Assembly (NCBI GenBank): GCA_001599715.1
Contig: BCHU01000014.1
Coordinates: 186,001-250,000, forward strand
DNA from: Phaeotremella fagi
Taxonomy: Eukaryota > Basidiomycota > Tremellomycetes > Tremellales > Phaeotremellaceae
Length of the DNA stretch: 64,000 nucleotides
Direction: 5' to 3'
The notes beneath the pieces are model-generated. The model had not been told where the DNA came from. It did not search any database and saw only the letters and a program-made list of their open reading frames with translations. Positions 1 through 64,000 of this stretch are shown here, in pieces (within the stretch, counting starts at the first letter, position 1; every line of letters begins with the position of its first letter). Made by a program: the position numbers and the translations under genes.

Positions 1-3000
1 ATCACCGTCTCCAGCGTTGGGATTAACGAATTCATCATCACTAGTTCCGTAATCTTCATCATCTTCTATCATAGGTTCAACGACTTCTTTCACCGTCTCT
101 CTCGTACTCGTGGTAGGCGGTGATTTACCTAGATTAGATTGTGATGAGGGTGAAGTACCGAATAACCTCGATGCTGGATTTTTGATCCACTTCGATCCCC
201 ACCCGCTGGGTTTATCGTTCTCCATACTAGGAGGTGGTCGACCCGCTTGACGAGGTGGATAACCGTCATCTTCAACATCGTCCGATACCTCAGGTTCAAT
301 TTCGGTGAATACCGGTCGTTGACGTAGAGTCTCCAAGGAATCGTTAGATTTCTTATGCGATCTACCGATAAATGGAATAGGTATTGATGGGATTGGAATG
401 GATATCCCACTTGATTCGTTTTCGTTTGAATCCTTCGATGTGAATGGTCGAAGTACTGAACCGATTTTTGGCAGGGTGAGATTAGTGAGATGATGCGTTA
501 GACCTTCAACCTCAGATCGGTTCCTCTTGATGGTGGCAACACTACCTTCCATGTTCTCGTTGGCTGCTTCTAACGAAACACTCGATTTGACACGGGGTAA
601 ATCAGAGGGTGGTCTGGCATCGAGTAATTGTTGGATGGAGTTGAGAGCGTGATCGTTATCCTGGAATGACGCGAAGAAGTAGCTATCTACTGACATCTGA
701 TCGTCTGAATCGACCACTTTGATCTGTGCAAGTTAGCTATACATTCTACCTAAACTCAAGATCATATCTTACCTCAATAGTCTCTGCGAATTCCAACGTA
801 GGACTTTTCTCAACCTCCAAAATAGCTTCGAGAGGGATGATAAGCTAATTGGATTTTAGTCAAGGACAAAGTAAAGTCAAAAATGATTGAACCAACCTTG
901 ACACTCTCCCCTTCATGTTGAGTTTTGAACATGACCTTCTGAATAGCTTTAATCCAGTCATCCCGACTGGATTCAGTATCAGCAGTAAAAGTATAATTCC
1001 GTTCCGAAGTTCGAAGTTTGAATCTCGTTTCGTCAATAGCATCGCAACTAGACGCATATTGAAGAGAAACATTGCCTTTTGGGAAGTATGGATCCTGTCA
1101 ATCTGTCAGAGGGTTCTACGGGATTTATAAGTGTGACTTTGACTTACCGCTGTACTTTCGTACCAACTGAGTACATCGTTCCGTAACACGAACCAATATT
1201 TGGTATTCAGTTTTGTACGAGATGCCTTCTTTTGTAGAGGACCGGTTTTGACTATAACATTCTAAGAGTATTAGATATGACTCAAAACTGTGGATTTACC
1301 TCTTTATCAGGCATATGAGCGAAAAAGCATATATGTCGTTTCGTCAGATACATATATCCCTTGAGCACTAAACACGTCAGTCGGGGGTGGAAATGGAAAT
1401 CTCGAGAACACTCACTGACGCTCCTCAACAACCAACATCTCATTTCATCAAGTACCTCTTCCCTTTCAGCCAATCCAAATACTTGCATCAATTTCTGACC
1501 CAATTTCTCCCTTCTCAGATGCATCCTTTCAGCTTCAGTAGGTCTAGCCATGGTATCTTCGATTAGTTCCGCTGGACCATCAGATTCACGTAAAGCAGCG
1601 GAAAGATTTCCATCGCTTGGAAGTTCGTCTGTCTTCAATCCTGGTTGGTCATCTAAAGCCGGTGCTAAAGTCATTGAACCTTGTGCAGCTCTATACATCT
1701 CCTCCTGCTCTTCTTCGCCCGCTATCGTCTCTTCTTTCGCTATCCTATCAGAAATCTCTTGACGAGTGATACTGTCGGATAGAGGTTCGCTGCCTGAACT
1801 ATCAAGACTAGTTCGACTTTCAGGTTCGAACGGATCTTCTAATTTCACGGTTTCATCTGGAGAAGCTAATTTTTTCCGTAATTGATAATTCAGTTCCGAT
1901 CGGCCTGGTGAGTGAGCACGTCGAGCTATAGTGTTGGCTCTGAAAGGGAATGATAGGAGTCGACCTGTTTCTCTGAGATCATGAGAACTAGGTTGGGTGG
2001 TTTCAATAGTTGGTACCGCCCTCGCTGTAGAATGCGGGGCATATACTGGTCTAATGGTGTGTAGTGAAGAATGAAGTCGGGAAGCTGAGTGGAAGAGTTA
2101 GTCGGTGCGCTGGAACATTGAGAATTTTGACCTGCCTTTGGGTCTGGATGGTTGTTGAGATATCACTGAGCCTGCTACCAGACTTTGATCTTTATCTTTT
2201 TGACGGATAGTCTTCGCCGTACTCTCCTCGTCACTCGACAGCTCATCTTCGTCCTCGGCTTCCCACGGTAAAGCGTTCAAAGCCGATATCAAAGCTGATG
2301 TTCCCATACGAATCTGTTTAAGCAGACGGTTGATTAAAGTGTGCATGATGAGGAGAAAGGTGTAGTCAATATCGGCAGAGTGATTAGTGATGAGGAAGGG
2401 GGTTTGATGGAAGGGAAAAACATGAGTCAGTATAATTCATAGCTTTTATAACTTGAGTGGCCAAGGGATTTCAACAAAGGATCCTTCTGATCCATGAGTC
2501 TGAGTTTGAATCAAGTACGAGTACTTTTTATACCAAGGAGAAGACTCTCAATCTCCATGCACTGATTTTGGGAAAAAAAGCAGTGCCCGAAAATCCCACG
2601 CCAGAGGTTTGTTAAAATGACTCACAGAACCCATTCCACTGATGGCCGTGAGATCCGGACGAGAGGGTTTATTTTGACGAACTTCGTCGACCAATTTATC
2701 GTTGTTAGATGTTGAAGATATATTTTTAACTGTATCTCCACTATCTTGACGTCGTGTGACTGATTCATCGATGATATTCGAATGTGACGAACCGTTCCCT
2801 TCCGATTCCCCAGATACAGATACCTCATCCAGCGGTGTCCCAGATATCAAAGGTGATTGTCTATCATGAGGAGGAGATAGTAGATCTTGACCGCGTTGTT
2901 GGATCGTTTCATGAGTTACATCACTCACGCCACCTTCGTTCATGTTGGGAGCTGGATTCGATGGGAAAACATGTGCTGTCGCGGTTTGAACAAAGTTATC

Positions 3001-3102
3001 TGCTGCTGGATGTGATTGTGGATTGGAATTGGAGTGTGAAGGTGATGTGTCGTTGGAGTCATTTCTGGCTTGAGGGAAGGGTGGTAAGGGATTATCTGAC
3101 AT
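1..3102 (-). CDS. ATG26: Sterol 3-beta-glucosyltransferase, N-terminal half (partial at the window edge)
   Basis: ATG26/UGT51 adds glucose from UDP-glucose to membrane sterols and in some fungi acts in pexophagy. Only the regulatory half is here; the glycosyltransferase domains lie beyond base 1. Exon 1 (2626-3102, starting MSDNPLPPF) is disordered and Ser/Pro-rich. Exon 2 begins at 2313 with IRMGTSALISALNALPWE. The GRAM domain carries the family signature GYMYLTKRHICFFAHMP near 1300-1370. It is followed across an intron by a PH domain (KTGPLQKKASRTKLNTKYWF, then DDWIKAIQKVM), and a second GRAM begins near 830 (LIIPLEAILEVEKS). This GRAM-PH-GRAM order is typical of fungal Atg26. The intron near 2055-2130 has an uncertain donor. 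It faces away from the RecQ gene at 3478 and probably shares its promoter. The family call is secure. Confidence 0.93.
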
Positions 3103-3477
3103 GGTGGGGGGGGTGATGATGGTGATGATTGTTGATGACGCAGTTGATTGTTTCGAAAGGTGACTATGTGAATTAGGTGGGTGGTGGGTGATGTGACTGA
3201 GAGTGATGGGGTGTTTATTCCACCTATCCTATCCTAGTCTACACCTTTAAATGTGTTGTTGTTGTATCCACTACGTTGTTCACTATATCTTTATCCTTTG
3301 TCGTCACCTAGAGTGTCTTTGTCGTCATCAATTGTGCTGTCGCTCCTCCTGTTTACGTTAATTGAATGACCTCATAAGGTAGGTAATCTTAAGTGGGTGG
3401 TCTATTTAAATTACTTCATTCGCGACTGATTTGATTTGTTTACAATTAAAAGTTGACTCAACCAACCAACATCCACA
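3103..3477. promoter_or_regulatory. Divergent promoter region, ATG26 / RecQ helicase
   Basis: This 375-bp gap separates two diverging start codons, so it must hold the 5' UTRs and promoters of both genes. It is T-rich on the plus strand with short G-rich stretches near 3100-3200. I see no clear TATA box or recognisable operator and no coding potential. Confidence 0.5.
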
Positions 3478-6400
3478 ATGGATCAAGATTATATGGACCA
3501 AGAACATTCTCCACCACCTCTACCCCCGAGATTCGAACTTCCATCTTCCACCCCAGCTATCATCCCGTATCCAAATCTGGCTCCAGATTCAACCCAGTTC
3601 CAAAGAAACAATTTCGTCCCACAGAAACGTAAATTACAAAGAGTTTTGTCCGCCGAAGAGAATGGTCCTTCTTTGAAAATGTATCTCAAAAGACGTTAGT
3701 ATCAGTTAGCCGCTGGCCATAGCGTTGTGACTGATGACATTTAGATTGGGGCCATGACAGTTTTCGAGGTCAACAGGAGGAAATTTGTAAACATGTCATG
3801 AAAGATCATGATGTCCTTGTTGTTGCTCCTACGGGATTGGGGAAATCGTCAGTTAGATGAAACTTATACTGTGTCATAACTGATAAAGTACCAGTGTCTG
3901 CTTCCAAGTTCCAGCAATAGCTAAACCGGGTATCACATTGGTCGTGTCCCCTATTATTGGTGAGTTACATAGAAATTTTTATTCAGTCATGCTTACCCCA
4001 GACTCTAGCTCTTATGAAAGACCAACTCCAAGGTCTGCAAGCTAAATCAATTGAAGCCGCAATGCTCAGTAGTAAATCAACTCCAGACGAGATGAAAGAG
4101 GAGAGTGATAGAACCTTTTCCACATACTTGTTCTTACCCTCCCTAATACAGGTCTCACGACAACTTCGTATGGGCTACCCAACTCTCAAATTACTTTATG
4201 TCACACCTGAAAGAATGAGTAGTGACAGGTTTCGAGCGGATTTGAGAAAATGTTATGAGAGGAAACATCTGAACCGATTGGTTATTGATGAGGTCAGTGA
4301 GCGTTTCGTAATCTGTCAAGTCGATATTAACGGAGATCATCTCGCTTAGGCTCATGTTATTGAGGTATGAAATATCTGTTTGTCTCAATTTCATGCTGAT
4401 CCGATTTACAGGAGTGGGGTTTGACTTTCCGCAAAGTCAGTTATTTCGTTTTCTGAACCGACATCTGTAACTGACAAACGAATACAGGAATACAGGAAAT
4501 TGAACGATTTCCGCAAAGACTTTCCAACTACACCCATCACAGTACGTCAGATAGTTGACTGACATTACGTTCCACCGCAACTAATGGCTCCAGGCATTGA
4601 CGGCTTCTGCTACTGAACAAGTCCGAGAAGATATCTGTGGCTTACTGGGTATGAAAGAAGGAGAATGGGCTCAATTTGTGGATCCAACCAACAGGGTGAA
4701 CTTATTCTATGAGGTAGGTCAGTCTTTACTAGGCATCATAAGACTTACACCTCTTGTTACTCTAGATACGACACGGGAGCAGGGGGTTCACATCCTCGTA
4801 CAAAGCAAACAATATTGCTGACTTCATAACCGCCTGGAGACCCGAGGCTATGGCACGAATGCAGAAAGTTGGAATAAACGTACCCTGCGTAACAGGATTA
4901 GTTTACTGTCGTTTTAGAGCTGCTGTAAGTCTAGCTGTGCGTCGCCTAATTTTGTCAGCTAACTTATGATATCAGTGTGATGATGTAGCTCAGATTCTGA
5001 ACTCGAGAGGTATTAAAGCTAGAGCGTATTATGCTTCGCAGAAGGAGGAAGACCTTACGGCCGCTATCAATGACTGGAAAGAAGGGAGAGTGGAGTGTAT
5101 TGTCGCTACGATTGCTTTCGGGATGGTATGTTTAGCTGCAATCTTTGGGTACTTTGACAGCTAACACCGATAGGGTGTTGATCAACCCAACGTTCGTTAC
5201 GTTGTCCATTATGATATTCCAAAGAGTTTTGAAGGTACGTCGAGTCGCTTGTACTGGGACTGTATCTGATGAGACTATTACAGGCTACTACCAGGAGACA
5301 GGGCGGGCTGGTCGTGATGGACATGTGAGTGACTTGACTCTGATGATGCACAACAATTTACCATGAAACAGTTGTCAAAATGTTTGATGTACTTCTGTGA
5401 GTGATGACTGATGACATAAGGTTGAACCCCCACTGAACCTCCCCAAACCAGCTCGCGAAGATGCTCAATCCGTTCGAAATTCAATCCAAGCAGATGCGGA
5501 GAAAGCAGCGCGTAAAGAAAATGGATCTAATGGCTTGGATGAGGTCGAGGTTTCCACCGCTAAACGAAGATGTGTAGACAGTTTCAAACAGGTATGTGTA
5601 CGTGTCGAGACTGGCTGACCTTTTTAGCTTTGGCACTACGCTGAAAATGCACAAACATGTCGCCATGTTATGATCTGTCGTTATTTTGGGGAGGTGATCG
5701 ATGTTCAAGATCCCAATGTCAAGAAGGCATACTGCGAGAAGATGTGCGATGTGAGTCGGGATGTATAGCTTGTTGAAACCTATTAACCGACTTCTATTCA
5801 GATTTGTGTTAATCCAGGAGCAGTTTCACGAGGTACTACCATAGTCAACGACGATATTCCTATGGCGTCTCAGGTAGTTCCCTACAAGAAAAAGGTCGCC
5901 ACAATCACCGAAATCTCGACCCCTGATATGTCGATAGCAAATTCTCTGGCCGAGTTATACTCTTCAGACAAAGAAGACGATCCTCCTTCAAGACCAACAT
6001 CTAGACAGTCAATTACTCAAGAAAAGCCCTTAAAGATGCCAAGACCTGCTCCACCGCTCTTCGATGATTCACCAAACACCGCTGCCACCTCTAAAATACC
6101 AGTACGACCTGTATCTGCACCTCCTAAAATCCAAACCAGTCGTTGTCTTACTCCGAAAACTTATCTCGCAAGACCGATTACACCGATTCGTACCCCAACA
6201 CCTCTGGGAGCAGTTCGACCCATCGCTCAATCAAAAACTATAGATGATATGGCTGGTGAAGGAAGTTTCGCGCGGCCGTATGCTGGACCCGCTGATCCGG
6301 AGAAGAGAAAGGATTGGGAGGATCGTGTTGCTAAACAGCGAGATGAATTTATGAGGGGACAGAGTGTTGAGGAGGGTTTCGCAAGCTATTATAGTGGTAC

Positions 6401-7115
6401 GTCGACTGACGAGGTTGAAACTAAGCCACTTCTAGTTGCACCAGCACCGAGAAGATCCCAGAAGAAATCGTTCAAAACCCCTTTCCTTCCGAGTAGTACC
6501 AGTGTAAGTAACATTCCTGATAATTGTAGCATATATTGAAGCTATTCTTAGAACGTCGAACCTCAATTCCCCGCTGAGACGCCTGTTCAATGGACTGAGG
6601 AAGATCGTCGAGAGTGCTTATTGAAGCTGCAAGACAAATTGCAGAAATGTTTGAATGATGATCAGCTGGTTCGACGACTATGGAATCATTGGGGAAGGAT
6701 TGAGACTGGAGAGGCGAGGTTGGTATTATTTCTTAGCTCTTTGATTGCTCGGTAGCTGATCTCTCATGTTCTAGTGTCAAACTGTTGAAGAAAGTTGGTA
6801 GAGATTTGGAAGCTTGTGAGTCTTCAGTTGACATTAGGACTTAAGAACAACTGATAACCTGTATTCAACAGTGATAGCAGAAGAGACCTCGGATCGAAAA
6901 TCATATCGTAAGTCCTAGTACAACTGCGATGCTAACGATTGAAAACAGATGATAGAATCAACAAAACCGTCAAAGTCATGCGTTTATTCAGAGATCCGAT
7001 AGGTTGTGAATCGGTCATCAAAGGTTCGTTCGGTTATCAACCTGGTGATACTGAATATAAAGATGCTTTGGGGGATGTGGAGAGGGTTATCAGAGGTTGT
7101 AAGAGGTGTCGATGA
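3478..7115 (+). CDS. RecQ-family ATP-dependent DNA helicase
   Basis: This is a 3'-5' DNA helicase of the RecQ family, acting in recombination and replication repair. Exon 1 is 3478-3694. The helicase core then reads in order: motif 0 (SFRGQQEEI), Walker A (APTGLGKS, split by an intron), VSPIIALMKDQ, a DEAH box written VIDEAHVIEEWG, ALTASAT, FGMGVDQPNVR and [11 protein letters not shown] RecQ zinc-binding module follows, with cysteines in CRHVMICRYFGE and YCEKMCDIC. The C-terminal third is a disordered Pro/Ser-rich stretch and then a helical tail ending CKRCR. DEAHV rather than the usual DEAHC, and no visible HRDC domain, set it apart from the Sgs1-type gene at 9732-14389. Motif II is encoded on microexons of 15 and 24 nt (4350-4364, 4412-4435). 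The family is certain; which RecQ subtype is not. Confidence 0.92.
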
Positions 7116-7808
7116 TTTTGAGTTGATGTGAACTGTATCTCTTAGCCTGGTTGGAATTTGTACTGTCACTTACTGTACTGTACTGTAACATCACATTATT
7201 GTCATCAATTCAATGTATTTTTAATGCATCTGTATGAATCAGAAACAGTCATAATCTCGCAAGTAGAGGTGCTGTAATGTGGCAAAAAAAACCCCTCAAA
7301 TGACAAACCTTCCAAATTCTCTGAATTACTTCTTGTAGTTCATTGGAAGACTGGAAGTACAAACACAGTATATCCAAAAGATCAATGGTAGTGACTGTAC
7401 AGCCAACCAACCCAACCTTACACTCCTTTATGCTAACGAAATAAGACATTGTCGAAACAAGACTTTTCGGATTCCCAGATACTGTAGTGAGTGTACTGCA
7501 CGATATCAATTTCTCTTTATTGTCGCCGTTTCTTCCTTTTCCCACTGGACTAGTTGGAAGAAAGTCATTCTCCTGCACTTTCTCAGCATGTTTCTTTCTC
7601 GTTCTCTTCCCCACTCTTCCTTTGTTTTTTGAACTGTACTGGCTAACGGAAGAAGACCGTCGAAAGAAGTCTGTTCAAAAGAAGTAATTTGGGATTTTCG
7701 TCTACCTCTTTCTTTTCCACATCCAGCCTTTTTTTTTCGACTATTTTTGAAAGCAGATTTCCTTAGGATATCATCACCGAAACAAATTAAAGACTTACAA
7801 TCATCAAG
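7116..7808. other. Intergenic region, RecQ 3' end to F-box-like gene
   Basis: This 693-bp gap lies between two same-strand genes. It holds the RecQ 3' UTR and, in its right half, a strongly pyrimidine-rich plus strand (about 7500-7740) of the sort found upstream of fungal start codons. The open frames here are Lys/Arg-rich shadows of that pyrimidine tract. I see no gene or RNA. Confidence 0.5.
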
Positions 7809-9281
7809 ATGTCCTGCCACTCTCGCCGCCGAGAGGTCCATGTTCCAGAAGAAATCTGGTCAAGGATCATTGGTTTTTCTATGAACCGCCTTCCGGAAGA
7901 TATGTGGTTATCAACATGGTCACTTTTTCAGCAACACGCATTGACATTGTGGATGACAACAAGTAAAGTAAGTGATGACCGAAAATTGATGAACTGTTAC
8001 TAGACCGTACATCTACCCATACTGATATGCTGCGCATAGAAACACAATCGAATAGCTGGTTCACTCCTTTATCGATCACCTGTTGTTTGTGACTTTACAA
8101 GCTTCCTTGAAGGGTTAGACAAGACTGATGAAGAGCTCAAGGATCGCAAGTCTTTGACCAAAAGACAACTTATCAGCTGTATGGAAAATCTTCATGTGGT
8201 CATTGATTCAAGAGCTACAGAGATCCTTTACTACGATTTAGAAACCAAACACGACGTGTTGTCAATATTAAAAGCTGATGAGAAGGCGTTTAAGTCATTG
8301 AAAGAGAACATGGGGAAATTCACTAGGTTGATCAAGAAGGATCATCAGATTCTGGAGAGTCTCTCAACAGTTTCTGTTTTTCCTAACAAAAGATCTTTAT
8401 TTTTAGCTGAAAGAGAAGTCCGTTTTTGTGGTTGTGATTACAGAGACGTTGGAGATGTTCTTTGCGACATTTGGAACTTTCAAAGTCAAGTTACTGCAAG
8501 CATCTCCGAGTTCATCAACCAGAGTCAACCAAAATCGTTTTGTGCAAAACAATGGAGGCAATCCAGTGTTACTGCAAATCTGATTGGATGTTTAGATCCT
8601 TTTACAACCATTGGAAACTGTTCATCAAATGATCCAGCAACCGTTTTTCATCATCGTGTCTCAGGAAAGGATAGAATGTTTTTTCATCGTCTGTCATTTT
8701 TGGTCCCAGGCAAACGAAACATTTTTTTATTCCCACCATCCAACGAAGAACGTCCAAGATCCGCCCACAATGCACAAGCCTACAAATATCATTTTGATAT
8801 CTTGGAAAGCATTGAAAGGTTCAGCTCACAATTGGCTACGTTTCATGATCAGGACAGACCACCAGGAACTCAAGAAGATTTCAACTTGACAGCTCAAATC
8901 TGTTCAAGAACTACAATTGAATGCTATATTCCCGAGCTAGAACGGTTTAAGGAACATCGAACTTTCAGTCGACTCAATCGAAGGGTTAATAGAGTTCTGT
9001 CAAAATGCACCCCTGAATTAAAGTCAGAACTCATCCTCTATCACGATTGGAAGGAACATCCAATTTGTCCTTGTTGTGAGCATTATGATGATAAGGGAGA
9101 TGATGATGGAAATGATAGTGCAGGAGACAATGAGGGAGTTGATAATGATGGTGAGAGTGATGATGGGAGTGATGATGAGAGTGAGGATGAGAGTGAGGAT
9201 GAGAGTGAGGATGAGAGTGAGGATGAGAGTGAGGATGAGAGTGAGGATGAGAGTGAGAGTGAGAGTGAGAGCGAGGATTAA
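7809..9281 (+). CDS. F-box-like protein with acidic repeat tail
   Basis: Two exons, 7809-7967 and 8040-9281, separated by a 72-nt intron with GTAAGT and ATAG ends, give a 466-residue protein. Residues about 13-50 (VPEEIWSRIIGFSMNRLPED, then a Trp/Leu-rich stretch) look like a degenerate F-box, which would make it a substrate receptor of an SCF ubiquitin ligase. That role is inferred. The middle has no motif I can name. It includes two CxC/CC pairs late in the protein (HPICPCCEHYDD). The last 70 or so residues are almost entirely Asp, Glu, Ser and Gly, built on tandem copies of DESE. Acidic tails of this kind are common in nuclear proteins. It lies between the two RecQ genes, with 450 bp to the convergent Sgs1-type gene. 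Confidence 0.72.
9174..9278 (+). repeat. Coding 12-bp minisatellite (DESE repeat)
   Basis: Seven near-perfect tandem copies of a 12-bp unit (GATGAGAGTGAG) are followed by GAGAGT-type partial copies. They encode the acidic C-terminus of the F-box-like gene. The unit is a multiple of three, so copy-number changes keep the reading frame. Confidence 0.9.
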
Positions 9282-9731
9282 GATGAGGATGCCTTCTTGA
9301 TGCCACTCAACAATTTTGCTGGGGAGGCTCCGTAGTATATTGGTTATTTGAAGGAGCTTGAGTTCGCATGATAAAGTTTCTTTCTCATTAGCTGAGATTG
9401 CTTCAATACAGTACGTTGCTCATGAATGTCTTCTCCTTTACCCACTGGACTTGAATTATCCTTGCCACATACCTCGAATTCCTCTTGCCACAACCCTCTG
9501 TGGAGATGACTACTGTACACCGATCGACTGCTCGATCTACTCGATGAGATCTAATTGATGCAAACATAATGTACAGATGTACAGAAAAGTAAATGCTTAC
9601 ATGAATATTACGAAACGATTGCAATATATACAGTTGATGTAGAGTCAAAAACAAGTATTGACTAACCACGCACAAGAGAAGGTAAGAATTCTACACAACA
9701 TTTTTTGGCAATAACAAATCTAGATAAACCC
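9282..9731. other. Convergent intergenic region
   Basis: This 450-bp gap between the stop codons of the F-box-like gene and the Sgs1-type helicase should hold both 3' UTRs. No credible ORF, RNA gene or repeat is visible. Confidence 0.5.
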
Positions 9732-14389
<4,658 letters not shown>

Positions 14390-14623
14390 CTTCCCATGGA
14401 TGTTGTTGGATCAGGGAGTGATATAAATGAGATGATAAAGTGGGAGAGAAATCAACTTTCTCATTGTTGTTGTGTAAAGATAGTCGCGTCAAACATTACA
14501 GTGGCAACGGCGTTATACGGTGTTATATCAAGTGTGGCACTACTCTTCGAAGGTATATTGACAATACGTCTGATAGTCAATATCTCTTGATATTTTATTG
14601 ATTATTCACTATTCATCTCTCAG
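14390..14623. promoter_or_regulatory. Divergent promoter, SGS1 / MidA-family gene
   Basis: Only 234 bp separate the two diverging start codons, so both promoters must lie here. No specific binding motif stands out. Confidence 0.45.
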
Positions 14624-16537
14624 ATGTCAGCTTCCTCCTCTAAACATGTTATAAAACATGTAGTCAACTCGAAGAAGACGTTGAGGTCAACTAAGATTGC
14701 TCCATCTCGAAATCTAGGTCAAAATGTATCACTTCCACAACCTCTCGTTAGTCATAGATATCTCTCGACGAAAGCTGGAAAACAACCTTCGAAAGAACGA
14801 TATAATTTCAACACTTCTCTGAATTTTACGGAAGAACCTGATCCAGATGTAGGTCGTATTCTACAAACTGAAAACGTCGTATAAACCTATAACTGATGTC
14901 CAACTCAGCATGTCCACTATCGTAGAGTGACAGCTGCAGAACTAGTGAATCGTAAGGAACCACCAACGAAAGTTAAGATGTTGGTTCGAGATTTCATAGA
15001 TGACAGTTTATACAACGTCAGTATCATTTATCGAAGTATTGGGATTATAACTGAAGATGACCTTTTGTTAGCCAAATTATGGATATTTCGCCAAAAACGT
15101 ATCCATATTTACACCACCTTCTGAGGGATACGATTTCGGTTCTTTTAGGGATACGGCTGCGTTCCAAGAAGCTGTTGCTGAGAGATACGAGAGTGAATAT
15201 AGTGGAGTTGAAGATGGTGGAATAGGGAGACAGGTTTGGCATACACCAACAGAGCTTTTCAAGGTATGTCCCCAAGAGTTACTACCATCATGGAATCGTC
15301 TAACCGAACCTATAGCCACATTACGCTAGAGCGTTAACCAAAGCTATACTGAATCAATATAAACTTAATCACTTCCCTTATCAAGATTTAATAATATACG
15401 AAGTCGGTGCTGGTAACGGATCGTTCATGATAGATTGTTTAAGTTATTTGAAAGATTTTCATCCCGACGTCTACGAGAGAACTTCATACAGGATAATAGA
15501 AATTTCAGGGATGCTAGCTAAAGGCCAAAAGAAACGAGCGGCGGAACATGGATTCGAAGATCGAGTTGAAGTGATTAATGAAGATTTCTTTAAATGGGAA
15601 GGTGGGACCAGGGATCCATGTTTCGTGATAGCCTTGGAGGTTTTCGTGAGTCCTCCTTGTCAATACATAACCTAACCCAATCTACAGGACAACTTCGCAC
15701 ACGACATGATACGATACGATATCCCAACCCTAACCCCCCTCCAAGGAATAGTCTCAATAGATGCCCTCGGAGATTTCCAACTCCTCTACGAACCAATAAC
15801 CGACCCCCTAATCCGTCGACTCCTAGCATACCGACGACTCCTCCCCCCAACGAAATCAACCACCCCCCTCCTCCCAACCCCATTAAAATCTTCGACCCTC
15901 CTAAGAAAGTTATATTCCAATCTCCCGTTCGCACCTAACCTTACCTCCCCTGATTGGCTACCAACGAAATCAGTGGTTTTCTTAGAGAGATTACGTGAAT
16001 TCTTACCTAGTCATCGATTGATTGTTGGTGATTTCTCTGAATTACCTGATACGGTTGAAGGGAGGATGGGACCTGTTGTGCAAACTAGATTTGGGGGAGA
16101 GATGATCCCTTGTGAAACGTTTTTGGTTAAACAGGGTTATTTCGATATTTTCTTCCCGACCGGTAGGTTTTATCTTATCACAAAACGTTTTTCTCGGAAA
16201 TGTCATACTAAAATATGTTTTGAACCATTTAGATTTCGAATTACTGAAAGATATATATTCATTGATAATGAATTCACCTTCACCGAAATTAACATCAACC
16301 CCGAACCCAAATTCAAATTCGAATCCAAACACGTTCTTCTCCTCCCATCCGTCCCCGACCAAAACCAAAACAGAATCAATGGGAGTGAAAGGATTCCGGC
16401 GAAGACAGATCCAGATCTACGATCAATCTAAATTCTTGGTTGAATTTGGTGATAAGGAGATCATTGGACAGACGACTTTGAGGAATGGGGAGAACGTCAT
16501 GTTGAGTATGTATAGGAACGCTAAGATTATGTTTTGA
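14624..16537 (+). CDS. Mitochondrial MidA/NDUFAF7-family SAM-dependent methyltransferase
   Basis: This belongs to the MidA family (DUF185). Human NDUFAF7 in this family methylates an arginine of a complex I subunit in the mitochondrial matrix. The N-terminus (MSASSSKHVIKHVVNSKKTL) is basic and Ser-rich, as in a mitochondrial presequence. Conserved features are LVRDFIDDSLY, GYFAKNVSIF, the SAM-binding glycine motif EVGAGNGSFM and EVFDNFAHD, followed by a long insert rich in Thr and Pro. About five introns of 45-70 nt interrupt it. It ends with a short Asn/Pro-rich stretch and the tail NAKIMF. The EVFDNFAHD motif rather than a plain N-E-x-x-D form suggests it could instead be the diverged fungal paralogue group that includes yeast YKL162C. 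The family call is firm; the substrate is unknown. Confidence 0.85.
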
Positions 16538-16784
16538 TTAGGTTTGGGTTAGAATTATATTTTTATTCCATGCATTGCATTGTCATTCGATAAGTCCTAT
16601 ATTGCTCAGATGATTCTCAACATGGAATATTTGCATGATACAGAAAACAACTATCAGAGTATTTTAAAATAGAATCATAAAGCAACCATCATACTATATC
16701 GTAAAGTAAAGAAACATGTATTTATAATCTACAACCAACCTAAAAAAAGCCCATCCATCATAAACGAAATAAAAAGAAAAATCC

Positions 16785-18178
16785 TTATGCTCTGCCCGAC
16801 CTTCGTCTGACCCCAATAACCTCACCATCCAATCTCATCCCCCTAACATTCCCAACCGCCTCATCAAAAGAAATACCACTTTTGCCTTTACCCTTTCGAT
16901 CAAGTCCATTCTCAATAAACCCATTCCCAACCCCATCTTCATCTTCATCAATCTCCATCGGTACAGGTATCGGTGAATTGAAATAATGATTATGATGGAT
17001 CAAAGGTGTAAAAGGATTTTTCTCTGATAAACTAGGTGATTCTTTTGGATATGGCAGTTGTCGATTCGGGATCAACGGTGATGTACTGGTAGAAATTCTT
17101 AAACCGTTCGAAGGGAATCCGTTGGTATTCCCAAAAACGTCTTGAGAGTATGTCGATTTAGATCCACTGGTCCCTGTTCCCGTTCCCGATTTCGATTTGG
17201 ACGATCTGACTTTCCTAGTTTTGATCCTCATTTTCTTTTTCGGTTTACCGTGGATCAAAGTCGTTAGATAGGTTACGGTTGTTTGGTCGATCCAACCAAT
17301 GCTCAATCCAATGATTATCCCGATACTGCAAACTCCACCTATAAACATCCAAACTGGATACAAAGTGTTGATAACCCCCATAAAAACGTTCCACGGTGTT
17401 AAGATGAATGAACCAAACAGGATTTTCGCGATAGCGGTAAAAGGACTGAGGAGTGTTGTGACGATATTAAATAAATGCCCTAGTAACCAGAATATCGCTC
17501 CTAATGGATAATTAAGTAGGTTGTATAACAAGATGAAAGGAGTGACGATAAGACTGAAAATCCAGTATGAGGTTGATATTGATTCTGCTGAATCTTGGTT
17601 TTTGATGATTGAAGGTAATGGCGATGGGATATGGGGTAGATGATAGGGGTTATAGTGATTATTCAAATGACCGATCGATTCAGGTAAATGATGTGTTGTG
17701 AGTAAATTTGATAATTCCGGTTTCAAATGGGATAGGATTTCGTGGTCATCAGTTCTGGTCAAAATTTGCCATATAGCCCAGAAAGACACGACGTAAACTA
17801 AGCACAGAAGCAATCAGTACCAAGCAACCATACAAATGAGATGGGGGACCCACCAACCACAGTAAAAGGTTTCATCGGTTCATCCTTCTTCCTTCCCTCC
17901 CCCATAGCCCGTCTAACATGATCACCATCAATCCCCTCCCACTCTTCAAGTGGACTATCACTCCCCTCATCCCAAGAGATATATTCCTCTTCACCAACGG
18001 TGAAATCAGATTGACTTAGACTAGTGGAATTTCGATGACGAGTGGAGATGGAGGACGGTCGACGACCTCGACCTTTGGTTGTGGAATTCGAATTTGAAGT
18101 TCCGGAATGGGTTCGTTGACGATAGAGCGGTTGGGTTGGAAGTGGGAGGGTTAGTCTGGGTGAGGCTGAGCGGGGCAT
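16785..18178 (-). CDS. Uncharacterised multi-pass membrane protein
   Basis: Two exons are joined by a 57-nt intron (donor GTGGGT, acceptor CTTAG), giving a protein of about 450 residues. The first 108 residues are hydrophilic, rich in Ser, Arg and acidic residues. Several hydrophobic segments follow: VYVVSFWAIWQIL, YWIFSLIVTPFILLYNLL, LGAIFWLLGHLFNIVTTLL, an ILFGSFILTPWNVF stretch and MFIGGVCSIGIIIGLSIGW. A basic patch (GKPKKKMRIKTRKVR) follows the last one, and the C-terminal half is disordered. The layout suggests an organelle or endoplasmic reticulum membrane protein with both ends soluble. I do not recognise the family and assign no function. It diverges from argininosuccinate lyase across 385 bp. 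Confidence 0.75.
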
Positions 18179-18563
18179 GGTGAATGGACGCGTTGGGGTG
18201 GGTTTGGTTTGTGGGTTTGCGAATGGATTTTTTGGTGGTGGGTTGGTACTACATGTAAGTAGTTTTTTAGTTAGTGGGTGATGTCTAGAACCAGAGGGTG
18301 TGGGAAGATGTAAGAAGAAGAAGTTGGAATTGAATAGATGGTAAGGGGGGTGGTGTTGTTCTTGAATTCATTCTATTCTATTCACGCTCATGATCATTCT
18401 GACGCACAGATCGAGGTTACGTCACGTGTCTCCAAGTAAACAACTTAGTGGAGGGATCAGATAAACACTAAAAACGGCGGGGGTATATCCACGTGCATCT
18501 CTTATCTCTTTCTAGCTTTAAATAATTTCAACTCGACCTTCACCACCACCATCCACAACCAAA
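18179..18563. promoter_or_regulatory. Divergent promoter with CACGTG and CRE-like sites upstream of argininosuccinate lyase
   Basis: The 385-bp gap contains two CACGTG E-boxes, at 18423-18428 and 18490-18495, about 140 and 70 bp before the lyase start. The first overlaps a CRE/Gcn4-half-site-like TTACGTCA, forming TTACGTCACGTG (18417-18428). A pyrimidine-rich stretch and CACCACCACC lie just before the ATG. bHLH and bZIP factors are known binders of such sites; which one acts here is inference. Confidence 0.5.
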
Positions 18564-20368
18564 ATGACAGAACAGAAAGAGCAAGATTTCACAAAGAGAA
18601 AGCTATGGGGGTATGTCATAAATGAGGATGTAAAGAGAGTGTGAATATTGACTAGAAAATCCACAGCGGTCGTTTCACTGGATCAACAGATCCATTGTAA
18701 GTCAATTCTTACTCCAAAAGTTTACCTTCTCACCCCATCCAGGATGCACGAATTCAATCAATCGCTCAAATACGACAAAAGAATGTTCTCAGCCGACGTT
18801 AAAGGTTCTATCGCTTTTTCCAAAGCTTTGTTGAAAGCTGGTATCGTCACTGCCGAAGAACAGAAAGAGATCGAAAGGGGTTTGAAAGTGGTTCAATCTG
18901 AATGGGAGAATGGAGAGGTCAGTTGTTGTATCTACTCATCTGGTTTGAGACTGACGGATAAAAAATAGTTCAAAATCTTACCTGATGACGAGGATATTCA
19001 TACTGCTAACGAACGTCGTCTCTCTGAAATTATCGGTAAAGAGATTGGTGGTAAATTACATACTGGTAGAAGTAGAAATGACCAAGTCGCAACTGACATG
19101 AGAATTTGGCTCGTGAGTGCTGTCTTAGGGATATTGATCATTGACTGATTTCTCATAGATGGAACAAACTACCATCGTCGAGGGTAATCTCAAAGACCTA
19201 CTTAACGTCATGGTATCCAGAGCCGAAAAAGAGGTTGACGCTCTTATGCCAGGATACACTCATTTGCAGGTATGGCTCCATTTACGACTGACTACACAGT
19301 TCCACACTGACATCCGATAAAGAGAGCTCAACCAGTTCGTTGGTCACACCATCTCCTCTCCCACGCTCAAGCCTTCTTAACCGATCTCTCACGTCTTCGT
19401 GAATTATATCCAAGAATCTCAGTCTTGCCATTAGGTTCAGCAGCTTTAGCCGGTAACCCTTACTCCCTCGACAGAGAATTGTTACGTCAAGAACTTGGTT
19501 TCATGTCTATTGGCGAAAATTCAATGCACGCAGTTGCTGATCGTGATTTCGTTGTAGAATGGTTACAATGGGCCAGTTTACTTATGGTTCATATGAGTCG
19601 AATGGCGGAGGATTTGATCATCTATTCAAGTGGAGAGTTCGGTTTCGTTCAATTGAGTGATGCTTACAGGTGGGTGCGGTGTTTAGGTGACAGTATGCGA
19701 TACTTACTACTTTGAATAGTACCGGATCCTCAATCATGCCTCAGAAGAAGAATCCCGATTCATGTGAACTTTTGAGAGGAAAAGCTGGTCGTGTGTTTGG
19801 TCAAATGGCTGGATTCATGATGTCCCTCAAAGGTATTCCATCGACTTACAACAAAGATCTTCAAGAAGACAAGGAACCACTTTTCGACGCTGTTGACACT
19901 GTCTCTGCTGCTTTACGTATCGCCGAGGGTGTAGTCGCAACTTTGACCGTAAGTGAACTTAAACGAACAACACCGACCTACTTTAGATCAACACCCAAAA
20001 AATGGAAGCTGCATTGACTATGGACATGCTAGCAACCGACATAGCAGATTACCTAGTTCGCAAGGGTGTAAGTTAGAACCTCTATCCAGTCCGACCAAAT
20101 CAACTAAAGTATGACGCAGGTACCATTCCGTGAAACCCATCACATTTCAGGTCGATCAGTAGCATTAGCCGAACAAACCAACGTCCAAATTTCAGATCTA
20201 TCTTTGGAACAATGGAAGGAATTATCACCTCATTTCGATGAATCCGTCTTTGAGGTTTTCAATTTCGAAACGTCAGTTGAAAAGAGGAACGCTATCGGTG
20301 GACCTGCTAGAGCTATGATTCAACGTCAAGTTGATATCGCTCGACAAAGGATCGAGGGGAAGTTGTAG
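18564..20368 (+). CDS. ARG4: Argininosuccinate lyase
   Basis: This enzyme splits argininosuccinate into arginine and fumarate, the last step of arginine synthesis. The protein begins MTEQKEQDF and reads [18 protein letters not shown], the diagnostic lyase start. Further motifs are [39 protein letters not shown] and the fumarase/lyase signature [19 protein letters not shown], followed by [14 protein letters not shown]. The C-terminus is RIEGKL. The [10 protein letters not shown] segment is encoded mainly by a 30-nt microexon at 18667-18696, between canonical splice sites. Length and domain order match the family (about 460 residues). It is tail to tail with N-acetylglutamate synthase, 154 bp away. 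Confidence 0.97.
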
Positions 20369-20522
20369 AACGGCTCTATTGGGAGATTATTTTGTGAATT
20401 AGATAGAACAAGGCAATCAAAACAACGTTTCGTAAAACTGAATTTAATATGAATAGCATAATCACTTAAAAACAGAGCTATGACCTCCATCAAATCTAAT
20501 TCTGTTGATGCAGATCTAATCC

Positions 20523-22505
20523 CTACACCCAAGCCGATTCAATTCCCCCAATAACATCCCCCCAAACCCCCAATCGACCCCCTTCATCATTCTCAACAAC
20601 CCTCCCAGCCCTCAACCCACCAAACTCATCAACGAAATAACCACCAACCCTCTCTTCAGCATCACACCAAAACAACTTCCATTCCCTCTTCTCACCACAG
20701 GTGATAAAACCATTAGCACGTTCGGCGTACCATTTATTAACTGGGTTATTGGATCTTGATCTCCAGATTAGATCTCTACCTTTCCCTTGACCTGATAATG
20801 AACCTTCACTGGGGTTTTTCGCGTCTAGAAGACCTAGACCGTATGTTTCATCTCGGAGGGCTACCCATAAGAAATCTACTGTCCCGTCTCCTTGGTTTTG
20901 CGGTAAGACCGCGAATTTATCTAGATAACATAATCCATTGGTTTTAGTCCCACCACCTCGTCCCTCGGTGGTAACCAAAGCAGCACCATTGTAATCGCCA
21001 ATGACAATCAAAAAATCCAAATCCTTCTTCAACCTCTGGAAAAACTTTTCACTGTCCAGCTGTCTTTGAAAACTGTTTTCCAAAAGGTATTTCAATTTAA
21101 CGAAATCGATCTCATCGATCGATCGGTAGATCCTAACTGGTTGACCTAATCTAATCAACGTCGGGGTGTCTTTGTTGATTTTCGAAGTTTGAGCTAAAAG
21201 GGTATGGGGTAATGAGACGCTATGAGCTGGTTTGTTGGTTATCAGGTTAGCTATTAATGCAGCTGGCGATCGATGGGAGACGATGAGAGCTGATGATTCT
21301 TTTGGCATGATTTTTAGACATTCTTCAGAGAGTTTGAGGTTTTTTAGGGCTGTTGGATGGGTTTTGGACCAGCGGGGGAGGAAGGTTGAGGTTATGTAGT
21401 CTAATTCGGATTTTAGGTTTATGGAGAGATGTGGTAGACCTAAACGGGCGTATGAGGGGATACCACCTTCTTTGTTTATTATCAGGAGACGCATTGGGGT
21501 CAAGTCGATTGAACGTTTTAATGAGGTCGGTGGTGATGAAGTCGATTTTGATACTGGCGACGATGATGTTGATTTATCGGTCGAACCTATATCCTGATTC
21601 TCTCTCATACCACCTTCAACCATACTTTCAGCCAAAGCCCGAATGACCAAATCACCATCCACCCGTCTAGATCTGCATTCCTCATCCAAAGCCAAAGGCA
21701 TGATAACGGGTATCTCACCCTCCTCCAAAGCTCTTTTTAAATGTTCCAATCCTTCGTCTTCCACGAATATCTGATCTCCATCTATTCGTGCTACTGTTGC
21801 TAAGATCGGTCGAGCCGGTGAACGATGTTTCACTAAGCAATCAACGATTCGTTCGAGATCTCGTAAAAAAGTTATTCGATGTCGGTAGGATTCCTCTTTA
21901 TCTATCTCCTTCACTATCTCTTCATCTTCTTTCACACTGGTGGTTCGACTGGGAGACGGTCGAACAGGTAAATCATCGCGTTCAATAACTAACACAGATA
22001 CCAACCCCAATTTCTGTAAATGTGCTAATCCTTTGGAGATTGAATTTAATTGATTGTCGTTAAAAGGTCCTTGGATCTTCACTAACGCCGTTCGACGGAT
22101 TATTGGATTCAACAATGATGAAACTAAGGTGTTTTGGGGTTGGGTTTTATTTGGTACGATTTCTGAGGTTGAGGTGATTGTTGGGGCTGTAGGTTTAGGA
22201 ACAAAAGTTGCCATGTAGGAACGTGAATCTCTTATTGATGGTGATGCTTGGAGGATTGATAGAATGAATTCCTATTTTATTGTTAGCTTTCGTTGATATC
22301 CACTAATAAGATATTTACATTCTCCTCTTGAGCTAGGTCGTCTAGTACACTTGATTCATGTTTGTAACGAAGCTATATCCCGAATAAATTCAGTTGAATG
22401 GTTATCTATGTTTGAAGCACGATTTTGACTCACACCTACTGGTCCAGTCTTGATGGAGCTTCCTAAACCCCGTAGACGGGGGAGGACGTTGAAAGCTCGT
22501 CTCAT
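20523..22505 (-). CDS. ARG2: Mitochondrial N-acetylglutamate synthase
   Basis: This enzyme makes N-acetylglutamate from acetyl-CoA and glutamate, the first committed step of ornithine and arginine synthesis, in the mitochondrion. Three exons (22434-22505, 22319-22372, 20523-22271) all join in phase 0 and give 624 residues. Exon 1 encodes [17 protein letters not shown], an Arg-rich, hydroxylated presequence. Exon 3 opens with [19 protein letters not shown], conserved in fungal synthases. An amino-acid-kinase-like domain follows, then the C-terminal acetyltransferase domain ([37 protein letters not shown], ending GIESAWV). A model starting at the internal ATG at 22214 would lose the presequence. 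The kinase-like domain carries the arginine feedback site in relatives. Confidence 0.93.
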
Positions 22506-22929
22506 GATTGAGTATCGTACATTGTCTGCTTGTTGGGTTCAGAGTCGTGAGAGTGAGCTTGGGATGCTTCTAAAAATGTATGCAAATTGATGTTAATGAA
22601 CAAAATTGAAAGTATTCGAAAGATTTGAAGATTTAACGTTATCGGTTCGCTTGTAACTTATCCGTACTTGTACGCAGCAAAGACTTCTTTCTATCAACAT
22701 TCGAACGACGTCGAATCTCAGGCCAAATTCAACCGAAGATTGATATCCAAACAAGGAAGGAAATCGAAATGAATAGATTTACATGCAAACCAATAGAAAA
22801 ATGAGCAATCTACAAAAGGACTCTATCAGATGGTTGGATTATCCTAAACCAACTTCTTCCATCGTTTTCGATTGATAATCTCCAGTATCCCCCAACTTCA
22901 ACAGCTACTTCGATCAATGAATAGTACAT
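22506..22929. other. Upstream region of ARG2, downstream of NEDD8
   Basis: This 424-bp gap lies between two minus-strand genes. It should hold the NEDD8 3' UTR and the ARG2 promoter. I looked for a Gcn4-type TGACTC site and found none. No coding potential is visible. Confidence 0.45.
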
Positions 22930-23468
22930 CATCTCCCACCACGAAGAGCGAGTACTAAATGGATAGCTGCACCTGCTGTGATTTTATAATCTTGAATGGT
23001 TTTTTCATCGGCCCTAGAGTTGAGTTATTGGTTATCACCTGAATTTGACAATCGAAAGCATTTGAAAGGGAATAGAAAAATCCCACTTACATGGCTTTAC
23101 CACCGAAAATCAATCGTTGTTGGACAGGTGGGATACCAGCTTTCTCCTCGACCTTCTCTTTGACCTTTGATATCTGTTCAAGGTGTTTTATCATCAGCTT
23201 ATAGCTTTCAAGGTTTAGGGTCAAAATGTTGGTGTAAGAGGTTTGAACATACCGTCATTTCGGGTTGGACATCGATTTCTACCTTTACGTTTAGGTCAGT
23301 ATATGGTATACCTTTGATGATCGAACATCGATCATAGGAAATGATTAGGTGATGATGATTTGACGTACCTCTTTCCCTGTCAATGTCTGTTTTTGAGGTC
23401 AGTTCATGTTCGTATAGTTTGAATACAGGATTGGTCTCCTCCAGACTTACCTTTACTTTAACTAACAT
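22930..23468 (-). CDS. RUB1: Ubiquitin-like modifier NEDD8/Rub1
   Basis: NEDD8 is conjugated to cullins to switch on SCF-type ubiquitin ligases. Five exons, in order, encode MLVKVK, TLTGKE, VEIDVQPEMT, a segment ISKVKEKVEEKAGIPP continuing to FGGKAM, and ADEKTIQDYK through LALRGGR. The spliced product is 77 residues with the expected ubiquitin fold length. It has NEDD8-type residues (EIDVQPE, GGKAMADEKT, ALRGG) rather than ubiquitin ones. Exons 2 and 3 are 18 and 30 nt (23369-23386 and 23253-23282), each bounded by canonical splice sites. The tail after the diglycine is a single Arg, which would have to be trimmed before conjugation. It diverges from the large gene at 23698. Confidence 0.93.
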
Positions 23469-23697
23469 CTTTACTTTTCTTCTTTTCTATATAGTCTTTG
23501 AATGTTGGTTGTCAGAAATTGAATGGGAGTAGCTGAATAGGTTATCGTTTATCTATGGTGTGGCGGAGTTTGATCAATCTCCGAAGTAGTGGTGGTGGAG
23601 GTGGTCCAAGCTCAACCTCAACATCCACATCTTCACTCTTCTCTTTCTTCTTCTTTTGATTTCCACATATTCATCACGATCATAGTAGGATATCAAC

Positions 23698-26600
23698 ATG
23701 GAATCAGACATCGTCTTACCAAGATCTACCCCGTCACAACAAGTCAAACCGAGAGTGAGTACCTCTCACTGACATAAGACCGTTTCTAAAACATCTATCT
23801 AGCCTAAAAAAAAAAAAAGAAGTTTCCGAGACTTAGACTTCAGTAATGCAAGAGCCGAAAGAGGTTCCAATTTGCGTTCTTCTTCTACCAACCCGGATCC
23901 CTCTCCTTCCCGATCAAAAAGTATCACTGAAGTCCTAGACGAAATCTCCTCAGTGAAAGACAATCCCCCTCCCGCTAAACGAAAGAGATCCGTTCGTTCT
24001 AGCCAAACATCCCATCCTCCGTCTTCCCAACTCAGGTCTCCTCAATCAAAGCAAACGAAAAAGAAGATAGTTGATGTTCCAGCAAAGAGAAATAATCGTG
24101 ATGAAGTTGATAAAGATGGTGATTGGGTCGGAACTGAATGGGTTGAGAACAAAGAGCAAGGGGAGCGGGAAGGTGACGATGCTTCCACAGAAGTCCAGAT
24201 CACAGAAACCAACAACGAGCTTCCATCGAGTAATCAGAAAACAACCATTAAAACACCGTTCAAGAGTATAATTATTCCAATTCAACTCTCTCGTGCCGTT
24301 CCCAAGAACTCCAAGTTCGTACCACCCAGAAGACTTTCTTTTCCACTGAGACAAACATCATCAGTTCGAAGTACACTTCTCGACCACGGTCCCGAGGAAA
24401 ATCCTCCTATTTCAATTGCGTCATCGGGGATGGTACCCGAAGATGGTGGTGACGAACATATGCGTAGTCAAGAATTATCCCACGACGGAGTTATGAACGA
24501 TGGAGTTCTGGGTATGGGAATGGATGTTCCCCATGAACAAGAAGGTTATGAGAGCGAGGAGGAACAAGAACAAGACGAAAATTTACCACCTAGACCGGAT
24601 TATCGTTCTGGTACAAGACGAGCAGTTGCGAGAGAAGGAGAAGAACCCTATAGTGGACTTTGGTTCTCTTCTCAGACCCCACACCTTTCACAGAACGGGA
24701 TTGACGAGAGTAGAGGTATTGAGTTGGGACGTAAGCTTTTGTCGATCACGCTCATTTGGAGAGAGACTGAATCGATCTTAGATAATATCACTCATCGTAG
24801 TCGATCTGCAGCACTGTCTTCAAGAGCATCTTCTCCTGATCAGAATATCTCAGAGGTAGACATTCCATTAGATCAAGATTCGACTCAAAATCTTCAATAC
24901 AAAACTCCACGACGGAAGAGTGGTCCGTCTCATACATATGTCTCAAAAGGCAGTCGTAATAGATTCAGACCGGACAACCCACCTAAACGATCACCTCCAA
25001 CCAAACGTAAACCAAGAACTCCCGCTAATAGAAAACAAAGCACTGTTTCGACTACTTCATCTATCGAACGTACCGAAGACCAACTAGAAATTGGCAAAGA
25101 TTTTGAACACGATCATCACCGTTCTGGATCATCAACTTTTTCTCGAGAGCTTGATCAAGATGTCATCGGTTATGAAGATCATGAAATTCAAGATGATGTT
25201 CAAGAACAAGAATTTGGTATCAGTGGTGGTACCACTACAACCCCTTCATTAGAGGACGAAGATGAAGCTCAAGATCCTGAACCGACATCTACCAGAAAAA
25301 GAAAAAACAATCGCGACACCAAAACCGCCAAGAAATCTCGTAAATCGTTGAACGATACCTCAAAGTCTCGAGGTGCTGATAAAGAGAATATCCCTCCTTT
25401 CGAAGAATGTGGAGGCGAAATTTCTTTTGGTCTTCCTTCATCGTCAACCACGGAAGCATCTACAGTTATTGAACCCCCTTCTACGACCAAGAAACCAGTA
25501 ATCAAAAGAGGTAGAGGGAGAGGAAGATGGCCAGTGGTACCATCTTGGTACGACGAGAATAAGGAAAATCGAGTCCCAGTAAAGGAGCTTATCATAACCT
25601 CCTGGCCTTCACCGCCAGCTTCTGATGATAGCGACGACGATCGACCGATGAAGTTGAAATTAGTGAAGGATACGGAAGATCTGTTAATGGGAAAAACTGC
25701 TGCGTAAGTCTACCCAATCATATCAGTTGAAACTGATCAACTTCGTAGTTATGTCAACGCTCGTCATCGTATACCACATGAGAAATCACTTTGGCAGAAG
25801 CCACATCGTAATCATGTAACTCACCGAATTAGAAATCGATTCGATATCAAACAAATGCCAGTTGTCCCGTTGAAAAGACACGAGCCAATGGGTCAATTCG
25901 GTAATCTTCGTCCTGATTTTATTCAAATTGCTCAAAGAGAGGAAGAAAGAGAACATCACAGACGTTATGTTCAAACACTCAAATCTCGTCAACGTCGTGC
26001 TCCGGGTGTATCTGCTTATCGACTTCCTACAAGACAACATAGTGTAGGTGGTGAATACGGTGATCCGATTGTTTCTGCTGGTAGATCTACCCAGACTTTG
26101 ACTTTTGGAAGTAATGATCTACCTCTACCACCGATTAAGTTCCCTCAGTTGAAGTTTGTACAGGATAGCGAGGAGAGGGGAAGTACTGTTCAAGAAAGCA
26201 AATACAAATTATCAACGACAGAACCGTCTTCTAAACGTACAACCAGATCAAAGTCTAGTACAGCTTTGAGATTTGATGAATTGATTGATGTAAATCAATG
26301 TATGGAGGAAGATTTTCCGATCCCCGAAAATCAACAAGATTCCGTGGAAAACCAAACCCTTGAACAAAACATCCAAGATACAACTACTATCGAACCTCCT
26401 CAACAGGATCTACAAGAATCAACGGAACCTTTGTTTGACATGAGTTTTCTGGATACTTTACCTGACAACCCAGTTCCTAGTCCGGACATGGGAAATTTCA
26501 TCGAACAAGTAGCTGGACAGTCGTTATCGGGAATCAATAGACAGTTGGATGAAATGCAACAAAATACAACTATCACAATCGAACCTCAACCAAACCTCAC

Positions 26601-27939
26601 CATCGAAGAAATGGAGGGTACCCAATGGTCTGCTCCCATTGTTCCACCTCCCTTACAACAAATACTACCAAACATCACCAAAACTCCGAAAAGTGTTTTT
26701 ACAGGGGAAGAGATCTTAGCTGAAATTCAAAAGATTGGTCAACTGAATCCAATGAATCTTGTTAATCCAAAAGAGAAATCTCCGAATAGTGATCCTTCGT
26801 CTGGTCATCCGACGGTTGGCAGTAAACGAATGGAGGCTAGACGTAAACGTGTTCTGGAGAGTAAGAAGGGGATTGGGAAAGGTTTAATACAAACTACTTT
26901 GTTTCAGGGTTGGTCGGTAGATTCAATGGGAAGGGAGTTGGTTGGTAAGGATGTTTTCGATGGGGAGCATGAGGTTCTAGAGCCCGCTGAGAGGGATAGA
27001 TTTGAGGGAGAGACACGGAAGTGTGATCAGGGGTTGTCAATGAGTAAGTCATTTCCACTTTGTTGTCCTACAAAGCTGATTCTGTTTTAGATTTCGGGAA
27101 ACGTAGTACGTCTGCTTACGTTGCTGCTGTCAACCAGAGTAGAACTTCTAAAACAACACCTCGAAGTAAGTCAGCTGTGGCGGATCAGAATTGACTTTCT
27201 AGGTCATACTCAAGTCCCAAGGCAGAATGCCGAACCTGGTCCCTCAAATTATAAAGACCTTCAGAATCTAAAAAGAACCACTGTCTCATCAAGATCAGTT
27301 GCGAATAACGACAACTTCTGCAAGTCAACAACAACAAGATTCCCATCAGTCTCAAAAGGTGACGATCAAGATGATTTAATTTATGATTCCGATTGTGTCT
27401 TTGTTCGTGAATCTCTGTCACCATCTTTACCACCTTGTGGTCAAGATCGTGAGATTGTCGAACATAGAAAGGAGTCTCATCATTCAAGAAAAGATAAAGG
27501 GAAGGGAAGGGACAGAGCGAACGGTCAAGAAAGGAAATCGAAGGACTCAAAGAGTACTGATAAAACTAATATCAAGGTCACTGAGAAGAGACAATTGTAT
27601 CTACAATCGAAACCGAATTCAAAACCGCAAACCAAACTCAACGTTGACGTTAACATCACTGATCAAACCAGACCTAAACTAATCAATGAATACTCAAAAA
27701 ATCCAAAGTCATTAGGAACAAGACAGCCATCTTCGAAGAACACCTATCACGCTTCTAAGATTAGTCAACAATATCGTAACCCAAGTCAACCAGCTGTTCA
27801 AATTAGTACTCAAAAGACTTATGGTAGCCCGACAGAAAAGGGATCTAGCTTTTTTAACAAGACTAAGACTACAAGTTTCAAGGCTTTGGAGAGTGGCGTT
27901 GGGAAGATGAGTTCGAGTAGGTTTGTTCGGGATGATTAG
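23698..27939 (+). CDS. Large disordered nuclear-type protein of unknown function
   Basis: Five exons (23698-23754, 23803-25703, 25749-27043, 27091-27165, 27203-27939) keep one frame and give 1,354 residues. Almost all of it is low-complexity sequence rich in Ser, Pro, Lys, Asp and Glu. Basic clusters resemble nuclear localisation signals: PKKKKRSF at the start of exon 2, AKRKRSV, TRKRKNN and KRGRGRGRW. A more ordered island lies around exon 3 (HRIPHEKSLWQKPHRNHV, then QFGNLRPDFIQIAQREEERE). Near 26890 the sequence QTTLFQGW resembles a PCNA-interacting or similar short linear motif, but it is not a canonical PIP box. I do not recognise the family. A chromatin or replication role is only a guess from composition. 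Confidence 0.8.
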
Positions 27940-28197
27940 AGGCGTGGGGGGTTTCTTTTTCGTTGTTTCCTTTCTTTTCTGAAGTCTTAGCCTTTCTTTG
28001 TTAGATATTTGGATTTGAACTTTATTCTTTGTACATAATGATCAGAATTCATTGATAAACAGCTACATAACGAAGTTTCATTCACCTACAGTATGTATTC
28101 ATGCTCCATGTCCAAATCCAAGTGAAAAATCCACCCAATCCAAAATAATATGATAATAATGCATAAACTCATATGATATGATATATTAACCCAGTAC
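27940..28197. other. Convergent 3' region
   Basis: This 258-bp AT-rich gap separates the stop codons of the disordered-protein gene and PRMT5. Nothing beyond the two 3' UTRs is visible. Confidence 0.45.
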
Positions 28198-31100
28198 CTA
28201 TAACCCAACCCAAGAACAAGTTCCACCTGGATTATGTAAACTAGTTTGACCAATCTTGATTCTCCCCAAAGATTCAGAAGTAGGATTAGTAAACATGAAA
28301 TGAGGTGAATAAGGAGCATCCATCATTGGACTTGGTTGACCACCAGCAGCACCACCCGTCCCCGTCCCAGTTGAGGAAATACTAACATTCCTCTGTCCCC
28401 CAGCACCACCGCCAGCCCCACCGACTAAACCAGGTAAAAAAGCTTCACAACACCATTCATACCAAACTTTCTTCGAGTTTTTACCGTCAACCAACCTCCA
28501 GAGATTAACGTCCAGTTCCGAGTTACTCGGTAGATAGATTGATTCTTTTAAAGGGAAGAAGAGGGGGAACCAGGAGAACATGTCTGGTGAGACTCGATGC
28601 ATGTTCTCTGGATGGATCGAGAGTCCGATATTTGAGTAGAGGTGGGATTCGAAATATCCTGCTAGGCCGTGGAGGGTTGATGCGTGCGGGATGTGGAAGG
28701 TGTGTGTGGAAGAACGGGTGTTGTGGGAGTTCGTTAATGGTGCTCCTGTGTTTTTGGTTAGGTTTTGGATTTTATTTTTTTGACATTATCTGGAACCTGG
28801 GACATACCGTTTGAATCTAGAATCAAATCACGACGAGGATGTTCGAATTGCCAGCATTGTTGAATCCTCTCTCCACATCTACCGCTGATTCCACCGCCAT
28901 CACCAGATAACAGATTGACCTGTTGAAGCATAACCACATAGGGTGTTTCGGTTGCTCCAGGAGGTCTAGTCGGTAGTGTTACATCATGATGTAATTTGGA
29001 GGATGAAATTGGTGCGATATGAGCTGTGTAGGATGTAGGTATCGAAATTCCGTTGGCTAAAGAGAGCAATTTTCAGCATTGAATTCTCTTTTGAGCGATA
29101 ACTTCAAACACCTACGTTTCAAAAACCTCATAGCTCCATCTAAACATTCAGGACTCAGTTCGTTGTCACCAAAACTTCCTAGTAATTCTGAAACTAGTAT
29201 ATCTGCTTGTTCAGGTACATCCAAAGTTCTCATATCTCCATAGATGATTTGAACTCTTTCTTGCCATTCTAGTGCTTTCTTCTCTTGTAAACTGGGAGAT
29301 TGTTTTTGTTAGTTATTGTTCATTACACAAAGCAAACTTTTCTTACGTTACGAAAGCGCTGGCGTTCTTCTCCACTGCATAGACTGATGTTTGACGATTC
29401 GCTCTTTGTGCTGCTCTAAGGGTACAAGTGACAAGTGGACCTCGACCTGCTCCGGCCACTGTCACTATACTGTAATATCGTGAGTTTGGGACGGATTAAG
29501 TTTTAATGGTGCAACTCACAGTCTGCGATCCCCAGGTAAATCTGAAAGAGCCAAGAAGATAGCCTAGAATAAATATCAGAATGATGCCTAAAGCTTCTTA
29601 CCGTCCTAACTCACCTCTTCGTATTGTCTATATTTCACAGGATCCCTCTCAAACACATCATAAGTAGCGCTCCCCAAATCATCCATCAAAGGCTGTAACG
29701 GAGCCTGCAAATAATCTCCATAACCCTGAGCATAATCGTGAGTACCGTTTTCGACCAATTTCGATAGACTGCCCGAAGGTCCACCTGTACCAGCAGATGA
29801 AGTCGAGACGGATGATGGGGTAGGTGCTGAGGTGATATGACGAACGTATTGGAGATATGCCAATGGTCCTCCTGAAGTATGCTTGTTGGCTGTTGTCCCG
29901 GCGAGGATGAAGGTTGGGTTTTGCTACAGAGGATTGTCAATTGGGCTTCAATGGTTTGATAAGGAGGGATACTTACCCTACTCATTCCTTTTAAGAACGC
30001 TTGACAAGCTTTGGATAGTACGGGATATCCTTTTCCATTTGGTATGAATGATCCAGCGGGTAACCAGATATTTCTCAAGGGCTCCGCTGTCCATCTTGAT
30101 AAAGCTCCTACTGATGGTGGTAGCGGATTGGTAAGATCCAACGCTGCAAAGGTGATCAGTTGAAACCCGTTCGAAGCCGTGCTAATTACACTCACTAACT
30201 GTCAATCTTGGGTGATAAGCACATAAAGTCCTAATACAATCCCACATCTCCCATGTGGAACTTGGATCACCAGAAGCCTGAGTAGGCGCAGAACTCTTCG
30301 CACTAGTCGTCGAAGGTGTCGCCGAAGGTATTCTAATAGTCTGAGGTGTAGTAGGACCCGTTCCATTCCCGTTGATACTCAAAGCCGAAAGTTGAGCTTG
30401 ATGGAATGAAGTCGGTCTGGTTGAAAGTGAAGAAATTCTTTTATGCGATCTAGAAGTTGTTGTTCCTGTTGATATAGATTCTGGAATTCCTGTTACAGGT
30501 GGACCGTTGAGATTGGGTTTTGGAGGATTGAGACCTCCAGAAGGTGAGGACGTCGGTGCTGGTCCTTGATGGATTAGTTCGACTGGATCTGAAACTGGGA
30601 TACGGATTGATAGTTGAGTGACCGCACTTGGTCCACCTATTTGGAGTAGATTCGCGATAGCTCTGGCGTAACTTGGTAAGAAAGCTCTGTTGGCGAGGTT
30701 TGGAGCAGGTAGGATAAGAACTGGTAAAGCTAGATACAGAGCTTGGGAGACTTCAGCTCGCAATGCCTAGGCGAAAGATCAGTTGAGATACAAATCTAAT
30801 GAGTTTGACCACTAACCAACTCTGAATCAAATCGAATCCCTTCATCTGGAGAATCAAGTTCCAACCATTCAGAAGCTATCCCAATCAGATTCTGGGTTTC
30901 TTCCAATCTAGTAACAACAGTTTCATCTCTCAACAGACCACCTTCCTTACGCCAAGTATCCGCTTCCCTATCGACAGCTTCTCTTTCTCTAGCTTTACGT
31001 TCGAAATGTTCTCGTTTGACTGGGTCTGTAGGGATGACATCCGAGTCTTCTTCTTCATCCTCATCGATCGCTCTTAGACACAACCTTTCCCAACGATCTT

Positions 31101-31260
31101 GCCATTTCGGGTTGGTCAACGGAACACAGATTGAGTCGTAATCGGTTGAATTGAGAGTTGAGGTGATGACTTGTTGAAGTGGAGTTGGGGATGGGTGGGG
31201 GAGGGTCGGTAGAGATGGTAAGGGATTTGGTAGAACGTGAGCTATTGGATGTCTAACCAT
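28198..31260 (-). CDS. HSL7: Protein arginine N-methyltransferase PRMT5/Hsl7/Skb1
   Basis: PRMT5 symmetrically dimethylates arginine in histones, Sm proteins and cell-cycle regulators. The start is [12 protein letters not shown] at 31260. The N-terminal TIM-barrel part includes [19 protein letters not shown] and [13 protein letters not shown], and is interrupted by a low-complexity Ser/Thr/Pro insert (about 30310-30560) that is likely a loop. The PRMT5 signature [14 protein letters not shown] precedes the SAM-binding motif [12 protein letters not shown] and the double-E loop [15 protein letters not shown], which holds the catalytic glutamates. The beta-barrel ends in a Gly-rich insert and then [14 protein letters not shown]. 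Several introns of 50-70 nt are present. It diverges from the zinc transporter. Confidence 0.95.
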
Positions 31261-31747
31261 TGTGGGGGGTGGTACGAAGGTCTATCTTTCTCTTCTGTCT
31301 TGTGTCTTGGGTTAAACTTTCTTTTCGTTGCGCCTCATTGATCGCGTGAATAGGGCGCGTTGAGTTTAAGGTAAATCTGAATAGGCGCGTGCAGAGTGGT
31401 GGTTCCTTGGCAGATACACTGCCACTAGGCGTGCGACGGTGTTTCCCGATGTATAAAGTAATCTCGCCATTCAAATATCTGATAACAGCTACTCTAATCC
31501 TCAACAAATTTATTCCTTTCTGTTTCTTTCCATTTATTCTTCATTTTCTTCTTATTCTCTTCCATCCTTCTCCTCCTTGTCTTCAGTTGACATATCATAC
31601 CCCGCCTTTTGAGCCAGAGATCTCAACGAAAACATCCCAAAGCCCATTCGTATACCTTCCTCGCCACTAGGAAAAAATTCGGCGCCGAAATAAGACCGTC
31701 ATCAAGAACTCTTTTCACTTCTTCTGATCTCATCACTCGTTCTCAAA
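31261..31747. promoter_or_regulatory. Divergent promoter, PRMT5 / zinc transporter
   Basis: This 487-bp gap separates two diverging starts. The half next to the transporter is strongly pyrimidine-rich on the plus strand (about 31500-31600). I looked for a zinc-responsive Zap1-type palindrome (ACCTTnAAGGT) and did not find one. Confidence 0.45.
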
Positions 31748-33834
31748 ATGGGTCTCTCTAGATCAGCACGTATCATCACACTCCTAGTGATTGACACTGC
31801 GTTCTTTTTCGTCGTAAGTAATAGGCCTTTATTAGATATACGGCCCAAAGTCCTAAAATAACTCAGGAATTAATCGTGGGATATGCCGTCGGATCTCTAG
31901 CTTTAGTCGCTGATTCATTCCATATGTTGAAGTGAGTCTTCCCTTCTCCATGACCCCAAAACACCTCTGACATACCTCAGCGATGTCCTCTCTCTCCTTG
32001 TCGCGCTTTATACTATCAAACTAGCAACTTCCCCTTCAACTTCTGCTAATTCTTACGGATGGCAGAGAGCTGAAATTTTGGGTGCTTTGATTAACGGTGT
32101 TTTCTTGGTAGCTCTTTGTGTCAGTATTGCTCTAGAAGCAATCGGACGTTTCTTCGCGCCACCAGGTAGGTGCTGAAAAATAGCGACATAGTCATACACC
32201 TACTAAAATGTTGAACAGAAATTAGCAATCCTAAAATCATCGTTATTGTTGGTAGTTTGGGTTTACTAAGTAATATCGTCGGATTATTCCTTTTCCATGG
32301 TAGGTGGTCTGATCATGAATATAGTGCTGTTCTAACAGAGTCTCTAGAACACGGTCACTCTCATGGTCACTCCCATGGTGAAGTTGCTCTTCCTGTATCT
32401 CCTGAAGAGACAGCCGTTATTACCGATGGTACTCAAACTCGTCGTCAAAGAGCAGACTCAATGTCCTCACTCTACGCTCATCCAGCTCAAACCAGGGCTC
32501 AAGTCATTGAAACAGCTCATGAATTCGGTTACGGCAGACCATCAAGTCCAGTAGATGAGTTCCCTATCAAATCACCACCAAACACCAAACACGGTAGAAT
32601 GCCTTCAATCCCTCGAAAAGGTCATCGAACATCTGCCAGTCGACCAAGAAACAATCGTGCTGGATCTGGAAGCGTCATCCCACCCGCTGTTGGTGCTAAC
32701 GAAACTTTACCACCAACATCTCATGCTCATAACAACATTGAGGGTGCATCAACGGCGTCTACCGCTACAGCTGTAGCTGAATCTTCGTCTAGCCATGATC
32801 ATGATCACGACCATTCCGCAGAGGACTCTCACGCCCATTCCCATTCACATGACCACAAACACAAACATGATCATGCAGGTGATCATCACAACCACTCTCA
32901 TATGGCTAAGGACGCAAGCGCTGCTGAAGAAGGTCACGGTCATGATCATTCTCATGAAGGTCACGGAAGTGGTGGTCATAGCCATGGATCCGGTGGTGGA
33001 CATGGACACAGTCATGGCTCTATGAACATGCGTGGTGTCTTCCTTCACGTTTTGGGTGATGCGTAGGTTAAATGTTTTGTGTGGTTGTTTTGCATGCTGA
33101 CCTACTGCAGTCTTGGAAACGTGGGTGTTATTACCGCTGGTTTAGTTTTGTGGTTGTGAGTTTGGACTTTGGCTGATTATCTCACTTGATACTGACCGCC
33201 TTCCCTCCCCAGCTGCGAAGGCAAATGGACACTCTACTTTGATCCTGGAGTTTCTCTCGTTATCACAGTCATCATCTTCTCTTCTGCTTTACCACTTGGT
33301 AAGTAGTTCAAAAAAGTCTATTCAAGACCAACACTAAAACCCCCTTGAACAGTTAAATCCGCTTCATACATTCTCATGCAAGGTGTCCCATCCCACGTTT
33401 CACTCGAAGCTGTTCGAAGGGATATCAAAGCCGTAGATGGAGTCGTGTCAGTCCATGAACTGCACGTCTGGCAATTATCAGAATCGACTGTCGTTGCATC
33501 TGTTCATGTTTTAATCAGTCCTGGAACAGATTACATGGTAGCCGCCAATGGAATCAGACAAGCGCTCCATGGTCATGGTGTGCATAGTGTGACTATTCAA
33601 CCTGAGTAAGTTTTTGTCTTTGTCCATTACTGGGGTGGGACTTGGAACTAACAGAACTTTAGATTCGTTTCAGCTGACAGTAGTCCAAGTGATGACGAAG
33701 AGGAGACGGCTTGTCTGATCCGTTGTCCACCTGAAGAATGTGGGACCGATACCTGTTGTCCACCAATCGTTAAAGTTGGCAATCTAGTTGATGTTGAGGA
33801 AACTAACGAACACTCGGATGGACATGGACATTAG
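31748..33834 (+). CDS. ZRC1: Zinc transporter of the cation diffusion facilitator family (Zrc1/Cot1 type)
   Basis: This membrane carrier exchanges zinc for protons and usually loads zinc into the vacuole. Membrane segments begin at the N-terminus (ITLLVIDTAFFFVELIVGYA). The two HxxxD metal sites are present: DSFHMLND in segment 2 and HVLGDALGNVG in segment 5. Between segments 4 and 5 lies a very long cytosolic loop of roughly 230 residues with dense His clusters (HGHSHGHSHG, HDHDHDHS, HSHSHDHKHKHDH, HGHSHG), the metal-binding loop typical of zinc-type members. The C-terminal domain has VHELHVWQLS and then a Cys-rich end (CPPEECGTDTCCPP) before GHGH. Five or six short introns are present. The exact substrate range is inferred from the family. 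Confidence 0.94.
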
Positions 33835-34132
33835 GGAAGGTGTGGACTTAGAAGACGGCAGTAGAGGAATATGCGGTATTCTTAGACAGGGGTTAGGTCT
33901 TTGAACTCAAAATTAAAAAAGCAAAAACAAGATCATTGGATACGTTTCGTTCTCTCTATTCTTTCCTTTCTTTTACAATAGTTCTATAGCAGATACAGAT
34001 ATATAGTATGATGGAGATACCCATTCTTTGGCATTAGCAACCAACAAGTACTCGAGCGAGTCATAACCCTGGGCAAAAAGCAAAACATCAATTCATCTAA
34101 ATCTGAACCCCTAAACCCAAACAACTAGTCTA

Positions 34133-37100
34133 CTACAAAGGAACCCCCCACCCCCCACCACCAGGAGTTTCAATTCTAACCGCATCGCCCTTCCTCAACC
34201 TAACCATCCCGTTATTACCCAAACTAATCTCCTCGAACCCTTCACCATCATCTTTCCTCCTCATCCAAATATTCCTACCTCTCGCTCCATCTTCCCCACC
34301 CTCCAATCCAAAGGGATGGAACACCCGTCGTTGAGAGACGATACTACAATTAACGTCTTCCCTAGCCAAGATCTTTCTTAGACATCCATCACCACCGTTG
34401 TATTGACCTTTCCCACCTGATCCACGTCGAATAGAGAATTCCTGGATGAGTAACGGACATCTGTTCTCGACTACTTCGACATCGGTGAGTTTGGTGTTGG
34501 TAGAATGAACACTGATAGCATGACTTCCATTCCATGTTGGTCCAGCACCACTACCACCACCTATCGCTTCACCGTAAGCGAAACCTGGAGTCACCTTCCC
34601 ATAGGCGTCTTTACCTCCTGTACCGAAACCTAAGGAGTTGGCACATCCTTGGGAAGCTGCGGCGGCGTTGAAACATTTTAGGATTACGTCGGTGAGTCGT
34701 TGGGAGGCTATGGTGGATCCAGAGATTGCGACAACACCAGTGGGGTTTAAGAAAGATCCAACGGGGACGATGTTGGTTACTGGGTCTAGAACACCTGTGG
34801 GGTGTTAGAAGACGGTACGATCTTTGGAAAATACTTTACATACCTTGATTAAGTGGCATAGGGATATCAGGTGAGATCATCGATCGTAAAACGTAAATGA
34901 TAGCAGCGTATGAAATCGAGATAGGACAGCTAAAGCGATTTAATGATACGTTTTGAATAGTATTAGAAAAGACCTACTTGAAATTACCATGAGTTTGGGG
35001 TCCAGTACCAGTCCAATCAAAGATTGCTGTACCTTCATTTGGATCGATAGTGATTTTAAGCTATCAACAAGTCAGAAAACCAGTGTTATAATCAACTCCG
35101 TTACTTACCTTAAGCATCGTTCCATCATCCATGTAATCAACAGCTTGCAGAGGTTTCCCATTGAAACGTTTATAAACGTCTTTAAAGAATTGTTTGATAG
35201 TGGCAGCAGCCAAAGCTTGAATTTGAGCCATATAGAACTAATTGTTCAAGATCAGTACCACTTTTCAATCAAAAGCAATCAAGTACATACCAAAACGACT
35301 TTGGATCCAAATTCTTCAAACAGATTATTAACCAATTTAATACCTCTGTGATTGGCACTAATAGCCGCCTGAAGATCGGTGAGATTATGATCCAAACGTC
35401 TGGTCATACTACTTCCAGGATAGTTTCCGGCTTCCTCGAATAATTTGGTTACTTGACTTTCATTGAATACACCTTCAGAAACCAATTTGAAGGCTTTGAC
35501 GTTGACACCTTCTTGCCATAATTCTTTCGCGATTGGGTTCATTGAGGTTACGGATGTACCACCGATATCTGTGTGATGACCTCTGGATGCTACGTAGAAA
35601 AGGATTTTGGTTGAATCCTTTGGATCGAATACTGGTGTGATAACCGTGATATCCTATTTAACTCATTAGTAACGGGATTGACTTGACGTAGAATTGATAC
35701 TCACAGGCAAATGCGTTCCACCAGTTTCTGGATGATTTGTCATCAAAGCATCTCCAGGTTTCAATTGTCCTTCCCAGAATTTATGTTGATATTCAACTGC
35801 GTACTGCATTGATCCAAGATGGATAGGGATATGAGGAGCGTTAGCGACCAAAGCTCCATTGGTACTATGGATCGAACAACTGAAGTCTAATCTCTCTTTG
35901 ATCGAAACTGATACAGAAGTCCTTTGGAGTGTATGACCCATTTGTTCGGCGATACTATAAGAGGTTTAGTTAGTATAATCTATATTTGACGGTTCATTGA
36001 ACTCACCTCATGAACCTGTTACCGAAAACTGCCATCATAATTGGATCAGCTACTAATACTTCATCACCACTTGGTAAAACTGGTTTTTCAGGTGAGACAG
36101 TCATAATAACATGTTGACTAAGTGCCAAAGCAGTCGTGTTGGGTTCAACAACGATAGTTTGCGTGTTATCAACAATAACAGCTGGACCAGAGATCTCAGC
36201 TCCAACAACCATTTCCTCTAATTTATAGATCGGGGTATTAACCCTTTTCCCACCGTTTGCATATTCGAAATAAGCTGAAGTCGTACTGAAAGCTTTAACG
36301 GTTGGTTTTGAAGGGTTAAGACGTGCTTGTTCTAATTCATCAACGAAGTCTGTTGGTGTGATGTTGAATGATTTTCCAACACCTTTGACTCGTAAACTGG
36401 AGACTACCACGTTTCTGGGCATAGAGAATGATGTTTCTTGAAGATGGGCAGCGATGAAATCGTCTCTGACCGATGGGGAGAATGGGATTTGAAGGACCGT
36501 GTCCGAACCGTCATAGTGACATCCGAGAGTAGCTTCGAAGATGGCATCGTTCTCTCTAACTTCTTGTTCAAGAAGTTTAGCAGTCGTTTCGGTCCTTAAA
36601 GAAGAGATTCGTTTTTCAAGAGATTCGAAAACAGATGTGTTGGCTGAAGGGTCTTTGGAAAGGACGGCAGAGAAAGGTGCTGAGCTTTCAGCGGAGACTG
36701 AAGAGATGTAAATATGCGATCTGACCGGTTTCAAGACTTCACTCACTGTCTGCACAAGCGATACCATAGGCTGATAAGATTGATGAGAATCTAGGTACGA
36801 TAACTGTTTCGATACCAAGCCCAGCAGCGATGGCAGCAGCATGTTGACCACCTGCACCACCGAAACAACAAAGATCGTGAGCGCTTGTCGCGAAACCTTT
36901 CTGCTCAGTGATCTACAATCGAGTCAGCGATAATTTCAGAAAATATTGTAAAAATCACCTACCGATCTCATAGGTCTAGACATGCCCTCATTAGCAACCT
37001 TGATGAAACCAGCAGCGACTTCCTCCAAAGTGTAAGGTTTCAATCCAGGTCGAGAAGCGTTAATCTCTTTAGTTAAAATTTCGAATTTATCGAAAGAAGC

Positions 37101-38879
37101 TTTAACGTCCAAAGGTTCATCCGCGTTTGGACCAAAGATACTTGGGAATTGATCGGGGATCAAACGACCCAAGACGGCGTTAGCGTCCGTGATAGCCAAC
37201 TCCCCTCCTTTTCTATAACAAGCTGGTCCTGGATGGGCACCAACTGATTCAGGTCCAACGACGAACAATCCATTTTTATAGGTTAATTTGGATCCTCCTC
37301 CGGCGGCTACTGTTTCGATTCCTAGTTGTGGACAAGCGACTTTGATACCGGCTGTAAGAGCTTCGAAGATTAGATCAAAGGAGCCTGAAAATCTTGAAAC
37401 ATCGGTTGATGTTCCGCCCTGGAGTCGATTTCAGTCTTGCACAAATGAAAAACGAACTGACTTACCATGTCAAACCCTACAACGGGTCTCTTTCGTTTCT
37501 GACTGTAAGCCGTCAAAGCTGTTCCAACAACACCACCAGCAGGTCCGGATAAAACAGCTCTCAACCCAGTGAATCTACCCAAGTCAGTATGGTTTTTGGC
37601 AATGACGATAAAGCTCAGAACTCACTTGTCAGCAGCTACCAAACCACCGTCACTTTTCATGAAATCACATCTCCTTCCAGCTTTACCACCTTCAAAATGA
37701 CTATTGAAGTTTTCGACGTATTTACGAACGACTGGTGAAAGATATGCATCGAGTGCGGCCGAGTTCCCTCTTGGCACGGCTTTGATTTGTGGGAAGAGTT
37801 CGGATGAGAGTGAAATTTGGGTGAATCCAATTTCAGAGGCTATAGAGGCGATTCTTTGTTCGTGAACTGGGGTTCGATTGATCAGTTTTCGCGATTGTTG
37901 AGGTATATTTGTATTTACCTGGATATGTGTAGGAATGGATTAAACAGACTGCCAAAGAACGTAGACCGGCATCGTATAGTCTCTGTAGATCTTTGCGGAT
38001 TTTGACTTCGTCTGTAACATGAAATAGTCAGTTGGTAGTTTATGAAAACAACATTCCACACCAGGACTCACCAAGTTTCTGTAACACTCTGACAACTTCC
38101 CCACTCAAACCAACGACCACTTCACCTTCATCCTTAGTTTCCAAACCTCTTTTCAACAAACCCTCAACATCACTACCTTTACCAGTTGGATCTAAAGTCC
38201 AACCCTCCATTGTAACTCTTTCATCAGCTTCGATAACGTTTTCACTGAGATACAAAGGTTTAGGTTTGGTCGATATTGATAAATCAAATAAATCAGGTCG
38301 AGTCTGGTCACCGATAGCTAACAGATCTCCGAATCCTTTAGTTAAAATTAACGCGAATGGTGAACCACGTCTTTCGAGGAGGGCGTTGGTCGCCACGGTC
38401 GTACCCATTCTGATAGAATCTGACAAGAAAATCATAAGTAAAACAACAAAACTGAGATGATAAGTTCACTCACCGATCAAACTTGTATCCAGTTTCCCAC
38501 CTTTTGGTATATCACGATTCTCGACGATCTGTAGCACCCTTCGAATACCTTCTGTAGGTGCGTCATCGTAATTCGCTGGATCTTCTGATAACAGTTTAAA
38601 AGTTATTTGGACTCCACTTAATGAAGATGAGGTGGATGGGATGATAGTAGCTGAACCTAGATACTTTGATGAAGGGGAGTTGAAGAGATGTGAGGGGATG
38701 TAAGCCTTTGTACCGGTCAGTATCCATGTATCAGATTGGGAAGAGAGATCTTACATAGACATCGGCCTTTTAGTGAATTGTCAGTAAAGACTACGGAATT
38801 GCTTGAAAGTTTACTTACAAAAGTTCCTCCTCTATCGATAGCTATTCTAACACCTTCTTTAGGTTGTGCGTTGACCATT
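34133..38879 (-). CDS. OXP1: 5-oxoprolinase (ATP-hydrolysing)
   Basis: This cytosolic enzyme opens 5-oxoproline to glutamate with ATP, closing the gamma-glutamyl/glutathione cycle. It reads as one fused HyuA-HyuB protein of about 1,280 residues. The N-terminus is [20 protein letters not shown], followed by ADVY on a 12-nt exon (38755-38766) and AYIPS. Other family motifs are [50 protein letters not shown] (split by an intron), [12 protein letters not shown] and, near the end, [20 protein letters not shown], with [11 protein letters not shown] as terminus. At least ten short introns divide it. An in-frame ATG 69 nt further upstream exists, but the family start is close to the one chosen. Confidence 0.95.
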
Positions 38880-39423
38880 ATGAAGTTATGAAATATTTCC
38901 TTTCCAAAATGTGAAGAACAAGAAAAGTGAGATGAAGTCAAGTTCATTTCATTTCAGATAACCAACTTTTATTTATGCGCCCACATCCAGCTTTCTTCCC
39001 GAGCACGTCAGTCAACAGTTCTTCGCCCACATGTATCCGCCCATATTTTTCCATCAGCAGATAAGTGAATGCAACACAATGCAGTAGGCAGACCAGTCAG
39101 ATGAATGCGTTCCATTCCACAAGGTTGAATCTCATTGATAAACTCTTGACGGATCTCGAAGTTGAACCCAAAGAAGATCACAAGACTTTTTAGTTGCCCG
39201 CAAAAAAGAAATGGCTTCCCCACGCAATCTATCTCTGTTTTATAGGCAATGAGACACGAACGACAAAAACCCAAGATCGTCTACACGATCGATGCGGGTA
39301 TCAGTCTACCAAAGAGGATTCATAAACAATAAAATGTTGAAATAATGCAACCTATTGTCCATAACAAGATTACCCACAACAGAGGCGTGGCCCACGAAAC
39401 CCCAATCTACAGTAAAGATAAAA
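38880..39423. other. Upstream region of OXP1
   Basis: This 544-bp gap lies between the OXP1 start and the 3' end of a small secreted-protein gene on the same strand. It holds the OXP1 promoter. The short open frames here have no motif and no supporting splice pattern. Nothing else is seen. Confidence 0.4.
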
Positions 39424-39789
39424 CTATGGAGGAAGTGGAGAAGCACGGGCTTTAAGATCTACAAAATCGCTACAACAGTAACAAACACCCAAAATATGAG
39501 AGGACTAACTTGGTCTGGTGGCATCATGTAGAGATCTTGGTTTGTTGAGTGGTAAACCTCTCTTGATCCTTTCAGCATTTGAGACGAATCCGTCGTCTGT
39601 TCGTTTGAGTTGTCAATAACGATTTGACTCATGGTGTACAACAGAAAGGTTTAACCAACCTAATAGACTCCTTACTTCACTTAACACTACTTCGCTACGT
39701 GTAACGATCATTTCATTAGGGGTCACTGGTGCAGCTATAGCCAATGATGTTGAAAAGACGGTAAGGATGAGTAAAGCTGAAAATTTCAT
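39424..39789 (-). CDS. Small secreted protein with SNAER-x-x-RGLP motif
   Basis: Three exons (39660-39789, 39510-39596, 39424-39458) join in frame to give 83 residues. The first 20 (MKFSALLILTVFSTSLAIAA) form a clear signal peptide. After it come VTPNEMIVTRSEVVLS and then DDGFVSNAERIKRGLPLNKP. The SNAERxxRGLP core is a motif I know from many small secreted basidiomycete proteins, where the basic pair could be a Kex2-type processing site. The protein ends LKARASPLPP. The product is too short for a domain, and both introns were chosen by frame and motif rather than by a strong donor (GTTGGT, GTTAGT). The function is unknown. Confidence 0.65.
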
Positions 39790-40288
39790 GATTTACGTTT
39801 ATGATTCGTAAATAATGAATGCAAAAAACTCACGATGACTTTTAATCTAAACCTATACGAACGATAGAGACGACGACAAACAAGAACCTATGTGAAACCG
39901 TCTTGGGATGTTGACACGACAGAAATACTCGTAGATGTTCCATCTGTAATGTTAGACCAAACGCCACCAGTATTCAACGTTCAACTGTTATTCGCTTTAG
40001 TACGTTTCCGAGGACCCTCTTGCGTCTAGAATACGTTACTTATCGCGATTTTTTTTGCTTCGTACTGACATGCTCAGAAACAATAGTAGTAATGTTCTCA
40101 AATCAACCCTAGCCATTCGTGTGGTGTTCTGTTGAATCTTACGTGTACTAATCGACATGTGTGGCACTTTGATGGAAAAGAAGCTCATGTCACTTTGACA
40201 ACCGTCGTCAAGGTCGGATGCTCACGCTGAAATTTACAACAGAACGACAGATCAAACTTCCTTGTGATCACCCAATTCTGATCAAACT
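39790..40288. promoter_or_regulatory. Divergent promoter, secreted protein / SANT-like small protein
   Basis: This 499-bp gap separates two diverging starts. It has no credible ORF. I see no recognisable operator. Confidence 0.4.
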
Positions 40289-40637
40289 ATGTCTCCACCA
40301 AAAAGAGTCTCAACCCCACCATCGGAATCACCAACCAAGAAACCCAAACCCTCCCCCAAACCATCACCCACGAAATCGATAGTCACCAACGGATGGACGG
40401 TCGAGAGTAAAACAGCCTTAGCTAAACGATGTATGGAAACAGCTTATCGACATATGGATTGGGAAAAGCTTTCCCAGGAGGTGGGTTTTGGAGATGAAAG
40501 AGAGGAAACTAGACCGTTGATAGTAGTTTTGATAGACTGGACAAAGCGTTTCGAATTGTAAAAACCAACTTACACCTGGTAGAAGTAACGCTCGGAAGGT
40601 TATGAGTGAGATTTTTGAGAAGACTGGGGGAAAGTGA
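40289..40637 (+). CDS. Small Lys/Pro-rich protein with SANT- or HTH-like domain (paralogue 1)
   Basis: Two exons, 40289-40480 and 40536-40637, joined across a 55-nt intron (GTGGGT to GATAG), give 97 residues. The first 30 are Pro/Lys/Ser-rich with repeated SPTK-like steps. The rest aligns with the paralogue at 40774-41269: NGWTVESKTALAKRCMETAY aligns with NGVWDARKRGRFMDEIIALGY, YRHMDWEKLSQE with YKHADLNGLAGS, and after the intron NQLTPGRSNARK with DQLVPGRGNLRG. The helical pattern with Trp near its start suggests a small SANT/Myb- or helix-turn-helix-like DNA-binding fold. This is inference. Read through without splicing, the frame would stop at 40561 and lose the conserved second half. Confidence 0.62.
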
Positions 40638-40773
40638 TTGTGCTTGGAGATATGATGATGGTATATGATTGGCAGAGGGTGGTGTGTCCAGTATGGTATT
40701 ATCACTACTCGAAATGAATGACATGCAGAAATTGTCAAAATATGTCGAAAAGATGACTGTATCAAAATTTGCA

Positions 40774-41269
40774 TCAAGATATACGGAAGTAACGAGCTAA
40801 CGAGATTCTCCCGGCTCCCTCGATTGACCCACCCCCCCCCCCCCCCCCTCCCCAATCAAAAGTGACAGCCTTAACCGCCTTCCCCCTCAAATTTCCACGA
40901 CCAGGAACAAGTTGATCAATGAGTTGTCGTTTACTCATCCCAAGCTATAGTAACCCAGTCGTCAACCATCAACTCCAAACCAACACAGTCAAACTCAAAA
41001 CTCACACTCCCAGCCAAACCATTCAAATCAGCATGTTTATATCCCAAAGCAATAATCTCATCCATAAACCTTCCACGTTTCCTGGCGTCCCATACACCGT
41101 TATCTTCGTTGACTTTTTTCGGGGTGGTGGTGGTTTTGATTTTTTTAGGTGATGGGGTTGTTAGTTCGGTTTTGGATTTGTTCTTTTTCGGGGAGGAGGT
41201 GGTGGAGGGTGGTGTTTGGGGTGGTTTGTAGTTATCTTCTGAACCTGAATCTGAAGGTGAGGTGGACAT
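40774..41269 (-). CDS. Small Lys/Pro-rich protein with SANT- or HTH-like domain (paralogue 2)
   Basis: Exon 1 (41006-41269) and exon 2 (40774-40944) flank a 61-nt intron with GTGAGT and CTATAG ends. The predicted product is 144 residues. A Ser/Thr/Lys/Pro-rich head (SPKKNKSKTEL) precedes the shared domain: NGVWDARKRGRFMDEIIALGYKH, then LGMSKRQLIDQLVPGRGNLR. Past the domain the frame runs into a 17-nt poly-G tract (read on this strand) that encodes a Gly run, then a short tail ending YFRIS. The tail depends entirely on the exact length of the G tract, so the true C-terminus is uncertain. It lies tail to tail with its paralogue, 136 bp apart, suggesting an inverted local duplication. Confidence 0.6.
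40832..40848. repeat. 17-nt poly-C homopolymer
   Basis: An uninterrupted run of 17 C on the plus strand is followed by T and CCCC. It lies inside the predicted last exon of the minus-strand paralogue and is the longest homopolymer I noticed in the window. Confidence 0.95.
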
Positions 41270-41531
41270 TTTCGATATACCGATGTTTTGGGTTTATTTG
41301 TGATTCGAGTTAAAAGAGATGGGAAAAGATTGTGAAGAAGAAAAGAGGAAGAAGTTCGATTGATGGTTGTCGTCAGTGAGAAAATTTGATTGATGGTTGC
41401 TATCTCCATCTGACACTGACGACAACATCACATTTGCTATGTCCGAGCTTTACGATCAAACACCTTACAAATGCATATTTCTATCATTTATCTACCTTCC
41501 ATCATCAAAACGCCAAATTTCGAATACCCAA

Positions 41532-42389
41532 TCACCACGCCTGAACTCCAAGGGGGTGTACGACTTTACCAGCATCCTCATCTTTTTCACCCTCAATAAC
41601 CGATCTGACGAAAGCAGCTCCAACCGCTGGGTCCTTCGCACCAATCTTCTTCAACAATTCAGTATCACCACCTAAACCAGTAGCCAAGAACCCAGGGGAG
41701 ATCAAACCAATAACCACATTATCGTTAGTCAAAAGTCTAACCCATTCTCTGACCATCATGTTCATACCGGTTTTAGCGGATCTGTAAGCTGTAACAGAGA
41801 ATACTGGTGGTTTAGGCCATCCAGCTGGTGGTGGTCGATTGACGAACGCTCTTTCATCATTTGATCCGGCTAAAGTCGCAGTTCCTGAGGTTATAAAGAT
41901 GATTCGTCGTTTCTCTAATGGCGAGGCTAGGAGTAATGGCACCAAGGTGTTGGTGAGAATCTGAGTTCCAGTGACGTTGACGTTCCAACTTTTATTCCAC
42001 ATTTCTCTTGTTGTCATTGTTTTATCACCGTCGAACTGGGCTCCTATGTATGTATGATCAGTATCGAGTAGCTGATTAGCGTTCAAAGGAGGTGACTAAC
42101 CAGCGTTATTGACTAGGATATCTATATGATCATATCCTTGAGTTTTGAGATCGTTATAAAGACCTTCGATACTTTCATCGTGCTCGAGATCAACAGCGAA
42201 AGGTTTGAGATCACTACCAGAGTTTGGAAACTCTGATTCAAGTTTGGAGATGGCTTCTTGGGCTTTTGGGATTGTTCGAGCACAAAGAAGGATGTGGTAT
42301 GAGGTTGATGATTGAAGTAACGATTTGACTGTTTCGAGACCTAGACCTGAGTTGGCACCTGTAATGAGTAGGATACGTTTGCTGGACAT
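41532..42389 (-). CDS. Short-chain dehydrogenase/reductase
   Basis: This is an NAD(P)-dependent oxidoreductase of the classical SDR type. Exons 42101-42389 and 41532-42043 give 266 residues. It carries the cofactor motif TGANSGLG near residue 10, CAR at the end of beta-2, DLEHD, the NNAG motif split by the intron, the active-site Ser in FITSG and the catalytic YRSAK (TAYRSAKTGMN). Arg after beta-2 and a lack of an early acidic residue hint at NADPH preference, which is inference. The substrate cannot be read from sequence. An OYE-like reductase gene follows upstream on the same strand, but the two need not be related in function. Confidence 0.9.
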
Positions 42390-42632
42390 GTTGTGAGAGG
42401 ATTGAGTTGAGTTGTTGAGCTGACCTCCAAACCACTTTTTACCACTGCCTATTTATACAGCTCAGCTTCGGGTCGGGGATGATGCCAAGAAGTCTAACCC
42501 GGGGTGGAGTACCTTGGCATAAAGTGGCACTAGTACTATTAATAGTCGTCCTCAGTCTATTTTCAGTCGGTTGGTTCGGGAATCGAAGCAACAAACAAGA
42601 CTCAGGTCTATCTCTATCTATATCTCTACTAT

Positions 42633-44316
42633 CTATGTCCGACTGAACCAACCCAAAGGTCCACCACCAAGAAATCCCCACCAAACACCCTCATAAACTA
42701 CACCCCACAACCAACTCATCTCAGTATCCGATTCCAAACCCCTCCCCATCCTCTGTAACTGCCATTCATGCCAGAACGTCGAAACCCCCGCTCCAATCAT
42801 AGGAATACCTCTCGTTTTAGAGACATCACTAGCAGATCCTGCTTCTACTGATTTCCCACCACCAAGTAGTCTCTTCATAGTTTCCCCACCTCCAATCGTG
42901 TATGGTACATAAGCGTTTTCAGCTGAGATATCTCGATTCAAAATGATATCCCGTGGAAGCTCAGGTTTTATACATGCTGGACGACCTATACCGACTAAAT
43001 CGCATGCGTTGTTTCGTAGAGATAGTGCTATTAGATCCCTGGAATGAAGACCACCAGTGAGGATTATCGCTGGTCCATCAGGTGGTGATTTTAAAGTCGG
43101 AAGAAGAGCTGAAGTGAAATGCGAAAATAGTGATTGACGAGTAGGATGGGGTCGAGTTATGGAATCCAAAGCTGCGAAGGCTGAACACGAATTAGATCTA
43201 TCTCAGATTTAGAGTGTAGATTGTTACTTACTTGGATTGGCATATGTTCCACCAGAGATTTCCAGGATATCAACCAATTTCCAAGAGATGATCTCATGAA
43301 TAGCTTCAGTTGCGTCTTCCTCGTTGAAACCTCCTTGAACGAAATCTGAGCAATTGAGTTTAACTGCTTTGATGAAAGTTGATTTTGTGTTTTTGGAAAT
43401 ACCAGTAAGGATGAGATACAGTAGATGAAGTCGAAGGGGTATGGAGGTCGGAACGTTGGGTAAAGGTTGAGGATTAGGATTCGTCTACCAAAATCAATAA
43501 AGCACTCAACGAACCAAACAAGTAATCAAAAACCTACATGCGAGGAAAGATATTCAGCCAACAGATATCCATGGGCAGAATGGACCTGGACCCCATCCCA
43601 AGTAGCTCTCTCAGCATCACAACCGACTTCGACGAAACGATCCACAATCCCTAACCATTCCCCGACATCATCCACAATTCTAGACTTCAGGGGCCAGATA
43701 GCCGTACCCAGACACCATCCCAATAAAGTATTCCCAACATCTGGTCGATCCGAAATTGGTGCTACAGCTCTTTGCCAAGGATACCTAGAGAAATTGATAG
43801 TTGAAGGTGATTGTAAACCTGGATGTGAGATTTGCATAATCATCAAAGGTGCTTTTGAGGCTTTATTTTTGGTGGATGAAATTAATTGGGTCCAGGCTGC
43901 TATCGCTTCAGGTGAATTTGATGGGAAAATTCTATCATGTCCAGTAGCCAATTGTCTTTCATCGATTTGAACGTTTCCTAAAAGGGTTATCCAATCAACA
44001 TGGTGATAAAGTTGTAAAAACGAAATGGTGTACCAGAAATTAACATTCCCCAGTTGCCAGCTCCCCATCTTTTGTATAATCGTCTATGAGCTGGTCCGGG
44101 TAGACCACCACCTTGACCCATACCTTCCTCCATTGCTGCCTGGGTTGTTGGTTAGCTTCGAATGAGCTTGAATGCGCACACAGAAGATGGACTTACTTTG
44201 ATCAATCGGTTTGGTATGATCACTCCGTTCGGTAGAGTTAGGGATGACGATATGAGATCTATATCATCTTGCTGGGGTAGCTTGTTTTTGTTGTTCTGCT
44301 TTTTCCTGACTGTCAT
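42633..44316 (-). CDS. NADH:flavin oxidoreductase (Old Yellow Enzyme-like)
   Basis: This is an FMN TIM-barrel oxidoreductase. The N-terminus MTVRKKQNNKNKL leads to LTLPNGVIIPNRLIKAAMEEG, the usual OYE opening. Then come MIMQISHPGLQSP (the Q-x-x-H-x-G flavin segment), WDGVQVHSAHGYLLAEYLSS (the HxAHGYLL signature), DILEISGGTY, AIILTGGLHSRD and CDLVGIGRPACIKPEL. The C-terminal 80 residues carry a hydrophobic Trp-rich segment (SWLWGVVYEGVWWGFLGGG) that may touch a membrane. Introns of about 50-60 nt divide it. The start is chosen at the first ATG, because the frame upstream continues through a (GAC)n/Thr run with no ATG. The substrate is unknown. Confidence 0.88.
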
Positions 44317-44542
44317 CGTCGTCGTCGTCGTCGTCGATGTTGTTTTGGTTGTTGATGTCAATAAGTTAAGTCCACGTCTCAAGGCGAGGCTACCTTGTGG
44401 AGGTACAGCTTACGTAAGCAAAGTTGTTGTTGCTGAATCAATCTATCGTTCTTTCTTCTATTCTACTAATTTCTTTCGTTCTAATCTACTTATCTGACCT
44501 TTTTAACTGAAGTCACAGAGTCCAACATCGAGACTGACCACG
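44317..44542. promoter_or_regulatory. Divergent promoter, OYE-like gene / TAF1
   Basis: This 226-bp gap separates two diverging starts. It includes a (GTC)n trinucleotide run next to the OYE-like start (about 44317-44337) and a TTTCTTTC-rich core nearer TAF1. Confidence 0.4.
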
Positions 44543-47500
44543 ATGTCAGACGAAGAAGACAACTTCGGATCAGTCGATTTCGGTATCGCCAACGTCCTAA
44601 AAGACGCAGGTGTAGAACCAGAAGCTATCTCCAATTTCCTCTCCCAAACCGGTGGTGGAACACGAGCGAAAGATCTAGCCGACATAGAAGTCGAAGGTGG
44701 TGACAACTACGCGGATGATATTTCAGAAGGGGAGTTAGAAGCAGAAACGTCTGATGAAGTAGCCTCACGTCAACGTCGAGAGGAGGAGAGAAGAGCTGAA
44801 GAAAGATATTATCGTCTGGCTTTAGCTGAACAGATGAAAACTCAACAAATGAATCGACTCAAGAATGGTACAGAGAATAAACTGGATAAAGCTCAGAAAG
44901 ATTTGATTGAGATCAAGAAGATTTGGCCGGATTTCGAAAAGGGAACGAGATTGAGGATGACGGAAGTGTTTTATGAAACTCCTGCTACGAGGAAGGCATA
45001 TGAAACTGCTTTGTTGAGAAAGAAAAGACGAAAGATTGATAAACATAAAGATCGCATGTGAGTTATATCCAACTGTATACTAATTATTCGCAGTTCAAAT
45101 CAGAGTTGGACCCTCTTCACAACCTCCAGACACGAATTTTCTTCTACCCACACTTCCGTTATTAGAACTTCCCACACTGTCTCAACCGATGTATAAAATG
45201 CCAATAGGTACTTTATTCGATCCTCAATGGGTCAGAGAAGCTAAGAAAAGACGATGGAAGGAGGTCACCAAGCCTCCTGCTGATATTGACTTGTTCAGAG
45301 TGGACTCTACAAACATTCAGGATGGGTCGAGTGGTAAATTGAGACCTCTGGATCTTGTAGAGTGGGAAAAAGATATAATTACGTGCTCGTTGTAAGTTCA
45401 TCCGTCCCTTGTTTGAATTCCAGACTGACCCACTTCTCAGACCTAGTCAGAATACTCAAAATCAATCCAAACCATCAGTGCACCACACCTTCGACCCTCT
45501 TCAACCTCGTAACGCAATCGTCGAATCTGGTCAATGGCTAGAGAATATCATTTGGGACTCTACACAGATCACTCCTGACATGGTAGAAGATGATGAAGAT
45601 GATATGACCGGTGTTGAGGGTGTTCTTTCAGCCAATCAAAAACCAGATGTCGCAGCTGAGGCTCTGGCAGCTATCAAAGCGAAACTTGATCCTTTCAATC
45701 TATCAAACGATCATTTATACGAACATACTCGTGATGCTAGATTCAGGATTCGACAGACATTCGGCGCTATTGAAGTTGTACATTCAGCACCTGCAAAGAA
45801 ATTACAATTACCATGGGTGGGTGTGGTGATCCAGAAATGAACTAATTCGTCTTTTAGTACAAAACTTCGTTAACCAAAACCGAAGCTAGAGCATGGCATC
45901 GACCAGCTCTACAATTCCCTATGGGTATCAATATCACTTTTTCAAAACTGAAATCTAATCCTGCAATGGTATCGTCCAAAAAGAAGTTGATGGCAGATCC
46001 AGGAGAACCTTTCAAGACTACGAAAGATTTGACTTTATCTGAAAAAGGTCCTTATGTCTTATTGGAGTTTTCTGTAGGTCAAATGGAATTTATCGTCGAA
46101 ACGTTTTTGCTCATTCCAATAACAGGAAGAATATCCACCCATAATGAGTAGTTATGGTATGGGAACCACTGTAGTGAATTACTATCGGAAAACTAGTGAG
46201 AAGGACGAATTCGTACCCAAGGTAAGTAATTCAAATTGGTAGGGGTTTGCTTTCTGACGTTAGACAGTTGGATTTCGGCCAACCTTCGATTTTGAACGTT
46301 GGTGATGCAGAACCGTTTTTGTTGGGTTATGTGGATCCTGGCAAAGTTACTCAAGTAATTCACAACAATTTAATCAGAGCTCCAATCTTTCGACATACAC
46401 CAGAGACGACAGATTTCTTGGTCATTCGGTAAGTTTAAACTTCATTATCAAAGGTAAATCCTCTAAACACAACTTCTACAGCCAAACCATCAACGGTCAT
46501 CCAACTTATCACATCCGTGACATCAAAAATATTTTCACTGTTGGTCAGACTGTACCCAACGAATCTGAGATTCCTGGACCTCACGCAAGGAAAAACACGA
46601 ATACAGCGAAAACTCGACTTATGCAAGTCGCTTGGCAATTGGTGCATAAATCCAAGAAACAGAGAATAGAGTTACGAAAGTTGTTACAATATTTCCCTGA
46701 TCAAACGGAATTACAAATGAGGCAGAGATTGAAAATCAAGGGGAATGTCAGTTGGTTCTGATGAATATCAGTCAGTACATAACTGACAATAAATATAGGA
46801 ATTCCTCATGTACGTGAGAGATCATCCGGATGAACCAAAATATTGGAAGATCAATCCTGATTACGATTTCCCAACGAACCGTAAAGAAGTGGAAGAAGTT
46901 TTACCACCTGAGCACGCAGCTTTATACGAAGCTATGCAAGTCGGCGCGAGACATTTACACGATGCTGGATATTCCAAAACCGCCGAGGGAAACGCTGAAG
47001 AAGAATTCGCTGATGGGGCAGATACTGGTTTAGACGTCGAACAGCAGTTAGCTGTGTGGTCGACTACTTTGAATTATAAAAAAGCTGAAGCTCAGAAAGC
47101 TTGGTTGGTGGTTCATGGTGAAGGTGATCCAACTGGACGAGGGGAGGGTTTCAGTTTTTTGAAAACTAATATGAAGGGGTATTTCTTGAGAAAGGGGGAA
47201 ACAGATCAAGGAAGACGATGTGAGTTGAGATTTGAACGGATTTGCATTATTAAGCTGATCCAATGTGAATCTTTAGTGGACGCAGAATCCAAAGCAGGAG
47301 GCAATCCAGTCAAGATCTCCAACGCTGCCCAACAACAGATCTACGAAGAAGAGAAAAGGGGAGTTTGGGACGCCCAAAACGCTGCGTTATCTTCAACGAT
47401 CCCACCTGAATTAACTGTCAATGACGAAATCACTCAATCAATCGCTACACCTGCAGGCATGGGACCTAGATTCCGTGGTGATTCGGTGAAACGAGGGTTT

Positions 47501-48383
47501 TCACGTGGAAATTCGATAGTCGCTGGAACTCCTTTAGGTTATGCTGATAGTCCAAGAGATGAATATGGAAGTCCCGGTTTCAGTGGTGATGAAGAAAGTA
47601 CTTTTACGGGACATGATCGAAATTCAGGCAAGGTTATGAGAGTTAGACGGGTGGTGAGTTGGGTTCAACTTTGTGGTTACAACATGACTAATGTTTGAAC
47701 TTGATTTAGATCAATGGCGAACCTGTTGTTGAGATCGTAAGGGATCCAGCGGTTATCGCTAGTTATCTACGACGGATCGAGGAGAAGAAATTGGATTATT
47801 ACACTTCACATCCGGAGTTGTTGGCACCGAGTGGTAACGCTGATGAAGACGCTGTCAAGATGGTAGCGTGAGTGTTAACGTACTCCCCACTTGAATAATG
47901 ATTAATCCACCATGATAGACTTCGACTTGAACTTGAGAAAATCAAGAAGAATCAACAACGTCGTTTGGCACGTAAGAAGTACGCTGGTAACGGTTTAGGT
48001 GAGGATGGTGAAATTCGAGAAGGAGGAGTGAGTACCAACCTTTGTAATCTGTTGAAATCGGATTCGAAAACTGATGACGACAGAAACGTAAATGTGGTGC
48101 ATGTGGTGCAATCGGCCATACCAGTGAGTCATCCAATAATACTTTTCTCGTTAAACTAACCCAAAAACCAGAAACCAACAGAAATTGTCCTAAATTCAAC
48201 GCAACTTCTATAGGACCTTCACCGTCCGGTACGACTGGTACGCCCGGCTATGGACGTTACGATCCGATGGATATGGGGATGGGTTATGATAATTCTGTTT
48301 ATGGTGGGAATGGGGGTAATGTGACTACCCCTGGAGCTAGTGGTGGAGTAAAAATTAAATTCAATTTAGGTGGGGCTCGGTAG
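44543..48383 (+). CDS. TAF1: TFIID subunit 1 (TAF1)
   Basis: TAF1 is the largest scaffold subunit of the general transcription factor TFIID. The acidic N-terminus (MSDEEDNFGSVDFGIANVL) is in the TBP-binding position. A Lys-rich helical stretch follows, then the conserved central DUF3591 domain: RAWHRPALQFP, GPYVLLEFSEEYPP, SSYGMGTTVVNYYRK, NLIRAPIFRHTPETTDFLVIR and YHIRDIKNIFTVGQTVP. Further on are FLMYVRDHPDEPKYWK and, near the C-terminus, a zinc knuckle (CKCGACGAIGHTKTNRNCP). No bromodomain follows and the protein ends FNLGGAR, as in yeast Taf1. At least ten short introns occur. This is a confident call. Confidence 0.96.
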
Positions 48384-48623
48384 GACGTTGGTTGATTTGA
48401 TTTGGATGGTGATACCTTGCATTTTGTATTATACCTATGCAGATTTTGAACGTGGGAGAGACTGAATTTGCCGGATTATTGGTATTAGCGGTGACCGTTT
48501 CATGCAGTGTTAGAACCATCATATTCATCCAAAGAAAAAAATTATAAAATATCTACAAAGAAGTCATAAAATCCATAACAAAGCCGTCCATCTATAATCC
48601 AACCAAAAAAAAGGGAAACCTAT

Positions 48624-50148
48624 TTAAGGAAGAACGACTTTCTGAGAACCCTTGAACCTCCCACTAAACATCTCAAGGAACAATCCTTTGGCTTTAGCGC
48701 TTTTAACGATGAAAGATGGGAACAAGGTGTTACCCAACAATGGGAAATTAGCGAAACCAGTTCCTTGATCTGGACCCAATGGTAACATTAGAGCGGTGAA
48801 TGAACCTCTAACCAAAGGTTTCAAGGGTTTGTTCTTGATTTCAGCGACTAGGTTGGTGGCTGTGAGTTCTGCTTCTGGTGCGGCGTTCATTGCTGTTTTG
48901 GCTCCTGGGGTTGAAGCGCAGTCTCCGATAGCGAAATAGTTCTTTAAGAGTGATGATTTGACCTGTAGTGGGAGTTAGTTATGATCTTTGATCTTGGAGA
49001 GTGAATATACTTACCTTGAGATATTCATCTACTGCTATCATGTTACCGTCTAACGCTGATGGATCAGCTTTACCGACCAAACTTCCATTGGCTTTGTTTC
49101 CAACACTCAAAAAGACGTAATCGGCTTGAACGACTTTCCCGTTACCGGTCTTAACGTTTTTTAAACCGTCTTGTAAACCGAAACTACCGTTCCAATCTTT
49201 ACCAACAGCCGAACCTTCAGAAGGGATGATAACTCTGTCATCAAGGATCAAATCAATTTTGAGATCTTTGAACATCATCTCGACAGATGCAGATAATTTA
49301 AGTGGTGTAGGTGGTGAACTCCATGATGTTTTTTTGGAGAGATCAGGAACTTTAGCTGATGGATTGAGAACTCTTGATAAGTTGTGAACGACGGTTATTT
49401 TTTTGGTTGGATAGGCTGAACGTAGTTCTCCTGCCATTTCTATACCGACAGCTCCTGCTCCTACTATAACGATATTTGTTGCTTTCTTGAGATCGTTTTG
49501 GGAATGAATGAGTTCGTTTTCGTATTCTGCTTGAGTTGAACCGGAGATTGGTCGCATGGGAGTGGGTTGGATTGAGCCAGTGGCTAGGATACATTTCTGT
49601 TTGGGGGTGTAAGTGATTAGAATAGTTGAGTTTATGACTAGAGGGAACTTACGAAGAATGGTAATTCTGTAGATCCTTCGAATGGTTTCTCCAAGATGAT
49701 ACTGTTCTTTTTGAGCTCGAGGACCTTGTTGGGAGCGATGACTTGATGATCAGATCCAGCTGGGAACACGGTAGCAGTCGTAAGTGGAGCGACTACTTTT
49801 TTCTCCCAACCTAGAAAACAAAGAATCAGTATAAGATCATCAACGACGACATAGTCTCATGTTTAGATTACATACCTGGAACAACAGCTGCACGCTAGAA
49901 TAGATGAAATCAGTTACGATCTAAATCATCGTCAAGCAACGGACATACCAGAGCAGCTAATGGCCAGAAAGCGAAATCTAGCGCATCGACGATGAGGATA
50001 CGATGAGTTCCTGGAAGGTTTGGAACGAGGGCGTTGGCAAGTGCTCCACCTGAGATTGAACCTGCAAGATGGGATTAATCAAACGTTTTACTACAGAAGA
50101 TGGATTGAACTTACCACCGATGATGACAATGTTTTGAAAATCAGACAT
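48624..50148 (-). CDS. AIFM2/FSP1-like NAD(P)H oxidoreductase
   Basis: This is a flavoprotein of the AIF/AMID branch of pyridine nucleotide-disulphide oxidoreductases. Relatives reduce quinones at membranes. The start MSDFQNIVIIGG runs, across an intron, into GSISGGALANAL, the FAD-binding glycine motif. It then reads LDFAFWPLAALRAAVVPGW, CILATGS, the second dinucleotide motif NIVIVGAGAVGIEMAGEL, TVVHNLSRVL, ADYVFLSVG and YFAIGDCAS, ending QKVVLP. Residues RAAVVPG sit on a 19-nt microexon (49876-49894) between canonical sites. The estimated length of about 400 residues fits the family. No transmembrane segment or mitochondrial presequence is evident, so its location is open. It converges on TAF1 across 240 bp. 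Confidence 0.88.
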
Positions 50149-50983
50149 GATGTAGTGCACAGAAGAGAGTGGAGTGGGAGTGGGTGAGATTGCTTTGTGA
50201 TATAGACAAAGAAGATGTAGACAAGACGATGAAGTAAGAAAGATTGAATTGTGTTAGTTTATATATATGTGTTTTTCTATTGTCCTCGTAGATAAATGTG
50301 ATACTCGTGCCACTGAGTCCCAACGGGATGGCTGTAGACTGTGACATGAGATTGCTGAGTAAGATTTAAAGTGAGGGGATGGATTATATTACTTGATTCG
50401 TACTTGTTTCCGACGGAATTAAACCAAGACCGAAGGCTTCCAATGAGATTCCTTACGCAAGCATTCCCTCGGTTTACAAAGATATTACTAAGTTTAAGTA
50501 GAGTGGTAGAGGTAGTATCGATGGTCTGGAAGAACTTGGAGCTCACATATTGTGATAAACTGTACACCTGGCTTTCATAGAACGAAAGAACTTGAACTCT
50601 GATGTACAAGCAGATCGAAAAACACCCATGTCGTAGAGTGCCGCAGAACGAATGAAAGGCAAGTGTTGTCGGGTTAATTTGAGAGTCGCCTCTTCAGCTC
50701 ATGAATGGTAACCTCAGTTATCAGCTTATCAGCCGACAGGAAATGATCACCCAGTCGACTTAGGTGTCGAAGGGATCAACTTGGTCGATTTCCGCCCCTC
50801 TATTGGATATATACCAGTCGAAGATGACTTCGGGTATGATCGAATTCCAGGCACCAGCCAGTAAATTATTGAAGATGTTCCAAACGATATGATCCAGCGA
50901 GTCGATTACTCTCCAATTCGACTCAGCGGTTGACTTGATCACTACATATATACTCAAAGATAACACTGTCTTTCTCAACAACC
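50149..50983. other. Divergent intergenic region, AIFM2-like / PhzF-like
   Basis: At 835 bp this is a long gap between diverging starts. It holds both promoters. Two TTATCAG GATA-type hexamers lie near 50717-50735. The open frames seen here are short, lack motifs and overlap AT-rich 5' UTR-like sequence, so I call none of them a gene. Confidence 0.45.
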
Positions 50984-52164
50984 ATGTCAGATCTCCCTTT
51001 CACAGTCATCAACGCTTTCGCTACTTCCACCTCCCCACATTCCGGGAATCCAGCTGCGATAGTAGTTCTACCATCTTCAGATCATAAAAACGCAAATAAC
51101 GTAGAATGGTCACAAACCATTGCTAAAGATTTCAACTTATCTGAGACTGCTTATCTGGTTCCGATTGATACAGCAGCTGAAATACCTCTTTACGGTTTAC
51201 GATGGTTTACACCGGTTGATGTGAGTTTCGCGCAACACATCCAGAACGCTCACTGATATCTTACTTTGGGTGCTTATAGGAAGTAGCTCTATGTGGTCAT
51301 GCAACTTTAGCTGCAGCCAGAGTAGCCTTCAATCTCCATCCAACAGCAAAACAAATAAATTTCAAAACTCAACAAGCTGGAATCCTAACTGCAAAACTGA
51401 TTTCATCGTCGACAGTCCCGAATAACAAACCACTAGACATAGCGATCGCCTTACCATCACTTCCATCAAATGTTTTGTCCAAATTTAAAGACGAAGACAG
51501 ATTATCTTCTTTTTTCACGACAGTCCAAAATTCTTTAGATAAGATCTTTGGTGGTTCAGTTAAAGAGGATGATCTTTTGAATGTCGTGGAATTCGGGTTT
51601 GGTAGTAGAAAAAGTGCTTTTGTTGAGTTGAGAGATGGTGTTGATATGGCTGGAATTAGTGTTTCGGCTAGTGAAGTTGTGAGTGATAGATCTAGCTTGT
51701 TCTTAGATGACATAATTGGATACTGATCGTAAAACTTATTTATAGGCGAAAATCGCTACAGGAATGTTCGTCGTGACACAACAAAAGAAACCTATCTCTC
51801 CAAACACACTAGAAATCTCTTCAAGAGTCTTTTGTCCAGGTCTAGGAATAGATGAAGATCCAGTAGTAAGTAGACAACCACCACAGTCTAACATGAATCG
51901 ACACTGAATAAACCGTAGACGGGATCAGCCCACGCTTACCTAGCGGGATATTATCTATTAACCCCAGTATTCAAACGATTGAACCTGTTGTCAACCCCCG
52001 CGAAACACGAGGAAATCGTTATCAAAGCTGTACAGGAGAGTGAAAGACGTGGAGAACTTTTACTTTCTTTACTTGAGGATGAAGAGGATTCGGAGGGTAG
52101 AAGGAAAATTCAATTGATTGGTAAAGCTTGGGAAACTGGGAGTGGCACTTTGACTACGTTTTAG
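50984..52164 (+). CDS. PhzF-family (phenazine biosynthesis-like) isomerase/epimerase
   Basis: This member of the PhzF superfamily has a diaminopimelate-epimerase-like two-domain fold. Four exons are separated by short introns. The start is MSDLPFTVINAFATSTSPHSGNPAAIVVL, which includes the S-G-N-P-A-A motif. The presumed catalytic Glu is in NLSETAYL, and other family motifs are LRWFTPVDEVALCGHATLAAA and, late in the protein, FCPGLGIDEDPVTGSAH. The C-terminus is GTLTTF. Fungal members have no agreed substrate, so no pathway is assigned. No biosynthetic cluster surrounds it. The tRNA-like array begins 209 bp downstream. Confidence 0.9.
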
Positions 52165-52372
52165 AGTGGAGACGTTCAATTAATGACTGTACAAGATTTC
52201 TGAATCCGTTTTTACGCTCAGTGTCGAGATGAGTAAAATCATTTGACTGGTCATGGATACATAAGATTTGTTGCAGAAACGATCAGACTGAAATTTTGCA
52301 ATTAAATCGAAGTGTGTGGCTATTTGCCATGAGGGTTAAATAACCTCGTTGCCTAAAGAAGATATCAAAAAG

Positions 52373-52540
52373 GTCCCGTAGCTTAACGGTCAAAGCGCTC
52401 TTTGTATATCTTTCGCTGTAAGGGCGTGCTAGAGAGTGCGTTGGGGGAATGCTGTTCAACTCCTCGAACGCGCTCCAGCTGTGGCTCAAAGTGATCGCTC
52501 GGTAAAGTGTGATTTCTTGGTTCAACTCCAAGACGGAACG
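52373..52540 (+). ncRNA. tRNA-like RNA gene, array unit 1
   Basis: The 5' strand GTCCCGT pairs with ACGGAAC at the 3' end with one mismatch. A box-A-like TAGCTTAACGG starts at +7 and a box B (GGTTCAACTCC) lies near the 3' end. The inserted arm pairs GAGTGCGTT with AACGCGCTC, nine pairs including one G-U. No oligo-T run follows, so termination here is doubtful. This may be a decayed edge copy. Confidence 0.6.
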
Positions 52541-52602
52541 CGTCCTCAATTGTTTCAATGGTGTGTATGTTCTGTCCTCTGACTTCTTGTCGCGCATCAA
52601 AT

Positions 52603-52746
52603 GTCTTGTAGCTTAACGGTTAGAGCGTTACTGTAACGTCTTTCGTGGTAGCTAATCGGCTCCGTGGCTCAGTGAGCTGATGGAGCCGGACGGTCACACG
52701 ATCGCTCGGTTGGTGGTTATTCTTGGTTCAAGTCCAAGACGAGACA
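52603..52746 (+). ncRNA. tRNA-like RNA gene, array unit 2
   Basis: The acceptor GTCTTGT pairs with ACGAGAC (one G-U). The D arm is GCTT/GAGC and the anticodon stem TTACT/GGTGG pairs through G-U wobbles. The T arm is CTTGG/CCAAG with box B GGTTCAAGTCC. The insert forms CGGCTCC/GGAGCCG with an inner GCTC/GAGC hairpin, and TCGTG pairs with CACGA at its base. A T7 run at 52755 is a good pol III terminator. By canonical numbering the loop could read AAC with U33, but the other copies do not support this. Confidence 0.72.
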
Positions 52747-52809
52747 CGATTAACTTTTTTTCTAGTTGCATGTCTTCCTCTTATTACCCATCCTTCATGT
52801 CTCAAGTGA

Positions 52810-52973
52810 GCTTCGTCAATGGTTTAGAGCGTCATTAGAAAGTTTTTTACTGTAAGTGTGAGTATCGACTTCTTCTTCCTAATTAGGGAGATCATGAGCA
52901 GAACGCTCACTATTCACATCAAAGTGATTACTCGGTTGACGAAGATTCCTTGGTTCAATCCCAGGACGATGCC
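52810..52973 (+). ncRNA. tRNA-like RNA gene, array unit 3 (degenerate)
   Basis: GCTTCGT pairs with ACGATGC with one mismatch, but the AGCT of box A is deleted (GCTTCGTCAATGG). The anticodon stem is disturbed. A T6 run at about 52853-52858 inside the body would stop pol III early, while the usual T-run is still present at about 52978. These defects suggest a decayed copy. Confidence 0.5.
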
Positions 52974-53058
52974 AGTCTTTTTTTATTTACTGTATCACCT
53001 CGTGCTCCCTTCCTTTGACCTCATGTTTCCTTTTCAACACTACCCAACAATCAAACCA

Positions 53059-53197
53059 GCTTCGTAGCTCAATGGTTAGAGCGTTGACCTAAACATCTTT
53101 CGTGGTAGCTGTACTAGCCTTTCAATGCTTGAAAAGCTGGGCAATCACACGATCGCTCGGTTGGTAACGATTCTTGGTTCAATTCCAAGACGAAGCT
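53059..53197 (+). ncRNA. tRNA-like RNA gene, array unit 4
   Basis: The acceptor GCTTCGT/ACGAAGC is perfect. The D arm is GCTC/GAGC with loop AATGGTTA. The anticodon stem TT(G)ACC/GGTAA needs one bulge. The T arm is CTTGG/CCAAG. The insert arm pairs AGCCTTTCAA with TTGAAAAGCT (one mismatch), and TCGTG/CACGA closes it. A T10 terminator follows at 53209. Confidence 0.72.
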
Positions 53198-53291
53198 CTC
53201 ACTATATCTTTTTTTTTTGTAAATTCCTCGTGACCCATTACCTTTGACCTCATGTTTCCTCCCCCAACACCATCCGTCAATCAATCAAACA

Positions 53292-53440
53292 GCTTCGTAG
53301 CTCAATGGTTCAGAGCGTTACCTCGATTTAATTCGTCGTAGAGCGTCTGTAACTAGGATCGCAGAATTGGTGGCTGCGGCGTGCAGGCATTCAAGACGAT
53401 TATTCGGTGAAGAATCTTGGTTCAACTCCAAGACGAAGCT
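53292..53440 (+). ncRNA. tRNA-like RNA gene, array unit 5
   Basis: The acceptor GCTTCGT/ACGAAGC and anticodon stem TTACC/GGTGA pair fully (one G-U). The insert differs from units 2 and 4. It has a GTCTGTA/TGCAGGC helix enclosing CGCAG/CTGCG, and TCGTC/GACGA at the base. The sequence just before the 3' anticodon-stem strand is a few nt shorter than in units 6-8. A T6 run follows at 53452. Confidence 0.7.
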
Positions 53441-53533
53441 CTCATCATTTCTTTTTTGTCTGAATACCTCGTGCCCCATTTCCTTTGACATCATTTGTCC
53501 TCTTCAACACAACACAACACAATAATCAAACAC

Positions 53534-53685
53534 GCTTCGTAGCTCAACGGTTAGAGCGTTACCTCGATGTTAATCGTAGTTGAGCGTCTGTAACTAGGAT
53601 CGCACATATGGGTAGTGCGGCGTGCAGGCGTTCAAGGCGATTACTTGGTAGGTGAAGATTCTTGGTTCAACCCCAAGACGAAGCT
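53534..53685 (+). ncRNA. tRNA-like RNA gene, array unit 6
   Basis: This copy has the acceptor, D, anticodon (TTACC/GGTGA) and T stems of unit 5. The inner arm helix has changed on both sides to CGCAC/GTGCG where units 5, 7 and 8 have CGCAG/CTGCG. That is a clean compensatory change. GTCTGTA/TGCAGGC is kept. A T8 terminator follows at 53698. Confidence 0.72.
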
Positions 53686-54152
53686 TTCCATTATCTCTTT
53701 TTTTTATTACATACCTCGTGATCCCTCGAGGACATAGTGTTTCCTCTTGAACATATATCAATCAATCAAAAAAGCTTCGTAGCTCAATGGTTTAGAGCGT
53801 GACCTCGATATTAATCGTCGTAGGGTGTCTGTAACTAGGATCGCAGGATTGGTCCCTGCGGCGTGCAGGCATTCAAGACGTTTACTTGGTAGGTGAAGAT
53901 TCTTGGTTCAACCCCAAGACGAAGCTTTCCATTATCTCTTTTTTTTATTACATACCTCGTGATCCCTCGAGGACATAGTGTTTCCTCTTGAACATATATC
54001 AATCAATCAAAAAAGCTTCGTAGCTCAATGGTTTAGAGCGTGACCTCGATATTAATCGTCGTAGGGTGTCTGTAACTAGGATCGCAGGATTGGTCCCTGC
54101 GGCGTGCAGGCATTCAAGACGTTTACTTGGTAGGTGAAGATTCTTGGTTCAA
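53641..54152. repeat. Perfect tandem duplication, 241-bp period
   Basis: About 271 nt starting at 53641 recur at 53882 with a constant offset of 241 and no difference that I could see. They cover the end of unit 6, the spacer, unit 7, the next spacer and most of unit 8. This is a very recent duplication of one array unit. Confidence 0.9.
53774..53926 (+). ncRNA. tRNA-like RNA gene, array unit 7
   Basis: Acceptor GCTTCGT/ACGAAGC, arm helices GTCTGTA/TGCAGGC and CGCAG/CTGCG, and T arm CTTGG/CCAAG are all intact. The anticodon stem TGACC/GGTGA has one mismatch. It is identical to unit 8 up to the T loop. A T8 terminator follows at 53939. Confidence 0.72.
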
Positions 54153-54167
54153 TTCCATGACGAAGCT
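54015..54167 (+). ncRNA. tRNA-like RNA gene, array unit 8
   Basis: This is a recent duplicate of unit 7. It differs only at the 3' end, where the T stem reads CCATG instead of CCAAG and loses one pair. A T5 run follows at about 54178. Confidence 0.68.
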
Positions 54168-54242
54168 TCTAACAATGTTTTTAATGTTCTGTTACTGCCC
54201 TTGGATATGATTTCCATTTCAGCGGTGGTTATAACGAAATAT

Positions 54243-54453
54243 GCTCTATAGCTTAACGGTTTAAAGCGTCATCAAAATATCTTTCGTAGTAGGTGCTACT
54301 TGCTATCTCAAGCTTTTCTGCATAGCGGTTGCGTCCTATATTGCGATTGTAATGTAATACGTGGGCGCTATGCAGAGACCCTTGGGGTACGGGCTGGTAT
54401 TCATACGATCGCTCGGTTGGTGATGATTCTTGGTTCAAGTCCAAGATAGGGCA
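54243..54453 (+). ncRNA. tRNA-like RNA gene, array unit 9 (longest insert)
   Basis: GCTCTAT pairs with ATAGGGC (one G-U), so both acceptor strands have changed relative to the other copies while pairing is kept. The D arm is GCTT/AAGC and the anticodon stem TCATC/GGTGA is paired. The insert holds an 11-bp perfect helix TCTGCATAGCG/CGCTATGCAGA and the basal helix TCGTA/TACGA. A T7 terminator follows at 54462. At 211 nt it is the longest unit. Confidence 0.7.
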
Positions 54454-54468
54454 ATTGATTGTTTTTTT

Positions 54469-54836
54469 GGGTTTTGATCAAAGCCAAAGGAGGGGTAAGG
54501 AGGATGCACGTCCTTGACAAAAGAAAACAGTTTTCATTCTCATTCATACGGGTTGTATCGACAAGACAACTTGTAAGGAGTCGATGTGTATTGAAATTAT
54601 AACCAAAAAGCTCGTTGGTGATTTAAGTATGTATGTACAGAGTAAGAATCGTTTGATACAAGATGAATCGTATTTGAGATATGTCGTAGAGACAAAGAAG
54701 ATAAATATGTTATTAAATACACGATGACGACTGAAAGAAACGTCAGCTATGTACATTCCATAACATCATAGCTAACAGACATTGTCCATAGAAACATACC
54801 CTAAACCTATATTCAACCTCCAAAGTCCACCAACCG
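54469..54836. other. Spacer between the RNA array and the next gene
   Basis: This 368-bp AT-rich stretch contains no further box A/box B pair and no convincing ORF. It includes the 3' UTR of the minus-strand small gene that ends at 54837. Confidence 0.45.
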
Positions 54837-55132
54837 TCATTTCCCAACATTCTCACGACTCAAATTCCTCTCCCTATCCCTACTAAAACTAATCCGTTCA
54901 AACTGTCGTTCAGTCCTTGATATCGTCAACACAGCAGCTAAAAGGTCCGTATGAGATTTTGAAGGATTGAATTCGAGCTTGAATTGTTAGGTTTTGCTAG
55001 TCAGTAGGGTTCGTGTAAAGGGGTAGAAAGTGACGTACTGGTTTCTCTTGTTCTTTTGGGAATCGAAGGATATCGTCTGAAAAGGGAGTTTCTATGTCGC
55101 TGTAGCATGTTTTTGTGAATTTTGAACCCATG
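54837..55132 (-). CDS. Small protein of unknown function
   Basis: Two exons are joined across a short intron (GTACGT to TTCAAG) and give 77 residues, starting MGSKFTKTCYSDIETPFSDD. The second exon reads LEFNPSKSHTDLLAAVLTIS, then an Arg/Glu-rich helix (RTERQFERISFSRDRERN). The second half looks alpha-helical. There is no signal peptide or membrane segment. It is small enough to be a subunit of a larger complex, but I do not recognise it. The alternative is that this is not a gene; the consistent frame across the intron and the clean start and stop argue for a real one. Confidence 0.55.
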
Positions 55133-55354
55133 GTGATTGAGCTTGGTTGTATTTTGGCTTGTTATGTTGATGATTTGAGAGGTTGAGAAATATCTTGTGA
55201 AGAACACCGTTATTCGATTACCGTCGAACAATAGACACCGTGTAACACGAGGCCACCATGCACTAAGTTCTCACAGAAATCCACAATGATCGACCCCAAT
55301 ATCGAAAATAGGGGTAGTTGAGTGAAACCCACAAACAATGAACCCCAAAGTCAA

Positions 55355-56273
55355 TCACTTCTCCCCCTTCTTCTTCGTCTTCTTCGGTAACTGCATATCA
55401 TCGTCTTCATCCTCATCATCCCCAAACCCATTCAATTCAATTTCGACCAATTCCTCCCATTCTCTCACACCTTCATACCTCTCACCCCCAATCGAAAGAT
55501 CTCGCCAACGTTCGAGGTTCAACTTCGAATCTTCGAAAGATGTTTTGGATGATAGCAGGATTTTCGATATTTGTTTTAGGAGGGTTAGGTGATCGGCGTG
55601 GAATTTGATTAACGGTGATAATGAGTTCACTAAGGTTTGTATTTAGTATTTCCCCATGACAATCATTTGAAGATGGTCTTTGTTAATTGGATTTCACTCA
55701 CCGAAACGTTCAAATGTCCATGTTAACCATAACGGTTCTGTCAATACGAAATCAAATGATTGGAGTTTACAAGCTTCAAAAAAGATTTTTTCAGCTTGTT
55801 CCACGAGAAATGATATTTTGTATAAACATTTTTCCTATATCCATTGATCAACAAAAATTTCAATTTGATGCAATCAGACAGACATACGAGTTTTGATATG
55901 ACGTTTTGTAAAGATTGGCGAGCTGTTGAGAGGAGGGTTAAATGAGGAGCTATGAGTGGTCGTTCGGGAGTTTCAGGTATAGACATTAAATTACTTTAGA
56001 AAATCGTCAATAAACACAATCAGAGAAGTAGAAGTGGACTTACTCTATCTCTGTTGAGATATCAACACAGCATTTACCAGCTTTAAACCCATCAACAATG
56101 ACCAATTCATCCCATGTTTTGATTGTAGTTTGCATTTCTTTGATCACCAATTTCAGCATCCTGTGATGAGTCGTTTCAGTTGGTTTTTGGGGTATCGGTG
56201 AAGACGATGGAGAGGGTGAATTCCTTGGTGAAGCATGACCTTTGGATGGGGTCAATGAAGCTAGACGTGACAT
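55355..56273 (-). CDS. Helical protein of unknown function
   Basis: Several exons encode a protein ending in an acidic then basic tail (DDEDEDDDMQLPKKTKKKGEK). From the ATG at 56273 it begins MSRLASLTPSKGHASPRNSP, disordered. Conserved-looking helical segments follow: KEMQTTIKTWDELVIVDGFK, LLSTARQSLQNVISKLEKCL, FEACKLQSFDFVLTEPLWLT and LIKFHADHLTLLKQISKILL. The frame stays open upstream of this ATG to about 56378, but only with a GTG start, so an extra 5' exon joined to an ATG near 56409 is possible. I do not recognise the family. It diverges from MGM1, and the gap is about 200-310 bp depending on its true start. Confidence 0.65.
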
Positions 56274-56582
56274 TGTTGGGTGGTACTTGTTCCAAATTGT
56301 TAGAGGTGTTTTTGGTTCTCGTTGTTGCTGTTCTGTACTGAAATTTTGATTCCGTCGTTTGTTCTCTGCCGTTGCCACTCATCATCGTCGTAAACACCAA
56401 CACTAACAACTAACAAATTTACCATTTTACTATCTATTTTTCTTATCATTCTCTCAATACTAACCTGAAGATACTGTATATACTATCCACCCAGTTGAAG
56501 CAACGAATAAATCAATGAGACTCACCTAGAAAAATTCACGTGAAACCTCAACCAAAAGTCAATAGTCTGACCCTACCCCGCG

Positions 56583-59500
56583 ATGCTCAGACAAATAGGT
56601 CGTCTCAGACGATCACCATTATTGTCCAATTCCAGACCATCTTCAATAACCAACCCCAACCATCGTGTGCCGTTAACTATCCCATCAAGAAATGTCCACG
56701 TTAGAGCGATATCATTCTCGACTGTTCCAAGGATGATGGCTCGGGCTTTTAGGGTTCCCCTTTATGGTGCTGCTATTGGAGCTGGTGGATTAGGTTATGC
56801 GAATTATAAACTTGAAGGTGTGTTTTATGACTGTGTCTGGTTGAAGGTACTGATCTAGGATGTAGGAGTTCGAAATGCAACTTCGGAAATATTGGGGAAT
56901 GTATCTGATACGTTATCTTCGGCTTACAACTCCACTTCTTCGACCATTGCTTCAACTCTTTCAACCGCTTCTGATATCTCTGAATCGTTATCGTCACAGA
57001 TAGCATCTTCAATCTCAGGAACCGCGAAAACAGCACAAGATTCTGCGGAAGCGTTCAGAAACGGTACTGCTGAATGGTGGCAAGCGGTGTCTGAAAATTT
57101 AGGTTGGACTGGTGAAACCAAATCTTCTTCTTCTACAGTCAACACTTCCGTGGGTAACGAATCGAAATGGAGACCAGGTGAAGGTCCTGGGGAACCTACA
57201 CCTCCACCACCGTCATCTTCTGGTGGTGGAGAAGCGATGTTAGGATTAGCTGGTGCGATGTACGCGGCTGGGAATGACGAGGAGAAATCACCTTCAGATC
57301 CTTTCTCTTCTGGAACTGGACAGGAACATCAGTTGTTGCAACTCACCAAGAAATTGATCGAAATCAGATCGGTTTTACTTAGTGTCGATCAAAGTGATGC
57401 TTTGAAATTGCCTTCCATCGTCGTTATCGGTAGTCAAAGTTCGGGGAAGAGTAGTGTTTTAGAAGCTATCGTTGGACATGAGTTTTTACCCAAGTAGGTG
57501 TTTCGTATCGAAATTTGATCAACCTACTAATTATCATAGGGGTGATAACATGGTGACTCGTCGACCTATAGAGTTAACACTCATTCACTCTCCGATCCCA
57601 TCAGCCAGCACCTCAACCGCTCCAACTGAATATGGAGTCTTCCCCGATATGCCCCATCTAGGCAAAGTCACGTCTTTCCAATCTATTCAGAAAACACTCA
57701 CCGAACTCAATCTGGCTGTCCCATCGAATATCGCAGTTACAGATGAACCAATTCATCTCCAAATCCATTCACCCCATGTCCCAGATCTTACTCTAATCGA
57801 TCTACCTGGTTATGTCCAGATCGCCTCGATGGATCAACCTGAAACGCTGAAAGAACAGATTTCCAATCTGTGTGATAAATATATTAGAGAACCTAATATT
57901 ATTTTGGCGGTTTGCGCTGCTGATGTCGACCTTGCTAATAGTCCAGCTTTGAGAGCGAGTCGTCGAGTCGATCCACTTGGTTCTAGAACTATTGGGGTGG
58001 TAACTAAAATGGATCTCGTGAGACCCGAATTAGGAGCGGAGATCATCAAGGGAAACAGATACCCTCTTCATCTAGGCTATGTTGGTGTAGTTTGTAAAGC
58101 TCCACCTGCAGTCTCTTCAGGTGGATTAATAAGATCAATCACAGGTGGTGATAAAGAACGTCCTAACGTTACCGATGCTGTACTTAAACGTGAAGAAGAG
58201 TTTTTCGGTGGTGAGAACGCTAGATATTTCGGTAAAAATCGTGTTGTCGGTGAAAAGAAACTTTTGGTGGGGATTGATACACTCAGAAGAAGGTTGATGG
58301 ATGTGCTGGAAACTTCAATGGCAGCTTCTTTGCATGGTATCACTAATGCTGTTCAACTTGAACTTGAAGAAGCGAGTTATCAGTTCAAGGTGAGTAATGG
58401 GTTTGTTCATTTGATTAATCATTCTAGGTACAATATAACGACCGTCGAATTACTTCCGAATCATATGTCGCTGAAACTGTTGACGCTTTGAAAGCACGTT
58501 TCAAAGAATATACCTCACAATTTACTAAACCTGCTGTTCGAGAGAAATTGAAGAACATGCTTGACGATAAAGTTATGGATATCCTTGAACAATTATATTG
58601 GAACGATGGACGTACAGTCGAATTATCGAAATTAGGGGAGGATCGAAAACTTTCACCTGAAGAATTGGATTCGTACTGGAAATATAAACTCGAAACAGCT
58701 TCTTCACTACTCACGAAATCTGGGGTTGGTAGAGACTCCACTTATCTTGTGGCAGATGGTCTACGAGGGTTGATAGATTCGATAGCGACAGGTGAACCAT
58801 TCACCTATCATCCATCCGCGTCTCAACGAATAGTTGATTTCTCACATGCAATCCTGAGAGAAAGGATGGGTATAACAGCGGATCAAGTTGAGAACTGTAT
58901 CAAACCTTTCAAATACGAAGTCGAAGTTGATAATCGAGAATGGGCTCTCGGTAGAGAGAAAGCTGAAGAGAAATTCAATCAAGAACTGGTTAGATGTCAG
59001 CAGAAACTTGGTGAGATCGGGGTTAGGGTTGGTGGGAATCGTCGATTGGGGGGGTTGATCAGGCATGTGGCTGAATTGGAGAAATGGGAGGATGATAGAC
59101 GGAAACGAAGGGTTGGTAATTTGGGAGGTGGAACTACTGAGGAGAGTGAGAATGATATCGCGGAAGAAGGTGCTCCAGTCTTGGATGCTTATAAATATTC
59201 TCCTGCTCAGATCGTCGATGGTAAGTCATGTGTTCTTGTTTAACCTAAGATCATACTGACAAACATCTTAGGTCGACATGCACTTCTCTTATCTAATCGA
59301 TTGACTTTACTCAAACTCCGTCAACAAGCTCTTAAATCCAAGAGATGCAAATTAGGTCCTGAACAGGCTGCTTTCTGTCCTGAAGCCTTTTTGGCCGTTG
59401 TAGCTGATAAATTGGCTTACACGAGTACGATGTTTATCAATATTGAGTTGTTGGAACAATTCTTTTATCAGGTGGGTGTTCTTTTACAAACGATCATACT

Positions 59501-59817
59501 GGATTCATAGTGATAACTCAATCTACATCAGTTCCCTAGAGAAATCGATTCAAGGATATTATATGATCTAGATGTAAGTCCATTCCACCATCATCGAACC
59601 CAACTGATCAATGAAACGACAGAGAGAAGAAATATCTAAATTCGCGCGTGAGAATCCAAAAATCAGATCACATCTTGATTTACAAGATCGAAAAGATAAA
59701 TTGGAATCTGTCACGCGATCTTTACAATCGCTTGTGAATTTACAGAAAGATTCTGGGTCGGGGGATGGTCGACGAGTTAGAGATGAGGGCAAGGGTTTGT
59801 TTACCAAGTTTTTTTAA
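56583..59817 (+). CDS. MGM1: Mitochondrial dynamin-like GTPase Mgm1/OPA1
   Basis: Mgm1 fuses the mitochondrial inner membrane and shapes cristae. The N-terminus [19 protein letters not shown] is an Arg-rich presequence. A hydrophobic segment ([18 protein letters not shown]) follows, then a Ser/Thr-rich spacer and a second small-residue stretch ([13 protein letters not shown]) that could be the rhomboid-cleaved region. The GTPase domain has G1 GSQSSGKSS, the switch threonine region [10 protein letters not shown]3 DLPG and G4 TKMD. The middle and GTPase effector regions continue to [18 protein letters not shown], and the protein ends GLFTKFF. Introns of about 45-60 nt divide it, the first within the segment after the membrane anchor. 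Confidence 0.95.
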
Positions 59818-60353
59818 ATGGTTAGGGTTTGGTTCTTGTTGTTTGGTATCAGTATCAGTATCAGTATCAGTATTATGTTCACGCTATAGATTTTATCTCT
59901 ACTCATGTAACTTAAAACTACCCTCATTCAGCACTTTGCTGAGCTGAGCTAAGAATGGAGTTGATTTTATCTTTCCTGTTGAGGTGTCAATGAGAAGACA
60001 ACTTTAGAAGATGTGTGACTTACTCTTCGTCGACGGACTCTTTTCGGAGCAGTTTTCGGGTGACGTAGACCAGATAATCTACCGAAAAAACAGGTTACCA
60101 AGAGAAACACTGGTGCTGTACCAGGCTCGACGAGTGCAAAAGCCACCGTGAGATCTCATCGTTATTTCCTTAGCACTGACTCGTATACCCTTATCAGGCC
60201 CCATACACTCAAAAAAACCGTGACACCAACTAGCAACCGTGATATAGACGACCGTGCCATAGACTCATTTTTATACCTGTCCGATGCAACCTCTGAAGCA
60301 ACTGACGTCGCAACTTTTTGTAACCTATCGTTTATGAAATGTACGGCCAAAAA
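59818..60353. other. Spacer between MGM1 and tRNA-Thr
   Basis: This 536-bp gap includes a short (AGTATC)n hexanucleotide repeat at about 59847-59872 in the presumed MGM1 3' UTR. No gene is visible. Confidence 0.5.
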
Positions 60354-60442
60354 GCCTCTGTGGCGTAGCGGTTAACGCTTTCGCTTCGTACACCTTAAGC
60401 GAAGGAAGCGAAGGATCCTGTGTTCAATCCACAGCTGAGGCA
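60354..60442 (+). tRNA. tRNA-Thr (anticodon CGU) with a 16-nt intron
   Basis: The cloverleaf reads acceptor GCCTCTG/CTGAGGC (one T-T mismatch), D arm GCGT/ACGC with loop AGCGGTTA, anticodon stem TTCGC/GCGAA and T arm CTGTG/CACAG with loop TTCAATC. The anticodon loop gives U32 U33 CGU A37. The 16-nt intron (60391-60406) sits at the canonical site just 3' of base 37. The discriminator is A, and a T6 pol III terminator begins at 60445. Box B reads TGTTCAATCC. The acceptor mismatch slightly lowers confidence that it is active. Confidence 0.85.
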
Positions 60443-61721
60443 AATTTTTTCTCCGGTGCCTTGCTGAAATTCTGCGACATTATTTTACTTTTTATTCTTC
60501 CTTACTGTCTTGGTGGGGTTTATACACGTCATTACTACTATCAAATCAATTTGGAGCCCCAGATTTGGATTTTGGCAGATAAAGGAATTACGTTACGTTA
60601 TGGGTAGTTGGTGTTGAGTGATGGTGGTTTTGATACTTAGTGATTGGATTGGATTGATTTGAGATAGAGCATTAAGAGTATGACTTGGTGGTCACTGTCA
60701 CTGTCACTGATTGAGCTGGAGTAATGTAGCTGTATGTGTAGATATGCATGAGATTGAAAGATATATGTATATATGTATTTGAGAAGAAGTTGATAATCGG
60801 ACCGGGTGACTAGTCGAGAAGGGATGCTGTTACCTACTGTATCTACGCACTCTCTATCTACCTTCTATTCATTCACCATCTATCTATTTGTATAACTATC
60901 AACTGTAACTGTAAAACTACTTGACTTCCATTCCAATTCCAATCTATCTCATCCTATTGTACTTAACCTCTGTACAACAACTTCACAAACACTTATCAAT
61001 CCTTATCACCAATTCAGATCTCACTCTTATCTCCAAGCGGAACGAAAACGCAAGGCGTAACAATCGTTTAACAGTTGACAAGGTACTTTAACTCTCACCT
61101 CTTCAGATAATCAATTATTCCCTACCTATCTGATCAATCGTTCAGTTTTGCAATACATAACTTCATCCTTTCTGTGCTTGTAAGTCTTCAACCCCAATTC
61201 ACACCCCTTCATTGCCACCACGACTATAACGTGCTCGCCATCCCTTGTCCCCTAGAAACGCTGATACATTGATCGTTTCGATCCTTTCAACTTGTCATTC
61301 CTTACTCATCTTTTCATTTTATATACCATCATCCTCGAATCATCACTCTACGCAACTCTGCATTATCTACACCATTGTTCTGCGTATTGCTCACTCGCTG
61401 ATTCATTCTTCCTGTAGTTGCCACCCGGAAACTACCTTTGACAATACATCTCAAGTATCGTTTAGAACTTTTTATGGTATCTGTTTGGTACGTGTTGTGG
61501 GCCTTGGACACTGTTTTCAGCTTCATTGGCATCATTCTCTCTTTTCATTTGGATCCTCTCTTTCGATATCCCCTCTGAACTGTCACCTCCCTTCTGTGCC
61601 GGGACTTTAACCCTTTAGTCCCTAAAATACAACTCACATGTCCAGTCACCTCCACTAATCCTAGATTCAATTTCCAACCTCGATTGAACTGACTTTGAAT
61701 CTCAATTCTCTAGATCCCAAA
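60443..61721. promoter_or_regulatory. Long upstream region of the last gene
   Basis: This 1,279-bp stretch is probably promoter and 5' UTR. It has a (GTCACT)3 repeat near 60694-60711, and from about 60840 to 60970 it is rich in CT and CTAT steps. A GTAAGT at 61180 could be the donor of a 5' UTR intron. The open frames here are pyrimidine-tract artefacts and I see no protein gene. Confidence 0.45.
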
Positions 61722-64000
61722 ATGTCACCACCAACTCAAGATCCACCTCCATCCCCACATTCCACAATCTCCGATACTCAAGAATTAATCATTCCAACCC
61801 ATACCGTCAATCGTCATTCCAATCCACCCTCTGAATCTTCAGTTTCAGACGACGATTTATCAGATAGTCATCTCGGTGAATCATGGATTCCAGTTGATGA
61901 TCTATCTTCAGCGCCTGATTCTTCCATCCATGGCTCTATACTAGATAGTTTAAGTGAAGATGGTTGGACACATACCGATGAAGAAAGTACAGATGATGAA
62001 TTATCGACAACGGAGAATTCAATTCATCATCGCCAACCACCTAGACCACCCATCTTCTCACATTTAACCGATCACGTCGTCGCACAAGCTCAAAGTGTAA
62101 CGGATTCATATATAGATGGTGAAGTCACCGATTCAGGCTTTTATGGGTCAGAGGGAACCATCGGGACTCTTACTCAATCACGTATCGAACTTATTTTACC
62201 TGATCCAAACGGTTCCTTCACAGGTTCAACACCTGACGCTTCTTATTATGGTAAAAACTCGTTCTCTGAACAGAATTCTCAGTCTTTTCGGGGCGACGGA
62301 CCACAAGGACATGGACGAGGACAAGGGGCAGACGCTCTTACCGAAAGTGGAAGAGGAATCGTTGGATCCGCATCCACAGGTAGTAAACGAGGTGTTGACG
62401 CTGCTTGGTTAAGAGATATCAGTCTTCGTTCTGGTGTCGATGATCTATCTCAAATAGATGGAGTTCAATCTGAGAAAATCGTGGTTGAAAAGAAAGACCA
62501 AGAAGTTCAGACTGTCAATGCTATCGAAGAATTTGAGTCTTTCGGTCGGGTTGAAAGATTGAGAAAATTAAGAGATGCTGGGAATGGGAATAAGCTGGAG
62601 AAGATTAAGGAGATTGGTGGAAGTTGGTACGTGACCTATACATATTTCATGTCACTTTCGCTAACCGAATCCTTCGTAGGCCTATCAAAGTCGCTCTCGC
62701 GACTCTGATCTCACTTGCGTTAATCGGTACCATGGGTCCAAGCTTTTCCATCAAGTCACTCAAAGCCAATCAAAAAGTTGAATCTACCAAACAACCTCCT
62801 GCATCCCATCAAACTATCAAACCTGCATCGATATGGGACAAATTCTCGATATCACCAGTGGTAGTCACTACCTCCATCACCGAAAAGACATCACCCACCT
62901 TTGCCGATCTTCAAGTTATCAGACAAGCGATTTCGATTCTTTCGACCGATCATTCCCCACCCAACATACCTGAACCTTCGGTAACTCAATCTGTCTCCTT
63001 CAAACAGAAATCATCTCCACCTGATTCCGTCACCCACGGTCGAAAGAAGGGGAGAAGCGCTACTGAAGAACCACCTTGCGTTTCCGTCGTTTTGAGACAG
63101 AAAGGTACCGGTGTCTCTTTGGCTATCAAAGAGAATACCTTCGATAGGATCATTCGACATATCCCTAATGTCTCTTTACCGATTCGAGGTGGTAGCAACA
63201 AGAGTATGAAGGAGAGTAATGAGACTGTCACCGAGTCATGTGTTTGTGGTTTCAATCGACAAATCAAACAAGTCATTGAATATCATTTAGCTGGAGTCAA
63301 CGATGGTTTAAGATTGGTTCATGGGGTCATCAACTCGATCTCAACTTTCAATTATTCATCCATTTGGATCCCAGCTCTTCAAGCCATCCAACATGAATAC
63401 CATGATGTCATGAATCTATCGAAAGAGATTTACAGTTCTTCGTTGATGTTCACCAGAACTTCTTTGGATTCAGCTACGAAGGGATACATCGTCGCTCGCG
63501 ATCGGTTATCTCAAACTTGGGAAAATTGGTCCAAAACGAAACCCGGATCAACGTTTACTTCAAGTTCTAAACAAGTAGAGAAGTTGACTAATTATCTTGA
63601 TGATCAGATTGATAATCTAGGCGATAAAAGTTATCAATCCATTCATCAAGCTAAAAAAGGTTTAGATCGGTTGATCAATGATGTCAAAGGGGTTGTTAAC
63701 GATGACGATCATGTCGATGAAAAGATATTCAAAACCGAACCTAAAAGATCGTTATCTTTTTTACGATCTGCAACGAAAAACAAGCAATCTGAAAACGAAC
63801 CACTTGGTGCTAAACGGTGGAGGAAACATGAAAATAAAGGTAGATGGTCTAGAAAGAATCGTGGATGTTCGAGTTCATCTGATTTATTAGAGAAGAATCG
63901 GGATGCTAAGAAAGACGAGATCAGAGAGAAGAAATTGAAACTGAAATCGAAATCGAAAACCAAATGGTTGAGTGAGATTGTTCATCATGTAAGTTCGTGT
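61722..64000 (+). CDS. Large uncharacterised single-pass membrane protein (partial, runs off the window)
   Basis: The ATG at 61722 begins MSPPTQDPPPSPHSTISDTQ. About 300 residues of acidic, Ser-rich disordered sequence follow. A 54-58-nt intron starting at about 62625 has GTACGT and CGTAG ends, and just past it lies one hydrophobic segment (VALATLISLALIGTMGPSF). The long second part has amphipathic helical stretches (IKQVIEYHLAGVNDGLRLVH, LDDQIDNLGDKSYQSIHQAK) and a strongly basic end (REKKLKLKSKSKTKW). The frame is open to a GTAAGT donor at about 63989, so at least one more exon lies outside. The layout resembles a nuclear-envelope or endoplasmic reticulum protein, but that is a guess. I do not recognise the family. 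Confidence 0.75.

Follow-up and report, generated by a model that had tools for sequence, protein, structure and literature searches.

A tandem array of tRNA-like units with large anticodon-loop inserts in Phaeotremella fagi

Described tRNA gene types and the array

In Cryptococcus neoformans, a tremellomycete, introns are present in 132 of 143 tRNA genes; excerpts of the same source give 6–133 nt as the size of eukaryotic tRNA introns, and the non-canonical nuclear tRNA introns that they name in eukaryotes are from nucleomorphs and from the red alga Cyanidioschyzon merolae (PMC4090602). The units described here lie in a 64,000-nt window (the whole stretch of DNA analyzed) of Phaeotremella fagi contig BCHU01000014.1. 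The first-pass annotation had pointed to a tremellomycete, which agrees with one protein of the window whose closest named relatives are mostly Tremellales (52–59% identity); a query with a second protein gave no relative. The units resemble nuclear tRNA genes with a canonical 37/38 intron, such as those of C. neoformans, in the cloverleaf helices, box A and box B, the terminator, the sequence added to the anticodon loop and the intron-rich gene set. They differ in that U33 and purine 37 occur together in no more than one of 12 units, the acceptor has 8 bp or is accompanied by an extra A, inserts reach 257 nt, acceptors vary among copies and the genes form a tandem array. The eukaryotic tRNAs with non-canonical introns would be similar if the units are spliced, i.e. 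with the intron then located 5′ of the anticodon. However, non-canonical introns of Guillardia are given as 3–24 nt in the excerpts (PMC4090602) versus inserts of 48–257 nt here, and no bulge-helix-bulge can be drawn by eye.

With tRNA-Sec, tRNA-Pyl and mitochondrial tRNA-Ser the units share a longer acceptor-T stack or a 1-nt acceptor-D linker. These three tRNAs have an altered acceptor/D geometry, and tRNA-Sec displays a 13-bp acceptor plus T stack, a long D stem and a UCA anticodon. Unlike them, the units have a large insert and an ordinary 4-bp D stem (as modelled), and UCA and CUA are absent from the registers tried. Rfam scans gave no match to tRNA-Sec, and none of the 7-nt registers yields UCA. 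In murine gammaherpesvirus 68, the TMER genes are reportedly pol III genes of tRNA-like form that stand in tandem and are joined to hairpins 3′ of the tRNA. The units are comparable as tandem, tRNA-like sequences of pol III type with structured payloads, but the insert is in the anticodon loop and the genome is fungal. A search of viral contigs with a pattern of the unit 5′ half gave 0 matches, which is uninformative for a fungus. No comparable array is described among the open-licence PMC matches listed, judged by titles and abstract openings.

Nine tRNA-like units are found in a tandem row on the + strand at window positions 52372–54454 (Table 1), with unit starts 202–254 bp apart by our own boundaries. 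A detector of tRNA architecture, run with array-like settings, finds eight of the nine on the + strand, the exception being u3, where the D arm is shortened. The same detector gave 0 matches on the − strand and 0 when one strand was dinucleotide-shuffled 20 times, and thus chance is excluded for the array. The first-pass annotation had described nine same-strand units of this kind, with an insert in the anticodon loop and usually a trailing oligo-T; all nine are present, and the oligo-T follows eight of them. Box A-like and box B-like elements are recognized by sequence inside all nine array units and in all three units of a second cluster, described below. A run of at least five T begins no more than 20 nt after the unit in 11 of 12 units over both clusters, with u1 as the exception; for 4.7% of + strand positions in the window, a run of this length lies no more than 30 nt away.

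Table 1. Coordinates of the array units and their elements, in window positions
Feature	Position	Strand	Insert	Terminator	R1 bits	Remarks
u1	52372-52541	+	52403-52504 (102 nt)		81.2	tRNA-like; no oligo-T within 40 nt
u2	52602-52747	+	52633-52711 (79 nt)	T7 52755-52761	89.5
u3	52804-52975	+	52837-52937 (101 nt)	T7 52978-52984	44.0	Degenerate: short D arm, internal T6; outside training set
u4	53058-53198	+	53090-53162 (73 nt)	T10 53209-53218	94.2	Sole unit passing Rfam tRNA model
u5	53291-53441	+	53323-53405 (83 nt)	T6 53452-53457	69.7	4 nt less than u6-u8 at 3′ heptamer; outside training set
u6	53533-53686	+	53564-53650 (87 nt)	T8 53698-53705	90.2
u7	53773-53927	+	53805-53891 (87 nt)	T8 53939-53946	90.5
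u8	54014-54168	+	54046-54132 (87 nt)	T5 54178-54182	87.2	One T-stem mismatch; outside training set but near copy of u7
u9	54242-54454	+	54274-54418 (145 nt)	T7 54462-54468	34.8 (3′ part alone)	Longest insert of the array, a nearly unbroken long hairpin
Box A / D-arm region of u4	53065-53083	+				TAGCTCAATGGTTAGAGCG; similar element in all nine units
Box B / T arm of u4	53173-53190	+				CTTGGTTCAATTCCAAGA; similar element in all nine units
5′ insert motif of u4	53095-53108	+				AUCUUUCGUGGUAG; exact at 54279-54292, one mismatch at 52638-52651, two at 52408-52421
3′ insert motif of u4	53149-53165	+				ACGAUCGCUCGGUUGGU; identical in u2 (52698-52714) and u9 (54405-54421)

The second cluster consists of three further units (c2u1, c2u2 and c2u3) on another contig, C2, with inserts of 48, 220 and 257 nt; that of c2u2 contains an 8-copy minisatellite with a 16-bp repeat. 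ARAGORN with default settings makes zero tRNA calls across the window. When introns may reach 350 nt, 11 of the 12 units are called, as seven different isotypes. The cut-off of the Rfam tRNA model (RF00005) is passed by one of the nine array units (u4, 32.5 bits) and by none of the three on C2, and for the whole window the Rfam cut-offs give two tRNA matches and nothing else. At first-used settings ARAGORN overlooked all nine array copies and Rfam eight of them. The presence of another known RNA, such as a snoRNA or SRP RNA, was rejected, as Rfam at E values up to 10 gives only weak matches far below cut-off in the array and the C2 cluster, other than u4.

Units were scored with a model, R1, built on an alignment (A3) of nine of the 12 units; u3, u5 and u8 were left out, the middle of every insert was cut out by hand and the structure was hand-written. 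R1 recovers u5 and u3, which are absent from its training. It gives two ordinary tRNAs 38–39 bits, and thus the score of u3 is barely above tRNA level. R1 splits u9, c2u2 and c2u3; u9 belongs to the training set, yet the model aligns to part of it alone.

The reading that we favor, with a confidence just short of even, is that these are at least 12 pol III-type genes derived from a tRNA gene, whose RNA would be shaped like a tRNA but would not decode.

Helices and insert divergence

Pairing was counted in the same nine units, and the structure had been drawn on the sequences counted, thus the count is biased in its favor relative to slid controls. With this bias, 88.5% of cells are paired overall (D and T stems 100%, anticodon stem 90.7%, acceptor 84.7%, insert-base helix 74.1%), versus 34–47% in slid versions of the structure. 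Two-sided changes are found in 19 of the 29 pairs (37 cells), and the covariation score is 0.434 versus 0.254. None of 500 shuffles reaches the observed values for paired cells, two-sided pairs, two-sided cells or covariation score; 16 of the 500 reach the observed number of pair types. In the extended anticodon stem, two-sided changes are seen in each of the six pairs, and the acceptor stems have seven distinct sequences over 11 scorable units, with 6 or 7 of the 7 positions paired. That the acceptor and anticodon stems vary yet stay paired suggests that the RNA structure is selected now or was until recently. RNAalifold, with no structure supplied (u1, u2, u4 and u9), recovers the acceptor, D, anticodon, insert-base and T helices; 14 of 30 pairs are altered on both sides and the covariation term is −5.25. 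In unconstrained single-sequence folds, read by eye, the acceptor, D, anticodon and T helices appear together in u6 and u7 alone, and in the other units at least one helix is replaced.

The single-nucleotide linker between acceptor and D stem that had been reported in the annotation fits ten of the 11 scorable units, in both clusters (u3 is not scorable), but placing one additional A where the T stem meets the acceptor gives an almost equally good drawing. In these ten units the geometry is thus an unusual 8-bp acceptor with a 1-nt linker, or else the additional A, and an 8+5 bp acceptor plus T stack is possible. The canonical arrangement, i.e. a 2-nt linker (U8, N9) and a 7-bp acceptor joined straight to the T stem, is found in c2u2 alone of the 11. 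The 1-nt-linker drawing of these 11 units never has C at position 73, where G, A or T is found; the 8-bp drawing puts C there in some units and T or A in others.

The inserts are located between the strands of the anticodon stem. Less a 7-nt loop, those of the array are 66–138 nt, and eight of nine fall inside the quoted eukaryotic range. Their length stands out chiefly against the other tRNA introns of P. fagi. Their size had been termed extraordinary, which holds only in that sense. Among the ordinary tRNA genes called, 24 of 29 have an intron, and called introns are 8–42 nt, save for one 103-nt case (L104), a tRNA-Gln-like gene unrelated to the family. Long inserts are therefore not exclusive to the two clusters. 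The insert has a partly conserved base and a free tip. As drawn by eye, nine of the 12 units have 10 nt to either side at the base, followed by the next helix; the 3′ strand reads CUNGGUW in all nine, and the 5′ strand reads AUCUU in four. No conservation is seen over the first five bases of the insert. The 5′ insert motif has seven matches in the window at up to two mismatches versus 2.2 expected, and four of the seven are inside units.

Insert identity is 42–57% in 29 of the 36 array pairs, which is about the level of unrelated spacers. Between u4 and u5–u8, inserts are 51–56% identical and spacers 52–74%; array inserts thus diverge as fast as spacers or faster. The u5–u8 insert hairpin has two-sided changes in 4 of 51 pairs, two of them broken in another copy, and its covariation term of +0.38 gives no net support. 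The sequence of u8 is that of u7 as far as the T loop, the whole insert included, and diverges beyond it; judged by sequence, this pair is a recent duplication. Four of the nine array copies have defects: u1 has no terminator, u3 is degenerate, the heptamer of u5 is partly lost and u8 has the T-stem mismatch. These four copies, the divergence of the inserts and the existence of L104 speak against the favored reading.

It is conceivable, although rather unlikely, that the units are tandem copies of an expanded-intron tRNA gene which are decaying or neutral, with box A and box B keeping them transcribed and the structure a residue of recent duplication. The u7/u8 identity, the defective copies, an insert divergence equal to or above that of spacers, the unconstrained insert length with the c2u2 minisatellite, the absence of a usable anticodon loop and the other long-insert gene, of tRNA-Gln type, all fit such an origin. 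However, seven acceptor sequences that are still paired and two-sided changes throughout the extended anticodon stem need selection on the RNA, and terminators are retained in 11 of 12 units. As a test for pseudogenes the evidence is mixed, i.e. two-sided changes at 19 of 29 pairs in nine of 12 units, yet defects in u1, u3, u5 and u8.

Anticodon loop and splice registers

No uniform anticodon with U33 can be read, as was noted in the first-pass annotation: in any of eight registers of a 7-nt loop, U33 and purine 37 are found together in at most one of 12 units, versus 30 of the 32 ordinary genes that ARAGORN calls in this genome. The canonical 37/38 register gives eight anticodons over the 12 units (UAU, AAC, AAA, GAU, AAU, CGG, AGA and CCC), with U33 in one and purine 37 in 11. 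The most regular register is that of the 3′-side heptamer CUNGGUW, found in nine of 12 units and giving proline-type anticodons. Ten of 12 units read NGG provided that the 3′ side supplies the entire loop or every base of it except 32. A loop wholly from the 3′ side has U33 in ten units, including u5, whose loop reads UAU; c2u3 has C33 and c2u1 has A33, and purine 37 is limited to these two (A in c2u3, G in c2u1). The c2u1 heptamer hinges on a one-base shift and reads AGG or GGA. A bulge-helix-bulge was sought by hand at 31/32, 32/33, 33/34 and 37/38, and its 4-bp central helix was not found in most units in any register. As a separate observation, the 3′-side heptamer holds G35 and G36 in ten of 12 units and varies at 34 in the manner of a proline anticodon, which speaks against a non-decoding product.

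The heptamer raises the prospect of tRNA-Pro-like genes whose intron lies at a non-canonical site (31/32 or 32/33), with a 3′-side loop that is mostly CUNGGUW (CGG, UGG, AGG) and a ProRS which tolerates variable acceptors and reads mainly G35 and G36. ARAGORN calls Pro in nine of the 12 virtually spliced copies submitted and, with long introns, in four (u6–u9) of the 11 units called. Excerpts of PMC9976931 give C73, G35 and G36 as eukaryotic Pro determinants, with human tRNA-Pro identity mostly in the anticodon branch, and the G35 G36 that the units have when read from the 3′ side fit; NGG and U33 in ten of 12 units and the unconserved first five bases of the insert, as in an intron, agree as well. 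We nevertheless regard tRNA-Pro-like genes as doubtful. Position 37 is not a purine in ten of 12 units, position 73 is variable, c2u3 and c2u1 lack U33, the eukaryotic nuclear non-canonical introns named in the excerpts of PMC4090602 are only those of nucleomorphs and the red alga, and canonical tRNA-Pro genes are present elsewhere in the genome. These are tRNA-Pro(AGG) at C5:1099240 and tRNA-Pro(CGG) at C14:163177, both read by eye, with G37 and an intron after it. They rule out an idea suggested by the heptamer, i.e. that the units are the sole tRNA-Pro genes of the genome.

The census of ordinary tRNA genes is partial. No second copy of the 5′ part of the tRNA-Pro(AGG) gene was found at up to three mismatches in 25. 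A pattern for a eukaryotic tRNA-Pro box A gave no match in a first search, and a second such pattern matched 16 places with no tRNA-Pro; the best was a tRNA-Ala(UGC) gene (L015), and five of the 15 others were examined and displayed no tRNA. Box B matches number 115, and among 40 examined of the 100 listed, ARAGORN called a tRNA-Leu (L103), a tRNA-Gly (L114) and L104; our own detector found two of these three.

Insert folds and the proposed product

Folds of the free inserts (u3 skipped) have helices that are mostly short or broken. The fold z value is −7.0 in u9, −4.2 in c2u1, and −3.9 in both u2 and u6; the values of −1.27 in u1 and −0.96 in c2u2 are scarcely better than shuffles. Low values and a near-continuous hairpin in u9, together with payload sequences that differ among most copies, would be expected of tRNA-scaffolded hairpin genes whose inserts are cut to small RNAs in the style of the tRNA-miRNA chimeras of rodent gammaherpesvirus, with a payload specific to each copy. 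Such genes are highly improbable here, given the shuffle-level fold of c2u2, the weak one of u1, the short or broken helices and the identical payloads of u7 and u8. Almost no credence is due to the idea that the units are ordinary tRNA genes, differing in isotype, whose long introns lie at the canonical 37/38 site: the intron-rich tRNA genes of this genome and the purine 37 in 11 units are in its favor, but U33 is present in one of 12 units and 12 related copies would carry eight anticodons.

The choice offered in the first-pass annotation, between a dispersed-anticodon tRNA family with introns and a new tRNA-derived RNA class, thus tips to the second, since pairing is kept and no decoding loop is found; the first is unsupported, as splicing at 37/38 yields the eight anticodons and the single U33. 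No one known isotype with a canonical intron accounts for all copies.

With a probability well short of even, the non-decoding, tRNA-shaped RNA would represent an undescribed fungal class of pol III RNA, in which the tRNA body serves as promoter, processing signal and scaffold, a two-strand recognition loop with a freely evolving arm takes the place of the anticodon loop, and the genes expand in tandem. Under the favored reading, pol III would transcribe every unit singly, RNase P and RNase Z would trim the transcript as they do for tRNA, and the tRNA fold would shield the RNA. The base of the insert may be a site recognized by a protein or RNA partner and the tip a spacer; hairpins of whatever length and a minisatellite are both accommodated at the tip. 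Copies would arise by tandem duplication, as in u7/u8, and later diverge with compensatory changes in the stems. Whether the insert is retained or excised is about evenly balanced, with a slight lean to retention because no splice gives back a usable anticodon loop.

Expressed without splicing, the units would represent a naturally occurring tRNA scaffold that carries a new RNA; splicing would make them a nuclear family of tRNA-like genes whose large introns lie 5′ of the anticodon. The array displays, in a fungus related to C. neoformans, how far an anticodon loop can shift with the rest of the tRNA fold keeping compensatory changes.

Anatomy of the array and a second cluster

The nine units of the array (u1–u9) lie on the same strand, as the first-pass annotation had described, with starts 202–254 bp apart, and all nine display putative box A/D-arm and box B/T-arm elements, which resemble TAGCTYAAYGGTTAGAGCG and CTTGGTTCAANNCCAAGA respectively and had likewise been claimed for each unit. 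A terminator run of T5–T10 begins within 20 nt downstream of eight of the nine, which bears out the earlier remark that oligo-T usually follows. The insert, i.e. the sequence between the anticodon-stem strands where the anticodon loop belongs, is 73–145 nt long in the array units.

A detector that requires paired acceptor, D, anticodon and T helices recovers eight of the nine units on the forward strand of the window, none on the reverse strand and no match in 20 dinucleotide shuffles. ARAGORN calls none of the nine at default settings; with long introns permitted, 11 of the 12 units of both clusters are called, with isotypes Asp, Val, Ala, Ile, Pro, Gly or Glu. Unit u4 is the sole array unit to pass the Rfam tRNA model. 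Fold energy is below that of shuffles in all nine (z −1.27 in u1 to −7.0 in u9), and by eye the four tRNA helices co-occur in free folds of u6 and u7 only.

The genome (22.6 Mb, 24 contigs) was searched with the T arm at up to two mismatches. This gives 39 places vs 29 in the reversed control: nine in the array, two on contig C2 at about 770.8–771.6 kb and 28 elsewhere, and the unit architecture is absent from all 19 examined of these 28. Box A at up to three mismatches gives 15 places vs seven in the control, i.e. four in the array, three on C2, five of tRNA-Lys type and three without a visible tRNA. The array units and the C2 cluster (c2u1–c2u3) thus form a family of at least 12 members. The insert motif ACGATCGCTCGGTTGGT has three exact copies genome-wide, all inside the array; at two mismatches there are two more places vs four in the control.

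The c2u2 insert contains a 16-bp minisatellite (GTTCGTGTCCTGGTTA, 8.0 copies, L064 5419–5547 on C2), and the stretch preceding it resembles a T arm (CTTGGTTCGTTCCCTGG). Scattered CCTGG-type pieces are found within the c2u3 insert. Separately, tRNA-Lys-like 5′ halves (TAGCTCAATCGGTAGAGC) occur at L074, L075, L081 and L082 (C12 396086, 396144 and 441796; C19 4100) with a similar CACGGARAATTGCGG stretch close by, two of them 58 bp apart; these are perhaps a tRNA-derived repeat family.

Coordinates of the units and neighbouring features (L064, a locus on contig C2)
Feature	Location	Strand	Remarks
u1	window 52372 (start)	+	
u2	window 52602 (start)	+	
u3	window 52804 (start)	+	
u4	window 53058 (start)	+	
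u5	window 53291 (start)	+	
u6	window 53533 (start)	+	
u7	window 53773 (start)	+	
u8	window 54014 (start)	+	
u9	window 54242 (start)	+	
c2u1	L064 4780	+	insert 48 nt; T5 downstream
c2u2	L064 5358	+	insert 220 nt; T6 downstream
c2u3	L064 6263	+	insert 257 nt; T8 downstream
PhzF-like ORF fragment	window 50984–51253		PF02567; near array
Dynamin-like gene piece	window 57472–58488		PF00350; farther downstream of array
tRNA-Thr(CGU)	window 60354–60442		ordinary, intron-containing; missed by ARAGORN at default settings

Covariation and turnover

Nine of the 12 units were aligned (u3, u5 and u8 excluded, insert middles removed). Paired cells amount to 88.5%, two-sided changes are seen in 19 of 29 pairs (37 cells) and the covariation score is 0.434 vs 0.254 for shuffles. 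None of 500 shuffles matches the paired fraction, pairs changed, cells changed or covariation score, and 16 match the number of pair types. Pairing falls to 34–47% when partners are slid. Two-sided changes are found at all six positions of the anticodon stem (one added pair included) and at 7/8 acceptor positions. Constraint from box A and box B would be limited to the D and T arms, thus covariation in the acceptor and anticodon stem points to selection on the RNA. A model from the nine aligned units recovers the left-out u5 (69.7 bits) and u3 (44.0 bits); two ordinary tRNAs score 38–39 bits, thus u3 is a weak case. Unit u9 is matched just partially.

The one-nucleotide linker between acceptor and D stem noted in the first-pass annotation fits 10 of 11 scorable units, where U8 pairs with an extra A and six or seven acceptor pairs form. 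An alternative drawing of this geometry places the extra A at the junction of T stem and acceptor (5–7 pairs). Only c2u2 displays the canonical geometry.

Structural support is weaker for the insert than for the tRNA-like helices. Without a supplied structure, RNAalifold recovers the latter plus an insert-base helix in u1, u2, u4 and u9 (two-sided changes in 14 of 30 pairs, covariation term −5.25). The insert-base helix has 74.1% of its cells paired. The insert hairpin of u5–u8 has two-sided changes in 4/51 pairs, with pairing lost in another copy at two of the four; its covariation term is +0.38.

Unit u7 is identical to u8 throughout the 5′ part and the entire insert, with divergence starting past the T loop, and the spacers after u6 and u7 are identical over 86 bases, a pattern as tandem duplication would leave. 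Insert identity among the 36 array pairs is 42–57% in 29, 70% in u2/u4 and 82–100% in the six u5–u8 pairs; unrelated spacers are often also about 50% identical. Between u4 and u5–u8 the 5′ part is 91–94% identical, the 3′ part 86–89% and the insert 51–56%. The spacers of these pairs (52–74%) are mostly above the insert, thus the body of the insert evolves no more slowly than spacer, unlike the tRNA-like ends. The insert probably combines a base that is conserved in part with an arm above it that changes freely.

The anticodon region and possible roles

By eye, 10 nt per side separate the anticodon stem from the next helix in nine units. The first five bases of the 5′ side are variable; AUCUU comes next in u1, u4, u9 and c2u2 (GUCUU in u2). 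The last seven insert bases are CUCGGUU, CUCGGUA, CUUGGUA or CCAGGAU in 10 units; the 3′ side of u5 is 4 nt shorter and the c2u1 heptamer is ambiguous. All hypothetical spliced 7-nt loops, with k bases from the insert 5′ end and 7−k from its 3′ end, were enumerated for the 12 units. At k = 0 or 1, U33 is present in 10/12 and purine 37 in 2/12; at k = 6, the canonical intron site, the counts are 1/12 and 11/12. Both occur together in at most one of the 12 at any k, and 8-nt loops bring no improvement. Run on ordinary tRNA genes, the script detects the two bases together in 30 of 32; the remaining two are copies called Leu by ARAGORN and read by us as tRNA-Gly(GCC). This agrees with the earlier failure to read a uniform U33-anticodon: there is no usable loop, so whichever register is taken the units are unlikely to be decoding tRNAs.

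On the most likely reading, the units represent an RNA family of pol III type that derives from a tRNA and is probably non-decoding. As judged from sequence, pol III-type transcription would be followed by end trimming, and the RNA would have a non-decoding role with the loop as its putative partner-binding part. No description of such an array was found in the listed titles and abstract openings from the open-licence literature.

A second reading, in which the units are the product of intron expansion or decay, is somewhat favoured by an unrelated tRNA-Gln-like gene, L104 (176 nt, reverse strand 260–435, C3 at about 526.1–526.3 kb), the third ARAGORN call among 40 box B loci. Its ends align with the tRNA-Gln(CUG) of this genome (L017, isotype by eye). 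ARAGORN places a 103-nt insert in its anticodon region, no UUG or CUG loop is readable by eye and T4 alone lies downstream. Loss of the anticodon together with a long insert is thus also seen outside the 12-unit family.

A set of tRNA-Pro genes whose introns precede the anticodon had to be considered seriously, since k = 0 or 1 gives NGG in 10 of the 12 units, with a varying wobble base, and human tRNA-Pro identity is described as lying mostly in the anticodon branch (PMC9976931). It is now improbable: the units lack G37 and a uniform position 73, and canonical tRNA-Pro(AGG) (loop UUAGGG, C5:1099240) and tRNA-Pro(CGG) (loop UUCGGG, C14:163177, judged on a match cut at 80 letters) genes, each with its insert after G37, were found by pattern search and read by eye, so the genome does not require the units for either of these isoacceptors.

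Genome and neighbourhood

Most tRNA genes of this genome are split: 32 Rfam tRNA matches gave 30 loci examined, 29 were called by ARAGORN and 24 of these have introns of 8–32 nt. At L015 (C9:609206–609299) ARAGORN calls a tRNA-Ala(UGC) with a 22-nt intron; its D arm, TCTAGTGGTATGATT, is what we take to be that of eukaryotic tRNA-Pro.

The window encodes an acetylglutamate-synthase-like protein whose best match has 63% identity; its nearest named relatives (52–59%) are mostly Tremellales (Saitozyma, Naematelia, Dioszegia, Kwoniella). Another protein used as query matched no relative. A 12-bp tandem repeat (TGAGAGTGAGGA, 9.8 copies) is located at window positions 9152–9269, within a 375-aa open reading frame.
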